A stretch of DNA of 64,000 nucleotides, from the NCBI GenBank assembly GCA_002841335.1, contig PHEY01000001.1, forward strand, positions 372,964-436,963, in the 5' to 3' direction. Origin of the DNA: Actinobacteria bacterium HGW-Actinobacteria-2. GTDB lineage: Bacteria; Actinomycetota; Actinomycetes; Propionibacteriales; Propionibacteriaceae. The translations under genes were made by a program, and so were the position numbers. Of the stretch, positions 1 through 64,000 are shown piece by piece. The notes beneath the pieces are model-generated. The model saw only the letters and a list, made by a program, of their open reading frames with translations, was not told where the DNA came from and searched no databases. Every line of letters starts with the position of its first letter. Within the stretch, counting starts at the first letter, position 1.

Positions 1-1449
1 GGCTGCTCGCTGCTCCAACTCGGCGGCCAACTCGGCCACGGTGGCCTGCGGACGTCCGGCCTCCAGGTCTTCGGCCAGTGCCAGCACCGCCGACAGCGAC
101 TCCCACCGCTCGCGTACGCGGCCTTGTCCCGTGGGAGCCTGCTCGCTCCAGCCCAGCGCAGCCAACACCTCGCGGCAGGCCTGCACCGCCCCCACCTCGG
201 GAGTCCTGGACGCACGCACGCCCAGCTCTCCGATCACCTGACGCACCTCGCCGCGCTGGTAGAAGCCGTCGCTGCCGCGCACCGCGAACGGGATCCGGGC
301 CTCGGTCAGGGCTGCTTCGAACAGCGGCGATTGGGCATGCACCCGGTACAACACGGCCAGCTCCCGCCAGGGCAGGCCCGCTTCGTGCTGCTCGACCAGC
401 CAGCGGGCCACCGCGGTGGCCTCGTCCAGCTCGCTGGCGCACGGCAGGATGCGCGGTTCGGGGCCGGGCTCGCATTGGGACTCCAGCACCACCGCACCGA
501 TCCGATTGGCCTTCGACACCCGGTTGGCCAAGCCGACCACCTGCGGAGTCGATCGATAGTCGCGTACCAGCCGAATCAGCTCGGCGTGGCGATGCTTGAC
601 CTGGAAGCTGGTGAGGAAGGTCGGCGTGGCGCCCGCGAAGGAGTGAATGGTCTGAGCCGGGTCGCCCACCACGGCGTTGTCGCCGTCCTCGCTCCACCAG
701 AAGTCGAGCAGGGTCTGCTGGATCGGACTGACGTCCTGATACTCGTCGACCAGCAGGTGCCGGTAGGTCGCACGCACCTCTTCGGCGATGTCGGCGTGAT
801 CGCCGAGCAGCGCGACCGCGCACAGCAGAATGTCGTCGAAATCGATCACACCCCGCTCGGCCTTGACCCGTTCATAGGTGCCCAGCACCTTGCCGACATC
901 GGCCGCCGACACCCCTGACACCTCTCGGCCCGCGCCCAGAGCGATCCCTGCGTAGTCGGCCGGGGCGACATTGGTGACCTTCGCCCAGGACACCTCGGTG
1001 AGCAGGTCGCGCAACTGGCCGGCGTCTGGTGCCAGCCGCAGCTTGCGCGCTGCCGCGGCCACCATCGACAACCGCTCGTCGCTGACCGGAGGCAACTCGC
1101 TGCCGTAGGCCCGCGGCCAGAAGAACTGCGCTTGTCGCAGCGCCGCAGAGTGGAACGTCCGGGCCTGCACCGCGGGCAACCCCAAACCCCGCAACCGGGT
1201 GCGCAGCTCGCCGGCGGCCCGGGTGGTGAAGGTCAGTGCCAGCACGGCGTTGGGACGGTAGGCGCCCACGACCGCGCCGTACGCGATCCGATGGGTGAGC
1301 GCCCGGGTCTTGCCGGTGCCGGCTCCGGCGATGACCACCACCGAGGCGCCGAACTTCGTCGCTACCTGGCGCTGCTCGGAGTCCAACCCAGCCAGCAACT
1401 CCTCCGCCTGCCCATCCACGATCCACACCTTAAACGCCGCTGGAGACAC
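1..1449 (-). CDS. uvrD2: UvrD2-like SF1A DNA helicase, 3' end outside the window
   Basis: ATP-dependent 3'-5' DNA helicase of the UvrD/PcrA superfamily, expected to unwind DNA in repair. The first 483 codons are present. The Walker A motif GAGTGKT lies at residues 42-48, the Walker B box LLVDEYQD near 235, and a UvrD-type segment with VGDPAQTIHSF follows. The remaining motor motifs and the C-terminal part, which in mycobacterial UvrD2 (about 700 residues) carries an HRDC domain, lie beyond base 1. I chose the GTG at 1447-1449; an AAAGGTG sequence lies 13 bases upstream, which is rather far, and a second in-frame GTG lies at 1426-1428. The gene is divergent from recC with only 34 bases between the starts. 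In mycobacteria uvrD2 also lies near nudC and adnAB, which supports this name over PcrA/UvrD1. Confidence 0.85.
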   Translation of the reverse strand, partial: MSPAAFKVWIVDGQAEELLAGLDSEQRQVATKFGASVVVIAGAGTGKTRALTHRIAYGAVVGAYRPNAVLALTFTTRAAGELRTRLRGLGLPAVQARTFHSAALRQAQFFWPRAYGSELPPVSDERLSMVAAAARKLRLAPDAGQLRDLLTEVSWAKVTNVAPADYAGIALGAGREVSGVSAADVGKVLGTYERVKAERGVIDFDDILLCAVALLGDHADIAEEVRATYRHLLVDEYQDVSPIQQTLLDFWWSEDGDNAVVGDPAQTIHSFAGATPTFLTSFQVKHRHAELIRLVRDYRSTPQVVGLANRVSKANRIGAVVLESQCEPGPEPRILPCASELDEATAVARWLVEQHEAGLPWRELAVLYRVHAQSPLFEAALTEARIPFAVRGSDGFYQRGEVRQVIGELGVRASRTPEVGAVQACREVLAALGWSEQAPTGQGRVRERWESLSAVLALAEDLEAGRPQATVAELAAELEQRAA

Positions 1450-1468
1450 AACTGTCCGTCGGCACCTT

Positions 1469-1474
1469 TAGGGT
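1469..1474 (+). promoter_or_regulatory. Putative -10 box TAGGGT for the recCBD operon
   Basis: TAGGGT fits the actinobacterial TANNNT -10 pattern and ends nine bases before the recC ATG, so the mRNA would begin within about three bases of the start codon. There is no clear Shine-Dalgarno in this short space. The assignment is an inference; the uvrD2/recC divergent gap of 34 bases leaves no other room for a recC promoter outside uvrD2 coding sequence. Confidence 0.35.
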
Positions 1475-1483
1475 GAGACCACC

Positions 1484-4400
1484 ATGGAGATCCAGCACCA
1501 CGCGAGCGCCACCGAACTGGCCTCGGCATTGGCCGCGTGGTGGTCTGCTCCCCGGTCTGATCCGTTCACCTTCGACCTGGCAGTGGTACCCAGCGCCGGC
1601 TTCCAACGCTGGCTGTCACAGCAGCTGGCCACCGCTGACGGCAACGACGGCATCTGCGCCGGCGTCGAGTTCTCCTCCCCCGGTCGGTTGTGGCACCGGG
1701 TGGCGCCCGACGATGACCCGTGGCGTCCGGCGCGGCTGAGCTGGCTGATCCAGCAGGTGGCCTTGGCTGAGACCTGCCCGCCCGGCCTGGAACGGCTTCG
1801 CGCGCACCTCGACGCCTCCCGGGAGACCTACTCGGTGGCTGCCCGGATCGCCAGACAGTTCTCCGGCTACGCCACCCACGCCCCCGCCATGTTGGCGGCC
1901 TGGGCCGCGGGCAGCGACGTTGATCTGTTGGGACGTCCGCTGGACGATTCGGCCTGGCAGGCAGTGCTGTGGCGTGAGCTGGCCACCACCACCGGTACCG
2001 ATCCGCTGCAACAGCGCCGCGACGTCCTGGATGTGCTGCGCGCCGAGGCGGTCCCCGGCCTGCCCCAGCGGATCGCGGTGGTCGCTCCCCCGCGCCTGGA
2101 CGCCGCCATGATGGAGTTCTACGAAGCCCTGGGCACGCACCACCAGGTGCGGCTGCTGCTGCTCACCGCGGCTCCCACCCGGGTGATCGCCCCGACCCCA
2201 GAGGGACGGCGCAGCCAACTGCGGCGCACCCACGGCCATCCGTTGAATCAGACCCTCGGTGGGCTGGCCGACGAGAACGCCTCCTTCGCCCCACCGTCCC
2301 CGCTGCCGGCTCCTGACTACCCCGACACCCTGCTCGGCTGGCTGGCCGCAGACCTGTTCGCCGACCGTCCCCCGCAGCAGCGGACGATGCGCGCCGACGA
2401 CCGCTCGATTCAGGTTCACCTCTCCCACGGTCCGGCGCGTCAGGTGGAGGTGCTGCGGGACGTTCTGGCCGACCTGTACGCCGCCGACCCCACCTTGGAA
2501 CCCCGGCACGTGGCCGTGCTCACCCCGGATGTCGACGCCTATGCGCCACTGCTGGACGCCGCCTTCACCCCGCAGCCCGGCGTGCTCGGTCATCCGGCCC
2601 AGCAGTTTCGGCTGCGACTGGCTGATCGCACGGTCGCTCAGGCAAACCGGCTGGTCGGGTTGCTGCTGGAGTTGTTGCGCCTGCCCGATTCCCGGCTGGA
2701 AGCCGCCACCGTGCTGGAGCTGTGCGCGCTCGCGCCGGTGGCCGATCGCTTCGGCTTCACCGCCGACGCCCGCGAACGCCTGGCCGAACTGGTCGCCGCG
2801 TCCGGCGTCCGTTGGGGGTTGAACGCGGCCCACCGCGCCGACTACGACCTCAATCTGCCGCAAAACACCTGGCAGGCGGGCCTGCAACGGATGCTGCTCG
2901 GGGTCACCATGAGCGAGCAGGACATGATCGCCGTCGGCACCGTCCTGCCGCTGGACGACACCGAGTCCAGCGACGTGGAACGCATCGGCGCCCTCACCGA
3001 ACTGATCGGACGCCTGTCGCGCTGGATGGCCGACATCGCCTCACCGGCCACCATGAGCCAGTGGGTGCAGCGCTGCCGCGACGGCCTGGCCGCACTCACC
3101 CGACTCAACCCGACCGACGAGTGGCAGGCCGCCGAACTCAACGCCGGGCTCAACCGGCTGGCCGATGCCGCCGGACCGGGGCTGGTCGGTCGCCATGCCG
3201 CACTGACTGCGATCGAGGCCGCCTTCACCGGCACTCCGGCCCGGGGTGCGTTCGGCAACGGCGCCACCATCGTCGCCGGGTTGAACTCGCTGCGTTCGGT
3301 GCCGCACCGGGTGGTCGTGCTGCTCGGCTGGGATGCCGACCGCTATCCCCGTCCGCCGCATCGCCACGGCGATGATCTGCTGGGCATCGACCCGCCGATC
3401 GGGTCGGGTTCGGCCGCATTGTCCGATCGCCAAGCGTTGCTGGATGCGATCCACGCCGCCCAGCAGACCCTGGTGATCGTCGGCCGAGGACGCAGCGAAG
3501 CCACCAACGAATCGGTTCCGCCGGCCACGCCGATCGCGGAGTTCCTCGATGCTCTGGACGCGACCGCCTGCGACGCCGCCGGCAATCGGGCCAGCCGGGT
3601 GGTGGTCTACCAGCATCCGCTGCAGCCGTTCGCCCCGGAGTATTTCACCGCCGAAGCCCGCCTGCCGAGCGTGGATCCGGTCGCCTACCGGGCTGCTCAG
3701 GCGTGGACGGTCACTTTCGGCGAGCCCGCCCCGGCCCGGGACCGTTTCCGTCTCGAACCATTGCCTCCGCTGGATCTCAGTCAGGGGGTCACCCTGGATG
3801 AGCTCACCGACTTCTTCAAGCACCCGGCTCGCGCCCTGCTGAAGACCAGAGCCGGCATTTCCACGGGCGAAGATCCCGAACTCGGCGACGAGATCCCGAT
3901 CGAGCTGGACCATCTGACCCGCTGGCAGATCGGCAACCGGGTGCTGCGCCGGCTCAGCGACGGCGCTGACCCCGACCTGGTCGAGCGCGCCGAATGGCTG
4001 CGGGGGCAGGTTCCGCCCTTCGAACTGGGCCGACAGGTGATGGGCGGCATTCTCAGCGAGGCCCGGCGCACCGTGGCCAAGGCGCCCGGGTTGGGCGAGG
4101 CTACCCAGCACGATGTCCACCTGAGCCTCGCCGTCCCGGGCGTCGGCGAGGTGCCGCTGACCGGCCGGATCACCACCCACGATCGCACCGTGTGGCAGGT
4201 GGAGTTCTCCAGCCTGCAACCGCGACAGAAGATCCAGACCTGGCTGCGACTGCTGACTCTGGCTGCCGGCGAGCCCGGCAGCTGGGACGCCCGGGTGATC
4301 GGCAAGGGTCGCCAGGTGCGCTACGCCGCCCCGCCGTCGTCGATCGCGGCCGACTTGTTGGGGCGCTACGTGGCGATCTACTCCCTGGGGATGCAGCACC

Positions 4401-4675
4401 CGCTGCCGGCGCTGCCGCGGCTCAATGCCGAATGGGCCGGGCTGCGGCTCACCGGCGGCGATCCGGACGATCCCCGTCGGGAGAAGGCCATGCGGCGGCT
4501 GTGGGACTTCGAGTCGGATGCCGCCTGGAGCAAGTTCTTCGGCTTCCCTGACGTGCTCACGATGCCCTGCGGAGACTTCCGGATTCCCGGCGCGGCACCG
4601 GCCGAGACCCGCCTGTTGGGCGCCTTGGCCACGGCCATCTGGACGCCGCTGCTCGGTGCGGAGGTGGCACCATGA
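1484..4675 (+). CDS. recC: Exodeoxyribonuclease V subunit gamma (RecC)
   Basis: RecC is the non-catalytic scaffold of the RecBCD helicase-nuclease, which splits the DNA strands at a double-strand end and, in E. coli, reads the Chi sequence. The 1063-residue protein is close to usual RecC length. Its N-terminus contains a VVPSAGFQRWLSQQLA segment of the RecC type, and near residue 605 it has the typical VVVLLGWDADRYPRPP block followed by a DDLLG segment. No Walker A motif is visible, as expected for RecC, whose helicase fold is inactive. It is the first gene of a recC-recB-recD operon; its TGA overlaps the recB ATG by four bases (ATGA), which suggests translational coupling. I do not know which Chi-like sequence this enzyme would recognise. 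Confidence 0.93.
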   Translation: MEIQHHASATELASALAAWWSAPRSDPFTFDLAVVPSAGFQRWLSQQLATADGNDGICAGVEFSSPGRLWHRVAPDDDPWRPARLSWLIQQVALAETCPPGLERLRAHLDASRETYSVAARIARQFSGYATHAPAMLAAWAAGSDVDLLGRPLDDSAWQAVLWRELATTTGTDPLQQRRDVLDVLRAEAVPGLPQRIAVVAPPRLDAAMMEFYEALGTHHQVRLLLLTAAPTRVIAPTPEGRRSQLRRTHGHPLNQTLGGLADENASFAPPSPLPAPDYPDTLLGWLAADLFADRPPQQRTMRADDRSIQVHLSHGPARQVEVLRDVLADLYAADPTLEPRHVAVLTPDVDAYAPLLDAAFTPQPGVLGHPAQQFRLRLADRTVAQANRLVGLLLELLRLPDSRLEAATVLELCALAPVADRFGFTADARERLAELVAASGVRWGLNAAHRADYDLNLPQNTWQAGLQRMLLGVTMSEQDMIAVGTVLPLDDTESSDVERIGALTELIGRLSRWMADIASPATMSQWVQRCRDGLAALTRLNPTDEWQAAELNAGLNRLADAAGPGLVGRHAALTAIEAAFTGTPARGAFGNGATIVAGLNSLRSVPHRVVVLLGWDADRYPRPPHRHGDDLLGIDPPIGSGSAALSDRQALLDAIHAAQQTLVIVGRGRSEATNESVPPATPIAEFLDALDATACDAAGNRASRVVVYQHPLQPFAPEYFTAEARLPSVDPVAYRAAQAWTVTFGEPAPARDRFRLEPLPPLDLSQGVTLDELTDFFKHPARALLKTRAGISTGEDPELGDEIPIELDHLTRWQIGNRVLRRLSDGADPDLVERAEWLRGQVPPFELGRQVMGGILSEARRTVAKAPGLGEATQHDVHLSLAVPGVGEVPLTGRITTHDRTVWQVEFSSLQPRQKIQTWLRLLTLAAGEPGSWDARVIGKGRQVRYAAPPSSIAADLLGRYVAIYSLGMQHPLPALPRLNAEWAGLRLTGGDPDDPRREKAMRRLWDFESDAAWSKFFGFPDVLTMPCGDFRIPGAAPAETRLLGALATAIWTPLLGAEVAP

Positions 4676-7600
4676 CCGCCACGGTTCACTACGACCCGGC
4701 CGGGCCACTGCCCACCGCCACGGTGCTTCTGGAGGCCAGCGCGGGCACCGGCAAGACCCACGCCATCGCCGCCCTGGCCACCCGCTACGTGGCCGAAGGC
4801 GTGGTCAGCGTCGATCAGCTGGCGGTGATCAGCTTCAGCCGGGTGGCCTCCGACGAACTGCGCAGCCGAGTGCGCCGCCGGCTGCGAGACACCGCCGCCA
4901 CCCTCGGCGATGTCGTGGACGGCGCCGGTCTGCCGCAGAGTGCTGATGCCACCGACATCCTGTTGGCGTCCGGCAGCCCGGCTGAGGTGGACGTCCGCCG
5001 CGAGCGACTGCGCGCCGCTCTGACCGGCTTCGATGCGGCCGCGATCATGACCATCCATCAGTTCTGCCAGGCCATGCTCGACGAGCTTGGGGTGTTGGCC
5101 GCGCAGGACCCGCAGGCCACGCTGGTCGAAGACCTCGGCCCGCTGCTGGAGCAGGTGGTCTGCGACCGGTACCTGGCCCGCTATGCGGCGACCCCGGAGC
5201 GTCCCTTCGATCTGGATACCGCGCGCAAGTTGGCCCGGGCGGCCATCGATCTCCCGACCACTCCCCTGGTCCCGACGCAGGCCGGTGATTTGGCCGCCGA
5301 ACGGCTCGACTTCGCCGCCGACGTCCGGCGGGAGTTGGAGCGCCGCAAGCACCGGCTCGGGGTGTACTCCTTCGACGACCAGTTGCTGCGACTACGCGAT
5401 TCGCTGGTCGCCAACCCCACCACGGCAGCGGCCCAGCGGCTGCGGCGACGTTGCCAGGTGGTGCTGGTCGACGAGTTCCAAGACACCGACCCGGTGCAAT
5501 GGGAGATCCTGCAGCGCACCTTCGACGGCCACGTCCCGCTGGTGCTGATCGGCGACCCGAAGCAATCCATCTATGCCTTCCGCGGCGCCGACGTCACCGC
5601 CTACGCCGCAGCCGCGGAGGCCGCTGCGGAGCTGACGTTCTCCCTGGCCACCAACCATCGTGCCGACGAGCCGGTGGTGACCGCGGTGTCGGCGTTGTTC
5701 GCCGGCGTCCCGCTGGGCCCGAATATCCGGGTCGAACCGGTGACTGCGTCGCACCTGGGCTCTCGACTGGCCGGCAGGGCACCGGCACCGGTCCGGTTGC
5801 GTTGCGTGCGCACCGAGAAGCTGTTGGACGCGGCATCGGCACGCCGGGTGATCGATGAGGACCTGGTGGCCGAAGTGGTTGCCCTGTTGAGCAGTGGAGT
5901 GATGGTGATCGACGGCGGCCAGCCCCGGCCGTTGGCCGAGCAGGACATCGCCATCCTGGTCACCAACAACCGCCGGGGTCGTGAGCTCTCCGAGGCGCTG
6001 GCCGCCGCTGGGGTCGCGGTGGCGTTCTCCGGCTCGGATTCGATCCTGGCCTCACCGGCCGCGCAGGACTGGTTGACGCTGTTGCGAGCGTTGGAGCAAC
6101 CGCGCCGGGCGGCCGTGCGGGAAGCGATCCTGACCGACTTCATCGGTGCCGATCTCACCGGACTGGCCACCGCCGACGACGATCAGCTTCTGGCCTGGTC
6201 GGGGCGCCTGCAACGCTGGGGACGGCTGTTGGCCGGCCAGGGCGTGGCTGCGCTGTTCGCCGCTGTCCAGTCCGACAGCCCCGAGGGGGACGGCGGTCTC
6301 GCCGAACGGCTGCTGCGACGCCGACGCGGCGAACGCGACCTGACCGACCACCGCCAACTGGCCGAGATCCTGCACGCCCAGTACACCGCCGGTCTGCGCG
6401 GCCCGGCGCTGGTGTCCTGGTTGGCCGATCAACTCCGCCTCCAGGACGGTTCCAGCGATCGCACCCGCCGCCTGGAGACAGATCGGCATGCCGTCCAGCT
6501 GATGACCGTGCACAAGGCCAAGGGCCTGCAGTTCCCGGTGGTGTTGTTGCCGCAGGCCGCCGATCTTTACTTGTCCAGTGAAGATTCCGGCGACAAGCTC
6601 GACTTCCACGACGAGACCGGGAACCGGGTGCTTGACCTCGGCGGCAAGGACGCCCCCGGCCGGACCCAGCGGCTGGGCTGGCAAGCCTTGGAGCAAGCCG
6701 AGGATCGCCTGCGCGCCTTGTACGTGGCCACCACCCGGGCCGAGTCGCAACTGACCATGTGGTGGGCCCCGACGATGCGCAATACCGAGTCCTCACCGCT
6801 GCACCGACTGCTCTACCGGGACCGGTCGCAGCCTGGCACGCCGGCGGCCACCTACCCGCTCGATCAGGGCGTCGCCGAGCTCCTTCCTTCGCAGCTGTCA
6901 TGGCTGGGCGAGGTCGGTATCACCGTCGAGGACTGTGACCCGGCCCGCAACCGGATTCTCGCCCGCGACCGGGAGGTGCCGGAGTTGGTCGCGCCGGCGT
7001 GGCAGCCGCGCCTCGATCACACCTGGCGCCGCACCTCCTACTCCGGGCTCACCGAGGCCGTCCACGCTCGCGCTCCAGAACCGTTGGCCGAGGCACCCAG
7101 CTCAGAAGTGGTCACCGACGAGCCGTCCACTGACGGGGTCGAGACCGTGACGACCGCGATGGCCGGGCCACGCTCGCCGATGGCGGACCTGCCCGGCGGG
7201 ACGTCCTTCGGCAGCCTGGTGCACGAAGTGCTGGAGCGTCTGGACTGGCACGCGCCCACTCCCGCCGAACTGGACGAACGACTGCTCGCCGCCACCACCG
7301 CGGCCGCGCAGCGCTTCGCCTTGACCGGGGTCGATCCGCAGACCCTGGCCGACGGTCTTCGTCCCAGCCTGCTCACCCCGTTGGGACCCCTCACCGGCGG
7401 CGCGGCACTGGCCGAGGTGGCCATCACTGATCGGCTCTCGGAGCTGGATTTCGAGTTCGCCCTCGGTACCGCCGACTCCACCACCACCTTGGCCGAGGTA
7501 GCTGGGTTGCTCCGCCGCTGGCTGCCGGCTGACGACCCCCTGGTCGACTACCCCGACGATCTGGACGTCGAGCCGCTGGCCAGCCAGGTGCTGCGCGGCT

Positions 7601-7983
7601 TCCTGACCGGATCCATCGACTCGGTGCTGCGCATCCACACCGCCACCGGTCCGCGATTCGTAGTGGTCGACTACAAGACCAACCGGCTCGGCCCGGCCGA
7701 ACTGCGGCTCGACCACTACGATCGGGCGGCCATGACCGCCGAGATGCGGCGAACGCATTACCCCTTGCAGGCGCTGCTGTACTGCGTGGCCCTTCACCGC
7801 TTCTTGCGGGCGCGCCTCGACGACTACGACCCGGCCCGCCATCTGGGCGGCGTCGGCTACCTGTTCGTCCGCGGCCTCGGAGGACCGGACGCCGGCCCCG
7901 AGACCGGTCTGTTCGACTGGTACCCGTCGGCCGGTTTGGTCAGTGAACTGTCCGACCTGCTGGCTGATCGGAGGCGACCATGA
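4672..7983 (+). CDS. recB: Exodeoxyribonuclease V subunit beta (RecB helicase-nuclease)
   Basis: RecB is the 3'-5' SF1A motor and the only nuclease of RecBCD. The 1103-residue protein has Walker A EASAGTGKTHAI at about 21-32, Walker B VLVDEFQDTD near 262, motif V LMTVHKAKGLQFPVV near 603 and motif VI LRALYVATTRA near 676. The C-terminal nuclease domain begins with GTSFGSLVHEVLE (about 842), and its catalytic FVVVDYKTNRLG motif lies near 995, followed by a YPLQALLYCVAL helix. All expected motifs are intact, so the protein should be active. The gene overlaps recC and recD by four bases each, which fits fixed subunit ratios. Confidence 0.95.
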   Translation: MTATVHYDPAGPLPTATVLLEASAGTGKTHAIAALATRYVAEGVVSVDQLAVISFSRVASDELRSRVRRRLRDTAATLGDVVDGAGLPQSADATDILLASGSPAEVDVRRERLRAALTGFDAAAIMTIHQFCQAMLDELGVLAAQDPQATLVEDLGPLLEQVVCDRYLARYAATPERPFDLDTARKLARAAIDLPTTPLVPTQAGDLAAERLDFAADVRRELERRKHRLGVYSFDDQLLRLRDSLVANPTTAAAQRLRRRCQVVLVDEFQDTDPVQWEILQRTFDGHVPLVLIGDPKQSIYAFRGADVTAYAAAAEAAAELTFSLATNHRADEPVVTAVSALFAGVPLGPNIRVEPVTASHLGSRLAGRAPAPVRLRCVRTEKLLDAASARRVIDEDLVAEVVALLSSGVMVIDGGQPRPLAEQDIAILVTNNRRGRELSEALAAAGVAVAFSGSDSILASPAAQDWLTLLRALEQPRRAAVREAILTDFIGADLTGLATADDDQLLAWSGRLQRWGRLLAGQGVAALFAAVQSDSPEGDGGLAERLLRRRRGERDLTDHRQLAEILHAQYTAGLRGPALVSWLADQLRLQDGSSDRTRRLETDRHAVQLMTVHKAKGLQFPVVLLPQAADLYLSSEDSGDKLDFHDETGNRVLDLGGKDAPGRTQRLGWQALEQAEDRLRALYVATTRAESQLTMWWAPTMRNTESSPLHRLLYRDRSQPGTPAATYPLDQGVAELLPSQLSWLGEVGITVEDCDPARNRILARDREVPELVAPAWQPRLDHTWRRTSYSGLTEAVHARAPEPLAEAPSSEVVTDEPSTDGVETVTTAMAGPRSPMADLPGGTSFGSLVHEVLERLDWHAPTPAELDERLLAATTAAAQRFALTGVDPQTLADGLRPSLLTPLGPLTGGAALAEVAITDRLSELDFEFALGTADSTTTLAEVAGLLRRWLPADDPLVDYPDDLDVEPLASQVLRGFLTGSIDSVLRIHTATGPRFVVVDYKTNRLGPAELRLDHYDRAAMTAEMRRTHYPLQALLYCVALHRFLRARLDDYDPARHLGGVGYLFVRGLGGPDAGPETGLFDWYPSAGLVSELSDLLADRRRP

Positions 7984-9776
7984 CCGACCTGGCCGCGAGC
8001 CTGGCACCGGGCTTGCTCGCCGACGTCCACGCCACCGGAGCTTTGGGGTTCGGTGACGTCCATGTGGCGCAGAAGGCGTCCTTCCTCTACGGCGAGTCCG
8101 ATCAGCGCGTGCAACTGGCGCTGGCGCTGGCCGTGCGGGCGCTGCGCGAAGGATCGACCTGCGTGGAGTTGAATCAGATCGAGGCTGCGCGTTTCGAGAC
8201 CGACGCCGAGGCCTTCGCGCAGATCCCGGCCGGCATCTGGCCCGAGGCCGACGCCTGGCGGGCAGCAGTCGAGGCCAGCCCGCTGGTGCGCCGGGGTGCA
8301 GACGGCCCCGGAGACCGGCCGCTGCGGCTGGTGGGCGACCGGCTCTACCTGGAGCGGTACTGGCAGGAGGAGACCACCGTCGCCACCGAGCTCACCGCCC
8401 GGCGCGGCGCCCCCACTGCGCCGCCGAGCCCACAGTCGCTGCTGACCGCGGCCAGTGGTCTGCTGGACGGCGACGACGTCGATCAGGCGGTGGCCGCCAT
8501 CGTCCCGCTCTACACCGGGGTGTGCGTGATCGCCGGCGGACCCGGAACGGGCAAGACCTACACCCTGGCCCGCCTGCTCGGCATGCTGGTGCGAACCTCC
8601 GAGCAGCCGCTGTCGATCGCCCTGGCCGCCCCGACCGGCAAGGCGGCGGTGCGGATGGAAGAGTCGATGGCCAAGGCGCTGGCGTCCATGCCGGACGACC
8701 TGGCCGCCACGCTGGGGGCGCTGCGCGCGGGCACCGTCCATCGGCTGCTGGGCTGGTTGCCGGAATCCAACAGTCGCTTCCGGCACCATCGCGGCAACCC
8801 GCTGCCCCACGACGTGGTCGTGGTCGACGAGGCGTCGATGGTGTCGGTGACCCTGATGGCCCGACTGTTGGAGGCGTTGCGGCCCACAGCACGGCTGGTG
8901 TTGGTCGGCGATCCGAATCAGCTGGCTCCGGTGGAGGCCGGTGCGGTGTTGGCCGACATCGTCGAGGCGCCCACCGCCGAGGTCCCCGCCCTTGCCCAGG
9001 GACTCAGCACTCTCGGGCTGAACGCCTCGCCGGGCCCGGTCGCGGTGTTGCGCCGCAACCACCGCTCCGGTGCGGCCATCGCCGGCATCGCCGACGCGAT
9101 TCTGGCCGGTGATGCCGATGCGGTGGTCGCCCTGGCCACCGCCGGCTCGGTCGAGCTCACCTTCACCGAGTCCGCGGACGGCTCAGGCCTGCGCGAACGA
9201 GTCACCGAGCAGGGCGCGGCGATCATCACCGCCGCCCGCGCCGGCCAGGCCGAGACGGCCTTGGCCGCATTGGAACGTCACCGCCTGTTGTGCGCGCACC
9301 GGCGTGGTCCCTTCGGGGTGGCGGCCTGGTCGCGCCGGGTCGAGGATTGGCTGACCGGTGCAGTGGCCGATTTCGATCCGACCGGCCAGTGGTACCCCGG
9401 ACGCCCGGTGCTGGTCACCCAGAACACCGCCGACCTGGGGTTGTTCAACGGCGACACCGGCGTGGTGATTGCCCAGGGATCGTCCTTGCGCGCCGTGTTC
9501 GGTCGCGGCGGACGCACCCAGGAGGTGTCGCCGTACGTGCTGGACTCGGTGCAGACCATCTATGCGATGACCGTCCACAAGGCCCAAGGCAGCCAGTTCG
9601 GTGAAGTCAGCCTGATCCTGCCCGACGTCGACTCCCCCCTCCTGACCCGCGAACTGCTCTACACCGCGATCACCCGCGCCGAACGCCGGGTACACCTGAT
9701 CGGGTCACTGGCGTCGCTGCGACAAGCGGTGCAGAATCGGGCACGGCGCGCGTCCGGCCTGCTCGCCCGCCTGTGA
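7980..9776 (+). CDS. recD: Exodeoxyribonuclease V subunit alpha (RecD helicase)
   Basis: RecD is the 5'-3' SF1B motor of RecBCD. The 598-residue protein has Walker A GGPGTGKTYTLARLL near 185, Walker B VVVVDEASMV near 278, a VGDPNQLAPVEAG motif near 305, motif V AMTVHKAQGSQFGEV near 528 and motif VI LYTAITRAERRVHLIG near 560. The length matches the RecBCD-associated RecD1 class rather than the longer RecD2 class. It is the last of the three overlapping recCBD genes, with ATGA overlap to recB. Eighteen bases separate its stop from the downstream GNAT gene, which may be part of the same transcript. Confidence 0.95.
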   Translation: MTDLAASLAPGLLADVHATGALGFGDVHVAQKASFLYGESDQRVQLALALAVRALREGSTCVELNQIEAARFETDAEAFAQIPAGIWPEADAWRAAVEASPLVRRGADGPGDRPLRLVGDRLYLERYWQEETTVATELTARRGAPTAPPSPQSLLTAASGLLDGDDVDQAVAAIVPLYTGVCVIAGGPGTGKTYTLARLLGMLVRTSEQPLSIALAAPTGKAAVRMEESMAKALASMPDDLAATLGALRAGTVHRLLGWLPESNSRFRHHRGNPLPHDVVVVDEASMVSVTLMARLLEALRPTARLVLVGDPNQLAPVEAGAVLADIVEAPTAEVPALAQGLSTLGLNASPGPVAVLRRNHRSGAAIAGIADAILAGDADAVVALATAGSVELTFTESADGSGLRERVTEQGAAIITAARAGQAETALAALERHRLLCAHRRGPFGVAAWSRRVEDWLTGAVADFDPTGQWYPGRPVLVTQNTADLGLFNGDTGVVIAQGSSLRAVFGRGGRTQEVSPYVLDSVQTIYAMTVHKAQGSQFGEVSLILPDVDSPLLTRELLYTAITRAERRVHLIGSLASLRQAVQNRARRASGLLARL

Positions 9777-9794
9777 AAGCAAGGAGGCTGCGCG

Positions 9795-10319
9795 ATGCTC
9801 CCCACCCTGGAAAGTGACCGCCTGGTGCTGCGTCCCTGGCGCGCCGGCGATGCCGAGTTCGTCCTCGACCTGTACTCCCGGCCGGAGGTGATGCGCTACC
9901 TGGGACGCAACCCGGTGGTGATGGCCGATCTGGACGAGGCCCGGGAGAGGCTGGCCGGCTGGATGGCCTTCGACGGCCCGCTGCACGGAGTGTGGGCGAT
10001 CGTGCCGCACGGCAGTTCTCGTCCGGTGGGCACGATGCTGTTGAAGCTGATCCCGCGCACCGACCAGGCTCCGGCAACCGAAACCGAGATCGGCTGGCAT
10101 CTCCACCCCGACGCCTGGGGCCGAGGCTATGCCACTGAAGCCGGCTACCGGTTGTTGGAGCACGCCTGGGCCGGTGGCTTGACCACGGTGTTGGCGGTGA
10201 CCTATCCGGAGAATCTGGTCTCCCAGGCGGTCTGCCGACGTCTGGGCATGACCTGGCTGGGTTCCACCCGCGAGTACTACGACCTGAACACCGAGCTGTT
10301 CCGGATCGACGCGCCGTAG
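9795..10319 (+). CDS. GNAT N-acetyltransferase, RimJ/RimL type
   Basis: A 174-residue acetyl-CoA-dependent N-acetyltransferase. The RimJ/RimL-like start LESDRLVLRPWRAGDAEFV is followed by an acetyl-CoA binding segment EIGWHLHPDAWGRGYATEAG (about 98-117) and the C-terminal NLVSQAVCRRLGM segment typical of the family. A strong AAGGAGG ribosome binding site precedes the ATG. The acceptor is unknown; relatives modify ribosomal protein N-termini, aminoglycosides or small metabolites. It follows recD by 18 bases and could be cotranscribed with recCBD, but nothing in the sequence ties it to DNA repair. Its stop is one base from the stop of the convergent nudC gene, leaving no space for a terminator. 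Confidence 0.85.
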   Translation: MLPTLESDRLVLRPWRAGDAEFVLDLYSRPEVMRYLGRNPVVMADLDEARERLAGWMAFDGPLHGVWAIVPHGSSRPVGTMLLKLIPRTDQAPATETEIGWHLHPDAWGRGYATEAGYRLLEHAWAGGLTTVLAVTYPENLVSQAVCRRLGMTWLGSTREYYDLNTELFRIDAP

Positions 10320-10320
10320 G

Positions 10321-11187
10321 TCAGCCGACCCGCTCGGCGGTCAGTTCACCGTCCAGCCAGGCTTCGATCATCCGACGTGCGATCGACGCGGCCATCGGCA
10401 GGCTCATCGAACCGGCCGACACCCGCTCCCGCAGCTCGTCGCGGGTGACCCAGCACGCGTCCTCCACCTCCGTGGGCGAAGGCCGCAGTTCGGTGCCGGT
10501 CGACTCAGCGGCGAAAGCCACCATCAGCGAGCGCGGGAACGGCCACGGCTGCGAGCCCAAGTAGCGAACCTGGCCCAGTTCGAGCCCGACCTCCTCGGCG
10601 ACCTCGCGGTGGACGGTCTGCTCCAGTGACTCGCCCACTTCGGCGAACCCGGCCAACACCGAGTACATCCCGCTCGGCCACACCGGCTGGCGCGCCAGCA
10701 GCAGCCGATCCTCGGCATCGGTGACCGCCATGATCACGGCCGCATCACTGCGCGGATAGTCCTCCATTCCGCAGGACGGGCAGCGCCGAGACAACCCGGC
10801 CAGCACCGGCTGACTCGCGGTGCCGCACGCCGGGCAGAAGCCGGCGCGGTGGTGCCAGCCGATCAAGCCCACGGCGGCAAAGGCCACCTGCAGGTGCTCA
10901 ACGCTGAGGCCGCCGATCACAGCGCGCAGGCCGTCTTGGGCGGTGGGCACCGCACGGACGAACAACGGCGCGCCGTCCCACAGCCCCAACAGGAAGTGCT
11001 GGTCGGCGTCGTAGGGCCCCTCGGTGGCCACGAAACTCAGTGCGCCGCCGTCATGATCGACGCGACCCTCGCGGTCCACCCCGATCACCCGGGCCTCGTT
11101 GTTGGCCCAGCACTCGGCCACCCACGCCGGGTCGCTTCGTCGGTCCTCGCAACGATCCAATACTCCGGCGCGTTTCCAGTGACTCAC
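10321..11187 (-). CDS. nudC: NAD(+)/NADH diphosphatase NudC
   Basis: Nudix hydrolase that cleaves NADH/NAD to NMN(H) and AMP; E. coli NudC also removes NAD caps from RNA. The 288-residue protein has a four-cysteine zinc ribbon (Cys118, 121, 136, 139), a complete Nudix box GFAEVGESLEQ...REVAEEVGL at 180-202, and the NudC signature SQPWPFPRS at 212-220 that separates NADH pyrophosphatases from other Nudix enzymes. The start is GTG without an obvious Shine-Dalgarno. It lies nine bases after the adnB stop, so it is probably translated from the adnAB message. A nudC-adnB-adnA neighbourhood is also found in mycobacteria. Confidence 0.93.
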   Translation of the reverse strand: MSHWKRAGVLDRCEDRRSDPAWVAECWANNEARVIGVDREGRVDHDGGALSFVATEGPYDADQHFLLGLWDGAPLFVRAVPTAQDGLRAVIGGLSVEHLQVAFAAVGLIGWHHRAGFCPACGTASQPVLAGLSRRCPSCGMEDYPRSDAAVIMAVTDAEDRLLLARQPVWPSGMYSVLAGFAEVGESLEQTVHREVAEEVGLELGQVRYLGSQPWPFPRSLMVAFAAESTGTELRPSPTEVEDACWVTRDELRERVSAGSMSLPMAASIARRMIEAWLDGELTAERVG

Positions 11188-11196
11188 CGGGCAAGA

Positions 11197-14100
11197 CTAA
11201 TCCAGCCGCTCGGCCAGCAACCTCGCGAGCTCATCACGCCCAGGCAGGTCGGCCGGACGCACCACCTCACCGGTGTGCAGGTCGTAGAAGACCGCCTCCA
11301 CCTGTTCGGGGTCGAGGCCGCTGAGTTCGGCCCAAGCCAGTCGGTAGCAGGCCAGCTGCAAGGGATCGGCCGCTGCCACCCGGCCGGTCTTCCAGTCGAC
11401 CACCTGCGCACCGCCGTCCCCGGTGGCGAAGACCGCATCGATCCGGCCGCGCACCAGTCGTCCACCGAGCACCAGGGTGAAGGGTGCCTCGACCGCTACT
11501 GGCACTGCATCGGCATAGGGTCCGGCCTCGAAGGTCGTCCGCAAGTGATCGAAATCGGCACCGGCCAACTCCAGCTCAGGCTCTTCGTCCAGCAGGCTGG
11601 ACTGGCGGGCGAAGCGGTTCTCCAGCCACTGGTGGAATCCGACACCCCACCGCTGAGCGTCACCGACCAACCGCGGCATCGGACGACGCAGCCCCGCGGC
11701 GAAGCCCCGCGGGTCGCGACTCAACCGACCCACCCCGGTGACCGACAGGTAGTCCACGTTCACCGACTGTGCAGCGCGTCGGTCGGCCAGTTCGCGGGTG
11801 ACCAGTTGCTCGGCCGCCGCCTGCCACCGCCGGGCCTGGGCCAGGCTCTCGGCGTCGGTGTCAGTGTCAGTGGCTTTGTGATCGGTGCGGAGTCTCTCGC
11901 GCGCCGCAGTGACCATGGCCGCGGCGGCGCGGCGCAACTCCCAGGACTCTGCGGACCCGAGATCGGGCCAATCAACGGCAGCTGCGGTGATCACCAGCGG
12001 ATTGGTCGCCGCGGGCGCGTCCACAACCTGCACGGCATCGGCGTGAGCGGCGAGTTTGCCGCCGTAGACCGATTGCGCCCGAGGATTGGCCAGGTCATCG
12101 GCCCACACATGGCTGGAGGCGATCAGCAACCGCCGCGCACGAGTCACGGCCACGTAGGCCAGGCGGTCCTCACTGAGCCGAGCCAGATCACGCAACTCGG
12201 CGTGATAGCTGTCCAGGCGCTTGTGGCTCACCGCACCCAGCTGCGGCAACGCGGAACGATCACCGCGCAGCGGATGTGGCAGCGCGGCGGCAGCGCGAAC
12301 CCAGTCGTCACTCACCCGGTCGGACGGGAAGACCTTCTCGACCAGCGCCGGCAGGAAGACCACCTCCCACTCCAACCCCTTGGCCTTGTGAACGGTGAGC
12401 ACCTTGACCGAGTTGGCATCCGACGAAACCGCTTGGTCGAGGCCACCGTCGTAGTCGCGTTCGGCGGCGAACCACGCCAGCAGGCCGTTCAGGCCGGAAT
12501 CGGCGTCGACGTCCGCGAAACCCGACACCGCCTGCACCAGCACGCCCAGCGGGGCCGACGAGCCCGGATGGGCCACTTCGGCCTCCACCGCCACGCCGGT
12601 GTGCGCGATCACCCGAGAGACCAGCTCGACCAGGCTGTCGCCGGTGTGTCGGCGCAGTGCCGCGATCTCGGCGGCGAACTCCCGCAGCCGGGAGCGAGCC
12701 GCGGCGCTGTACGGCCCCGGGCCGGGATCGCCGACCGCCTCCAACAGGCTCGGCAGTTCCTCCGCCGCACGGTTCGCCGGCTCAGCGGTGGCATCGGCCT
12801 GGGCCGAGGCGCGGGCCAACTCGACCGCACGCCGCCCCAACAGCGCCAGATCGGCCAGCCCGATGGCCCAGCGCGACGAGGTCAGCAACCTGATCGTGGC
12901 CGGATTGGCGGTCGGATCGGCCAACACCGTCAGCGTGGCCACCACCTCGGCCACCAGCGGCACATCCAGCAGCCCACCCAGACCGACGATCTCAGCGGGA
13001 ATGTCCCGCTCGGTCAGGGCGGTGAAGACGGCGGCCACCTGGGTGTTGGTCCGGCACAGCACGGCGATCTCGGACCAGTTCGCCACTTCACCGCGCGCCG
13101 AGAGGTCAGCCACCCGATCCGCCAGCGCGGCCAGCTCGTCGGGCCAGGTGTCGTAACCGGCCAGCTCCACCCGCCCGGACGGCGTGTCGGTGGGGGCCAC
13201 CAAAGAAAAGTCCAGATCGTGGCTGCTCAACATCGGTTCGGCCCGCAGCTCGACGGCGACCTCATTGGCGGCATCCAGGATGCGTTGGCCGCTGCGGCGA
13301 TTGGTGGTCAGCGGGTAGGTGGCCGCCGCCGTCGCATCGGCGCACGGGAAGTCGCCGGCGAAGTCGAGGATGTTGCCGGCTGCGGCTCCCCGCCAGCCGT
13401 AGATCGCCTGGCACGGGTCGCCCACCGCGGTCACCGGATGTCCGCGACCATGCTCGGCATCCGGCCCGGAGAACAGCCCACGCAGTAGTCCGGCTTGGGC
13501 AGCTGAGGTGTCTTGATACTCATCGAGCAGGACGGCGCCGAACTGCTCACGCAGCGCCGACGATACCGCCGGCACCTCGGCGGCCAGGCGCGCGGCCATG
13601 GCCATCTGGTCGGCGAACTCCACGTAGCCCAGCACAGCCTTGCGGCGTTCGTAGGCGATCACCAACTCGACCAGTTCGCGGCGGGCGGCCACGGTCTGGC
13701 GGGCATCGAGGATCGCCTTGTACTCCTGGGTGCCACTACGGCGCGGGGCCGCGTCCAGGCTCGCAAGGAACTGCTCGCCGTGTGCCAGTACCTGTTCGGG
13801 AGTGACCAGGTGGGACCGCATCTCCCGCGCCAGCGCGACCACCCGCTCGGCGACGGTGGCCGGGGTGAACGCGGCCAAGGCCTCCAGACCTGCGGTGGTC
13901 TCTGCCACCACGCGAGCGGCCAACCGATACGGCACCGCCCCACTGATCATCCGCAGCCCCGGCTCGAACCCGAGCAAGAGCCCGTGTTCGTCGATTAATC
14001 GACCCGCGAAGGCGTCGTAGGTGGAGATCAGCGGCTCACCGGAATCGGCATCCGCCAGCCCGGCGTCCTCCAATGCCCGGCGAATCCGCCCGCCCAACTC

Positions 14101-14325
14101 GCCGGCCGCCTTGCGGGTGAAGGTGAGTCCCAGGACGTTGCCGGGCTCGACCTGGCCGGACCCCACCAGCCACACCACCCGAGCCGCCATCACGGTGGTC
14201 TTGCCCGAGCCGGCGCCGGCAATCACCACCGCCGGAGCCAGCGGTGCAGTGATCGCGTCCAACTGCTGCTCGGAGAACGGAATGCCGAGCAGGTCGCACA
14301 GCTGCGAACGCTGAGTCAGGTTCAT
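11197..14325 (-). CDS. adnB: AdnB subunit of the AdnAB helicase-nuclease
   Basis: AdnB is one of two motor-nuclease subunits of AdnAB, the actinobacterial machine that resects double-strand breaks. The 1042-residue protein has an N-terminal UvrD-like motor with Walker A GAGSGKT at 37-43, Walker B AVLLDEYQDTSAAQ, motif V VKVLTVHKAKGLEWEVVFLP and motif VI RLAYVAVTRARRLL. A RecB-like nuclease domain at the C-terminus has GRIDAVF and QVVDWKTG. I chose the ATG that starts MNLTQRSQ because it overlaps the adnA stop by four bases (ATGA) and lies about 20 residues before the motor; a frame open 18 codons further upstream lies inside adnA. Both ATPase and nuclease motifs are intact, so AdnB is expected to be the main motor. 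Confidence 0.93.
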   Translation of the reverse strand: MNLTQRSQLCDLLGIPFSEQQLDAITAPLAPAVVIAGAGSGKTTVMAARVVWLVGSGQVEPGNVLGLTFTRKAAGELGGRIRRALEDAGLADADSGEPLISTYDAFAGRLIDEHGLLLGFEPGLRMISGAVPYRLAARVVAETTAGLEALAAFTPATVAERVVALAREMRSHLVTPEQVLAHGEQFLASLDAAPRRSGTQEYKAILDARQTVAARRELVELVIAYERRKAVLGYVEFADQMAMAARLAAEVPAVSSALREQFGAVLLDEYQDTSAAQAGLLRGLFSGPDAEHGRGHPVTAVGDPCQAIYGWRGAAAGNILDFAGDFPCADATAAATYPLTTNRRSGQRILDAANEVAVELRAEPMLSSHDLDFSLVAPTDTPSGRVELAGYDTWPDELAALADRVADLSARGEVANWSEIAVLCRTNTQVAAVFTALTERDIPAEIVGLGGLLDVPLVAEVVATLTVLADPTANPATIRLLTSSRWAIGLADLALLGRRAVELARASAQADATAEPANRAAEELPSLLEAVGDPGPGPYSAAARSRLREFAAEIAALRRHTGDSLVELVSRVIAHTGVAVEAEVAHPGSSAPLGVLVQAVSGFADVDADSGLNGLLAWFAAERDYDGGLDQAVSSDANSVKVLTVHKAKGLEWEVVFLPALVEKVFPSDRVSDDWVRAAAALPHPLRGDRSALPQLGAVSHKRLDSYHAELRDLARLSEDRLAYVAVTRARRLLIASSHVWADDLANPRAQSVYGGKLAAHADAVQVVDAPAATNPLVITAAAVDWPDLGSAESWELRRAAAAMVTAARERLRTDHKATDTDTDAESLAQARRWQAAAEQLVTRELADRRAAQSVNVDYLSVTGVGRLSRDPRGFAAGLRRPMPRLVGDAQRWGVGFHQWLENRFARQSSLLDEEPELELAGADFDHLRTTFEAGPYADAVPVAVEAPFTLVLGGRLVRGRIDAVFATGDGGAQVVDWKTGRVAAADPLQLACYRLAWAELSGLDPEQVEAVFYDLHTGEVVRPADLPGRDELARLLAERLD

Positions 14326-17300
14326 CGGACCGCCTGCCGTCCGCGTTCGACCGCCGGGCAACTCGCCGCGAACGCGCACGTCCGGCAGCTGTCACCGGGC
14401 AGGGCCGGGTACCGCCCCGCGGCCACCACGGCGGCGGCTGCGGCCACCCGTTGGTGCACCCAGGTCGGGTAGTCCGCTCCCGCAGTCTCACTCAGGTGCG
14501 GTCGGGCGACCAGGGAAGCCTGATCGAGCTGCTTGGGCAGATCGTCGGGACGTCCACCGATCCGCAGATAGACCACTGACGCTCCTTGCGGCGCGCCGAC
14601 GTCGCCCAACGCCCCGGACTCGGCAGCGAGCTGATAGATACCGAGCTGGTCCATCTCGGCCACCTCGGCCGCTGTCGGAGTGCGCTTGCCGGTCTTGAAG
14701 TCGACCACCCACGATCCGGCCTCGGTGCGCTCCAGCCAGTCGACCTTCCCGGCCAACCGGACGTCCAGCCCATCGAGACTGAGCGGCAACTCGAAGCCGA
14801 CCTCGACTCCGATCAACTCGGCGCTGCGCCGCTGCCACCAGAAGAAGAACCGCTCCAGCGAGCGCTCGGTCTGCTCGCGTTGGTGACGGGACTGCCAGGC
14901 GGTCTCGAACTCCAGCTGCGGCCAGGCGCGTCCGACCTCGGCTGTGGCCTGCGCGAGGTTCCAGCCCTGCTCGACCACCGCCTGAACCACCGCGTGGGTC
15001 AATGAGCCGAGTGCCATGGCCACCGAGCGCCGCCCGTCGCCACCCCCGCGCCGATCCAGGAAGTAACGCCGCGGGCAATCCAACAAGCTGGTGACCTGAC
15101 TGGGGCTGAGCCGAATCTCGCCGGCGGCGACCGGTGGCCCGCTGGACACGTCCCGCACCCCCCACCATTGTTCTGGACGCGCCGCTGCGGCCAATGGACG
15201 GCCCTGGTCGTCGACCAGTTCGGCCAAACGAGCCAACTGCTCGGCGGCCGCAGTCCGCAGCGCCGGCGAGGCCGCCGGTGCGATCGCGGCCCGCCGCAGT
15301 TCCACCACCAGGCCGGTCACGCTCATCGCCGAGACCGACGCCGCCGTTGTACTGCGCGGCACCCCCAGCTCGGCCAGGAAGCGGGACGGCGCGTCGTTCT
15401 CACCCTCGGTTCCGGCGGTGGCAGTGACGATCAGCCGCCGCCGCGCCCGCGAGCAGGCCAGGTGGAACAGTCGCCGCTCAGCTGCCAACAACTCGCGCGG
15501 ATCACTGCCGCCGACCAGGCCATCGGTAGCCAGCTCAGCGGCGTCCAGGATCGGGCGCACCCGCCGTCCGGCCGGCCACGACCCCTCTTGGACCCCGGCC
15601 ACCACGACCAACTCCCACTCCCGGCCGCGAGACCGGTGGGCGGTCAGCACCGAGACACCGCGCCCTTCCAGGCGCGACTCGCGCTGTCGGTCGGCGGGAA
15701 TGTGCTGGCCTTCCAACTCGGCCAGGAACGCCCGCACCCCGGCCGCACCGCCGCGCCGATCGGCCTCGGCTGCGGTCTCGAACAGCGCGCACAGCGCGTC
15801 CAGGTCGGCATCGGCCCGGCCGGCGCTGGCACTGCCGCCGACGGCCTCCTTCGCCAGCCGAGCGGGCCAGTCAGTGCCCTGCCACAACTCCCACAACAAC
15901 TCGTCGACCGCGGCGTTCTTCTCCAGACGGACGCGGGTGGCCGCCAGGAGCTCGGCCACCGCGATCAGCTTTCGCTTCTGCGGGCTGGACGGGTCGGCTT
16001 CGGCCCAGCTGATGTCGTTGAGCGCGTGCGCCAGCTCCTCGGCCAGACCCAGCCGCTGCCCGTCCGCGCCGAGACGTCCGCGCCACTGCCGAGCCAAGAT
16101 GCGCACGCCGACGGCGTCCAGGCCGCCCAGCGGGCTGGTGAGCAGCGCCTCGGCCGCGACCGGATCGGCCTGCCCGGCTTGGGCCACAGCCAGCGCCGAC
16201 AGCAGCGTCCGCACGGCCGGCGTCTGGGCCAACGGGATCTCGTCGGCGGCGACCGTCACCGGAATCTGATCGGAGACCAGGGCTTGGCGGATGGCTTCGG
16301 CCTGGCCACGCCCGGAGCGGGTCAGTACCGCCATCTGCCGGAACTCGATCCCGTCCACCACACGCGCCCGGCGCAGTTCGGCCACGATCGCCCGTGACTG
16401 TGCAGCCAGATCGGTGCACTCCAGAACCACCACGTCGCCGGCGGAGTCGGCGGCGGTGCGGGTGGCCCCGCCGTCGGTCCCGACGGCGCGCGGCAGCCGC
16501 GAACGCACCGCAGCCACGGCGTCGGCCAGCACCGTGCCATGCCGATGGACCGTCCGCAGCGGCACCACCACAGCCTCACGATCAGGGCCGGAGAAGGAGG
16601 CGGTGAAGGTACGCACCGCATGCGGATCGGCTCCCCGGAAGGTGGCCGACACACTGTCGGGATCAGCGGTGGCCAGCACTTTGGCTGAGCGGCCCACCGC
16701 GGACACCAGGGCCAACTGCGCCGGATCAAGTTCGGTCACGTCGTCGACCAGCACGGCGCCGACCTCGCTGCTCAGGCTCGCGGCCACGGACGGGTCGGCC
16801 ACCAGCAGCCGGGCCCGGTGTACCAACTCGGCGTAGTCGAGGACGCCTTCGGCATCGAGCACGTCGAGGTACTCGGTGAAGAAGGCCCCCAGCGCGACCC
16901 AGTCCCCTCGACCGGCGTTGGCACCCAGGTCGGCCACGTCCTCCGGCTCCAGCCCCAGCTGACGAGCCCGGGCCAGCGCGGCGCGCACCTGCGCGGCGAA
17001 CCCGCGGGTGCCGTAGGCGTGGGCGAGCAGGTCGGGCCACCGTGCCGGACCGGCACCGGCCAACAGCTCCCGCACCCGAAACTCCTGCTCGGGAGCCGAC
17101 AACAGTCGCACCTCGGCCCGACCGGAGAAGCGCTGCCACAGCGACCGGGCCAGGGCATGGACGGTGAGCACTTGCGGCCGCCAGGAGCCTTCGCCCAACT
17201 CGACGGTGATGGCATTGCGCAGCCGGCTGGCCGCCACCCGGTCGCCGGCCAGAACCAAGGGGGGTGGGCCGCCACCGCGCAGCGTCTGGACCGCAGCCCA

Positions 17301-17441
17301 GGCCAGCAACGTGGTCTTCCCCGTTCCCGGCGGCCCCACCACCAAGGTCGGACGGCTCCAGCCGTCCAACACTGCGGCCTGCTCGGCGGACATCCTCGCC
17401 AGGCGGGAGGTAACGGACTGCAGGCTCACGGGTACAGCCAA
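14322..17441 (-). CDS. adnA: AdnA subunit of the AdnAB helicase-nuclease
   Basis: AdnA pairs with AdnB to resect DNA ends. The 1039-residue protein has Walker A VVGPPGTGKTTLL near 34-46. At the Walker B position the sequence reads AVLVDDVTELDPAQ, not DEYQDT, so the usual catalytic Glu is missing. This agrees with published work on mycobacterial AdnAB, where AdnB dominates translocation. The C-terminal nuclease domain has SWVVDFKTGKRTP, and the cysteines in LLDCPRRYFL and DSCRTCAFAASCPAVE are placed to hold an iron-sulphur cluster. The ATG starting MAVPVSLQ was taken; a GTG four codons later is also possible. It is first in an adnA-adnB-nudC operon. Confidence 0.93.
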   Translation of the reverse strand: MAVPVSLQSVTSRLARMSAEQAAVLDGWSRPTLVVGPPGTGKTTLLAWAAVQTLRGGGPPPLVLAGDRVAASRLRNAITVELGEGSWRPQVLTVHALARSLWQRFSGRAEVRLLSAPEQEFRVRELLAGAGPARWPDLLAHAYGTRGFAAQVRAALARARQLGLEPEDVADLGANAGRGDWVALGAFFTEYLDVLDAEGVLDYAELVHRARLLVADPSVAASLSSEVGAVLVDDVTELDPAQLALVSAVGRSAKVLATADPDSVSATFRGADPHAVRTFTASFSGPDREAVVVPLRTVHRHGTVLADAVAAVRSRLPRAVGTDGGATRTAADSAGDVVVLECTDLAAQSRAIVAELRRARVVDGIEFRQMAVLTRSGRGQAEAIRQALVSDQIPVTVAADEIPLAQTPAVRTLLSALAVAQAGQADPVAAEALLTSPLGGLDAVGVRILARQWRGRLGADGQRLGLAEELAHALNDISWAEADPSSPQKRKLIAVAELLAATRVRLEKNAAVDELLWELWQGTDWPARLAKEAVGGSASAGRADADLDALCALFETAAEADRRGGAAGVRAFLAELEGQHIPADRQRESRLEGRGVSVLTAHRSRGREWELVVVAGVQEGSWPAGRRVRPILDAAELATDGLVGGSDPRELLAAERRLFHLACSRARRRLIVTATAGTEGENDAPSRFLAELGVPRSTTAASVSAMSVTGLVVELRRAAIAPAASPALRTAAAEQLARLAELVDDQGRPLAAAARPEQWWGVRDVSSGPPVAAGEIRLSPSQVTSLLDCPRRYFLDRRGGGDGRRSVAMALGSLTHAVVQAVVEQGWNLAQATAEVGRAWPQLEFETAWQSRHQREQTERSLERFFFWWQRRSAELIGVEVGFELPLSLDGLDVRLAGKVDWLERTEAGSWVVDFKTGKRTPTAAEVAEMDQLGIYQLAAESGALGDVGAPQGASVVYLRIGGRPDDLPKQLDQASLVARPHLSETAGADYPTWVHQRVAAAAAVVAAGRYPALPGDSCRTCAFAASCPAVERGRQAVR

Positions 17442-17542
17442 TCATCCGGCGCAGACATCTCGGCACCACTCCACTCAGGGAAGCCCCCGGTCAGCCCCCG
17501 GGGACGGCCCGCGCCCGGCCCCGCGCACCCCACAATCGCCGA

Positions 17543-17572
17543 TCAGGCGACTAGATTGGAGCCGTCGCCTGA
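17543..17572 (+). promoter_or_regulatory. Nine-bp palindrome around a -10 box, upstream of the telA operon
   Basis: The arms TCAGGCGAC (17543-17551) and GTCGCCTGA (17564-17572) are perfect inverted repeats separated by 12 bases. The spacer begins with TAGATT (17552-17557), a TANNNT -10 box. The palindrome would cover the core promoter of the nine-gene operon, or form a hairpin just ahead of the GAGAGG ribosome binding site at 17575-17580 if transcription starts further upstream. The arrangement looks like a repressor operator. No regulator gene is adjacent, so the binding protein is unknown. Confidence 0.5.
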
Positions 17573-17589
17573 ACGAGAGGTCTGTTTCG

Positions 17590-18822
17590 ATGAGCAACGC
17601 CAGTCAGCCAGCCAGCCAGGGCCAAGCCGTCCAGCTGGCTCCACCCGACATGCTCAACCTCACTCCGGCTGCCGCCGCCCCCACGGTGACCAGCACCCAG
17701 GCCCCCGCGATGGCGCCCCAGGTGGATGCCGCACAGGTGCCCGTCCTGGATGCCAAGGTGGAAGGCTTCCTGACCGCGCTGTCCACCGCCGAGACCAACT
17801 CGCCCACCTTCAGCGCCCAGGCCGATGCAGTGCGCAGCATGGGTGATGCCGACATTCGCAAGGCGGCCGAGACCTCCAACCGGCTGCTGCAGACCCCGGT
17901 GCGCGCGATCGAGGCCGGCGGGCTGTCCGACACCTCCCAGGTGGGCAAGACCCTGCTCGAGCTGCGGCGCACCGTCGAGGACCTCGACCCGGCCCAGGCC
18001 CGCAAGGCGAAGGGTTTCTTCGCCAAGCTCGGGATGGGTCGCCAGGTGGGCGACTACTTCCGCAAGTACCAGTCGTCCCAGGCGCACCTGGACGGCATCC
18101 TGCATGCGTTGCGCTCCGGCCAGGACGAACTGACCAAGGACAATGCCGCTCTCAACATGGAGAAGCAGAATCTGTGGACCGTGATGGGCCGGATCAACCA
18201 GTACGTCTACATCGCCGAGCGACTGGACGCCAAGCTCAGCGCCCAGATCGCCGAACTGCAGGTCACCGACCCCGACAAGGCCAAGTCCCTCAGCCAGGAC
18301 GTGCTGTTCTACGTCCGGCAGAAGCACCAGGATCTGCTCACCCAGCTGGCGGTCTCGATCCAGTCCTACCTGGCCATCGACATCATCATCAAGAACAACA
18401 TCGAGCTGATCAAGGGCGTCGATCGGGCCTCCACCACCACCTTGTCCGCGCTGCGGACCGCAGTGATCGTGGCTCAGGCCCTGGGCAACCAGAAGCTGGT
18501 GCTCGATCAGATCACCGCGCTGAACACCACCACCAGCGACATGATCCAGCGCACCTCGGAGATGTTGAAGGAGAACTCGGCTCAGATTCAGGAGCAGGCG
18601 GCCTCCTCCACCATCGGGCTGGAGCAGCTGCAGGCGGCGTTCGCCAACATCTACGCCACCATGGACACCATCGACGACTTCAAGCTGCGCGCCCTGGACG
18701 CCATGTCGGCGACCATCGGCACCCTGGAGACCGAAGTGGCCAAGAGCAAGGAGTACCTGGATCGGGTCGCCCAAGCCGACACCCGCGCCCAGACCCTGCC
18801 CACCCTCAGCATCGACGGCTGA
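17590..18822 (+). CDS. telA: TelA-like (toxic anion resistance family) protein
   Basis: A 410-residue, mostly helical, cytoplasmic protein that resembles the TelA/KlaA family. Family members were named for tellurite resistance, but their biochemical role is unsettled; published context surveys place them in stress and envelope signalling modules. Supporting segments are the start of the helical core (KVEGFLTALSTAE), KAKGFFAKLGMGRQVGDYFRKYQ near 145, and a long stretch RQKHQDLLTQLAVSIQSYL leading to IKNNIELIKGVDRASTTTLSALR near 270. There is no signal peptide or membrane segment. The ATG follows GAGAGG by nine bases. It opens a nine-gene operon, and the 170-residue gene begins 11 bases after its stop. 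Confidence 0.75.
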   Translation: MSNASQPASQGQAVQLAPPDMLNLTPAAAAPTVTSTQAPAMAPQVDAAQVPVLDAKVEGFLTALSTAETNSPTFSAQADAVRSMGDADIRKAAETSNRLLQTPVRAIEAGGLSDTSQVGKTLLELRRTVEDLDPAQARKAKGFFAKLGMGRQVGDYFRKYQSSQAHLDGILHALRSGQDELTKDNAALNMEKQNLWTVMGRINQYVYIAERLDAKLSAQIAELQVTDPDKAKSLSQDVLFYVRQKHQDLLTQLAVSIQSYLAIDIIIKNNIELIKGVDRASTTTLSALRTAVIVAQALGNQKLVLDQITALNTTTSDMIQRTSEMLKENSAQIQEQAASSTIGLEQLQAAFANIYATMDTIDDFKLRALDAMSATIGTLETEVAKSKEYLDRVAQADTRAQTLPTLSIDG

Positions 18823-18833
18823 GGAAGGCGCCG

Positions 18834-19346
18834 ATGGGTTTCTGGGACTGGCTGTCCGGCAGCGCGCCGGAGCCGGCGGCTCCGGTCGACGAGGTTGCCA
18901 CCGCGCCGACTGCCGACGACATCAGCGCGGCATTGACCAAGGTCGAGCAGTTGGTGGACGACACCGCTGTCCCGACGGTGGTGCGAGCCCGGGCGTTGAA
19001 GGTGGTCGCCACGGTGCGTAACACCTTGCCGCGGCTCGGTCTGCTGGGGCTGGGCAGCTACGACGCCTATTCGGTGGTGGCCACCGCGACCGACTATCTG
19101 CCCGAGGCCATCGGCAACTATCTGCGGCTGCCCCGCGACTGGGCCGACACCCGTCCGGTCGACGGAGGTAAGACGGCGTTGCTGTTGCTGGTCGATCAGC
19201 TCGACCTGCTCGCGGTGACCATGGACTCGATCTACAACGCCGCCAACACCACCGATGCGGCCGCCCTGATCACCCACGGACGGTTCCTCACCGAGAAGTT
19301 CGGTCACGCCGCGGCCCCTGAACTGAATCTGGGGGACCCGGCATGA
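18834..19346 (+). CDS. Small TelA-associated protein, possibly XpaC-like
   Basis: A 170-residue protein without membrane segment or signal peptide. After a short N-terminus (MGFWDWLSG) and an Ala/Pro-rich linker it is predicted to be helical. Its middle, YLPEAIGNYLRLPRDWAD, and its end, LLLLVDQLDLLAVTMDSIYNA, resemble the C-terminal half of XpaC (named for 5-bromo-4-chloroindolyl phosphate hydrolysis), which is often encoded beside TelA, but without the membrane segments of that family. This resemblance is my reading and has not been tested. GAGGAAGG precedes the ATG. Its stop overlaps the AAA+ gene by four bases, so the two are probably translationally coupled. The function is unknown. Confidence 0.65.
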   Translation: MGFWDWLSGSAPEPAAPVDEVATAPTADDISAALTKVEQLVDDTAVPTVVRARALKVVATVRNTLPRLGLLGLGSYDAYSVVATATDYLPEAIGNYLRLPRDWADTRPVDGGKTALLLLVDQLDLLAVTMDSIYNAANTTDAAALITHGRFLTEKFGHAAAPELNLGDPA

Positions 19347-20962
19347 CCGGTGCACAGTTGAAGGGCGCGCTGGCGTCCTTGGCCGAAGCGGCTGCGGTGG
19401 CCGGCTTCGCCCCCGAAGCTGCCGCCGCCGAAGGACGCATCCTCGCCGCGGCCGTCTCCGAGGCCAACATCGGCGCCTACCTGGATTGGTGCGCCGCACT
19501 CGACCGTCCGGCTTCGGCGCAGGAGTTTTCCGACGCGGCCTCGGCTGGACGGCGCTACCGCGGTGCCCCGACTCCCCTGGCCACCCAGGCGGCCGCGTCC
19601 GCCAAGGGTGCCGGCTATGCCAAGGCTCTGGCCGAGGTGTGCCAAGCGGCGGCGACGTTGGGTCAACCCACTCCCGAAGCCATTGGCGCGGCCACCCTGG
19701 CCGCTGCCGCGCAGCTGCCAGGAGCTCCGGCTCATCGTCCGGCCTCCCCGACTTCACCCGCCCCGCGTCCATCGGCCCCGGCCGATCCGAACACCGATCC
19801 CGCCCAGCAGGAGTTCCTGCGACAGGCTCCGGCCATCTTGAACGAGGTGCTGGCCCGGATCACCACCAGCCAATCCCACTTGCTGGATTTGTCGCGGCTC
19901 GATGCCCACTCCCCCGGCGCATTCCCTGGGCTGGGTGGCGTCCCGTTCCCGACACCCCGGCAGCCGACGGCCAGCGACGTCCCCGCCTCCCCGGCTGCGG
20001 CCACCCCGACCGCCCCGGCGACGCCGACAGCGGCCGCACCACCGGCCGACGAGCCGGCCGAACCCGCAGCCCCCGCCGAACCGGAGAGGACGGTCGAGGA
20101 GTGGTTGGCCGAACTCGACGAGTTGGTCGGGCTGACCACGGTGAAGGCGGAGATTCGCCGCCAGACCGCGATCCTGCGGGTGGACGCGCTGCGTACCAAG
20201 GCCGGGTTGAAGAGCCCCACGATCACCCGGCACCTAATCTTCACCGGCAACCCGGGCACGGGTAAAACCACGGTGGCGCGCCTGGTCGCCGGCATCTATA
20301 AGGCGATCGGCCTGCTCAGCAAGGGGCAGCTGGTCGAGGTCGACCGCTCCGAACTGGTGGCCGGCTACCTGGGCCAAACCGCGATCAAGACCTCCGAGGT
20401 CACCGCCAAGGCCTACGGCGGGGTGCTGTTCATCGATGAGGCCTACTCCCTCAACGGCGATCAGTACGGCGAGGAGGCGATCAACACCCTGGTCAAGGAG
20501 ATGGAGGACCACCGCGACGACCTGGTGGTGATCGTGGCCGGCTATCCCGAACCGATGGACGAGTTCATCTCCAACAACCCGGGTCTGGCCAGCCGCTTCC
20601 GCACCGAGATCATTTTCGAGAACTACACCGACGCCGAGTTGGAGCAGATCTTCACCTCGATGGCGGCCAAGGCCGACTTCGATCTGGGCGAGGGGTGCCT
20701 GGCCGAGTTCAGCCGCCAACTGGCCTTCCAGTTGCGCGACGAGACCTTCGGCAACGGACGCTACGCGCGCAATCTGCTTGAGGCCGCCATCGGACGCCAC
20801 GCCTGGCGGTTGCGCGACGAGACCGAGCCCACCTTGGAGCAGCTACGGACGCTGCTGGCCGAGGATCTCATCGACCCCGATGCCCCGGTCGGACTCACCC
20901 CGCCCGATGATCAGCCTCCCAGTGAGCCGGTGGAGTTCGGCACGCAGGCGGATCAGCAATGA
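19343..20962 (+). CDS. AAA+ ATPase of the CbbX/SpoVK type
   Basis: A 539-residue protein in three parts: a helical N-terminal region (about 1-130), a long Ala/Pro-rich linker (about 130-245), and an AAA+ domain. The ATPase has Walker A FTGNPGTGKTTVARL near 303, Walker B GGVLFIDEAYSLNGDQYGEE near 361, sensor 1 LVVIVAGYPEPMDEF and an arginine-finger segment NPGLASRFRTEI. These match CbbX (Rubisco activase), SpoVK and the type VII secretion ATPase EccA. There is no Rubisco or type VII gene nearby, so those specific roles are unlikely; a remodelling role on other products of this operon is more plausible. It overlaps both neighbours by four bases. Confidence 0.82.
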   Translation: MTGAQLKGALASLAEAAAVAGFAPEAAAAEGRILAAAVSEANIGAYLDWCAALDRPASAQEFSDAASAGRRYRGAPTPLATQAAASAKGAGYAKALAEVCQAAATLGQPTPEAIGAATLAAAAQLPGAPAHRPASPTSPAPRPSAPADPNTDPAQQEFLRQAPAILNEVLARITTSQSHLLDLSRLDAHSPGAFPGLGGVPFPTPRQPTASDVPASPAAATPTAPATPTAAAPPADEPAEPAAPAEPERTVEEWLAELDELVGLTTVKAEIRRQTAILRVDALRTKAGLKSPTITRHLIFTGNPGTGKTTVARLVAGIYKAIGLLSKGQLVEVDRSELVAGYLGQTAIKTSEVTAKAYGGVLFIDEAYSLNGDQYGEEAINTLVKEMEDHRDDLVVIVAGYPEPMDEFISNNPGLASRFRTEIIFENYTDAELEQIFTSMAAKADFDLGEGCLAEFSRQLAFQLRDETFGNGRYARNLLEAAIGRHAWRLRDETEPTLEQLRTLLAEDLIDPDAPVGLTPPDDQPPSEPVEFGTQADQQ

Positions 20963-22188
20963 CCACCCTGACCCCGTTGAAGAACGCGGCGTTTCGCGAT
21001 CCGCGGCTGGCTCCGCTGTTGCGTGAGGCCGCCGCCCGCGACCTGACCAGCACCACGGTGCCGAGTCCGAAACCCAGCACGACCCCGGCACGGCTGCGTC
21101 GCGCGCAGGTGGTGACCATGGTCGTCCTGCTGTTGCTGGGCGCGGTGGCCGCCGTCCAACAGTTCGATCTGCGGGCCCAACTCGGCGCCACCCCCCAACT
21201 CGCCGGACAGTACGACCGGCTGGCCACCATCGAGGCGGACCTGATCGAGGCGCGCAACCTGGCCTCGCTTCAGGCGCTGGGCGTGGCCGGTGTCGACCCC
21301 ACCACCGCGCTCAACGACGCCAGCGCCCAACTGGTCACAGCCGCCGCGCAGCGACCCACCGATCAAGACGGGCTGGCCACGGTGAGTCAGGCGACGTTGA
21401 CCTACGCAGGGTTGTTGCAGACACCGTCGGCAGCCCGACTGGCCAAGGCCGACGAACTCCTCACCGGAACCATTCAGCCCACTCTCCAGAAGCTACGGGC
21501 GGCATTGCAGACCGAGACCGGTCAGCGTTCCTGGAGCTTCAGTCCGGTGCTGTTGTGGCTGACCGTGGTGGCCGCCGCGGTCGGTCTGCTGGTGGTGTCG
21601 GTGGAACTCGCTCAGCGCACCCGACGCACCTTCAACCTCGGACTGGTGTTGGCCGTCGTGGCCGCCGTGACGTCGGCCTGGTTGGGTTTGGCGGGGCTGA
21701 ATCAGGCTGATGCCGCCGACCAGGCCAACCGGACCGGCACCTTCGACCAGGTGGTCACTCTCACCAACGGACGACTGACATTGGCCGACTTGCGCCGCCA
21801 ACTCACCGGGGCCGCCCTGGCGCACAATGCCTCCGCCGAGGCCCGTGCCGCGATCACGGCTCGACTGAACGATCTTTCGGCCAACACTGAGCTGCCTTAC
21901 CCGAGTAGGTCCACGGTGATCGACGCCTACACTGCGGCGCTCGGCGCGGTCGAGAAGGGTGATTGGGCCACCGTCACCAACGACGTGGCCAAGGCCGCCG
22001 AGGCCGACAACATCTTCACCTCCAAGCTCAGCCAGACCACCGCCTCGACCATCACCGCCGGGGTCAACACCACTCAGGCCGCTTTGAACGCCCTGTTGGG
22101 GCAAGCCATCGCCGCCCTGGCGTTCGCCCTCGCCGGCGCGGGAGTCGGCTACTGGGGCATCTCGCGACGGCTGCGGGAGTACCGATGA
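20959..22188 (+). CDS. Four-helix membrane sensor, GlnX-like
   Basis: A 409-residue membrane protein with four hydrophobic segments: VVTMVVLLLLGAVAAVQQF (about 51-69), LLWLTVVAAAVGLLVVSVEL (about 196-215), LGLVLAVVAAVTSAWLGLAGL (about 224-244) and GQAIAALAFALAGAGVGYWG near the end. Two helical domains lie between TM1-TM2 and TM3-TM4 and would face outside if the N-terminus is inside. The first contains an IEADLIEARNLASLQAL helix. This topology and the gene's place upstream of a PknG gene match GlnX, the membrane partner of the lipoprotein GlnH and kinase PknG in mycobacteria and corynebacteria. No substrate-binding lipoprotein (GlnH) is encoded here. The TGA overlaps the next ATG. Confidence 0.7.
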   Translation: MTTLTPLKNAAFRDPRLAPLLREAAARDLTSTTVPSPKPSTTPARLRRAQVVTMVVLLLLGAVAAVQQFDLRAQLGATPQLAGQYDRLATIEADLIEARNLASLQALGVAGVDPTTALNDASAQLVTAAAQRPTDQDGLATVSQATLTYAGLLQTPSAARLAKADELLTGTIQPTLQKLRAALQTETGQRSWSFSPVLLWLTVVAAAVGLLVVSVELAQRTRRTFNLGLVLAVVAAVTSAWLGLAGLNQADAADQANRTGTFDQVVTLTNGRLTLADLRRQLTGAALAHNASAEARAAITARLNDLSANTELPYPSRSTVIDAYTAALGAVEKGDWATVTNDVAKAAEADNIFTSKLSQTTASTITAGVNTTQAALNALLGQAIAALAFALAGAGVGYWGISRRLREYR

Positions 22189-23306
22189 CCAACGCACCCG
22201 CCGCACCCGGAAGCCTGGGGACGGCACCGTCCGCGCAGGAGATGCTCAACTATCTGGGCGCCTTGGACGCCTGGCTGGGCCAGCGCCGCGCCGAACTGGA
22301 CGCGCTCGACGCCCAGATTCTGAGCACTGGACGGCAGGCTGAACTGACCGCCGACATGACCTTGGCGATGGCGCTGTGGCAGGCGGCCAAGACCCGGCAG
22401 AACCTGCTGCTGACCACCTGGGACTCCGGACGAGTGGGCCGCGAAGAGCTGGAGCGACTGTCCGGGCTGATCTGGGGACGGCTGGACACCGCCGCATCGC
22501 CGGTGGCCGACCTGCAGTCGATGGCGGTGTCCCTGCCGGAGGCCGGACGCCTCAGCGACGCCCTGATCGCCCAACTGCGGGTCCGGCTGAACACCGATCC
22601 CAACGCCACTGCGTTGCAGCTTCGGCTGACCGGGCTGCGGGCCCAGGCCGAACGGATCCGCGATCAACTCGCCCTTGAACCACCCGCACTGTTGCCGATC
22701 GGACAGGCCCGGCTGAACGAGATCGTCGCGCGCACCGACGAGCTGCGCGACAAGCAGGGTCGCGGTGGCGACATCGCCGGGCTGCTCAGCGCGCTGGAGA
22801 CCGAGGCCGCTCGCTTCGAACGCGACTTGATCGTCGGCGCTGCCCGCCGCCGCGAGGGCCGCGAACTGCTGGGCAAGGTGCGCGCCGAGCACGCCGCTGC
22901 CGCCGAGCGCGAGTCGGTGGTGGCGGCGCTGGTCGCCGAGGCGGCCGCAGCGGTGTGGCCGCTACCGCAGCTCAGCGTGCCGAAGCTGGCCCAACTGGGC
23001 CCGATCCCGAACACCGCCGATGCCCTGGCCGGCTACCTGACCCGCCTGAGTCAGTTCAACGCCGCCACCACCGACGTCCAGACCCAGTTCACCGCGCGCC
23101 TCGCCGAGCGTGACGCTCTCGCCTCCCAGCTGGCGGCGCTGCAGGTGGAGGCGTCCGCGCTGCCGTCCGATCCCACCATCTCCGACCTGATCACCCAGAT
23201 CAGCGCCCGCCTGGCCGAGCGTCCGGTGGTGCTGCCGACCGTTCAGCAACTGCTGGGCGCGCTGGCTGGCCAGATCGGCTTCCGCAGCCAGGGAGTGAGC
23301 CGATGA
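22185..23306 (+). CDS. Helical coiled-coil-rich protein of unknown function
   Basis: A 373-residue protein that I do not recognise. It is rich in Ala, Leu, Arg and Glu with long heptad-like stretches (for example ALDAWLGQRRAELDALDAQI and LARFTARLAERDALASQL-type segments), so an elongated helical or coiled-coil structure is likely. No signal peptide, membrane helix, cysteine motif or catalytic motif is visible. The gene sits exactly between the GlnX-like sensor and the kinase, where glnH lies in corynebacteria and mycobacteria, and overlaps both by four bases. A cytoplasmic adaptor between sensor and kinase is a reasonable guess from position only. Confidence 0.7.
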   Translation: MTNAPAAPGSLGTAPSAQEMLNYLGALDAWLGQRRAELDALDAQILSTGRQAELTADMTLAMALWQAAKTRQNLLLTTWDSGRVGREELERLSGLIWGRLDTAASPVADLQSMAVSLPEAGRLSDALIAQLRVRLNTDPNATALQLRLTGLRAQAERIRDQLALEPPALLPIGQARLNEIVARTDELRDKQGRGGDIAGLLSALETEAARFERDLIVGAARRREGRELLGKVRAEHAAAAERESVVAALVAEAAAAVWPLPQLSVPKLAQLGPIPNTADALAGYLTRLSQFNAATTDVQTQFTARLAERDALASQLAALQVEASALPSDPTISDLITQISARLAERPVVLPTVQQLLGALAGQIGFRSQGVSR

Positions 23307-25609
23307 AGTGTCGCCAGCCCGGATGCACCGGGACCATCGTCGACGGCTACTGCGATGTGTGCGGAATGCCCGGTCAGACCATGCCCGTCGGGGTGGCCAG
23401 GCCCGGCGCAGCTCCGGCGCAGACCGCGTCCGGTCGCTGCCAGCAGCCGGGCTGCACCGGCAGCATCTACGACGGCTACTGCGACGTCTGCGGCCTGCCC
23501 GCGGTCACCGACGTCGTGGCGTCAGCTCCGGTCGCCGAGATCACCCGGACCCGCATGTCGGCCCACCTGGGCAGCACCGCCTTCGGATCGGCACGGGTCA
23601 CCTCGTTCGGCACCGCAGTGGTGCGCCGTCCCAATGCCAAGGCTCAGGAGACCGGACGGATCGGTGCCGGGCTCACCCGGGTGCCACCGGCCCCGGCCCT
23701 GGACCCGGCCAAGGCCGTCCTGCGCAACCCCGAGGTGCCCTTGGACGCCCGGGTCTGCTCGCGCTGCGGCAGCAAGGTCGGCCAGGGATCGAAGGACGTC
23801 GACAGCCGGTCGGAGGGCTTCTGCCCCAGCTGCGGCGCGCCGTACTCCTTCGCGGTGAAGCTGAAGGCCGGCGATCTGGTCGCCGGGCAGTACGAAGTGA
23901 TCGGCGCCCTGGCCCACGGCGGCATGGGCTGGGTCTACCTGGCCACCGACCGCAATGTGTCCGGACGCTGGGTGGTGTTGAAGGGTTTGCTCAATGCCGG
24001 CGACTCCGACGCCCGCGACGCGGTGATCGGTGAGCAGCGCTTCTTGGCACGTGTCCAGCACCCGGCGATCGTGGAGATCTACAACTTCGTCACCCACGAC
24101 GGTGCCGGCTACATCGTCATGGAGTACGTCGGCGGACGCTCGCTGAAGCAACTGGTGAAGCAGCGCCTGCAGGCCAACAACGGCACGGCTGATCCGCTGC
24201 CGGTGGAGTGGTCGCTGGCGTTCTTGATCGAGATCCTGCCCGCCTTCAGCTACCTGCATTCGCTGGGGCTGCTCTACTGCGATTTCAAGCCCGACAACGT
24301 CATTCAGGTGGGTGACTCGGTCAAGCTGATCGACCTGGGCGGGGTCCGACATGCCGGTGACGACGACTCGCCCATCTACGGCACGGTCGGCTTTCAAGCC
24401 CCGGAGGTGCCGACCGCGGGACCGTCGGTGGCCTCCGACATTTTCACCATCGGACGCACCTTGCTGGTGTTGTCGGCCGATGTGCCCGGCTACCAGTCCA
24501 GCTACGAGTACAGCGTCCCGCCGGCCGAGGAGCTGCCCGCCTTCGCCGCGCAGGATTCGCTGTATCGGCTGTTGCTGAAGTGCTGCGCGACCAACCCCAA
24601 CGACCGGTTCGCGAGTGCCGAGGAACTGCGCCAGCAGATGCTCGGGGTGCTGCGCGAGGTGGTCGCCAGTCGCCGCCCGGGTGTCGGCTCGGCTTCGGCG
24701 TCGTCGGCACTGTTCGAATCGCCCAGCGTGGCCGGCCAAGGTCTGGCCTACCAAGGCCTTCCCCGGCTGCGTCCCGACCCCGAGGACGCCCAGGCCGACT
24801 TGCTGGAGCGGGTCGCCGACGAACCCGCTCCGCTGCGACTCGCCTCTTTGAACAAGGCTGCCGAGGCCACGGTCGGGGTGCTGCTCGCGCGCGGCCTCAC
24901 CGCTTTGGAGTTGGGCCAGACCGCGGCGGTGAACGACGCCTGGAAGGCCGTGCTCAACGCCGATCCGTGGGAGTGGCGCGGCATCTGGCTGTCCGGACTG
25001 GCCGCACTGGCCGCGAAGGACCACGAGGCCGCCCAGAGCGCGTTCAACGCGGTCTACGGCCAGCTGCCCGGCGAACTGGCCCCCAAACTGGCTCTGGCCG
25101 TGGCCTGCGAACTGGGCAAGGAGTACGAGCTGGCCGAGGTGCTCTACCGGATCTGCGCCTCCACCGACGCTGCCTATGTCACCCCCGCCGCGTTCGGTCT
25201 GGCCCGCATCGCCAGTGCCCGCGACGACCGGAGCGCCGCGCTGGCCGCCTTGGAGATGGTGCCGATCACCTCTCGCGGCTACCCGGATGCGATGCGTCAG
25301 CGGGCCTGGGAGCTCGTCCGGGGCGCTGCAGACCCACAGGCGATCGACGCTGCGCTGGCTGCCGCCGAAAATGCCAAGTTGGACGAGAAGACGCTGGCTC
25401 AATATCGGGTGGTGCTGCTGCGGCGTGCCATCTTGCTGGCCGGCGAAGGCCAGGCCGCCATCCGGCGCGGCGGCGCGGTCTCTCCGTCCGCCCTGCTGCA
25501 GGAACTGGCTGACGCCTATCGCAAGCTCGCCGAGTTCGAGTCGGACCCGAGCTTGCGCGCCGGCTACATCGACCTGGCCATCTCGCTGCGACCTTGGAGC
25601 CTGGCATGA
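23303..25609 (+). CDS. pknG: PknG-like serine/threonine protein kinase with zinc ribbons and TPR region
   Basis: A 768-residue soluble kinase. The N-terminus has two near-identical zinc ribbons, residues 3-23 and 47-67, each ending in DGYCDVCG. A rubredoxin-like CxxCG pair (CSRCGSK and CPSCGAPY, about 150-180) follows, as in PknG. The kinase domain has a glycine loop ALAHGGMGWVYLATD, a catalytic loop YCDFKPDNVI in place of HRDLKPxN, and LIDLGGV in place of DFG; these deviations are typical of PknG. The C-terminal 300 residues are TPR-like. In mycobacteria and corynebacteria PknG phosphorylates the FHA protein GarA/OdhI and thereby controls 2-oxoglutarate metabolism. Here a PP2C phosphatase and an FHA protein follow in the same operon. 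Confidence 0.92.
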   Translation: MKCRQPGCTGTIVDGYCDVCGMPGQTMPVGVARPGAAPAQTASGRCQQPGCTGSIYDGYCDVCGLPAVTDVVASAPVAEITRTRMSAHLGSTAFGSARVTSFGTAVVRRPNAKAQETGRIGAGLTRVPPAPALDPAKAVLRNPEVPLDARVCSRCGSKVGQGSKDVDSRSEGFCPSCGAPYSFAVKLKAGDLVAGQYEVIGALAHGGMGWVYLATDRNVSGRWVVLKGLLNAGDSDARDAVIGEQRFLARVQHPAIVEIYNFVTHDGAGYIVMEYVGGRSLKQLVKQRLQANNGTADPLPVEWSLAFLIEILPAFSYLHSLGLLYCDFKPDNVIQVGDSVKLIDLGGVRHAGDDDSPIYGTVGFQAPEVPTAGPSVASDIFTIGRTLLVLSADVPGYQSSYEYSVPPAEELPAFAAQDSLYRLLLKCCATNPNDRFASAEELRQQMLGVLREVVASRRPGVGSASASSALFESPSVAGQGLAYQGLPRLRPDPEDAQADLLERVADEPAPLRLASLNKAAEATVGVLLARGLTALELGQTAAVNDAWKAVLNADPWEWRGIWLSGLAALAAKDHEAAQSAFNAVYGQLPGELAPKLALAVACELGKEYELAEVLYRICASTDAAYVTPAAFGLARIASARDDRSAALAALEMVPITSRGYPDAMRQRAWELVRGAADPQAIDAALAAAENAKLDEKTLAQYRVVLLRRAILLAGEGQAAIRRGGAVSPSALLQELADAYRKLAEFESDPSLRAGYIDLAISLRPWSLA

Positions 25610-26751
25610 CCCCTGAATGGCCGCTGTGGTCGGCAGAGCACTCCCCGTCCGACGCTGAGCCTCCGCGCTGCCCCAGCTGCGGGCAGCCGGTGTCACCGTC
25701 GGCCTCCTTCTGTGAGAGCTGCGGCGGCGCGGTGATCCCGACCGCGCCCGCCTCGCCGCCGGTCGATCAGCCCGGTGACGCGTCCAGCCAGACCCAACGG
25801 CTCGGCGCCCGCCAAAGCCAGGCACTGATCTGTACCGCCTGCGGCGGCACCATCGACGCGGACGGCTACTGCACCACCTGTGGCACCAAGGCTCCCAGCC
25901 CGGAGGACCACTACCGACAATCGCCGACCGATTGGGTGGGCGGGGTCTGTGACCGAGGTATCCAGCACTCCCGCAATGAGGACGCCCTGGCCTTGTGGGC
26001 CGATGGCGATCAGGCAGTGTTGGTGGTCTGCGACGGGGTCTCGTCCAGCACCGACGCCCACGCTGCTGCCGCCGTCGCGGCCGAGGCGCTGCGCAGTGGT
26101 CTGGTCGAGGCGGTCGCCGCACTCACCGAGCAGGGCGACGCTGCCGCGGCGATGGCGCGGGCGTTCGTCGACGTCACTACCGCCGCCAACCAAGCGATCA
26201 TCGCGGTCACCGCCGCGGACTCGGCCAATGCCGCCTCCGCCACGCTGGCCACCGCTGTCGTGCTCGGCCCCGATATCCACTTCGCCAATCTCGGCGACTC
26301 GCGGGTCTACTTCCTCACTCCCTCCGATGGCGTCCTGCTGAGCCTGGACGACTCGATGGCTCAGGCGTTCATCGCGCAGGGGATGGAACGCAGCGAGGCC
26401 GAGGCGTTGCCGCGCGCTCACGCCATCACCAAGTGGCTCGGCCGCGACGCGGTCGACATCGTCCCGCGGGTGGGCAGCTACCGTCCGACCGAGCCGGGCT
26501 GGGTGGTGGTCTGTTCGGACGGGTTGTGGAACTACGCCTCCGAGCCGGCCGCGTTGGCCGCGCAACTGACCGCCGCCTCGGTCGGCAGCGAGGATCCGAC
26601 CCAGATCGCCGCCGGCCTGGTCCAATGGGCCAATGGTCAGGGCGGACGCGACAACATCACCGTCGCGCTGGCCCGCTGTCCGGCCCCTTCGGCGCCGACT
26701 ACTCTGGAGGCCGATTCGTCCACCCTTGAGGAGCATCCCGAGCATGGCTGA
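25606..26751 (+). CDS. PP2C-family protein phosphatase with two zinc ribbons
   Basis: A 381-residue metal-dependent Ser/Thr phosphatase. The N-terminus has two zinc ribbons: CPSCGQPVSPSASFCESCG and CTACGGTIDADGYCTTCGTK. The phosphatase domain follows with GVCDRGIQHSRNEDALAL, VLVVCDGVSSSTDAHAA, a FANLGDSRVYFL segment, VVVCSDGLWNY and GGRDNITVALARC, so the metal-binding aspartates (D in VVCDGV, D in VCSDGLW, D in GRDN) are present. The ATG that starts MTPEWPLW overlaps the kinase stop by four bases; an in-frame start four codons earlier is less likely. It is the obvious antagonist of the PknG-like kinase. The VWA gene starts inside its last eight bases. Confidence 0.88.
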   Translation: MTPEWPLWSAEHSPSDAEPPRCPSCGQPVSPSASFCESCGGAVIPTAPASPPVDQPGDASSQTQRLGARQSQALICTACGGTIDADGYCTTCGTKAPSPEDHYRQSPTDWVGGVCDRGIQHSRNEDALALWADGDQAVLVVCDGVSSSTDAHAAAAVAAEALRSGLVEAVAALTEQGDAAAAMARAFVDVTTAANQAIIAVTAADSANAASATLATAVVLGPDIHFANLGDSRVYFLTPSDGVLLSLDDSMAQAFIAQGMERSEAEALPRAHAITKWLGRDAVDIVPRVGSYRPTEPGWVVVCSDGLWNYASEPAALAAQLTAASVGSEDPTQIAAGLVQWANGQGGRDNITVALARCPAPSAPTTLEADSSTLEEHPEHG

Positions 26752-28024
26752 GTTCAGTTCTGCGGTCTATCAGAACGAGTTCCTGCCCGACGGCGGCACT
26801 GACGTCAATGCGATCGTCACCGTCCGCTGCACCGGTGCGGGCGCGGCGGGGCGGACGGGCAGCGGCGATGCCGGCGAGATCATCGTGGTCGACACCTCCG
26901 GATCGATGGGCATGGCCAACATGCAGGCAGCCAAGCAGGCCGCCATGGTCGCTCTGGACAACATTCTGGACGGCACCTACTTCTCGGTGGTGGCCGGCAA
27001 CCACAAGGCGTATCTGGCCTACCCCAAGGTGCAGAACGGCCCCGGCATGGTGCAGATGAACGCAGCCACCCGCGCGGAGGCCAAGTTGGAGATCGGCTAC
27101 TTCCGCGCCGAGGGCGGCACCGCAATGGGCACCTGGCTGACCCTGTGTCGGATGCTGTTCGCATCGATCAACGGGCTGGCCAACAAGCATGTGATCCTGC
27201 TCACTGACGGGGAGAACCACAACGAGACCCCCCAGCAGTTGGAGGTGGCGCTGGCCAGTTGCACCGGCCAGTTCCAGGTGGACGCCCGCGGTATCGGCGT
27301 GGACTGGCAGGTCCCCGAGATTCGCAAGATCGCTCAGACCCTGCTCGGCAGCGTCGACATCATTCCCCACCCGTCTCAGTTGAGCGCGGTCTTCGCCGAC
27401 CTGATGCGCAACTCGATGGCCCGGGGCGTGGCCAATGCCGAGTTGCGGGTCTGGATCCCCCAGGGTGCGCAGGTGCTGTTCATCCGGCAGGTCTCCCCCA
27501 CGGTGGAAGACCTCACCCACCGCGGCACGCCGGTGAACCAGCTCACCATGAGCTACCCCACCGGTTCGTGGGCCGACGAGGAGCGCGACTACCACGTCGC
27601 GATCCGGCTGCCGGCCAAGACCGTCGGCCAGGAGCAACTCGCCGCCCGGGTCCAGCTCGCGGTGGGGGCAGAGTTGCTCACGCAGGGACTGGTGAAGGCG
27701 AAGTGGTCGGCCGACACCAACCTCACCGCACAGATCAACCCCGAGGTTGCCCACTACACCGGGCAGGCCGAGCTCGCCCAGGTGATTCAGGAGGGCCTGG
27801 CCGCCAAGCAGGCAGGCGACGAGGCCACCGCCACCACCAAGCTCGGACGAGCGGTGCAGCTGGCCACCGAGACCGGAAATGCCGAAGCCACCTCGAAACT
27901 CCGTAAGGTGGTGGACATCGCCGACGCCCGCACCGGTACGGTGAGGTTGAGGCAGGCGGTGGAAAAGGCCGACGAAATGGCATTGGACACCGCATCGACG
28001 AAGACGACGCGAATCAGGGGCTGA
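26744..28024 (+). CDS. VWA-domain protein with intact MIDAS
   Basis: A 426-residue von Willebrand factor A protein. The metal-ion-dependent adhesion site is complete: Asp50, Ser52 and Ser54 in VVDTSGSMG, a Thr in AEGGTAMGTWL near 125, and an Asp in VILLTDGENH. The C-terminal half has a beta-rich part (about 230-330) and a helical tail with a TPR-like KLGRAVQLATETGNAEATSKL stretch. No membrane segment is seen. The ATG overlaps the phosphatase stop by eight bases, and a GAGGAGC ribosome binding site lies inside the phosphatase gene. VWA proteins of this type recur with TelA, PP2C and kinase genes in stress-response gene neighbourhoods described in the literature. Confidence 0.85.
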   Translation: MAEFSSAVYQNEFLPDGGTDVNAIVTVRCTGAGAAGRTGSGDAGEIIVVDTSGSMGMANMQAAKQAAMVALDNILDGTYFSVVAGNHKAYLAYPKVQNGPGMVQMNAATRAEAKLEIGYFRAEGGTAMGTWLTLCRMLFASINGLANKHVILLTDGENHNETPQQLEVALASCTGQFQVDARGIGVDWQVPEIRKIAQTLLGSVDIIPHPSQLSAVFADLMRNSMARGVANAELRVWIPQGAQVLFIRQVSPTVEDLTHRGTPVNQLTMSYPTGSWADEERDYHVAIRLPAKTVGQEQLAARVQLAVGAELLTQGLVKAKWSADTNLTAQINPEVAHYTGQAELAQVIQEGLAAKQAGDEATATTKLGRAVQLATETGNAEATSKLRKVVDIADARTGTVRLRQAVEKADEMALDTASTKTTRIRG

Positions 28025-28025
28025 G

Positions 28026-28877
28026 ATGGCGATTTGTCCAGCAGGGCACCAGACCGATCAATCCGATTTCTGCGATGTATGCGGCTTACCGATCGGCGGT
28101 GCTGCTCCTGAGACCCCGGTCGCACCGGCCGCGCCGGTAGCCACCATCAGCTGCCCGAACTGCGGCACGGCGAATGTGGCCGAGGCGCTGTTCTGCGAGT
28201 CCTGCGGCTACGACTTCACCACCGGCACCATGCCCGAACCGGTCCCGGCGCCGCTGTGGCCCACGTTGACCGCGGTGCCTCCGCTCCCCGCCGAGGCGAC
28301 CGCCGCACCTGAGGCTCCGGCTCCGGCGGTCGCTGAGTCGAGCGAAGCTGCCGAACCGGCCGCCCAGCCTGTCGTCGACCAGCCCGCTGGTGACCAGCCC
28401 GCGGCGCCCGCGCCGGTGGGGTCGACCCCGGCCCCGGCCCCCGTCGTCCCAGCCCGGCCGCGGGTGGAGTGGGTGGCGGAGTTGTGGATCGATCCCGACT
28501 GGTACGCCGCGCAAGGCTCCACCGACCCGATGCCGTCGGTCGGACTGCCCGACATCGTCGGTCTGACCAAGTCGAGCAACCTGATCGGACGGGTGTCCCA
28601 CAGCAAGGGGATCTTCCCCGAGATCGACTGCGAGTTGGATTCCGGTTGTAGCCGGCGCCACGCCATGCTCACCACCGACGGCACCCGCTGGTGGGTCGAG
28701 GACCTGGGTTCGGCCAACGGCACCTTCGTCGGCCCTCCGGCCGGCCCGCTGCCGGCGATGCCGATCCCGCAAGGCCGGGTCGAGCTGACCGACGGCCAGC
28801 GGATCTACGTCGGCGCCTGGACTCGGATCGTGGTGCGGCGCGCCACACCGGACGAACAAGAAGCCTTCGGATCCTGA
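28026..28877 (+). CDS. FHA-domain protein with N-terminal zinc ribbons
   Basis: A 283-residue phosphothreonine-binding protein. Residues 1-25 (CPAGHQ, CDVCG) and about 43-63 (CPNCGT, CESCG) form two zinc ribbons like those of the kinase and phosphatase upstream. A Pro/Ala-rich linker spans about 65-145. The FHA domain has LIGRVS, CSRRHAML and LGSANGTFVGPP, so the core residues (GR, SxxH-type pair, NG) are in place. The N-terminal ETTxVFR-type phosphoacceptor of GarA/OdhI is not present, so it is not a simple GarA orthologue. One base separates it from the VWA gene. It ends the operon. Confidence 0.88.
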   Translation: MAICPAGHQTDQSDFCDVCGLPIGGAAPETPVAPAAPVATISCPNCGTANVAEALFCESCGYDFTTGTMPEPVPAPLWPTLTAVPPLPAEATAAPEAPAPAVAESSEAAEPAAQPVVDQPAGDQPAAPAPVGSTPAPAPVVPARPRVEWVAELWIDPDWYAAQGSTDPMPSVGLPDIVGLTKSSNLIGRVSHSKGIFPEIDCELDSGCSRRHAMLTTDGTRWWVEDLGSANGTFVGPPAGPLPAMPIPQGRVELTDGQRIYVGAWTRIVVRRATPDEQEAFGS

Positions 28878-28914
28878 CCGGGTCAAGTCTTGGCGCCCGC
28901 TGATGCGCCCGGTC
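28876..28914 (+). terminator. Possible hairpin terminator after the telA-pknG operon
   Basis: GACCGGG (28876-28882) pairs with CCCGGTC (28908-28914), and an inner GGCGC/GCGCC stem fits between them, giving a nested hairpin that starts within the stop codon of the FHA gene. No T-run follows, so this would be a GC-hairpin terminator at best. Confidence 0.35.
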
Positions 28915-29000
28915 GCGCTGGTGGTCACCTCGATCGCCGTGGTGACCATCGGCTGACCGGTTGCGCTGTGGGCGTACGGCCACCCGGAACGGCGTAACGG

Positions 29001-29018
29001 CGGGGTAGATTGGCCCCG
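29001..29018 (+). promoter_or_regulatory. Putative -10 box inside a short inverted repeat, upstream of the DUF3107-type gene
   Basis: TAGATT (29006-29011) fits the actinobacterial -10 pattern and would give a leader of about 17 bases with the GAAGGAGG ribosome binding site at 29023-29030. CGGGG and CCCCG flank it as a 5-bp inverted repeat. The -35 region is not recognisable. Confidence 0.4.
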
Positions 29019-29034
29019 ACCTGAAGGAGGAACG

Positions 29035-29259
29035 GTGGAGATCAAGATCGGCGTGCAGGACATCGGCCGCGAGTTGACCGTGGAGACCACAGCGACGGCT
29101 GCCGAAGTCGAGGCCGAGCTGAAGCAGGCCCTCACCGACAACGGTCTTCTCACCTTGACCGACGAAAAGGGACGCAAGGTGCTCATTCCTGCGGCGAAGA
29201 TCGCCTACATCGACCTCGGCCAGGAGAAGGCCCGCCCGGTCGGCTTCGGCTCCTTGTGA
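29035..29259 (+). CDS. Small DUF3107-type protein
   Basis: A 74-residue acidic protein that matches the DUF3107 family of actinobacteria in length and pattern (starts with IKIGVQDIGRELTVET and ends with IAYIDLGQEKARPVGFG). The family has no assigned function. The start is GTG, four bases after a strong GAAGGAGG sequence. It stands alone between the end of the kinase operon and the RNA helicase, a position next to an RhlE-like helicase that I recall as common in actinobacteria. Confidence 0.82.
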   Translation: MEIKIGVQDIGRELTVETTATAAEVEAELKQALTDNGLLTLTDEKGRKVLIPAAKIAYIDLGQEKARPVGFGSL

Positions 29260-29266
29260 CCCGCTT

Positions 29267-29282
29267 GCGCTAGACTTAGCGC
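29267..29282 (+). promoter_or_regulatory. Palindrome GCGCTA-GACT-TAGCGC with a -10-like TAGACT
   Basis: A perfect 6-bp inverted repeat starts eight bases after the DUF3107 stop. TAGACT (29271-29276) inside it fits TANNNT and would place the transcription start near 29283, giving a leader of about 93 bases for the DEAD-box helicase. Alternatively the hairpin is a weak end signal for the upstream gene. Confidence 0.35.
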
Positions 29283-29302
29283 GCTCCTCACAAAGAGAGA
29301 GC

Positions 29303-29333
29303 CTGCCTGGAGCGGCCTCGTTGCCGCCGGCAG
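29303..29333 (+). promoter_or_regulatory. Structured 5' leader of the DEAD-box helicase gene
   Basis: CTGCC (29303-29307) pairs with GGCAG (29329-29333), and GCGGC (29312-29316) pairs with GCCGC (29323-29327), forming a nested stem-loop in the putative leader, 43 bases before the start codon. RNA helicase genes are often autoregulated through such leaders; that role here is only an inference. Confidence 0.3.
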
Positions 29334-29375
29334 CCCGTTCTGTGCCTCGCGCGCAGATGAAGATGAGGCAAGACC

Positions 29376-30926
29376 CTGACCGAGCACGCTCTCGAAGCCG
29401 CGCCTGCGGCTGTTGCCCAACAAAGCTTCGCCGACCTCGGCGTTATCGACGAGATCACCGAAGCCCTTTTGCTGAAGGGCATCGAACACCCTTTCCCCAT
29501 TCAAGCCCTGGCCATCCCGATCGCCATCAACGGCACCGACATGATCGGCCAGGCGCGCACCGGCACCGGTAAGACCTTCGCCTTCGGCATCAGCCTGTTG
29601 CAGCGGATCACCGTGCCGACCGATCCCGGCTACGAGGACCTCGAACACCCCGGCCTCCCGCAGGCCCTGGTGATGTGCCCGACGCGCGAACTCGCGCTGC
29701 AGGTCACCGGTGACCTCGAGGTCGCCGCAGCCGTCCGCAAGGCTCGGATCCTCACCGTCTACGGCGGCGTGGGCTACGACGGCCAGCTGGAGGCGTTGAC
29801 CGCCGGCGTGGACGTGGTCGTCGGCACCCCGGGTCGACTGCTCGACCTGGTGAATCGCCGTTCGCTGAACCTGTCCTCGGTCCGCGTGCTGGTGCTCGAC
29901 GAGGCCGACGAGATGCTCGACCTGGGCTTCCTGCCCGATGTCGAGCGGCTGATCTCCAAGACGCCGAAGTCGCGCCAGACCCTGCTGTTCTCGGCCACCA
30001 TGCCGGCCGCGGTGATGGCCCTGGCGCGGATGCATCTGAATCAGCCGGTGAATGTCCGGGCTGAGACCGAGAATGCTCAACTGACCGTCCCGGCCACCAC
30101 CCAGTTCATCTACCAGGCCCACGACCTGGACAAGCCCGAGATCATCGGCAAGCTGCTGCAGTCGCCCGATTGCACCCGGACGATGATCTTCACCCGCACC
30201 AAGCGGGCAGCCCAGCGTCTGGCCGACGAGCTGGTGGACCGCGGCTTCTCGGCCACCTCCATTCACGGCGACCTGAATCAGGCCGCCCGCGAGAAGGCGC
30301 TGAAGAAGTTCCGCGATGGCAAGGTCAACACCCTGGTGGCCACCGACGTGGCCGCCCGCGGTATCGACATCACCGATGTCAGCCACGTGGTCAACTACGA
30401 GTGCCCTGATTCGGAGATGACCTACGTCCACCGCATCGGACGTACCGGTCGGGCCGGCGCCAAGGGCATCGCGGTGACCCTGGTCGACTGGGCTGATCTG
30501 ACCCGCTGGAAGGTCATCAACAAGACCCTGAATCTCGACTTCCCGGAACCGCCGGAGTCCTACTCCACCTCTCCGGAGTTGATGGCCGACCTCGGCATCC
30601 CCGAAGGCACCAAGGGTCGCCTCAAGGCGCCTGAGCCCAAGGAACCCCGCGAACGGACTTCCGATCGTGGCTCGAAGGGCCACCACCACGGACACGACAA
30701 GGAGCGCACCGAGCGTCCGGCACGCGACCGTTCGCGTCGTCGCCTCCGCAACGGCGTTCCGATCACTGATGAGAGCGTCGTCGAGGCCAGTGCCCCGGTG
30801 TCCGACCCGGTCGCCGAAGGCGATGGGGCCGAGCGTCCTGCGCGTCGGCGTCGCCGTCGTCGCGGTGGCTCCGGCAACGGCGGCGCAGCGGGCGGCAGCG
30901 TCGAGAGCACCAGCTCCGAGAACTGA
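29376..30926 (+). CDS. DEAD-box ATP-dependent RNA helicase with a probable CTG start
   Basis: An RNA helicase of the RhlE/CsdA type, 516 residues. Seen are the Q motif region SFADLGVIDEITEALLLKGI, with HPFPIQ, Walker A ARTGTGKT, PTRELALQV, GTPGRLLDL, the DEAD box VLDEADEMLDLGF, SATMP, and the C-terminal motifs TDVAARGIDI and HRIGRTGRAG. The tail is basic and Arg-rich (RRRRRRRGGSGNGG-type) and probably binds RNA. No ATG or GTG lies in frame between the upstream TGA and the Q motif. A CTG at 29376, seven bases after GAGG, gives a normal N-terminus (MTEHALEAAP). A TTG at 29469 would remove most of the Q motif. Confidence 0.9.
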   Translation: MTEHALEAAPAAVAQQSFADLGVIDEITEALLLKGIEHPFPIQALAIPIAINGTDMIGQARTGTGKTFAFGISLLQRITVPTDPGYEDLEHPGLPQALVMCPTRELALQVTGDLEVAAAVRKARILTVYGGVGYDGQLEALTAGVDVVVGTPGRLLDLVNRRSLNLSSVRVLVLDEADEMLDLGFLPDVERLISKTPKSRQTLLFSATMPAAVMALARMHLNQPVNVRAETENAQLTVPATTQFIYQAHDLDKPEIIGKLLQSPDCTRTMIFTRTKRAAQRLADELVDRGFSATSIHGDLNQAAREKALKKFRDGKVNTLVATDVAARGIDITDVSHVVNYECPDSEMTYVHRIGRTGRAGAKGIAVTLVDWADLTRWKVINKTLNLDFPEPPESYSTSPELMADLGIPEGTKGRLKAPEPKEPRERTSDRGSKGHHHGHDKERTERPARDRSRRRLRNGVPITDESVVEASAPVSDPVAEGDGAERPARRRRRRRGGSGNGGAAGGSVESTSSEN

Positions 30927-30935
30927 GTCTCAACG

Positions 30936-30967
30936 CGACGGGCGCCGGGAGATCTCGGCGCCCGTCG
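30936..30967. terminator. Strong bidirectional hairpin terminator
   Basis: A 12-bp perfect inverted repeat, CGACGGGCGCCG (30936-30947) and CGGCGCCCGTCG (30956-30967), lies between the convergent helicase and trpS transcripts. No T-run follows on either side. Its size and place, ten bases after the helicase stop, make a terminator for both directions likely. Confidence 0.65.
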
Positions 30968-30993
30968 ATCAGCGGCTGACAGCCGGGGCGGGG

Positions 30994-31089
30994 TTACCGC
31001 CGTCCGGCCGGGTCTTCCGGTTCAGCCACGATGATCCTCACCGCCTCGGTCGCCCCCAGGCGACCGAGCACCGGAATCGCTGCGATCAA
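30994..31089 (-). CDS. Possible 31-residue small protein coupled to trpS
   Basis: A TTG at 31087-31089 overlaps the trpS TGA (TTGA) and opens a 31-codon frame that ends in TAA shortly before the bidirectional terminator. The predicted peptide begins with a hydrophobic IAAIPVLGRLG part and ends in VAEPEDPAGRR. It has no independent ribosome binding site, so translation would rely on coupling to trpS. I do not recognise it, and it may be chance. Confidence 0.25.
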   Translation of the reverse strand: MIAAIPVLGRLGATEAVRIIVAEPEDPAGRR

Positions 31090-32213
31090 TAGACCATGTT
31101 CATGGCTTGGCGCACCTCGGCCAAGGTCGCATCGCCGACCTCGTTGGCGTGGGCGTTGCCGGCTCGCAGCACCTCAAGCAGATAGCCCGGGTCGGCGGCC
31201 AACGCCACCCGGCGGGCGCGGATCGGTGCAAAGAACTCATTGACCGCCTCGGTCACCACGGCCTTCAAGGTGCCACCACCACCGTCACCGATGCGCTCTG
31301 CGATCGCCACCGGGTCCTCGCCGGTGCACAGGGAGGCCAACATCAGCAGGTTGGACACTTCCGGTCGGGTGGCCGGATCGTAGGTGATGTGCCGATCGGA
31401 GTCGGTCACCGCCTTCTTGATCAGCTTCGCCGTGGTGTCGGCGTCCATGCCGATCTCGATCACATTGCCCTTGGACTTGCTCATCTTGGTGCCGTCCAGC
31501 CCCAACACCGTGGACGCCTTGCTGAGCAGCGCCTCGGCCTGCGGGAAGATCGGACGGCTCGGATCGACCCGGCCATAGCGCTCGTCGAAGCGGCGGGCCA
31601 CCACGCGGGTCTGCTCCAGGTGGGGCAACTGATCCTTGCCCACCGGCACCAGATTCGCCTTGCAGAACAGGATGTCGGCGGCCTGGTGCACCGGATAGGT
31701 GAGTAGCAGCCCCGACATCGGACGATCGCCGGTGGCTTCCAGTTCGGCCTTCACCGTCGGGTTGCGACGCAGTTCGGCGTCGGTGACCAGCGACAGGAAC
31801 GGCAGCAGCAACTGGTTCAGCGCCGGCACCGCGGAGTGGGCGTAGATGGTGGTGCGGCTCGGGTCCAGGCCGATGGCGAGGTAGTCGGCCATCATGCTCA
31901 GCACCCGCTCGGGGATCGGTCCGGTGCCGTCACGGTCGGTGATCACCTGGTAGTCGGCGACCAGGATGAACGTCTCCACGCCGGCGTCCTGGATGCGCAC
32001 CCGGTTGGCCAGCGAGCCGAAATAGTGGCCGATGTGCAGGTTGCCGGTCGGACGGTCGCCGGTCATCACCCGGAAGCCCGAGGGGTCCTTGGCAATCTGG
32101 GCCTCGATTTCGACGCTGCGAGCCTCGGTGCGGCGCAGTGACGCCTCCGACGTCGACTGGGCGAGGTCGTCGCCGGAATCGTCGCTCGCCGCGGGACGTG
32201 GCTGTTCGGACAT
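31086..32213 (-). CDS. trpS: Tryptophan--tRNA ligase (TrpS)
   Basis: Class I aminoacyl-tRNA synthetase that charges tRNA-Trp. The 375-residue protein has the HIGH-type motif in TGNLHIGHYFGS (about 57-68) and KMSKSKGN near 242-249, both required for ATP use. Compared with bacterial TrpS it carries about 45 extra N-terminal residues that are acidic and probably unstructured (DDSGDDLAQ). The ATG follows GAGGAG by about six bases. Upstream lies a full transcription attenuator with a leader peptide containing two adjacent Trp codons, so expression should rise when charged tRNA-Trp is scarce. Downstream is a strong bidirectional terminator. Confidence 0.95.
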   Translation of the reverse strand: MSEQPRPAASDDSGDDLAQSTSEASLRRTEARSVEIEAQIAKDPSGFRVMTGDRPTGNLHIGHYFGSLANRVRIQDAGVETFILVADYQVITDRDGTGPIPERVLSMMADYLAIGLDPSRTTIYAHSAVPALNQLLLPFLSLVTDAELRRNPTVKAELEATGDRPMSGLLLTYPVHQAADILFCKANLVPVGKDQLPHLEQTRVVARRFDERYGRVDPSRPIFPQAEALLSKASTVLGLDGTKMSKSKGNVIEIGMDADTTAKLIKKAVTDSDRHITYDPATRPEVSNLLMLASLCTGEDPVAIAERIGDGGGGTLKAVVTEAVNEFFAPIRARRVALAADPGYLLEVLRAGNAHANEVGDATLAEVRQAMNMVY

Positions 32214-32250
32214 CAGTTCTCCTCAGATCGTGGCGCCCGGATCAGACATG

Positions 32251-32315
32251 CAAAACGGCCGCCGGATTCGGACGGCCGTAGGCATGGGTCATAGCGTCGG
32301 CCGTGATTACGACCG
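32251..32315 (-). terminator. Tryptophan attenuator of trpS (alternative hairpins and terminator)
   Basis: Reading the minus strand, four segments can pair in alternative ways. Segment 1 CGGTCGT (32315-32309) pairs with segment 2 ACGGCCG (32304-32298) across loop AATC with one G-U pair. Segment 2 can instead pair with CGGCCGT of segment 3 (32278-32272). Segment 3 ACGGCCG (32279-32273) can pair with segment 4 CGGCCGT (32261-32255), extended by an inner CCG/CGG and followed by TTTT, a rho-independent terminator. A ribosome stalled at the two Trp codons would cover segment 1 and so favour the 2-3 antiterminator. This is classical trp-type attenuation logic. Confidence 0.85.
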
Positions 32316-32339
32316 CCACCAGCAGACCCGGTTTTGCAC
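32307..32339 (-). CDS. trpS leader peptide with two adjacent Trp codons
   Basis: A ten-residue peptide, GTG start and TAA stop, with sequence MQNRVCWWRS. TGG-TGG lies at 32321-32316, directly before attenuator segment 1, whose bases are the codons after the Trp pair and the first base of the stop codon. There is no ribosome binding site; the GTG lies exactly six bases after a TAGATT -10 box, so the mRNA is predicted to begin with the start codon. Position, Trp content and link to the downstream hairpins all support a real leader peptide. Confidence 0.82.
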   Translation of the reverse strand: MQNRVCWWRS

Positions 32340-32345
32340 GCGATA

Positions 32346-32351
32346 AATCTA
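32346..32351 (-). promoter_or_regulatory. -10 box TAGATT of the trpS attenuator transcript
   Basis: TAGATT on the minus strand matches TANNNT at positions -12 to -7 relative to the leader-peptide GTG, which would be base +1 of a leaderless mRNA. The first three bases are also the TAG stop codon of the upstream PHP gene, so trpS can be transcribed from its own promoter behind the GDH-PHP unit. No -35 consensus is visible. Confidence 0.6.
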
Positions 32352-33200
32352 CAGCACTCCGCCGCGCGCCTGGACGCGCCGCTCCAGTTCGGCCAAAGCC
32401 TCCGGCGCAGTGGTGTTGCAGCCCAGCGGGTGATCGATCTTGCCCACGCCGTGGTAGTCGGAGGATCCGGTCACCACCGCACCGGTGAAAGCCGCCAGCG
32501 CGCGCAGTTCGTCCCGCGTGGCCGGATCGTGGTCCTGGTGGTCGATTTCGAACCCGTCCAGCTGTCGGGAGGCCACCAGTGCCCCCAGGTAGCGCGGCGG
32601 CAGGCTGTCGCGACTGATTCGTCCCCACGGGTGGGCGATCACGGCCGCACCCCCGGCGGCACGCACCAGGTCAAGGCCGTGCTCCAGCGGCGTGGAGTAG
32701 CGCGACACGTAAATTGGCTTGCCATCGGCGAGCCACTTGTCGAAGGCCTCGCGTCGGTCGGTCACGTAGCCCAGTTCGACCATGGCGTCGGCGAAGTGCG
32801 GACGGCCCACCGACGGGCTGTCGCCGACGTGCCGGGCGAGCACGTCTTCGGGAATCGGCATGCCGTGCTCGGCCAGCCGAGCCAGCATGGTCGGTACCCG
32901 CTCGCTGCGTCCGGCCCGGTTTCGGGCCAGCTCGGCAGCCAATGCCGCATCATCGAGACGGCAGCCGTAGGCCAGCAGGTGGACCGAGTTGCCCCGCACC
33001 TGGCAGGAAACCTCGATCCCTCGGAGCACCCGGACGCCGGCGGCCTCGCCGGCTGCCAGTGCAGCGTCCCAGCCGTCGGTGGCATCGTGATCGCACAGTC
33101 CGATCACGTCCACGCCCGCCGCGGCCGCCTCGGCCACGAGCTGGGCAGGGGAATCTGTACCGTCCGACACCGTGGTGTGGACGTGCAGGTCGATCTTCAT
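32349..33200 (-). CDS. PHP-domain phosphoesterase
   Basis: A 283-residue metal-dependent phosphoesterase of the PHP family. Metal ligand motifs are HVHT at the N-terminus (MKIDLHVHTTVSDGT), GLCDHDATDGW near 36, a RGIEVSC segment, AVIAHPWG near 190 and SSDYHG near 250. This size and motif set fit the group that includes nucleoside 3',5'-bisphosphate phosphatase / RNase AM (YciV-type). The ATG of MKIDLHVH overlaps the GDH stop by four bases, so the protein is probably translated from the GDH message. The substrate cannot be read from sequence. Confidence 0.85.
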   Translation of the reverse strand: MKIDLHVHTTVSDGTDSPAQLVAEAAAAGVDVIGLCDHDATDGWDAALAAGEAAGVRVLRGIEVSCQVRGNSVHLLAYGCRLDDAALAAELARNRAGRSERVPTMLARLAEHGMPIPEDVLARHVGDSPSVGRPHFADAMVELGYVTDRREAFDKWLADGKPIYVSRYSTPLEHGLDLVRAAGGAAVIAHPWGRISRDSLPPRYLGALVASRQLDGFEIDHQDHDPATRDELRALAAFTGAVVTGSSDYHGVGKIDHPLGCNTTAPEALAELERRVQARGGVL

Positions 33201-36200
33201 TCGCTCAGCATCGCTCTCAGTTGGCTCAGCCCGACGTTCATCTTTGCCACGTCGGGGGTGCCGTCGCATACCTGGCGAATCGTCGACACCCTGGCCGCCA
33301 TGGAAGGGTGCGTCGACACCCAAGACGCCACGACCGTCCCCGCCATGGCGTGCGTATCAGCACTGGCGAGTACCTTAGCGGTCAATTCGGTGTGTGCCGA
33401 GAGCAGTTCGTCTCGCAACGCCGCCCGGGCCATCGCATCCCAGCGCACTTGGCGCGGCAGGCCGTCGACTCCGCCGAACAGCAGATCCAGCCCCAGGGCG
33501 TCGCCCAGACGGTAATGAACCTCGGCCACTCGGACCACCGGCTGCTTCAGCCGGTGTGCCACTTCGACCACGCTGAGCAGCGTATGGGCTTGTCCAGACG
33601 TACTCAGGTTCTCGGCGAGTTCCAGCGGGACGCCTGCGTCGATCCAACCGCGGGCGTGCGCGACCCGAGCATGGGCATCAGCACCGCCCAGCAGACTGGC
33701 CAACAACGGACGCAGTTCAGCCACATCCGGGGCGTACTCGGCCACCGCTGCGGCCACATCCAACGGCGCCTGCTCGTGGTGCAGCAGCCAGCGAGTGCCC
33801 CGCTCGACCATCCGCAGCAGTGCCACCCGCAGCTCGGTGGCCAGTTCGGCCGACAGCTCGCTGCGACGCAGCCGCACCTCGTCCAGACCGACGTTGAAGA
33901 TGGCCCGGGAGGCCAGCTGGGCGCGAATGATGTCGGCCACTCCCGCACCGGTCTCGCTGGAGAGCCGGTGGTAGGCGGTGATGCCTTGGGAGTTCACGAA
34001 GCGGTTGACCGCCACCGTGGTGATGATCTCCCGGCCCAGTCGGTGACCCGGGATGATGTCGGCGAACTTCTCCCGCAACGGTTCAGGGAAGTACTGCATG
34101 AGCCGGTCGGCCAGGTAGGGATCCTCGGGCAGGTCGGTGGCCAGCACCCACTGCTTGAGGGCGATCTTGGTGTAGGCCAGCAGCGTCGACAGCTCCGGAC
34201 GGGTCAGCATGGCGCCGCTGGCGATCCTGGCCACCATTTCCTCGCTGCTGGGCAGGTACTCCAGTCGACGGTCGAGAATGCCGGCACTGACCAGGGTGCT
34301 CATCCACGACTCCAACTGCCCCATCAGCCGCTCGGAGCGCAGCTCGGAGTTCGACAGAGCCAGGTTCTGGTCCAGATTGTGCGCCAACACCAGCTGGGCC
34401 ACTTCGTCGGTCATCGAGGCCAGCAGCTCGTCCCGCTCGGGCACGGTGAGCTGACCGGAGGCGACTGGCCCGCTGAGCAGGATCTTGATGTTCACCTCGT
34501 GGTCGGAGGTGTCCACCCCGGCGGAGTTGTCGATGAAGTCGGTGTTGATCCGGCCGCCGGTGCGGGCGTACTCCACCCGTCCCAGCTGGGTGCAGCCCAG
34601 GTTGCCGCCCTCGGCCACGCACCGGGCGCGCAACCGACCGCCGTCCACCCGGACGGCGTCGTTGGCCTTGTCGCCGACCATCGCATGGGTTTCGGTGACC
34701 GCCTTCACGTAGGTGCCGACAGCGCCGTTGAAGACCAGGTCGACCGGCGCGGTCAGGATCGCCGAGATCAGCTCGTTGGGCCGCAGGCTGGTCACCGCGT
34801 CGGCCAGCCCGAGGGCGGCGCGCACCTCGGCCGAGATCGGAATCGACTTGGCGTCCCGGCTGTAAACCCCACCACCGGCCGAGATCGGCTGGTAGTCGGC
34901 CCAGGTGGACCCTGGCAGGGCGAACAGCCGCTGCCGCTCGGCGTACGACAAGGCCGCGTCCGGATCGGGGTCGAGGAAGATGTGCAGGTGGTTGAACGCC
35001 GCCACCAGCTTGATCTTGTCCGAGCAGAGCATCCCGTTGCCGAAGACGTCGCCGGCCATGTCGCCGATGCCCACACAGGTGAACTCGTCGACGGCCGGGT
35101 CGAGACCCATCTCGGCGAAGTGTCGCTTCACCGACTCCCAGGCGCCGCGGGCGGTGATGCCCATGGCCTTGTGGTCGTAGCCGGACGAGCCGCCTGAGGC
35201 GAAGGCGTCACCGAGCCAGTAGCCGCGTTTCACCGAGATCTCGTTGGCCAGATCGGAGAAGGTCGCGGTGCCCTTGTCGGCGGCCACCACCAGATACGGA
35301 TCGTCGCCGTCGTAGCGCAGCACGTCGGCCGGAGGCACCACGGCACCGTCCACGATGTTGTCGGTCACGCTCAGCAGAGCGTCGACGAACAGCTTGTAGC
35401 AGGCCACCCCTTCGGCTTGGCGCGCGGCGCGATCCATCGAGCCCGACAGGCGCAGCGGCACGAAGCCGCCCTTGGCGCCGACAGGAACGATCACCGTGTT
35501 CTTCACCATCTGCGCCTTGACCAGGCCCAACACCTCGGTGCGGAAGTCCTCCAGACGGTCCGACCAACGCAGACCACCGCGCGCCACCGCGCCGAAGCGC
35601 AGATGGACGCCCAGTACCCGCGGGGAGTAGGTGAAGATCTCGAACGCCGGCCGTGGCTGAGGCAACAACTCCAGCTCCGCCGGACGCAGCTTGATCGCCA
35701 GCACCGGGTTGCCAGTGAACGCGTTGGTGCGAACGCAGGCCTTGATCACCGCTCCCATGGCCCGCAGGATGCGGTCCTGGTCGAGGCTGGCCACCGCATC
35801 GAGGTGGCCGTCCAGTCGGGCGAAGACCGCCTCCAGGGCGGCCGCCCGCTCCTGCTCGTCACTGAACGCGGCCGGATCGAACTTGGTCTCGAACGCGGCC
35901 ACCAGCTCCGCCGCAATATGGGGGTTGGCGTTCACCGCCGCCGACATGTACGTCTGGCTGAACGGCACACCGGCCTGCTGCAAGTAGCGCAGGATCGTAC
36001 GCAGATAGGTGACCTGCTGCCAGGTCAGTCCCGCGGGCACCACCAGCTTGTTCAACTGGCCGGGCTCGCAGCGTCGGTTCCAAGAGGCGTCGAAGGCGTC
36101 AGCGAAGCGCTGTCGCGCCTCGGCGTCCCAGGTGGCGCCGGCCGGCAGCCGCAGGCCGAAGTCGTAGACCTGGACGCGCTGTCCGCGCAACTCCCAGATG

Positions 36201-37894
36201 TAGGGGTTCTCGTCGACCACTTCGGCACCCAGCACGCTCAGGTGGGGCATCACTTTGGCCAAGCTGATCTCGGCATGGGTGAACACCTTCAGCCGCAGAT
36301 CGGCCGGGTCTTCGGCGTCGGAGACGGTGGTCATCAGCAAGGCCAAGTCGTCCGAGCCGGTCAGATGATTGGCCCGCAACAGGTCAGCGACCGCCTCGGC
36401 CGGGCTGTAGTCGGCCTCGTAGGCGCCGTCGAACTCCACTCCCCTGGCCTCGCTGGGCAACACCGCGGCCAACTCCTGGAACTGGTCCTCCCAGCTCATC
36501 GCGGCCGCCTTCACCTCGGCGGTCAGCGCGTCCACGTCCGGGTCGGACGGCGCGTCGGCGCCGAGCCGGATCACGAAGAACAGCCGGGTCAACACCGACT
36601 CGCTGACCAGGGTGCGGTACTCGACTTCAGCCCCTCCCAGCCGGCTCATCAGGATCTCCTGGATGCGCAGCCGGGTGGCGGTGTCGTAGCGATCACGAGG
36701 AACGAAGACCAAGGCGGTGACAAAGCCGCCGTAGCGGCTGCGCCGCAGGAAGACCCGCACCTGGCGCCGCTCACGGATACCGGTGATCGCTCCGATGGTG
36801 TGAGACAACTCCTCCACACCGGCTTCGAACAGTTCGTCGCGGGGGTAGTTGGAGATGATCTGGCGCAGCGCGTTCCAACCGTAGGAATGCGGCTCGAAGC
36901 CGCTGATGGCCAGCAGCTCGGCGGTCTTGGCGGCCAGTACTGGGACGTTCTCGAGCGCGTCGTTGTAGGCGCTGGCCGCGAACAGACCCAGGAAGCGATG
37001 CTCGCCGATCAGGCTGCCGTCGGCGGCGAAGCGGCGCACCGACACATGGGTCAGGTAGGCGCGTCGATGCACCGGCGAGCGCCGCCGGTCTCGCACCAGC
37101 ACCAGCGGATCCCGCTCTCCGGGGACGGGCAGGTTGACCCGGTCGACTGCGGTCTCGCCGCGCAGGATGCCCAGCTGGCTGCCGTCGGTCGGGGTCAGTG
37201 CGGTGGTGTCTCCGGTGTAGTGGCCGTAGCCGACGAACACGAAGTGGCCATCGGCCATCCAGTTCAACAGCTGGACGGCCTCATGGGTGCCCGGATCGCC
37301 CTGCAGCTCAGCCGCCGCCTCGCGGCAGCGGTCCAGCATCGGCAGCCAGTCGGCCACGGTCACCGCAACGGTCGAGAGAGCCCGCCGCAGGCCGTCCAGC
37401 AGCTCCCCGCCGAGTTCCTCGGCCGAGTGCCCCAGGGGCGGGTACATCTCCAGCACGATCCACGCCTCGGCGTCCTCGCCGCCGCTCAGGCTGAGCAGGG
37501 TGCCGTCAGCGTCACGGCGCACCGCCGACGTGGGGTGGAACAGGCCGCGGAGGCTCCAGTCCTGGCTGGTCAGCTCCATGATCGCGGTGTCGACCAGGAA
37601 GGGCTGATCGTCGGTGACCACCAGTACCAAGGCCGACCCGCGGGCATCCCACTCCTGCGGGGTGAAGAGCCGCAAGGCCGGTTCACCGCGCCGTCGAACC
37701 GCACCCAGTTCCAGGTGTGCTGCCGCAGTGGCAGCCACCGAACCCGGGTCCAGGTCGGACAGCTCGGTGTCGGGGATCTGCGCCACATAGGCGTGGATCA
37801 ACTCCGATTGGTCGTTGGTGGTGTTCTGGGTGGCCTGCGCCAGAAGCGCCTTCCGCAGGCCGGACGATGCCCGCGACGCCATTGTGGACAACAC
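33197..37894 (-). CDS. gdh: Giant NAD-specific glutamate dehydrogenase
   Basis: A 1565-residue NAD-dependent glutamate dehydrogenase of the 180-kDa class, which converts glutamate to 2-oxoglutarate and ammonium. The dehydrogenase core is recognised by VHLRFGAVARGGLRWSDR, then VKAQMVKNTVIVPVGAKGGF (catalytic lysines), a TCVGIGDMAGDVFGNGML nucleotide-binding region and GANLGCTQ-like AEGGNLGCTQLGR. The long N-terminal part has ACT-like regulatory regions typical of the class. The start is uncertain: a TTG at 37892-37894 has AAGGAG five bases away, while an ATG four codons later has poorer spacing. In mycobacteria this enzyme is inhibited by GarA, a PknG substrate; a PknG-like operon lies 10 kb away. 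Confidence 0.93.
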   Translation of the reverse strand: MLSTMASRASSGLRKALLAQATQNTTNDQSELIHAYVAQIPDTELSDLDPGSVAATAAAHLELGAVRRRGEPALRLFTPQEWDARGSALVLVVTDDQPFLVDTAIMELTSQDWSLRGLFHPTSAVRRDADGTLLSLSGGEDAEAWIVLEMYPPLGHSAEELGGELLDGLRRALSTVAVTVADWLPMLDRCREAAAELQGDPGTHEAVQLLNWMADGHFVFVGYGHYTGDTTALTPTDGSQLGILRGETAVDRVNLPVPGERDPLVLVRDRRRSPVHRRAYLTHVSVRRFAADGSLIGEHRFLGLFAASAYNDALENVPVLAAKTAELLAISGFEPHSYGWNALRQIISNYPRDELFEAGVEELSHTIGAITGIRERRQVRVFLRRSRYGGFVTALVFVPRDRYDTATRLRIQEILMSRLGGAEVEYRTLVSESVLTRLFFVIRLGADAPSDPDVDALTAEVKAAAMSWEDQFQELAAVLPSEARGVEFDGAYEADYSPAEAVADLLRANHLTGSDDLALLMTTVSDAEDPADLRLKVFTHAEISLAKVMPHLSVLGAEVVDENPYIWELRGQRVQVYDFGLRLPAGATWDAEARQRFADAFDASWNRRCEPGQLNKLVVPAGLTWQQVTYLRTILRYLQQAGVPFSQTYMSAAVNANPHIAAELVAAFETKFDPAAFSDEQERAAALEAVFARLDGHLDAVASLDQDRILRAMGAVIKACVRTNAFTGNPVLAIKLRPAELELLPQPRPAFEIFTYSPRVLGVHLRFGAVARGGLRWSDRLEDFRTEVLGLVKAQMVKNTVIVPVGAKGGFVPLRLSGSMDRAARQAEGVACYKLFVDALLSVTDNIVDGAVVPPADVLRYDGDDPYLVVAADKGTATFSDLANEISVKRGYWLGDAFASGGSSGYDHKAMGITARGAWESVKRHFAEMGLDPAVDEFTCVGIGDMAGDVFGNGMLCSDKIKLVAAFNHLHIFLDPDPDAALSYAERQRLFALPGSTWADYQPISAGGGVYSRDAKSIPISAEVRAALGLADAVTSLRPNELISAILTAPVDLVFNGAVGTYVKAVTETHAMVGDKANDAVRVDGGRLRARCVAEGGNLGCTQLGRVEYARTGGRINTDFIDNSAGVDTSDHEVNIKILLSGPVASGQLTVPERDELLASMTDEVAQLVLAHNLDQNLALSNSELRSERLMGQLESWMSTLVSAGILDRRLEYLPSSEEMVARIASGAMLTRPELSTLLAYTKIALKQWVLATDLPEDPYLADRLMQYFPEPLREKFADIIPGHRLGREIITTVAVNRFVNSQGITAYHRLSSETGAGVADIIRAQLASRAIFNVGLDEVRLRRSELSAELATELRVALLRMVERGTRWLLHHEQAPLDVAAAVAEYAPDVAELRPLLASLLGGADAHARVAHARGWIDAGVPLELAENLSTSGQAHTLLSVVEVAHRLKQPVVRVAEVHYRLGDALGLDLLFGGVDGLPRQVRWDAMARAALRDELLSAHTELTAKVLASADTHAMAGTVVASWVSTHPSMAARVSTIRQVCDGTPDVAKMNVGLSQLRAMLSE

Positions 37895-37945
37895 AGCTCC
37901 TTCGCCGATTAGGACTTTGACAGCCTATCCAGCCAGCATTGGCTT

Positions 37946-38425
37946 ATGCAGATCCACGCCAGCAACGATTTCGCGGCAGCTCCGGATGCGGTTTTCGCAA
38001 TGCTCACCGACCGGGTGTTCCTGCGGGCCAACGCGTTGGCCACCGATCCGCTCGAACATGAGGTGTCGGTCAATGGTTTGACCACCACCACGCGACGCGT
38101 CATGCCTAGTCCGAGCGCAGTAGCCCGGTTCACCGGATCGACCCTGGCGATCATCGACGAAATCCGCTGGGAGCCGGAGAACGGCCCCGTACGCACCGGA
38201 GCGGCGTCCATCACGGTGGAGGGCATGCCGGCCGGGCTGGTGGGTACCGTCCGGCTGAGCCCCGGCGGGCGCGGCACCCTGCTGGACTACGACGGAGAGC
38301 TCACCGTGAACGTTCCGATCCTCGGACCGAGCCTGGCCAAGCAGGCCGCGCCGGTGCTCCTGGACGCCTTGGCCACGCAGCAGCAGGTGGGCGACGCCTA
38401 CCTGGCCACGGCCCTCGCCGAGTAG
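37946..38425 (+). CDS. DUF2505-like protein (SRPBCC-fold)
   Basis: A 159-residue protein resembling the actinobacterial DUF2505 family, related to the START/SRPBCC ligand-binding fold. It begins with MQIHASNDFAAAPDAVFAML, has a beta-rich middle and ends with an amphipathic helix (QAAPVLLDALATQQQVGDAY), as expected for that fold. The ligand and role are unknown. No ribosome binding site precedes the ATG; a TTGACA hexamer at 37917-37922 could be a -35 element, but I cannot place a clear -10. It is divergent from the GDH gene. Confidence 0.78.
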   Translation: MQIHASNDFAAAPDAVFAMLTDRVFLRANALATDPLEHEVSVNGLTTTTRRVMPSPSAVARFTGSTLAIIDEIRWEPENGPVRTGAASITVEGMPAGLVGTVRLSPGGRGTLLDYDGELTVNVPILGPSLAKQAAPVLLDALATQQQVGDAYLATALAE

Positions 38426-38694
38426 GCCAAACTGCTACTGACAGCCCAGTCAGAGGCCTGTTTTGGGCCAACTACGAGATCCGATGCTCAGCATTCGAGA
38501 TACGCCGGGTGGGACAGCCGCCACAACGACCGTTGGTAGGGCCGAAGGCGGGATGACTACGGCCTGAGCGGTGCCACTTCGGCGGGTTCTCCAGGTCACA
38601 CAGGGACGGCGGGAACGGTGGAACCGACGACGCGACGGTGATTCACCTTGCCCACCGAACCGTCCGGCAGCGCCCGTGCGACCCCTGTGGCGCC
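38426..38694. other. 269-base gap without a recognised gene
   Basis: The stretch between the DUF2505-like gene and the convergent UPF0303-like gene has no frame with coding character. A small hairpin CTGAC/GTCAG (38438-38442 with 38449-38453) just after the DUF2505 stop, followed by GTTTTG, may terminate that gene. I see no tRNA, riboswitch or repeat here. Confidence 0.4.
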
Positions 38695-39156
38695 CTAGCC
38701 GGCCAGGTACTCCCGCAGCATCCGAACGACGAAGGCGTGATCGTCGAGTTGCGGCAGCCCCGACACGCCGACGGCACCGATCACGACGCCACTCAGCAGG
38801 CGAAGCGGCACTACTCCGCCGTGGGCGGCATACACCGCCGGATCAAGACGGGAGTCGGTGTCGAAGTCCTTGCCGCGATCGCGGAAGCTCTCGCCGACAG
38901 CCAAGGACGCCTGTCCATAGCGCAGGACCACCCGAGTCTTGCGCTCCAACCAATCGTCGTTGTCCGCGCTTGACCCCGGCAAAGCGGAGTGGAAGACGCG
39001 CTGCTCGCCCAGCCGGATTCCGATCACGATCGGCAGCGACTCTGCCTCGGCCGCTCGCCGCATCGCGGTGCCGAGAGCCCACGCATCAGCCAGCGAAAAG
39101 TCGGCGAAACGCAACTGCGTGGCTTCTTGGTCAAGCTGCTCGCTCAACGCACTCAT
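38695..39156 (-). CDS. UPF0303/GlcG-HbpS-like protein
   Basis: A 153-residue protein of the UPF0303 type, related to the GlcG/HbpS heme-binding fold and often annotated as heme-degrading domain protein. Supporting segments are IVIGIRLGEQRVFHSALPGSS, DDWLERKTRVVLRYGQAS and the Gly-rich VYAAHGGVVPLRL...GAVGVSGLPQLDDHAFV, which is shared with GlcG proteins. No signal peptide is seen. Whether it binds heme cannot be told from sequence. It faces the DUF2505-like gene and is divergent from the tryptophanase gene. Confidence 0.75.
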   Translation of the reverse strand: MSALSEQLDQEATQLRFADFSLADAWALGTAMRRAAEAESLPIVIGIRLGEQRVFHSALPGSSADNDDWLERKTRVVLRYGQASLAVGESFRDRGKDFDTDSRLDPAVYAAHGGVVPLRLLSGVVIGAVGVSGLPQLDDHAFVVRMLREYLAG

Positions 39157-39307
39157 ACGGACTCCTCACCCGGTGGATCGCTGTCGAGGTTACCGGTGAG
39201 ACCTCGCGTCCGGGCCAAGAAGGCGAGGATCTACCCCCGCTGGAAAACTGGCCCGAAACGGTGCGCCGCCATGTGGGAAATCCGGGCCCCGAAGAAGCCC
39301 CGGAGAC

Positions 39308-39313
39308 TAGCCT
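39308..39313 (+). promoter_or_regulatory. Putative -10 box of the tryptophanase-like gene
   Basis: TAGCCT fits TANNNT and would give a leader of about 32 bases that contains the GAAGGAAA ribosome binding site before the ATG at 39352. The rest of the 195-base divergent gap holds a short CGAGGT/ACCTCG inverted repeat but nothing I can name. Confidence 0.35.
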
Positions 39314-39351
39314 GTGACCGCTCGTGAACCCGAACTGCGAAGGAAATTTCA

Positions 39352-40800
39352 ATGGCGAAAGTGACGTTCTTCTCTGGCCAACAGCTGCCACTGGAGATGC
39401 ACAAGGTACGAATCATCCAGAAGCTCAACCTGTTGCCCATCGAAGACCGACAGCGCGCCATCGCCGGGGCCGGCTACAACACCTTCCTGTTGGACAACGT
39501 CGACGTCTTCCTCGACATGCTCACCGACTCCGGCGTGAACGCGATGAGCGATCGCCAGCAGTCGGCGATGATGATCGCCGATGACGCCTACGCCGGCTCG
39601 GCCACCTACACCCGGCTGTACGACAAGCTGGTCGAACTGTTCGGGATGACCTACTTCCTGCCCGCCCACCAGGGCCGGGCCGCGGAGCACATCTTGAGCA
39701 AGTCGCTGGTCAAGCCGGGCACCTACGTGCCGATGAACTACCACTTCACCACCTCCAAGGCCCATGTCACCGAGATGGGCGGCCAGGTGCTGGAGCTGAT
39801 CACCGAGGCCGGCCTGCAGGTCACTTCGGACGATCCCTTCAAGGGCAACTTCGATGTGGCTGCGCTCAAGGCGCTGATCGACGATAAGGGCGCCGACGCT
39901 ATCGCCTACGTCCGCGTCGAAGCCGGCACCAACCTGATCGGCGGCCAGCCGCTCAGCCTGGCCAACTTCCGCGAGACCACCCAGCTGTGCCGCGACCACG
40001 GGATTCTGACCGTGCTGGACGCGTCCCTGTTGGCCGACAACCTGCACTTCAACAAGACCCGCGAAGCCCAGTGCGCTGACATGAGCATCCCGGAGATCAC
40101 CATGGCGATCGCCGACTGCTTCGACATCATCTACTTCTCCGCCCGCAAGCTCGGCTTCGGCCGCGGCGGCGGCATCTGCATCCGGGACGAGGCCATCTAC
40201 AAGCAGATGCGTGCGCTGGTGCCGATGTTCGAGGGCTTCCTCACCTACGGCGGCATGTCGGTGCGGGAGATGGAGGCCATCACCGTCGGTCTGGACGAGA
40301 CGATGGATGAGGACATGATCAACCAGGGTCCGCTGTTCATCGAGCACATGGTGAACGAACTCGATGCCCGCGGCATCCCGGTGATCACTCCGGCCGGTGG
40401 ACTCGGAGCCCACCTGGACGCGATGCGTTTCCTGCCGCACGTTCCGCAGAACCAGTACCCGGCCGGCGCCCTGGCGTCCGCGCTATACCTGGCCTCCGGC
40501 GTCCGCGGGATGGAGCGCGGCACCCTGAGCGAGCAGCGCGAACCCGATGGCACCGAGCCGATGGCAAACATGGAGTTGGTGCGTTTGGCCCTGCCGCGCC
40601 GGGTGTTCACGCTCAGCCAGGTGAACTACGCCATCGACCGCATCGACTGGCTCTACCAGAACCGTGACCTGATCGGCGGCCTGCGCTTCGTCGAGGAGCC
40701 GGAGATCCTGCGCTTCTTCTACGGACGCCTGGAACCGATCGGCGACTGGGTCGAGAAGCTCACCGCGGCCTTCCGGCAGGATCTGGGCGACAGCCTGTAG
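39352..40800 (+). CDS. Tryptophanase / tyrosine phenol-lyase family PLP enzyme
   Basis: A 482-residue beta-eliminating lyase of the aspartate aminotransferase fold. Typical segments are YNTFLLDNVDVFLDMLTDSGVNAMS (abridged), YAGSATYTRL, a PAHQGRAAEHIL motif, VRVEAGTNLIGGQP and VLDASLLADN, where the Asp should bind the PLP nitrogen. The PLP lysine should be Lys266 in FSARKLGFGRGGGICI. In the well-studied TnaA and Tpl enzymes this loop reads SGKKD or SAKKD with GG further on, so this protein belongs to a divergent branch. Substrate could be tryptophan, tyrosine, or another beta-substituted amino acid. A good ribosome binding site (GAAGGAAA) precedes the ATG. A strong hairpin follows the stop. 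Confidence 0.85.
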   Translation: MAKVTFFSGQQLPLEMHKVRIIQKLNLLPIEDRQRAIAGAGYNTFLLDNVDVFLDMLTDSGVNAMSDRQQSAMMIADDAYAGSATYTRLYDKLVELFGMTYFLPAHQGRAAEHILSKSLVKPGTYVPMNYHFTTSKAHVTEMGGQVLELITEAGLQVTSDDPFKGNFDVAALKALIDDKGADAIAYVRVEAGTNLIGGQPLSLANFRETTQLCRDHGILTVLDASLLADNLHFNKTREAQCADMSIPEITMAIADCFDIIYFSARKLGFGRGGGICIRDEAIYKQMRALVPMFEGFLTYGGMSVREMEAITVGLDETMDEDMINQGPLFIEHMVNELDARGIPVITPAGGLGAHLDAMRFLPHVPQNQYPAGALASALYLASGVRGMERGTLSEQREPDGTEPMANMELVRLALPRRVFTLSQVNYAIDRIDWLYQNRDLIGGLRFVEEPEILRFFYGRLEPIGDWVEKLTAAFRQDLGDSL

Positions 40801-40816
40801 TCACCGTCGGCAACGC

Positions 40817-40848
40817 GTGGCGCATCGGGAACCTTCCTGATGCGCCAC
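40817..40848 (+). terminator. Hairpin terminator after the tryptophanase-like gene
   Basis: GTGGCGCATC (40817-40826) and GATGCGCCAC (40839-40848) form a perfect 10-bp stem with an additional inner GGAA/TTCC pairing. It starts 17 bases after the stop codon. No T-run follows. It may serve the convergent dnaE2 transcript as well. Confidence 0.6.
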
Positions 40849-40956
40849 CTGCTGATGCCGGGAAGACCTGTCAGTCCGTGACTTCCAGGATCCGGTTAGG
40901 GATGGCCGCATGATCGGCCGGGTCGATCTGCCCGGCAGCCAAAAGCGCAGACGCGG

Positions 40957-43900
40957 TCAATGGAAGTCGCGGCTGCGGTGCGGCACCAGGATCGGCAGGG
41001 CCTCGATGCGGTCGGCCAGCACGTTGACCACCCCTTCGGGTGAGCGTTCCAGCTTGCCGCGCACCACCACCGCCGAGGACGTCCGGGCCACTGCGCGATA
41101 GCGCTGCCACACCCCCATCGAGCAGACCACGTTGAGCAGACCGAACTCGTCCTCCAAGCTCAGGAAGGTGATTCCCGAGGCGGTGGCCGGGCGCTGCCGG
41201 TGGGTCACCAGACCGCCGACCTCGATGCGGCGATCAGGCTCGGCGAAACGCAGGTCGACGCTGCTGAGCACTCCCCTGGTCTTCAGTTCGGCACGCAACT
41301 GACCGATCGGATGCTCCCCGGTGCTCACTCCGGTGGCCCACAACTCGTTGGCCAGCGCCTCGGTGGGAGTCGGCTCACCGAACAGCACCGGCTGAATCTC
41401 GATCAGGGTTCCCGGCAGCGACTCCGGCTGATTCAGCGCGGCCCGTCCGGCCTGCCACACCGCTGAACGTCGAGGAAGCCCCAGGCAGTCGAAGGCCCCG
41501 GCGGTGGCCAGAGATTCCAGTTGCTCGACGCTCAGCGCCGTGCGTCGGACCAGGTCCTCCATCGAGGAGAACGCCCCCGCTGCCCGGGCGGCAACGATCC
41601 GGGCAGCCACCTCCCGACCGATGCCCCGCACCCCGGCCAGCCCCAACCGGACGGCGAAGGCGCCATCGCGGCGATGGGCAGCACCGTCGTCGGGGGTGGC
41701 TGGGTCGAACTCGCCGACCGGTGGCTGCTCCCCCACGCAAGACGCCATTCCTGTCGGGCCTGGGGTTTCGACAGGTTCAACCAGCGACGTGTGGGGCTCA
41801 ACCAGCGACGTGTGGGGCTCAACCAGCGACGTGTCGAAACCATCCAGCACCTCCAGCCCGGCGTCCACCCCGGACCGCGACAGGTCCGGCGGCAGCACCA
41901 CCACGCCATGACGACGGGCATCGGAGACCAGGGTGGACGCGGAATAGAAACCCATCGGCTGCGCCCGCAACAACCCGGCCAAGAAGGCGCCGGGGTAATG
42001 CAGCTTCAGCCAGGAGGAGGCATAAACCAGCAGCGCGAAACTCAGCGAATGCGATTCGGCGAAGCCGAAGTTGGCGAAGGCTTGGATCTGGGCGTAAATG
42101 CGATCAGCCGGCTCACCGACCAACCCGTTGCGCGCCATCCCCTCGAACAGTTTGGCCTTCAGCGATTCGATCCGTTCCACCCCGCGCTTGGAGCCCATCG
42201 CCCGACGCAGCAGGTCGGCGTCCTCGCCACTGCAATCGCCGACCGCCATGGCCATCTGCATCAGCTGCTCCTGAAACACCGGCACTCCCAAGGTGCGCTT
42301 CAGCACCGGTTCCAGCTTGGGGTGGGCGTAGGTGACCGGTTCGCGTCCCAGCTTGCGCCGGACGAACGGGTGCACCGCCCCGCCCTGGATCGGCCCAGGA
42401 CGAATGAGCGCGATCTGGATCACTAGGTCGTAGAAGCGGCGCGGCTGCAGCCGGGGCAACAGCCCCATCTGGGCGCGGGATTCGACCTGGAAGACCCCGA
42501 TCGAATCGGCCCGGCAGAGCATGTCGTAGACCCCGGGCTCCTCCTTGGGAATCGTGGCCAGCTCCCAGTGCTCGCCGGTCGCGGCGGCGATCAGGTCGAA
42601 GCTGTGCTGGAGGGCGGCGAGCATGCCCAGGCCGAGCAGGTCGAACTTCACCAGCCCCATCCAGGCGGCATCGTCCTTGTCCCACTGGATCACCGTGCGT
42701 CCATCCATCCGGGCGTGCTCGATCGGCACCACCTCACCGACCGGACGTTCGGTGAGCACCATCCCGCCGGAATGAATCCCCAAGTGGCGCGGCGCTTTCA
42801 ACAGCTGAGTGGCCAACTCGACCACTGTGGGCGGAATGTCCCCGGCTTCGGCGGCCAGCGAGGATCCCCACCGCTCCACGTGACGGGCGAAGGCATCGGC
42901 CTGGCCGGTGCTGTAGCCCAGCGCGCGGGAGATGTCGCGGATCGCGTTCTTGGGTCGGTACTGGATGACATTGCACACCTGCGCGGCACGATGGCGTCCG
43001 TAGCGATCGAAGACCCACTGGATGATCTCCTCGCGCCGGTCGGCGTCGAAATCCACATCGATGTCGGGCTCCTCGTCGCGCAGTGCCGACAGGAAACGTT
43101 CGAACGGCAGGTCGTAGGCGATCGAGTCGACCGCGGTGATGTTCAGCAGGTAACAGACCGCCGAGTTGGCCGCCGAGCCGCGTCCCTGACACAGGATCCC
43201 GCGCCGCCGGGCCTCGGCGACGATGTCGTGGACGATCAGGAAGTAGCCGGGAAAATCCTTGGCCTCGATCACGGCCAGTTCGCGTTCGATCCGCGCCCGC
43301 TGATCGGCGGTGAGTTTGGGGTACCGGGTCGGCACTGCCGCCCACACCAGGTGTCGCAGCCAACTCATCGGGGTGTGCCCGGCGGGCACCTCCTGCTTCG
43401 GCAGCGCCGGCTTGGCCCGACGCAGCGAGAAGGCCAGCTGCTCAGCCAGCGGGACGGTGCGTGCCACCGCGCCGGGATAGCGGACGAAACGCGCTGCCAT
43501 CTCCTCCCCCGAGCGCAAGAAGGCGGCTCCGGCGGCCGGCAGCCAGCCGTCCAGAGCGTCCAGGCTGCGATTGGCCCGGACGGCGGCCACCGCCTGAGCC
43601 AGCCGGTGCTGCGCCGGCGTGGCGTAGTGGACATTGCCGGTGGCGATGGTGGGCACCCCCAGCTCGGCGGCCACCGCGGCGAGGGCATCGTTGTCGACCG
43701 AGTCGGTGGGATTGCCGTGATCGATCAACTCCACAAAGACCTGATCGGCGCCGAACTGCTGGCACAACTCGGCCAGGGCGCGACGGGCCCCCGCGACCCC
43801 GTCGGCGGCCAACCCCTGCCGCACGGCACCCTTGCGACACCCGGTGAGCACCACCCAGTGCCCGCCACCCTGGGCGGCCAACTGCTCGGGGTCGTAGACC

Positions 43901-44397
43901 GGACGGCCCTTCTGACCACCGGCCAGCTGCGCGGTGGTGATCGCCCCGGCCAGTCGGTGATAGCCCTCCTCGCCGATCGCCAACACCACCAGGTGCTGCC
44001 CGACCGGGTCCGGCTGCCCCGCCTGCGGAGCCGGCAACCCCAGCGACAACTCCGCGCCGAACACGGTCCGCACGCTGAGCTGCTCGGCCGCCTCGGCGAA
44101 CCGGACGATGCCGTACAGCCCGTCGTGATCGGTGATCGCCAGCGCCTCCAAACCCAGCCGCTCGGCCTCCACCGCCAACTCGGCCGGATCACAGGCACCA
44201 TCGAGGAAGGAGAAGGAGGAATGGGCGTGCAGTTCGGCGTACGGCACCGTCGAGGCCGGGCGCTCGACCGTCGGCGCCCGATAGGGCCCTCGTTTGCGTG
44301 AACTGGGCACCTCCGCCACTGCGGCGGCCCGCTTCGATGCGCTGAGGGTCTGCTCCAATGCCCGCCAACTCATTGGCGGATTGTTGAACCCCATCAC
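40957..44397 (-). CDS. dnaE2: Error-prone DNA polymerase III alpha subunit (DnaE2/ImuC)
   Basis: The mutasome polymerase, 1146 residues, which with ImuA' and ImuB performs translesion synthesis and DNA-damage mutagenesis. The N-terminal PHP domain has LHAHSSFSFLDGA and ITDHDGLYG; the polymerase active site has PDIDVDFDADRREEI near 442; HLGIHSGGMVL and GFAESHSLSFA-type segments are DnaE2-like. The start is GTG or the ATG right after it (MGFNNPPMSW), matching the usual DnaE2 N-terminus. The gene follows imuB by nine bases. Residues about 852-878 are an in-frame insertion with three TSLVEP units, encoded by a palindromic tandem repeat; the frame stays open and all catalytic regions precede it. 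Confidence 0.95.
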   Translation of the reverse strand: MMGFNNPPMSWRALEQTLSASKRAAAVAEVPSSRKRGPYRAPTVERPASTVPYAELHAHSSFSFLDGACDPAELAVEAERLGLEALAITDHDGLYGIVRFAEAAEQLSVRTVFGAELSLGLPAPQAGQPDPVGQHLVVLAIGEEGYHRLAGAITTAQLAGGQKGRPVYDPEQLAAQGGGHWVVLTGCRKGAVRQGLAADGVAGARRALAELCQQFGADQVFVELIDHGNPTDSVDNDALAAVAAELGVPTIATGNVHYATPAQHRLAQAVAAVRANRSLDALDGWLPAAGAAFLRSGEEMAARFVRYPGAVARTVPLAEQLAFSLRRAKPALPKQEVPAGHTPMSWLRHLVWAAVPTRYPKLTADQRARIERELAVIEAKDFPGYFLIVHDIVAEARRRGILCQGRGSAANSAVCYLLNITAVDSIAYDLPFERFLSALRDEEPDIDVDFDADRREEIIQWVFDRYGRHRAAQVCNVIQYRPKNAIRDISRALGYSTGQADAFARHVERWGSSLAAEAGDIPPTVVELATQLLKAPRHLGIHSGGMVLTERPVGEVVPIEHARMDGRTVIQWDKDDAAWMGLVKFDLLGLGMLAALQHSFDLIAAATGEHWELATIPKEEPGVYDMLCRADSIGVFQVESRAQMGLLPRLQPRRFYDLVIQIALIRPGPIQGGAVHPFVRRKLGREPVTYAHPKLEPVLKRTLGVPVFQEQLMQMAMAVGDCSGEDADLLRRAMGSKRGVERIESLKAKLFEGMARNGLVGEPADRIYAQIQAFANFGFAESHSLSFALLVYASSWLKLHYPGAFLAGLLRAQPMGFYSASTLVSDARRHGVVVLPPDLSRSGVDAGLEVLDGFDTSLVEPHTSLVEPHTSLVEPVETPGPTGMASCVGEQPPVGEFDPATPDDGAAHRRDGAFAVRLGLAGVRGIGREVAARIVAARAAGAFSSMEDLVRRTALSVEQLESLATAGAFDCLGLPRRSAVWQAGRAALNQPESLPGTLIEIQPVLFGEPTPTEALANELWATGVSTGEHPIGQLRAELKTRGVLSSVDLRFAEPDRRIEVGGLVTHRQRPATASGITFLSLEDEFGLLNVVCSMGVWQRYRAVARTSSAVVVRGKLERSPEGVVNVLADRIEALPILVPHRSRDFH
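41764..41841. repeat. 78-bp palindrome-bounded tandem repeat inside dnaE2
   Basis: The element is bounded by perfect 10-bp inverted repeats GGTTTCGACA (41764-41773) and TGTCGAAACC (41832-41841). Between them TCAACCAGCGACGTGT occurs three times, at 41777, 41798 and 41819, a 21-bp period. The period keeps the dnaE2 frame and yields TSLVEPH-TSLVEPH-TSLVEP. The termini and the core resemble REP-like intergenic palindromes that I recall as abundant in several actinobacterial genomes; here it sits within a coding sequence. Confidence 0.85.
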
Positions 44398-44406
44398 CGG
44401 CCCGAT

Positions 44407-45951
44407 TCAGTCATAGCGGGCCTCGGCCCACCAGCCGCGCGCGTCCTGCCAGAGCAGCCAGGCGACCCCGGTCTCGTCAGCAACCTGGAAACGGTTCGCT
44501 TGTCGCTGCCGCCGCGCGTCCCAGGCCCGTTCACTGACCGGCCACGGCCCGGCCCAGGCCACGACTCGCTGCGGACGTCCGGCCACACTGATCAGGTGCG
44601 GCTCGGTATTCAGCTGACCACGTTCGCTCACCTCGACACCGCCTCCGCCGGCGGCCAGCAGCCGCACCGGCAGCGGTTCGGGAAAGACCGTGGCCGGCAG
44701 CGGCGCGGGCACCTGTCCGGGCCACGGCCGATCAGCCGGCTGGCTCACCACCGGACGATCCCCCCACGGCACCAGCACCTGCCGCTCAGCCAGCCAGCGG
44801 CCACCGCCGACCTGGCCAGTGAGCACTCCCTCATGGCCCAACATCGCCTGCACCCGCGACATGGCGTGGTGGACCCGTTCGTCCGGACCCAGCCCGAACA
44901 ACCCCGGAACATGATGGACGGCTGCATCCACCGCGACCGGTTCCAGCCGCACGCTGGTGATCGGCGAATGCAGCTGGACGCCGGCCGCCGCCTGCAGTTG
45001 CCAGCGGATTCGGTCGGTGATCGCCACACTGTCGAAGACGCCCGGGGTCAGCCAGGTGCGGGCGAAGAACTCGTCGTCGTCCCCGGTGAACTCCACCCGC
45101 ACCTCGGTGCAGGCCAACCCGGCACCGGCCAGGCCGTCGATGAAGGCAGCCACCGTGGCCCGGGAAGCGAAAGCGACCTGATCGACCAGGGTCAAGGGCG
45201 GCTCGAAGTCGATGCGCATGGCCAGCTCTGGGGACGGTTCTCGGGCTTGGACGCTGCGCGGATCAGCGCCAGAGGCCAGCAGATGCAGCCGGACGCCGGT
45301 CGCCCCGAAGCGGTCACGCACCTGCTCAGGGGTGAGTTCGGCGAAGCCACCAATGGTGTGCACGCCCAGCCGGGGCAGCAGGTCGGCGATCACCGGATCC
45401 CCCAGTCGGGTGATCGGTAGGGGTGCCAGAAAGTCGGCCGCCGATCCCGCCGGCACCACGCGCACCCCGTCAGCCTCCCGCGCCGCCTGGACGGCTGCGA
45501 ATACTCCGTCGGCGACCCCGGCCCGCCCGCTGTCGACGCCGGTCTCGGTGATCACTGCCTCCAGCAGAGTTTCGGCCGCCAGGGCCTCATCGCCGAGGTA
45601 GCGAGCCAGGCCGCGGGCACGCACCACGCACAGGCCGGGACGAACCACCTGGACGCCGGGAGAGAGCCTCTCGACTGCCGCCACGATCGGATCGAACTCG
45701 CGGGTGTCGATCGCCTCATCGACTCCGAGCACGACCAGCTGCGGACAGCGCGACTGCGCTTCTCGGCGGCGCTGCCCCACCTGCACCCCTTCGGCAACGG
45801 CGGCGGCCGAGCAGGCGGTCACCCGGTTGGCCGCCACGACCGCCACCGGATCCTCGGCATCACCGCCGGTGGCCAGCGCCCAAGCGGTCACCGACCAGGC
45901 CGGAAACCACAACGCCAGGCAGCGCTCGGCTGCCGCTTCTGCGGTGGCCAT
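44407..45951 (-). CDS. imuB: ImuB, Y-family polymerase-like mutasome hub
   Basis: A 514-residue Y-family polymerase homologue that lacks polymerase activity in studied species and links DnaE2 to the beta clamp. It starts with CLALWFPAWSVTAWAL, the ImuB N-terminal motif, and the palm region lacks the acidic catalytic pattern of DinB (the first motif reads LWFPAW rather than a DxDxFF). A helix-hairpin-helix-like segment LPRLGVHTIGGFAELTPEQV lies near 255 and a little-finger domain follows. The ATG after the imuA' stop was chosen, two bases downstream of it; an open frame continues upstream inside imuA'. I could not find a clear clamp-binding QLPLW-type motif. Confidence 0.9.
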   Translation of the reverse strand: MATAEAAAERCLALWFPAWSVTAWALATGGDAEDPVAVVAANRVTACSAAAVAEGVQVGQRRREAQSRCPQLVVLGVDEAIDTREFDPIVAAVERLSPGVQVVRPGLCVVRARGLARYLGDEALAAETLLEAVITETGVDSGRAGVADGVFAAVQAAREADGVRVVPAGSAADFLAPLPITRLGDPVIADLLPRLGVHTIGGFAELTPEQVRDRFGATGVRLHLLASGADPRSVQAREPSPELAMRIDFEPPLTLVDQVAFASRATVAAFIDGLAGAGLACTEVRVEFTGDDDEFFARTWLTPGVFDSVAITDRIRWQLQAAAGVQLHSPITSVRLEPVAVDAAVHHVPGLFGLGPDERVHHAMSRVQAMLGHEGVLTGQVGGGRWLAERQVLVPWGDRPVVSQPADRPWPGQVPAPLPATVFPEPLPVRLLAAGGGGVEVSERGQLNTEPHLISVAGRPQRVVAWAGPWPVSERAWDARRQRQANRFQVADETGVAWLLWQDARGWWAEARYD

Positions 45952-45953
45952 GA

Positions 45954-46643
45954 TCAGCCGACCACCTGCAGCCCGGGACGCAGCGGCTCGCTGGCGACGA
46001 CGAGCCCGTCCGGGTCGGGCAACCTCAGCCAACCGCGCCGTCCGGCCGGATAGCGCCGCGATGCCACCTGCACCTGCACCTCGCGGCTGACCAGGTGCCC
46101 GGAGCCGACTCCCAGGCCGTGCCATTGACGCTCCCCCAGAGCCAACCGGGCCTCGGCGCGCGGCCACGGCCCGACCACCAACAGCACTCCGCCACGATCC
46201 CGCAGCCGAGAGCCCAACCGGGCTGCGTCACTGTCGCGCACCCGTCCGGACGGACGAACCGCCAGCACCGGCACGACTTCGGCCAGCGCAGCGGTGACGG
46301 CGAGCCACTGCTCACCTGGTTCGGGCACCAACACCAGCCGGTCGAGGTGGACCCCGGCCAATGCGGCCGCCTCGACGGCGAAAGCCGGCATCCCGACCAC
46401 GCCGCACCAATGACCCTCACGCGACGGCCCGGCCAACAGTGCTTGGAGCAGGGCACCTTCGGTGTCCAGGCTGTAGGCGGCCCCCGGCTTCAGCCCGGGC
46501 TCACCCAGGAGCTGCGCCAATGCCGGCAGCAGCCCGAAAGGCTGCGGACGAAGCCTCGCCTGGGCGGTGTCGACATGGGCTTGCAGGCGCGCCACCACGT
46601 CCGCCGGAGCGGCGTCTTCGGGAATCGCGAGTGCGGCCTTCAC
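45954..46643 (-). CDS. imuA': ImuA', RecA-like mutasome protein
   Basis: A 229-residue RecA-fold protein that supports ImuB and DnaE2 in SOS mutagenesis. Its pattern (GLLPALAQLLGEPGLKPG, a strand-rich core with VVGMPAFAVEAAALAGVHLDRLVLVPEPG and LLVVGPWPRAEARL) fits ImuA'/SulA-like RecA relatives. A classical Walker A is not obvious, which is usual for the actinobacterial ImuA' group. The start is GTG at 46641-46643. A perfect LexA box lies 10 bases upstream, so this gene heads the SOS-controlled imuA'-imuB-dnaE2 operon. Confidence 0.85.
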   Translation of the reverse strand: MKAALAIPEDAAPADVVARLQAHVDTAQARLRPQPFGLLPALAQLLGEPGLKPGAAYSLDTEGALLQALLAGPSREGHWCGVVGMPAFAVEAAALAGVHLDRLVLVPEPGEQWLAVTAALAEVVPVLAVRPSGRVRDSDAARLGSRLRDRGGVLLVVGPWPRAEARLALGERQWHGLGVGSGHLVSREVQVQVASRRYPAGRRGWLRLPDPDGLVVASEPLRPGLQVVG

Positions 46644-46653
46644 TCACCAATGA

Positions 46654-46669
46654 TCGAACGTCTGTTCGA
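46654..46669 (-). promoter_or_regulatory. LexA (SOS) box upstream of imuA'
   Basis: TCGAACgtctGTTCGA is a perfect match to the actinobacterial LexA operator TCGAAC-N4-GTTCGA and is flanked by A/T so the palindrome reaches 9 bp on each side. It lies in the 39-base gap between the small membrane protein and imuA', with a TTGACG (-35-like) sequence just upstream. LexA binding here would repress the mutasome until DNA damage. Confidence 0.92.
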
Positions 46670-46682
46670 TTTCGTCAACCTG

Positions 46683-47027
46683 TTAGTGCCACAGCAAAGA
46701 GAGGGTGGCGATCCCGATGGTGAGCACTGCCGCCACCACCGCCAGCACCGGCGCCGGCTGGGCCTTCTTCAGCCGTGCATTGGCCATCTCGACCAGTCCG
46801 ACCACGACGATAGCCAGCGCGATCTTGACGATGATCTTGAAGAAGTTCATCCCGTGAGCGAAGGTCAGATTCATCAGAATCAGCCCGATCAGCAACTGCG
46901 AACGCGCCGCCCAGGCCATCATCGCCACCCCGATCCGATCCCGGAACAGGCTGACGATCCAACCCAGGACGATCGTCCCGGTCGCGATCAGATGGCACAC
47001 CCAGAAGATGGTGACGAGCAACTCCAT
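46683..47027 (-). CDS. Small four-helix membrane protein
   Basis: A 114-residue membrane protein with four hydrophobic segments: LLVTIFWVCHLIATGTIVLGWIV (about 3-25, two turns may form one helix), AMMAWAARSQLLIGLILMNL, FFKIIVKIALAIVVVGLVEM and APVLAVVAAVLTIGIATLSLLW. Charges (RDR, NARLKK) suggest cytoplasmic loops. I do not recognise the family; unnamed actinobacterial integral membrane proteins of this size and topology are common. The ATG of MELLVTIF was chosen because the frame further upstream is rich in non-hydrophobic residues and overlaps the divergent promoter region. Confidence 0.7.
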   Translation of the reverse strand: MELLVTIFWVCHLIATGTIVLGWIVSLFRDRIGVAMMAWAARSQLLIGLILMNLTFAHGMNFFKIIVKIALAIVVVGLVEMANARLKKAQPAPVLAVVAAVLTIGIATLSLLWH

Positions 47028-47065
47028 GGCCTGACCATAACCCGGCCGACACCCCCTCAGTGAAA

Positions 47066-47086
47066 CCGTGTCACCGCCGGACACGG
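47066..47086. promoter_or_regulatory. 7-bp inverted repeat in the MerR divergent gap
   Basis: CCGTGTC (47066-47072) and GACACGG (47080-47086) are perfect inverted repeats with a 7-base spacer, between the divergent membrane-protein and MerR genes. A TTGACT -35-like box for the MerR gene follows at 47094-47099. The repeat is a plausible MerR operator, since MerR regulators often bind their own promoter. Confidence 0.4.
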
Positions 47087-47130
47087 GCAGCGGTTGACTC
47101 TGCCACGATGTGAGGGTGTCTGCTGCTGCC

Positions 47131-47940
47131 ATGGATCACCGAGCCCGCCTCCAGATCGGCGCCTTTTCTCGGCTCACCCGGGTCAGCGTTCGGATGTTGC
47201 GGCACTACGCCGAGCACGGGCTGCTCACCCCTGCCGAGGTCGACCCGGTCTCCGGGTATCGCTACTACCGGCCCTCCCAGCTGGCCACCGCCGAGCAGAT
47301 CGTCCGGCTGCGCGATGCCGGATTCACCGTGGCCGAGATGACCGCCCTGCTTCCGGGCTTGGCTGATCCTGCAACCATGTCGGCCGTGCTGGCCGGGCAA
47401 CGCGATCAACTCCTGCGCCAGCAGGATCTTCTCCACGATCGCCTGGCCGTGCTCGACCGACTCATCGCCGAATCGCAGGAGCCACCCATGAGTATCGACA
47501 TCCGCACCATGACCCTTCCGGCCATGACCATCGCCAGCCTGCGCGATGTGATCGCCGACTACACCGCAGAGCAGCAGCTGTGGGCTCGCTTCATGCCCAC
47601 CGTGCCGCCGTCCGCCCTGGCCAGCCCCACTTGCTTCGGGGCCACCTTCTACGACGAGGAGTACCAGGACCGTGACGTGGACGTCGAGATCTGGGCGGAG
47701 CTCAACGCCGCAGCCACCCTCGACGGCCCGGTACGGACCGTCCCGGAGCAGACGGTGATCGCCACCACCCTGCGCGGCGGCTACGACCAAATCAACGCGG
47801 TCTGCCGAGAGCTCGGTCGCCACGTAGCCGAGAACGGGATCCTCACCGGCCCGATCTTCAATATCTACACCGTCAGCCCCGCCCAGGATCCGAACCCGGA
47901 GAACTGGGTCACCGAGGTCTGCCTGCCGGTCATCGGCTGA
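47131..47940 (+). CDS. MerR-family regulator with GyrI-like effector domain
   Basis: A 269-residue regulator. The N-terminal MerR winged helix is seen in IGAFSRLTRVSVRMLRHYAEHGLL and SGYRYYRPSQL, followed by a dimerisation helix (QRDQLLRQQDLLHDRLAVLDRL). The C-terminal 150 residues form a GyrI-like/AraC effector-binding domain (MTLPAMTIASLRD, TVPEQTVIATTLRGGYDQI, GPIFNIY). This is the BmrR/TipA-like architecture that senses hydrophobic drugs. I took the ATG; in-frame GTG codons at 47110 and 47116 are also possible. A GyrI-like enzyme gene starts five bases after the stop, so the pair probably forms one operon. Confidence 0.85.
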   Translation: MDHRARLQIGAFSRLTRVSVRMLRHYAEHGLLTPAEVDPVSGYRYYRPSQLATAEQIVRLRDAGFTVAEMTALLPGLADPATMSAVLAGQRDQLLRQQDLLHDRLAVLDRLIAESQEPPMSIDIRTMTLPAMTIASLRDVIADYTAEQQLWARFMPTVPPSALASPTCFGATFYDEEYQDRDVDVEIWAELNAAATLDGPVRTVPEQTVIATTLRGGYDQINAVCRELGRHVAENGILTGPIFNIYTVSPAQDPNPENWVTEVCLPVIG

Positions 47941-47945
47941 CCACC

Positions 47946-48554
47946 ATGGACAAGATCGATTTCAAGAAGGCGGTCGCGAGCTATCGGGCCACCGCCGGCA
48001 GGTTCGAGATCATCGAGGTGCCGCCCCTGCAGTACCTGATGATCGACGGCCACGGCGATCCGAACGCCGGCGGCCCGTTCGCTGAGGCGGTGACCGCACT
48101 GTTCAGCGTCGGCTACAAGCTGAAGTTCACCTCCAAGAACGACCTCGGACGCGATTACGCGGTGATGCCGCTGGAAGGCCTGTGGACCTCGAATGATCCG
48201 GCGAACTTCACCACCGCCCTCGACAAAGCCACCTGGGACTGGACGATGCTGATGATGGTGCCGGATTGGATCGGGGCCGATCACTTCGCGACCGCATCGG
48301 CGGCAGCTCGGGCCAAGGGCGGTCCCGCGGTCGAGCGGCTCCGCCTGGAGAGGCTGGACGAGGGCCGCTGCGTTCAGACCCTGCACCTGGGCCTCTTCGA
48401 CGCCGAAGCCGAGGTGCTGCACCGCCTGCACACCGACTTCATCCCGAGCAGCGGGCTGACCATGCGTGGCCTCCACCACGAGATCTACCTGTCGGACTTC
48501 ACCCGGACCCCACCAGCGAAACTGCGCACCATCCTGCGTCAGCCGGTGGCCTGA
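47946..48554 (+). CDS. GyrI-like small-molecule-binding protein
   Basis: A 202-residue stand-alone GyrI-like domain protein. Segments IIEVPPLQYLMIDGHGDPN, LEGLWTSNDPANF, WDWTMLMMVPDW and LTMRGLHHEIYLSDFTRTPP are typical of the SAV2435-like group. Some members of that group have been reported to hydrolyse cyclopropane-containing DNA alkylators, giving resistance. I cannot confirm the catalytic residues without an alignment. It is cotranscribed with a drug-sensing type MerR regulator, which fits a detoxification role. Confidence 0.82.
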   Translation: MDKIDFKKAVASYRATAGRFEIIEVPPLQYLMIDGHGDPNAGGPFAEAVTALFSVGYKLKFTSKNDLGRDYAVMPLEGLWTSNDPANFTTALDKATWDWTMLMMVPDWIGADHFATASAAARAKGGPAVERLRLERLDEGRCVQTLHLGLFDAEAEVLHRLHTDFIPSSGLTMRGLHHEIYLSDFTRTPPAKLRTILRQPVA

Positions 48555-48555
48555 C

Positions 48556-50190
48556 TCACTCCGGCTGCATATTCGGGTAGCCGATGGTGGTCGGCGAGAC
48601 CAGCGTCTCCTTGATCGCCCGGGGGCTGACCCAGCGCATCAGGTTCCACATCGAGCCGGCCTTGTCGTTGGTGCCGGAGGCCCGCGAACCGCCGAAGGGC
48701 TGCTGCCCCACGACCGCACCGGTGGGCTTGTCGTTGATGTAGAAGTTGCCGGCGGCATGTCGCAGCCCGGCCTGAGCCTGGGCGATCGCGGCCCGATCGG
48801 TGGCGAACACCGCGCCGGTCAGGGCGTAGGCGCTGGTCTCGTCGACCAGCCGCAGGACCTGCTCGTACTCGGCGTCCTCGTAGACGAAGATACCCAGCAG
48901 CGGCCCGAAGTATTCGGTCGCCAGGACGTCCTGGTGCGGGTTGTCGGTGACCACCAGGGTCGGGCGGACGTACCAGCCGGCCGAGTCGTCGTAGCGTCCA
49001 CCGGCGACGATCTCGGCGTCAGCGGAAGCGCGCGCCTGATCGATGGCCGCGCTCAGCTTGGCGAAGGCCCGCTGATCGATCACCGCGGAGGTGAAGTTGG
49101 TGAAGTCGCGCACGTCACCAACGGCGAGCGCCTCGGTCTGGGCGATCAGGTCGTCTTTGATGGTGTTCCACAGGCTGCGCGGCAGGTAGGTGCGCGAGGC
49201 CGCCGAGCACTTCTGCCCGGAGTACTCGAAGGCGCCGCGGATCAGCGCGGTGACCACCGCTGTCGGATCAGCGGACGGGTGCGCGACCACGAAGTCCTTG
49301 CCACCGGTCTCCCCCACCAACCGCGGGTAGGCGCGGTAGTTGGCGATATTGGCGCCCACCTGCGACCACAGGCCCTGGAAGACGCGAGTGGAGCCGGTGA
49401 AGTGGATGCCGGCCAGGTCCGGGTGAGTCAGGGCGACCTCGGAGACCTCGGCGCCGTGCCCCGGGACCATGTTGATCACCCCGGCCGGCAGTCCGGCCTC
49501 GGTGAGCAGATCCATCCACAGCTGCGCGGCGAAGGACTGAGTCAGCGCTGGCTTCCAGATCACCGTGTTGCCCACCAACGCCGGCGCGGTCGGCAAGTTA
49601 CCGGCGATGGCGGTGAAGTTGAACGGAGTGATCGCATAGACGAAGCCGTCCAGCGGGCGGTAGTCCAGTCGATTCCAGACACCGGGAGAGTTGATCGGCT
49701 GATGGGCGTGGAGTTCGCGCGCGAAGGCGACGTTGAAGCGCAGGAAGTCGATCAGTTCGCAGGCCGAATCGATCTCGGCCTGCTGGACGGTCTTGCCCTG
49801 GCCCAGCATGGTGGCGGCGTTGAGCCGATCCCGCCAGGGGCCGGCCAGCAGATCTGCCGCCTTCAGGAAGATCGCCGCGCGATCGTCGAATTCCATCGCC
49901 GCCCAGTCGGCCTTGGCCCGTCCGGCCGCGGTCACTGCCGCCTGGGCGTCGGCAGTGCTGGCCTGACGCACCCGCGCCAGCACGGTGTTGTGATCTGAGG
50001 GCATCCGCACGTCGTAGTGATCGGAGGAGCCGGCCAACACCGTGCCATCGACCACCGGGGCCACATCGATCGGACCGGCGGCCACCAGGGCGTCCAAGGT
50101 CGAGCGGAGGCTGGCCCGCTCCGGGCTGCCGGGGGCATAGCCGCGCACCGGTTCGTTGATCGGCGTCGGTACTTGGGTGATCGCTTCCAC
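48556..50190 (-). CDS. pruA: L-glutamate gamma-semialdehyde (P5C) dehydrogenase
   Basis: A 544-residue aldehyde dehydrogenase that oxidises P5C to glutamate, the last step of proline (and arginine) breakdown. The sequence has VYAITPFNFTAIAGNLPTAP (183-202), the NAD-binding GIHFTGSTRVFQ, the general base Glu294 in LVGETGGKDFV and the catalytic Cys328 in SGQKCSAASR. The length and these motifs match the stand-alone P5CDH of actinobacteria rather than bifunctional PutA. No proline dehydrogenase gene is in the window. The stop codon is one base from the GyrI-like gene stop. A palindromic operator lies upstream and a GntR gene follows, suggesting local control. Confidence 0.93.
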   Translation of the reverse strand: MEAITQVPTPINEPVRGYAPGSPERASLRSTLDALVAAGPIDVAPVVDGTVLAGSSDHYDVRMPSDHNTVLARVRQASTADAQAAVTAAGRAKADWAAMEFDDRAAIFLKAADLLAGPWRDRLNAATMLGQGKTVQQAEIDSACELIDFLRFNVAFARELHAHQPINSPGVWNRLDYRPLDGFVYAITPFNFTAIAGNLPTAPALVGNTVIWKPALTQSFAAQLWMDLLTEAGLPAGVINMVPGHGAEVSEVALTHPDLAGIHFTGSTRVFQGLWSQVGANIANYRAYPRLVGETGGKDFVVAHPSADPTAVVTALIRGAFEYSGQKCSAASRTYLPRSLWNTIKDDLIAQTEALAVGDVRDFTNFTSAVIDQRAFAKLSAAIDQARASADAEIVAGGRYDDSAGWYVRPTLVVTDNPHQDVLATEYFGPLLGIFVYEDAEYEQVLRLVDETSAYALTGAVFATDRAAIAQAQAGLRHAAGNFYINDKPTGAVVGQQPFGGSRASGTNDKAGSMWNLMRWVSPRAIKETLVSPTTIGYPNMQPE

Positions 50191-50255
50191 GTCGTCCTCC
50201 TCGGGTCGCCTTCGTGTTCAGTCTCGCGCCAGTCAGCGCCGACGACACGCATAAT

Positions 50256-50281
50256 GTCTGTATACAGCATTGTATACAGAC
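50256..50281. promoter_or_regulatory. Perfect 11-bp-arm palindrome, likely GntR operator
   Basis: GTCTGTATACA (50256-50266) and TGTATACAGAC (50271-50281) are perfect inverted repeats around a GCAT spacer. Each arm contains TGTATACA, itself a palindrome of the kind bound by FCD-type GntR regulators. It lies 66-91 bases upstream of the P5CDH start and next to a gntR gene. Its AT-rich arms stand out in this GC-rich region. Confidence 0.8.
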
Positions 50282-50314
50282 TCGGATCGACCTCCAGACC
50301 AGCCCCACGCCGAG

Positions 50315-50340
50315 GGCTCGCCTGAATGTCGAGAGCCCCT
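50315..50340 (-). terminator. Weak hairpin after the gntR gene
   Basis: GGGCTC and GAGCCC can pair across a 13-base loop about 85 bases past the gntR stop. There is no T-run. The 232-base gap otherwise holds only the palindromic operator and the P5CDH leader. Confidence 0.2.
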
Positions 50341-50422
50341 CCCTAGGACGAGCACTCGATGGCAAAGGCGAGCGTTCGGTCGCTCAGGCGGGCCGTCGCC
50401 GAGGTGGACGCGGGACCCGACG

Positions 50423-51097
50423 TCAGGACCGAGGACGCAGTCCCAAGGAGGTCGCAATGATGTCGGCGGTGTGCGCCACATGCCGGCGGGCCACCTGCTC
50501 AGCAGTGGCCCCGTCGCCGGCCTGCAGCGCGGCCACCAGCGCTCGATGCTCGGCATCGACGATTGCGTCCTGCTCGGGGGTGAACCGCACCGGGGTGGCG
50601 AAGGTCCAGTAGTTGATCTTGGAGCTGCGGGCGAAGTTCGCCAGCACCCGATTGCCGCCGGCCTCGGTCACCAGGTCGTGGAACTCGCCGTTGATCTCGT
50701 TGAACAGCCGCCGGTTCGGCTCGCCCTCCATCTGCACGATCAGCTCGTTCAGCCGGGCCACCTGGGCCTCGGTGATCCGAGCCGCAGCCAGTCGCGCCGC
50801 GGCAGCCTCGAGTTCGGCACGGGCCTCCAAGTACTCCAGGATCTCCTCCGGGGCATGGTCGCGGACCAGCCAGCCGCGGTTCTGCAGCACCAGGCCCTCT
50901 TGGCGTAGCCGCAGCAGCGCCTCGCGCACCGGCGTCCGGCTCACGTTCAGCTCGGCGGCCAGTTCTTCCTCGACCAGGCGATGGTTCGGCCGGAACTCAC
51001 CACTGAGAATGCCGTCACGGACCCGCTGATGCACCACCGCGGCCGCATTGTCGACAGCACCGGGGGCAGAACCCGCAGTCTGGAGAGGGTTGGTCAC
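50423..51097 (-). CDS. GntR-family regulator with FCD domain
   Basis: A 224-residue transcription factor. The N-terminal winged helix is seen in VVHQRVRDGILSGEFRPNHR, LVEEELAAELNVSRTPVREAL and RLRQEGLVLQNRGW. The C-terminal FCD ligand domain has EYLEARAELEAAAARLAA, with metal-binding His candidates in FHDLVTEAGGN and EHRALVAALQAGD, and ends in ARRHVAHTADI. FCD regulators bind small organic acids. The GTG starting VTNPLQ lies seven bases after TAGGCT, so the mRNA is probably leaderless. It likely controls the adjacent P5CDH gene through the palindrome at 50256-50281. Confidence 0.9.
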   Translation of the reverse strand: MTNPLQTAGSAPGAVDNAAAVVHQRVRDGILSGEFRPNHRLVEEELAAELNVSRTPVREALLRLRQEGLVLQNRGWLVRDHAPEEILEYLEARAELEAAAARLAAARITEAQVARLNELIVQMEGEPNRRLFNEINGEFHDLVTEAGGNRVLANFARSSKINYWTFATPVRFTPEQDAIVDAEHRALVAALQAGDGATAEQVARRHVAHTADIIATSLGLRPRS

Positions 51098-51165
51098 GGC
51101 GATCAGCCTAGCGACCCCGAGGTGGGAACCCCTCGCGTCTGGCCACGACCGCCGAAGGACCCGAC

Positions 51166-51171
51166 TAGCCT
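51166..51171 (+). promoter_or_regulatory. -10 box TAGCCT of a leaderless MFS transcript
   Basis: TAGCCT is exactly six bases before the ATG of the MFS gene, so that ATG would be base +1. The facing gntR gene has TAGGCT (51105-51110 on the minus strand) in the matching place. Both genes lack a ribosome binding site in the 80-base gap. Confidence 0.55.
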
Positions 51172-51177
51172 GCTGCC

Positions 51178-52698
51178 ATGAGCGCCACCCCGCACCGGCC
51201 AGTACTCGCGATCCTGGGTATCGCCATCGCATTGAGTTCGCTGGACAGCACCATGGTGAACGTGGCGCTCCCGTCCATTCAGGCAACCTTCGACGCCCCC
51301 ACTCCCCTGCTGCAATGGGTGGTGGACGCCTACGCGGTCACCTTCGCCGGCACCCTGCTGCTCGCCGGCAGTCTGGGTGACCGCTTCGGACGGCGCCGGA
51401 TCCTGGTGATCGGTTTGACCATCTTCATGCTCGCCGACATCGGCGCGATGCTGTCCACCGCGATCCTGCCGCTCGCCATTTTCCGGGCGGTCATCGGCGT
51501 GGCGGCGGCTTTCATCCTGCCGGCCGCCCTCGGCATCATCATCGAGCTCTTCCCCGATCCCCACGAGCGCGCCGCGGCCATCGGCGTCTGGGCCGGCGTC
51601 ACCGCTATCGGCGTGGCCATCGGCCCGATCGTCGGCGGTCTGTTGGTGGAGTACTTCAGCTGGTCGGCCGTCTTCGCCCTTGGTCCACCGATCGCAGCGG
51701 TCGTGCTGGTGCTCGCGCTGCGCTATGTCCCCGAGTCCCAGGACCCCGACCAGCCCCGCCTGGACGTCCTTGGGGCCGTGTTGTCCAGCCTCGGGTTGGC
51801 CGCGCTCATCGTGTTCGTGATCGAGGTGGCCGAGTTCGGCATCAAACCGCTGACCATCGCCTTGGCGACCGCGGCCGTCGTCCTGCTGGCCGTCTTCGGC
51901 TGGTGGCAGACCCGGGTGGCCAAGCCGCTACTGAGCCTGGAACTGTTCCGGGTACGCGCCTTCACCGTGTCGCTGATAATCGTCGCCCTGGTCTATCTGA
52001 CCTTGATGGGCACGTTGTTCCTGCTGCCCCAGTTCCTCCAGCTGGTGCACGGGATGAGCCCGCTGATCTCCGGGTTGGCGCTGCTCCCGGGTGCCCTGGC
52101 GCAGCTGATCGCGTCGCTGCTCAGCCCACGGTTGGCCGACCGGATCGGCGTGCGCAACACCATCGTGGCCGGACTGGCCGTCGTGCTGGTCGGATTCCTG
52201 CTTTTCTCGACCGTGACCCTGCAGACGCCGTACGCAGTGGTGGCGGTGTGCTTCGTCCTGATCGGCACCGGCCTGGGATTGGTGCTGCCAGAGGCGACCC
52301 ACGGTGCGATGTCGCTGGTTCCCCATGAGCACAGCGGTGTCGGTGCCGCCGTGAACGACGCGGTCGGCGACATCGGCGGCACCTTCGGGGTGGCGACCCT
52401 GGGCGCGGTGATGGCCGCCACCTATCACGCCAACATCGAAGCGGCGATCGAAGCTGCGGGATCGACGGCGGCCTTGCTGCCACCCAACGCGTTGGAGGCG
52501 CTGCGGTCCTCACTGACCGCGGCTACCGTCGCCGCCCAGAATCTCCCCGCGGAGTATGCCCTGGCCTTCCGGGAGATCGCCGGTCACGCCTACGTCTCCG
52601 GCCTGGGCTGGGCCTTGTCCCTGGGCGCCGGGGTCACCGTGGTCGGCATCGCCATCGCCTGGTTCGGCTTCCCCAAGAATCCCCACAAGACCGCCTGA
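51178..52698 (+). CDS. MFS drug exporter, DHA2 (EmrB/QacA) type
   Basis: A 506-residue proton-coupled efflux protein with about 14 membrane helices, which separates the DHA2 type from 12-helix MFS families. It shows SSLDSTMVNVALPSIQATF in TM1, the family motif A GDRFGRRR in loop 2-3, LQWVVDAYAVTFAGTLLLAG and a motif C-like GPIVGGLLVEYFSW. The last helices end in WFGFPKNPHKTA. The substrate is unknown. It is divergent from gntR by 80 bases, so that regulator might also control it. Confidence 0.9.
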   Translation: MSATPHRPVLAILGIAIALSSLDSTMVNVALPSIQATFDAPTPLLQWVVDAYAVTFAGTLLLAGSLGDRFGRRRILVIGLTIFMLADIGAMLSTAILPLAIFRAVIGVAAAFILPAALGIIIELFPDPHERAAAIGVWAGVTAIGVAIGPIVGGLLVEYFSWSAVFALGPPIAAVVLVLALRYVPESQDPDQPRLDVLGAVLSSLGLAALIVFVIEVAEFGIKPLTIALATAAVVLLAVFGWWQTRVAKPLLSLELFRVRAFTVSLIIVALVYLTLMGTLFLLPQFLQLVHGMSPLISGLALLPGALAQLIASLLSPRLADRIGVRNTIVAGLAVVLVGFLLFSTVTLQTPYAVVAVCFVLIGTGLGLVLPEATHGAMSLVPHEHSGVGAAVNDAVGDIGGTFGVATLGAVMAATYHANIEAAIEAAGSTAALLPPNALEALRSSLTAATVAAQNLPAEYALAFREIAGHAYVSGLGWALSLGAGVTVVGIAIAWFGFPKNPHKTA

Positions 52699-52745
52699 GG
52701 CACACCACACTCACAGTGACCCGAGCCGACCACAGCTCTGATCGC

Positions 52746-53537
52746 TCAGCTGGCCGCCGCGCGGCGAGCCTTGGCCGCCTCCACAGAGGCACGCAGTGCC
52801 GCCACCAGGTCAACCACCTCCGCGCGCGGGCCTTCCTCGGCCGCCTCGGGCAACTCCACGCCATCCAGCTTGGCCTCGATCACCTTCTCCAATTCCTGGC
52901 GATAAGTGTCGGTGTAAGCATCGGGATCGAAGTCACCGCTGAGCTGGTCGATCAGCATCGCAGCCATCGCCAGTTCCGGCTCGGTCGCCGCAATCTCGGT
53001 CGGCGGTCGGACGAAGGTGTCATCGCGCAACTCGTCGGGCCACAGCATCGTGTGCAATCGCAGCACCTCACCCACTGGACGGATCAACGCCAGCGTCTCC
53101 CGCGACCGCAAGGCCAGCTTCACCACGGCCGCCTTGCCGGTAGCGGCCAGCGCCTCGCGCAACAACACGTACGGCTTGACCCCGACGCCGTCGGCTTCCA
53201 GGAAGTAGGTCTTGTTGAAGTAGGTGGGATCGACCTGGTCGACCTCGACGAAACGCACTACCTCGACGGTCTTGCCTTCCGCCGACGGCAGGCCGGCGAA
53301 ATCGGCGCTCTCCAGGATCGCCAGTCGGCCATCGGCGGCGTCGTAGCCCTTGCCGATGTCGGCGAACGGAACCTCGGCCGAGCAGGCCTCACACACCCGC
53401 TTGTAGCGCACCCGTCCCCCGTCGGCGAGATGCACCTGCCGGAAGCTGATGTCCTTCTCCTCGGTGGCTCCGTAGACCTTCACCGGGATGGTCACCAGTC
53501 CGAATGAGATCGCGCCCTTCCAGATCGATCTGGCCAT
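52746..53537 (-). CDS. ku: Non-homologous end joining protein Ku
   Basis: Bacterial Ku binds double-strand DNA ends as a homodimer and recruits ligase LigD. The 263-residue protein has the typical start MARSIWKGAISFGLVTIPVKVY, the YKRVCEACSAEVP segment, VDQVDPTYFNKTYFLE and LRLHTMLWPDELRDD. It ends with a basic Ala/Lys/Arg tail. The ATG with GGAGG four bases upstream was chosen; the open frame extends seven codons further. No ligD gene lies in the window, so the ligase partner must be elsewhere. Confidence 0.95.
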   Translation of the reverse strand: MARSIWKGAISFGLVTIPVKVYGATEEKDISFRQVHLADGGRVRYKRVCEACSAEVPFADIGKGYDAADGRLAILESADFAGLPSAEGKTVEVVRFVEVDQVDPTYFNKTYFLEADGVGVKPYVLLREALAATGKAAVVKLALRSRETLALIRPVGEVLRLHTMLWPDELRDDTFVRPPTEIAATEPELAMAAMLIDQLSGDFDPDAYTDTYRQELEKVIEAKLDGVELPEAAEEGPRAEVVDLVAALRASVEAAKARRAAAS

Positions 53538-53565
53538 CTGTCCTCCTGACGTGGTCAACGTCAGT

Positions 53566-54027
53566 TCAACCCGAGATCAGCGCTTCCCATTCCCCCGGGC
53601 CGTGCCACAGCAGGTCGGCGTCGCTGAGCAGACCGATGACAGCAGGGTCTTCCCAGGCTTCGGCCAGCGGCAGTCCGGACGCTGCTGCGGCGGCCGCGTC
53701 GGCCACCCCCGCCTCGTCGACGAACAGCGCACTGACCGTGCCATAGCTGCCCACCGCCACGTTGACTTCACCGAAGTCGGGGTCGGCGTTCGGCCGGGGC
53801 ACCGGTGCGGCCTCCGCGACGGCCACCAGCCTCAGCCCGTACGCCGCCAGCCCGGCCACCGAGGCCGCCAGCAGGGCGACCCGCTCGGCGTCCTCCTCAT
53901 CGGTGATGTCGAAAGCTGAGCGCAGGGCCGGAGTGTCGGTGTAGGCGGGCAGGCTCGCCGGCATCGAGGCGCCACTGGCCCAATCGCGCAGCAATAGTGG
54001 AGTCAGTGGCACGAACACCAGACTCAT
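53566..54027 (-). CDS. Conserved small protein of unknown function
   Basis: A 153-residue acidic protein beginning MSLVFVPLTPLLLRDW. The middle has EDAERVALLAASVAGLAAYGLRLVAVAEA, followed by a short strand-rich part and a C-terminal GLLSDADLLWHGPGEWEAL. It resembles a family of actinobacterial hypothetical proteins (possibly DUF6912) but I am not certain. The ATG overlaps the stop of the upstream WS/DGAT-like gene by four bases, which suggests coupled expression. No motif points to a reaction. Confidence 0.65.
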   Translation of the reverse strand: MSLVFVPLTPLLLRDWASGASMPASLPAYTDTPALRSAFDITDEEDAERVALLAASVAGLAAYGLRLVAVAEAAPVPRPNADPDFGEVNVAVGSYGTVSALFVDEAGVADAAAAAASGLPLAEAWEDPAVIGLLSDADLLWHGPGEWEALISG

Positions 54028-55286
54028 CAGCTCAACTCCCTCAACTGGTCCAACTCGGCGGTGATGGCGCCAACCCATTGGTCCAGCGGCGCCACCGCTG
54101 CGGCCGAGAAGCTCACCCGGCCGTGATAACTGGTGATCGAGACGGTCAGTTCCTCGGCGTCGCTGGTGGAGGTCACCGCGTGCACCTGACTGATCCGGGA
54201 TCGACCCAGGTAGCGCGGCTGTTCCGGCCCGGGCACATTGGCCACCAACACCGTGTGCGGACGACCCGAACCCACGGTTCCGGCGGCCACGGCATGAATC
54301 GTCGCCGGGGCGAACCCGGCCAGTTCGATCAGATCGCGGGCCGGCACGCTCACGCCGCTGTCGCGGCGCGCCCGACTGAGGGTCGAGATCGCCACCAGCC
54401 GGTCGGCCGCGTTGTCGACGCTGACCGGAAGTCGGTCGAACGACGGCGCCACCCGACAGCCGATCGCCGAGGCCAGCACCTCGGGTTCGGTCACCGCCAG
54501 CGGAATCAGCGCCACCTCATCGGTCAGCGGGGCACCCTGTTGCTCGCGCCAGGCGCGCAGCCCGGCGGTGGCCAGGCACACCAGGACGTCGTGCGTGGTC
54601 ACCCCGTAGGCATCTCGGACGGCCGCCACCGCGTCCAGGCTGACCTCGGCGGCCTCCACGTAGTGGCGGCGCGGTTCGACGGTCAGGGTCCGCACTCCGC
54701 CGGCCACCAGGCCCACCACTCCGGCGGCCACCCGTCCGGCCGCGGCCACCGGGTCACCGAGCCCGGCGAGCAGTGCGCCGAACTCCGGACGGGCCGCCAC
54801 GGTGGGCTCCCAATCGTCGGTGTGGTCTTCGGTGATGTCCTCGCTGACCTCGTCGAGCAGCTCTTGGAACAGGTGAATGTGGTCATAGCCGTCGACCAGG
54901 GCGGGATGAATCCTCACCACGACCGCCTGGCTGCCACCGGCCAGCCCATCCACCAGGGACAGCGCCCACAGCGGATGGCTGTGCGGCAGTGGGACGCTCA
55001 GCGCGGTCGCCAGCCAGTCCTGCAACCGCTGCCCCGGCGCCAAGGCGACCTGCTCGACGTGCCCGGCGAGGTTGAACTGCGGATCATCGACCCACGTCGG
55101 GACCGGCCACGGGTCGACCACTCGACGGAATCGCGGGGCGTAGCCGATTCGCTCGGTGATGCGGGAAAGCAGGGCGGCGCGGCTCATCCCGGGCGCCATG
55201 ATCAGCACCAGCGCCTGTTGCCAGGGCGCCTCCACCTGGTCCCGCGCCAGCAGGGCGGCCTCTGCCACCGTCACCGGATCGCTCAC
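54024..55286 (-). CDS. WS/DGAT-like acyltransferase with altered active site
   Basis: A protein of about 419 residues with the two-domain fold of wax ester synthase/acyl-CoA:diacylglycerol acyltransferases. Seen are DPQFNLAGHVEQVALAPGQ (substrate channel region), SHPLWALSLVDGL, and the C-terminal VLVANVPGPEQPRYLGRSR and LTVSITSYHGRVSFSAAA segments of the family. The active-site motif, normally HHxxxDG, reads HPALVDG (in VVVRIHPALVDGYD), so the second, catalytic His is Pro. It is also slightly shorter than typical members (about 450-470). It may be inactive in acyl transfer or have another role. Its stop overlaps the next gene. Confidence 0.8.
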
Positions 55287-55295
55287 TGTGCCAGC

Positions 55296-56525
55296 CTACT
55301 CAACCAGGAATGGCGGCACCGGGAGACCGAGATCGGCCCACACGAACCGCTGGATCCGGCCCAGGAAACCTCGCACAGTGGCCTCGGCGACGTCCATCAC
55401 GATGGTGTCGTGGACACCGACGGCGAAAGTGACCGTGCGACCCAGGATCGTCCAGCCGGGCGGACGGGTGGCCAGCAGCCACTCCATCATTCGCGGATGG
55501 ATCACATCGGAGGCCCACTTGGGGTTCTCCGCACGCACCGTAAACTCCTCGTTGAAGTCATTGCTCTCGAAGCGCACCTTGTCGCCATAGTGATCCCCGT
55601 TGACCGAGATCGTCGGCAGCTCGTAGGGCAGCGTGAATCCGCACACGACCTCCTGATGATTCTCGGTGTAGGTCTCGATGTGGGTGTGACCTTCGCTGTC
55701 GGTCACCGTACGGGTTTCGGTTGTCTTCCAGAGGTGCTCGAAGGCATCCATCCGAATGCCGTCACGCAGGCCTCGCACCAGACCCTGGGTGGAATGCCCG
55801 AAGCCTCCACGGTCGGTCGGGTAGTAGTCCAGGACGCTGTCGTCGCTCCCGATCCACTGCCAGTCCGGATGGCCGTAGAAGCTGAAGGCGGGCACCGGCG
55901 GTGCCACCGCGCGAGTCCCGGCCAAGGCGGACACCGCCGCAGCCACCGGGTCGAGGGCATTGATCAGCGCGGCCAGTTCGGCGGGATCCCGCTCAGCTGG
56001 GATGAACACCAACCGGTCGCCGTCGATGCTCACATCGAGTACGGCCTGCGACGGCAGCTCGATGCCGGTCACGCACCGATACACCTCACCGGCGTAGTCG
56101 GCCTGACCGGCGACCACGGTGACGCCCTCGCCGGCGACCTCGGTCAGCTGTGGGGATCCCACCGTCATACCCGTCCGCGGGGTACGGGCGAAGGCGAAAG
56201 CCGTCGGCAGCGGGGCATCCAGTTGGAGGACCAGCACCCGGTCGCTGAACGAACCACCTCCAGCACTCTTGTACTTGAAGCTGGCGAACTGTCGACCACT
56301 CGGTGCGGTGCCGGTGACCAGATCATCGACCGAGCGGTCGACGCCGAGGCCGAAAGGCGGCACCTGCAGGGTGAGGAAATCACCCAGTCTCGGGCTGCTG
56401 TTCCATGACCAGCCGCGGGCGCGCAAGGCCCCGAGATAGCGCTGATGGCGAACGATGAAGAACGCCGCCACGGCCGCGCCGAGCCCGACGACACCGACCA
56501 CCCACCCGATCCACTGACCGCTCAT
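55296..56525 (-). CDS. Membrane-anchored DUF3137-like protein, paralogue 1
   Basis: A 409-residue protein with one N-terminal membrane helix (WIGWVVGVVGLGAAVAAFFIV) followed by a soluble part. Shared with the next gene are PPFGLGVDRSVDDLVTGTAP, GRQFASFKYKSAGGG, FYGHPDW, PTISVNGDHYGDKV and FNEEFTVRAENPKWASDVI with LLATRPPGWTILG. The last blocks resemble DUF3137 proteins. The function is unknown. It lies 17 bases from its paralogue and nine bases before the WS/DGAT-like gene, so all four genes from 57706 down to 53566 may be one transcript. Confidence 0.7.
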   Translation of the reverse strand: MSGQWIGWVVGVVGLGAAVAAFFIVRHQRYLGALRARGWSWNSSPRLGDFLTLQVPPFGLGVDRSVDDLVTGTAPSGRQFASFKYKSAGGGSFSDRVLVLQLDAPLPTAFAFARTPRTGMTVGSPQLTEVAGEGVTVVAGQADYAGEVYRCVTGIELPSQAVLDVSIDGDRLVFIPAERDPAELAALINALDPVAAAVSALAGTRAVAPPVPAFSFYGHPDWQWIGSDDSVLDYYPTDRGGFGHSTQGLVRGLRDGIRMDAFEHLWKTTETRTVTDSEGHTHIETYTENHQEVVCGFTLPYELPTISVNGDHYGDKVRFESNDFNEEFTVRAENPKWASDVIHPRMMEWLLATRPPGWTILGRTVTFAVGVHDTIVMDVAEATVRGFLGRIQRFVWADLGLPVPPFLVE

Positions 56526-56542
56526 ACCGGCACCCTGGGAAA

Positions 56543-57706
56543 TCAGTTACGAGCCAGCGAGGGCATCTCCGGCAGGCTGAGGAACTGTCGCAACTCACGC
56601 GGGATCCGATCCAGCCACCCGTGCAGGGTGTTCTCGCACTCGCCCACCAGCACCGCATCATGAGTGGGCACGTGGAAACGCACGATGTTGCCCGACACCG
56701 TCCAGCCGTACGGACGAGTGTCCAGGAGCCACTCCTGAACCCGCTCGTTGAACAGTTGGTAGGCCAGCTGCGGATCGGTCGAACGCAAGGTGAAGTTGTC
56801 GTTGAACCGGGGGTTGCCCACGTTCACGTAGTCGCCGATCTCGTCACCGTTGAGCGAAATGCTCGGCAGCTTGGCGTCCAGGATGAAGGCGCACAACGCC
56901 TCCTGCTCGCGGTCGTGGTCCAGCACCATTCCGCGATGGAGATGGGCACGCTGCACCGCGTCGCTGATCCAGGTGTACCGGAAGGAGACCATCCGCACGC
57001 CTTCGTAGCTGCAGGTGAGTACGTCCTCCAAGCGTCCACTCGGGCGTTGCGGCAAGTCGAACTCACGCAGCAGGTTGCGATCACCCTCATGGGCGTAGTC
57101 CCAGTCGGGATGGCCGTAGAAGGCGAAGTGAGGTTCGTGCGGCGGGAGTTCCAACCGTCGCGGCACCGCCGGCGCCAGGGCATCGATCACTCGATCCAGA
57201 CCGGCCAGGAACGGCGCCATATCTTCCGGTGCCGGTGCCTCGATCGCGATCAGGTGATTGCGATCGACCGACAGGTCGATGGGCTCGGTCGAGGCATGAG
57301 TCAGTTCGACAGTGGTGGCGAAAACAGCTTCGAACACCTGCTTGGCCAGGGACTCTTCGGTCGAGCACACCCGGAGGTTCTGATACTGGACGCACCCGAT
57401 GCGCCCAGCCGCCTCCATGCCGGCACGAGTGCGGCTACCGGTGGTCCAATACACGTCCGGCAGGCTGAACGGCAGGTCAACAGCCACAACCCGACCGTCG
57501 AAGCGCGACACCCCACCCGAATACGAGTAGCGGAAACTGCGGTAACGCCGCCCCGCTGGAGTCAAACCGGTCATCACATCGGTCGCCGTCCGGCTGAAAC
57601 CCAAACCGAACGGCGGCTGTTGCAGGTCCAGAAGCTGGTCGATGCCAGCTGTGGGCTCAATTGCCCGAGAACCCTTGGCCTCACGACGTTTCTTGAAGAA
57701 CGCCAC
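56543..57706 (-). CDS. Soluble DUF3137-like protein, paralogue 2
   Basis: A 387-residue paralogue of the downstream protein, with matching blocks PPFGLGFSRTATDVMTGLTP, GRRYRSFRYSYSGGV, FYGHPDWDYAHEGD, LPSISLNGDEIGDYVN, FNDNFTLRSTDPQLAYQLF and LLDTRPYGWTVSGN. It lacks the N-terminal membrane helix; instead it starts with a basic FFKKRREAKGS stretch. The GTG preceded by GGGAGGGGG was chosen as start. The two genes are a tandem duplication in which one copy gained or lost the membrane anchor. Function is unknown. Confidence 0.7.
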   Translation of the reverse strand: MAFFKKRREAKGSRAIEPTAGIDQLLDLQQPPFGLGFSRTATDVMTGLTPAGRRYRSFRYSYSGGVSRFDGRVVAVDLPFSLPDVYWTTGSRTRAGMEAAGRIGCVQYQNLRVCSTEESLAKQVFEAVFATTVELTHASTEPIDLSVDRNHLIAIEAPAPEDMAPFLAGLDRVIDALAPAVPRRLELPPHEPHFAFYGHPDWDYAHEGDRNLLREFDLPQRPSGRLEDVLTCSYEGVRMVSFRYTWISDAVQRAHLHRGMVLDHDREQEALCAFILDAKLPSISLNGDEIGDYVNVGNPRFNDNFTLRSTDPQLAYQLFNERVQEWLLDTRPYGWTVSGNIVRFHVPTHDAVLVGECENTLHGWLDRIPRELRQFLSLPEMPSLARN

Positions 57707-57818
57707 GCAATCCCCCTCCCCCAAGGTTGAGACAATGGTAGGACCCAAAAGCGTTTCCCGCGACCGCGCCGGGCCGCGCGCGCAGTCGGTGCGTCGAACG
57801 CAGCTAAGCGAGGCTCAC

Positions 57819-57827
57819 TTATCCACA
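57819..57827 (+). promoter_or_regulatory. Single consensus DnaA box
   Basis: TTATCCACA is a perfect DnaA box in the divergent gap between paralogue 2 and the Rv3235-like gene. No cluster of further boxes is seen, so this is not an origin. One 9-mer may be chance. Confidence 0.25.
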
Positions 57828-57878
57828 GATCCTGCCGCACGTCGACCACCCGGCGCCGGACTGACGCACAGTGTGGGG

Positions 57879-58400
57879 ATGACTCCACCCTCGGCGTCCA
57901 CCGCCCTCGATCCGGCCGACGCCCGCCTGGAACGCGCCGGCGTCCGGCTCGCTCCGTTTCTGTTGGCGACCCTGCCGGCACCCTCACCGCACCAACCCAT
58001 GCTGCCGCTGCCAGCGCCATCACCGCCGGACGCCACTGAGGTCGGGAGACCCGACACCGACGCCCTGGCCCGCCAACTGATCGCTGCACTGGTCGAGGTG
58101 ATCGCCGGACACCGGCCGGCGCCGCAGTTGCGCGCGTGGGTGACCGTCGAGGTCTATGAACTCGCCGACGAGTTGGCTCGCAGCGGGAATGCGGCCGGCA
58201 TGCGGATCCACTCGATCCGGCTTCAAGCGCCCGAGCCGGGGATCATCGAGGCGGCCGTCCACCTGCGTCAGGCCGGACGATCACGCGCCGCAGCGGTTCA
58301 GTTGACCTATCTCGATCACCGCTGGCAGCTGACCACGCTGGAAGTGGCGGCGCCAGCGGGACCGGCGCCGCGCACACGTCCGGCTAGCGGGCTCGGATAA
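57879..58400 (+). CDS. Rv3235-like small protein next to secA
   Basis: A 173-residue protein with a Pro/Ala-rich N-terminal half and a conserved C-terminal domain: ALARQLIAALVEVIAGHRPAPQLRAWVTVEVYELA, here abbreviated as LVEVIAGHRPAPQLRAW near 72-88, then RIHSIRLQAP and HRWQLTTLEV. This pattern matches the Rv3235/DUF6459 family, which in many actinobacteria is encoded close to secA. Its function is unknown. The ATG after GTGGGG was chosen. It faces secA with a 21-base gap. Confidence 0.75.
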   Translation: MTPPSASTALDPADARLERAGVRLAPFLLATLPAPSPHQPMLPLPAPSPPDATEVGRPDTDALARQLIAALVEVIAGHRPAPQLRAWVTVEVYELADELARSGNAAGMRIHSIRLQAPEPGIIEAAVHLRQAGRSRAAAVQLTYLDHRWQLTTLEVAAPAGPAPRTRPASGLG

Positions 58401-58421
58401 GGAGCCCGGCAACGGCGTCGA

Positions 58422-61214
<2,793 letters not shown>

Positions 61215-61319
61215 GTTGGAACCGTGCTTCCCTTGGTGACTATTGCGCTCAGGGTGCGGGCGCACCGGCGACCATCCTAGTTGGTCGGCGGCGATCCCCC
61301 ACGCCGACCCCTCCGGGGC

Positions 61320-62147
61320 TCAGTAGAGCACGGTGGCGAGTTCGCCGACCTGCTCGAAACCCACCCGCACGTAGCTGCGCACCGCGGGGGTGTTGAAGTC
61401 GTTGACGTACAGGCAGGCCTGGCCGTAACCGGCCAGCACATACTCGACGACTGCGGCCATCGCCGGGATCGACATCCCTTGTCCGCGCAGCGCCGGGTCG
61501 AGCCACACCCCTTGAATCTGGGCGATCTGACCGCTGGCCGCACCGATGTCGGCCTTGAAGATCACCCGACCGCCTTCGATGATCCCGAAGGCCCGGCCCT
61601 CACCGACCAGCCACCGGCAGTAGCTGCGATAGGTCGACTCCCGACCGGTCCCGGGATCGACCCCGACCTCCTCGGTGTACATCGCCACCGAGGCTGCGAA
61701 GTAGGACTCGAAGTTCTCGATGGAGATCTGCTGGACGCGCCGATCTGCCTCGACGATGGGCTCGCGGTCGATGACCATCAACGGTTGCCGCCGCCGAATC
61801 TCGCGCACGTCGCTGTAGGACCGTCCCCACCGGCGGCCCAGCGCCTCCCACAGCGGCAACGCCAACCAGGACGGGCCGACGATCGACTGGCAGGTGCGGC
61901 GCCGTCCGGCTGCCTCGACGAAGGCCGGGATCGGCTCCAGATCGTCGGCCACCGGCACCAGGTTGGCGCCGATGTGCAGCAGCGCGGTGGGCGCCTCACT
62001 CGGCGCCCCGAAGACCAGGCCCGGCGCGATCGGATTCAGCACGCCGGCGTCGATACGTGAGGAGACGAACACGTTGGCGATCGGATCCCGCGCCAACAGC
62101 TGCCGCACCAACGGTGTGTCGGCGTAGGTGAGGATCCGCGCGGGCAC
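61320..62147 (-). CDS. GNAT protein with DUF4081-type N-terminal domain
   Basis: A 275-residue acetyltransferase-like protein. The N-terminal half (PLVRQLLARDPIANVFVSSR) matches the DUF4081-type domain; the C-terminal half is a GNAT domain with IQGVWLDPALRGQGMSIPAM as acetyl-CoA site and CLYVNDFNTPAVRSYVRVGF. A protein of this architecture follows ispG in mycobacteria (Rv2867c) too. The acceptor is unknown. Four bases separate it from the ispG stop, so it is in the rip1-ispG-GNAT operon. Confidence 0.88.
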   Translation of the reverse strand: MPARILTYADTPLVRQLLARDPIANVFVSSRIDAGVLNPIAPGLVFGAPSEAPTALLHIGANLVPVADDLEPIPAFVEAAGRRRTCQSIVGPSWLALPLWEALGRRWGRSYSDVREIRRRQPLMVIDREPIVEADRRVQQISIENFESYFAASVAMYTEEVGVDPGTGRESTYRSYCRWLVGEGRAFGIIEGGRVIFKADIGAASGQIAQIQGVWLDPALRGQGMSIPAMAAVVEYVLAGYGQACLYVNDFNTPAVRSYVRVGFEQVGELATVLY

Positions 62148-62151
62148 GGGA

Positions 62152-63300
62152 TCAGCCTACGAAGACTTCAGCTGGTCCGGACTCCTGCTCCGGCATCTCG
62201 GCGGCCATCTTGTTCGCCTCGGCGATCAGCGTCTCCACGATCGCCGACTCCGGCACGGTGGCCACCACTTCGCCTCGGACGAAGATCTGGCCCTTGCCGT
62301 TGCCCGAAGCGACACCCAGATCGGCCTCCCGGGCCTCGCCGGGTCCGTTCACGACGCAGCCCATCACGGCTACCCGCAGCGGCACGGTGAGACCCTCCAG
62401 GCCCTTGGTGACCTCCTCGGCGAGGGTGTAGACGTCGACCTGTGCCCGCCCACAGGACGGGCAGGAGACGATCTCCAGCTTGCGCGGCCGCAGGTTGAGC
62501 GACTCGAGGATCTTGACCCCGACCTTCACCTCTTCCACCGGCGGCGCGGACAGCGACACCCGAATCGTGTCGCCGATGCCCTTGCTCAGCAGCGCGCCGA
62601 AGGCCACCGACGACTTCACCGTGCCCTGGAAGGCCGGACCGGCTTCGGTGACCCCCAGGTGCAGCGGGTAGTTGCAGGCTTCGGAGAGCAGCTCGTAGGC
62701 GCGCACCATGACCACCGGATCGTGGTGCTTGACCGAGATCTTGAAGTCGTGGAAATCGTGCTCCTCGAACAGACTGGCCTCCCACAACGCGGACTCGACC
62801 AGCGCCTCCGGCGTCGGCGAGCCGTACTTGGCCAGCAGTCGGGCGTCCAAAGAGCCCGCGTTGACCCCGATTCGCAGCGACACTCCGGCCTCGGCCGCGG
62901 CCTTGGCGATCTGACCGACCTGGTCGTCGAACGCCCGGATGTTGCCCGGGTTCACCCGGACGGCCGCGCAACCGGCCTCGATCGCGGCGAACACGTACTT
63001 CGGCTGGAAGTGGATGTCGGCGATCACCGGGATCGGGCTGTGCGCGGTGATCCGCGGCAGCGCCTCGGCGTCGTCCTGGCTGGGCACGGCGACCCGGACG
63101 ATGTCGCAGCCGGCAGCGACCAGCTCGGCGATCTGCTGCAGGGTGGCGTCCACATCAGTGGTCTTGGTGGTGGTCATCGATTGCACCGAGATCGGTGCAT
63201 CACCGCCGACCAGCACCTTGCCGACCCGGATTTGCCGGGTGGGCCGGCGCACAGCCAGGACGGGCGGAGGGGGCTTGGGAATTCCCAGGGATACAGGCAT
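62152..63300 (-). CDS. ispG: 4-hydroxy-3-methylbut-2-enyl diphosphate synthase (IspG)
   Basis: The iron-sulphur enzyme of the MEP isoprenoid pathway that converts ME-cPP to HMBPP. The 382-residue protein has [19 protein letters not shown], a TIM-barrel with VRVNPGNIR and [14 protein letters not shown], and the cluster cysteines in [13 protein letters not shown] and [11 protein letters not shown], all intact. The ATG starting MPVSLGIP has GAGG five bases upstream. The order rip1-ispG-GNAT is shared with other actinobacteria, where dxr lies upstream of rip1 (outside this window). Confidence 0.96.
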
Positions 63301-63430
63301 GCGTTCCTCGTTCGATGGACCTCGACGGACCGAAATCCGCCACACTCAGACTACCCAGATGGGCGCGTCAATCTTGGCCAGCGCACCGAATCTCTTCACG
63401 GCGATCCGACGACGCTTCAGCGGCCGTGGA

Positions 63431-64000
63431 TCAGAACAACTTCAGCGGGGAAACGATGTCGGCCACGATCAACGCCACCCCGGAGATCAGTAACAGGCCG
63501 CCGACGCTGTAGGCGATCGGTAGCAACTTTGCGGTGTCGAAGAAGCCCGGATCGGGACGCCGGAACACCTTGGCCAGCCCTCGACGCAGGGCCTCCCACA
63601 ACGCCCCAGCGATGTGACCACCGTCCAAAGGGGGCAGCGGCACGAAGTTGAAGATCGCCAGGAACAGGTTCACAGACGCCAACAGCGCGGCATAGGTGGC
63701 GAACTTCTGGCCCAGATTGAGCTCGTCGTCACCGGCCACCTGCCCGGCCACCTGGCTGGCGCCCACGATGCTGATCGGGTCGTAAACGTCGCGAGGCTGT
63801 CCGGTGGCCATGCCGTAGACGACATGCCAGACCTTCACCGGGAACTGCACCAGCGCGACCACACTCTGCTGGGTCATCGTCCACATGTCGGAGAGAACCT
63901 CGACCGGGCCACCCTTTACCAACACCTGCTGGGGGCTGATCCCCAGCCACCCGGCCCGGACGGTGTGGCTGGGATCCAGCCGGTCGGGCAGGTTGTTGAC
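63431..64000 (-). CDS. rip1: Site-2 metalloprotease Rip1/RseP family, C-terminal part
   Basis: Only the last 189 residues are in the window; the N-terminus with the HExxH zinc motif lies beyond base 64000. The C-terminal zinc-ligand motif is seen in NFVPLPPLDGGHIAG, after a membrane helix KFATYAALLASVNLFLAIF. A last membrane helix, LPIAYSVGGLLLISGVALIVADI, ends the protein. The segment LDPSHTVRAGWLGISPQQV upstream fits the PDZ-to-membrane part of these proteases. Rip1-type enzymes cleave membrane-bound anti-sigma factors. A 130-base gap to ispG holds the ispG leader. Confidence 0.9.
   Translation of the reverse strand, partial: VNNLPDRLDPSHTVRAGWLGISPQQVLVKGGPVEVLSDMWTMTQQSVVALVQFPVKVWHVVYGMATGQPRDVYDPISIVGASQVAGQVAGDDELNLGQKFATYAALLASVNLFLAIFNFVPLPPLDGGHIAGALWEALRRGLAKVFRRPDPGFFDTAKLLPIAYSVGGLLLISGVALIVADIVSPLKLF

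Follow-up and report, generated by a model that had tools for sequence, protein, structure and literature searches.

The trp operon and pheST of E. coli are controlled by attenuators with a four-segment logic, pheST being the case on a synthetase gene, and the leaders of both have a Shine-Dalgarno site, in which they differ from the leader presented here. Vecchione and Sello (2010) reportedly described, to go by the title, ribosome-mediated transcriptional attenuation of an auxiliary tryptophanyl-tRNA synthetase (TrpRS) gene, which we take to be S. coelicolor trpRS1, and mycobacterial polycysteine leaderless short ORFs are said, in the title of Canestrari et al. from 2020, to be amino-acid-responsive attenuators. 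A leaderless Trp leader ahead of trpS is described from RNA-seq for S. lividans (trpL2-trpS, SLIV_21112/SLIV_21110) in passages of PMC8079986, and the passages of PMC1262725 on tryptophan include attenuators predicted before the trp operons of Corynebacterium and Streptomyces and before S. avermitilis trpS2. This kind of switch is thus already known, which weakens the view of the preliminary description that its use on a tRNA synthetase is less usual. Where it deals with tryptophan, PMC1262725 names no propionibacterium, and its passage on mycobacterial cys leaders states that no conserved terminator hairpin was seen; a search of the literature on trp attenuator leader peptides in Propionibacteri-, with most subscription journals outside its coverage, gave nothing beyond that paper.

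Here we examine the trpS locus within the window, that is, the whole 64-kb stretch of DNA that was analysed. We consider it highly likely that this gene is governed by a ribosome-mediated transcription attenuator, with a leader peptide read from a leaderless transcript. The features of the locus are:

32349-33200, minus strand: upstream PHP-domain gene (PF02811), start codon approximate
32346-32351, minus strand: -10-like box TAGATT, whose TAG doubles as the PHP gene's stop codon
32307-32339, minus strand: leader-peptide ORF, predicted to be leaderless, VQNRVCWWRS*, with the GTG start at 32339-32337
32309-32321, minus strand: segment 1, from the Trp codons through the stop, pairing with segment 2
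32292-32304, minus strand: segment 2, beginning with ACGGCCG, partner of segment 1 (default) or segment 3 (antiterminator)
32269-32279, minus strand: segment 3, ACGGCCGTCCG, forming the terminator's 5′ arm or pairing with segment 2
32252-32264, minus strand: segment 4 and TTTT run (3′ arm of the terminator 32264-32255, TTTT 32255-32252)
32218-32224, minus strand: Shine-Dalgarno-like GAGGAGA ahead of trpS, read from the sequence
31086-32213, minus strand: trpS, tryptophan--tRNA ligase, 375 aa (TIGR00233, PF00579)

TrpS scores 221.9 bits against TIGR00233 (cut-off 176.75), and the product of the PHP gene 179.5 bits against NF041577, under that model's cut-off of 400. Upstream of the PHP gene lies an ordinary gene for a large NAD-dependent glutamate dehydrogenase (33197-37894, minus strand). 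Reading the minus strand confirms the leader as first described, a GTG-started frame of 10 residues (GTG CAA AAC CGG GTC TGC TGG TGG CGG TCG TAA) with TGG-TGG at 32321-32316 and the TAA stop at 32309-32307, and with TAGATT (32351-32346) six bases ahead of the GTG at 32339. The overlap of this box with the TAG stop of the PHP gene, to which the preliminary description had also drawn attention, is real, and it looks incidental because only two of the seven leader-bearing trpS of the genus, those of the present genome and of G152, have it.

The observation of the leader is correct and lies well above chance. When we scanned for ATG or GTG frames of 6-20 aa that have a Trp beyond residue 3 and whose start lies 6-7 nt past the end of a TANNNT box, the leader was the sole match on both strands of the window, and 295,700 strand-bases of other DNA gave one frame with at least one Trp and none with at least two. 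A TrpS match was found in 191 of 198 genomes of the same family; 45 of these matches were omitted (partial match, distant match or location not listed) and 146 upstream regions (gathered as 30 + 116) were used, three of them shortened by contig ends (89, 231 and 306 bases). A Trp leader of 6-20 aa placed 6-7 nt after a TANNNT box occurs in 39 of the 146 regions, and one with at least two Trp in 31, compared with means of 0.30 and 0.00, respectively, in 50 rounds of dinucleotide shuffling (largest 2 and 0) and with one region in 146 for either kind of leader on the reverse strand. Widening the limit to 30 aa, for which the counts are without shuffle control, gives 45 regions, in 12 of the 22 sampled genera, and 37 regions with at least two Trp. 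For leaders with at least two Trp, 37 of the 38 TANNNT boxes counted in a scan that admitted distances of 0-8 nt lie 6 or 7 nt ahead of the start, and a 4-nt Shine-Dalgarno core is present in four of 37 such leaders, where it is at least partly the box itself. Box spacing and scarcity of Shine-Dalgarno cores are both what putative leaderless initiation predicts. From the box spacing we infer that RNA polymerase would start at the GTG or within about one base of it, and the ribosome would load on the 5′ start codon.

A different reading is that the frame is a short ORF that arose by chance next to the PHP gene's ordinary terminator, and that trpS is transcribed from another site. It is common for intergenic hairpins to be followed by T, and the majority of the sampled regions are without a leader (107 of the 146 family regions do not have the 6-20 aa leader, among them 15 of the 22 from the same genus, where seven have it), but leader, spacing, stems and their order are conserved in ten genera, and we give this explanation next to no credence.

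The minimum-energy fold of 32337-32214 consists of the 1:2 hairpin (32321-32292) and the 3:4 hairpin (32279-32255), with z = −2.21 and 4 of 200 shuffles as stable or better. The 3:4 terminator hairpin has an energy of −17.7 kcal/mol and is followed by the T-run. Segments 2 and 3 both start with ACGGCCG, which in segment 3 lies within a self-complementary octamer, and this allows a 7-bp 2:3 pairing that excludes both 1:2 and 3:4; fold and shared motif together bear out the earlier claim of three mutually exclusive pairings, the last followed by TTTT. Taking the GTG as +1, the Trp codons occupy +19 to +24 and the stop +31 to +33, while segment 2 begins at +36 and segment 3 at +61. A long-range pairing in the fold of this genome, between the 5′ end of the leader and the stretch after the terminator, was rejected as a general feature (mean of −9.3 kcal/mol with own partners and −9.5 kcal/mol with shuffled ones). 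A CATG(C/T)C(C/T)G-like stretch after the U-run (32243-32250, minus strand) recurs in several genera, and pairing with the 5′ end of the leader does not explain it.

Judged by these base counts, a ribosome of the usual footprint would cover segment 1 when stalled on Trp and segment 2 when at the stop. With ample charged tRNA-Trp the ribosome would reach the UAA and cover segment 2, 3:4 would form and transcription would stop at the U-run. With charged tRNA-Trp scarce, a presumed stall on TGG-TGG would cover segment 1 and leave 2:3 to pair, blocking the terminator and letting trpS be transcribed, a sign of the response that we infer. If the leader were not translated at all, 1:2 and 3:4 would both form and transcription would end. 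The Trp-containing leader very probably acts as a sensor that turns trpS on when tryptophan is in short supply.

In other phyla many aminoacyl-tRNA synthetase genes are under T-box control, and a T-box, a protein-bound leader or another known RNA element might be thought to govern trpS. However, the window has no Rfam match at or above the gathering score of its family, and the four matches obtained at lax limits in 32200-32400 (5.4-12.6 bits) are all far under their gathering scores. Such an element would moreover leave the conserved leader ORF unexplained, and we regard it as very improbable.

A terminator, defined as a hairpin of −14 kcal/mol or better with at least three T in the next five, was found in 28 of the 39 leader-bearing regions, this site included, vs 1 of 390 shuffles. 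The 11 regions without one by this criterion belong to genera g9 (seven), g2 (two), g19 (one) and g21 (one). This distribution bears on whether leader translation acts on trpS chiefly via translation or Rho, with the 3:4 hairpin terminating only weakly. The U-run here, of just four T, is in line with such a mode of action, as is genus g9, which has the leader, no U-run terminator and a hairpin over the ribosome-binding site. The recurrence of a hairpin and T-run in most leader-bearing regions speaks against it, as does the position of the Shine-Dalgarno-like stretch at this site, 27 nt past the T-run and outside the 3:4 hairpin, and we think it improbable as an account of this trpS.

For the transcription attenuator, the energies of the 2:3 duplex were taken in 30 of the 39 leader-bearing regions, three of which yielded no terminator; in the 27 where a terminator was found they range from −11.8 to −20.6 kcal/mol. 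Two alignments were made, A1 with 26 of the 39 regions (locus L022 and genera g9, g2 and g21 omitted) and A2 with 16, close relatives from genera g1 and g23, which also served for the pair counts and the covariance model. In A2 the 3:4 pairs are kept in 93.1% of cells (20-67% for slid partners), the 2:3 pairs in 88.4% (12-50%) and the 1:2 pairs, the least well kept of the three, in 71.4% (26-63%). Covariation in A2 is slight: no 2:3 pair is changed on both sides, a result reached by 500 of 500 column shuffles; 3:4 has one double-changed pair (reached by 462 of 500) and a covariation score reached by 19 of 500; and 1:2 has three double-changed pairs (reached by 11 of 500). The few compensatory changes reflect a core that hardly varies. 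Across genera the element persists with a changed sequence, as in g12, whose segments 2, 3 and 4 are by eye unlike those of the genus studied here, and when partners are swapped between genera the swapped partner pairs as well or better in 37% of cases for 2:3 and 18% for 3:4. The alignment of relatives that the preliminary description had named as a check thus upholds the conservation of Trp codons, stems and box-to-start spacing, and gives little of the covariation. The covariance model scores 90 bits at this trpS, itself among the 16 sequences, and its second-best site in the genome has 20.6 bits; across the genus, a score of at least 77 bits is reached in seven of 30 genomes, and the next match has 28.8 bits. 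The parts of the attenuator, their order and their conservation are evident at the level of sequence, which supports the original reading of the region as a trpS attenuator.

Not all members of the family carry the element in this form. Eight g9 loci (L097, L098, L099, L106, L109, L119, L136 and L148) have a Trp leader and no U-run terminator, together with a conserved hairpin CCTCG.../...CGAGG that overlaps the Shine-Dalgarno site of trpS (hairpins examined in eight of nine sequences, L106 partly). The g9 leader may have turned from a transcription to a translation switch, in which 2:3 would free segment 4, segment 4 would take 5, and 6 would be released, opening the hairpin over the Shine-Dalgarno site. 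In each of the eight sequences examined, 5:6 is stronger than the 4:5 pairing that this relay requires, and 12-40 of 200 shuffles do as well as the latter in seven sequences and 141 of 200 in L136; we hold the change of switch to be rather unlikely. If it were true, g9 and its relatives would hold both forms of one sensor within one family. In a further g9 locus (L137, genome G063) a Trp-less short ORF stands at the place of the leader, by eye perhaps a decayed leader. The leader-less locus L033 (G132, g23) has a TAGGCT box followed at once by an apparent 3′ arm of a terminator and a T-run, which by eye resembles a deletion that removed the leader along with segments 2-3. Among close relatives, seven g1 loci without attenuator (L011-L016 and L018) have an upstream region that is short and contains a TAAAGT or TAGAGT box some 40 nt ahead of the start of trpS, also by eye.

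A search of the present genome with the TrpS protein gave one match, the sole TrpRS found, and trpS is presumably essential since it looks like the only TrpRS gene. Two genes match PF00579, trpS and a better-scoring one elsewhere, which is taken to be a putative tyrS. The trpE gene (NF010086) directly follows a gene reading by eye as hisI, and trpB lies downstream of it at a distance of about 1.3 kb. A scan of 700 bases at trpE revealed no Trp leader; the three Trp-containing frames of 5-60 aa there have neither adjacent Trp codons nor a box. No convincing second Trp attenuator was found in the genome among the model hits, the chorismate-binding genes and trpE, a search that might overlook a leader differing from the model. 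The next-best model hits (20.6 and 17.7 bits) and three chorismate-binding genes have no Trp frame with a nearby box. Two Trp-Trp frames without a box were seen, the first 1.3 kb away from the 20.6-bit hit, the second on the opposite strand near an isochorismate-synthase-like gene. Elsewhere in the genus the model gave weak hits of 28.8 bits or less; of these, seven loci were scanned, and none had a leader at the hit. A loose pattern search was uninformative (99 matches vs 69 control matches).

The leader extends beyond the sampled family. In a wider survey of 80 named loci, some from the same family, with frames of 6-24 aa and a box 5-8 nt away, a Trp leader with box precedes trpS in 16 loci, including Georgenia sp. 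SYP-B2076, Ornithinimicrobium cavernae, Austwickia chelonae, Actinomadura hibisca and Streptomyces mesophilus. Propioniciclava flava and Micropruina glycogenica, both cultured relatives, also have the leader. The same scan found none before trpS in loci named Actinomyces, Schaalia, Trueperella and Arcanobacterium. Two TrpRS genes are present in each of the Streptomyces and Actinomadura genomes, and the leader precedes the one 65-68% identical to the present TrpS. The other TrpRS is 35-36% identical, and the present genome has the first type only.

Set against the known systems, the gene regulated here is the sole TrpRS found, whereas that of Vecchione and Sello is, by their title, auxiliary, and the amino acid sensed would be tryptophan, in contrast to the cysteine of the mycobacterial leaderless short ORFs in the title of Canestrari et al. 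As in the S. lividans trpL2-trpS described in passages of PMC8079986, where trpS is monocistronic, a Trp leader lies directly upstream of trpS and two hairpins are present; the S. lividans leader, MMTRTCTQLWRAA, however, has one Trp and no uridine-enriched stretch, whereas two Trp and TTTT are found here. The predicted attenuator of S. avermitilis trpS2 likewise stands before a TrpRS gene, but it belongs to a streptomycete, and a leaderless start goes unmentioned in the passage on it in PMC1262725. What the present analysis adds is the spread and patchiness of the element in the family, the finding of no Trp leader at trpE and the g9 version, without a U-run and with a hairpin over the ribosome-binding site. 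The patchy presence (12 of 22 genera; 7 of 22 regions of the same genus) offers a natural series on the gain and loss of such control. The locus joins the known systems as a clear and conserved example of amino-acid sensing via a predicted leaderless leader peptide, the target of which is the apparently sole TrpRS gene and not biosynthesis genes or an auxiliary copy.
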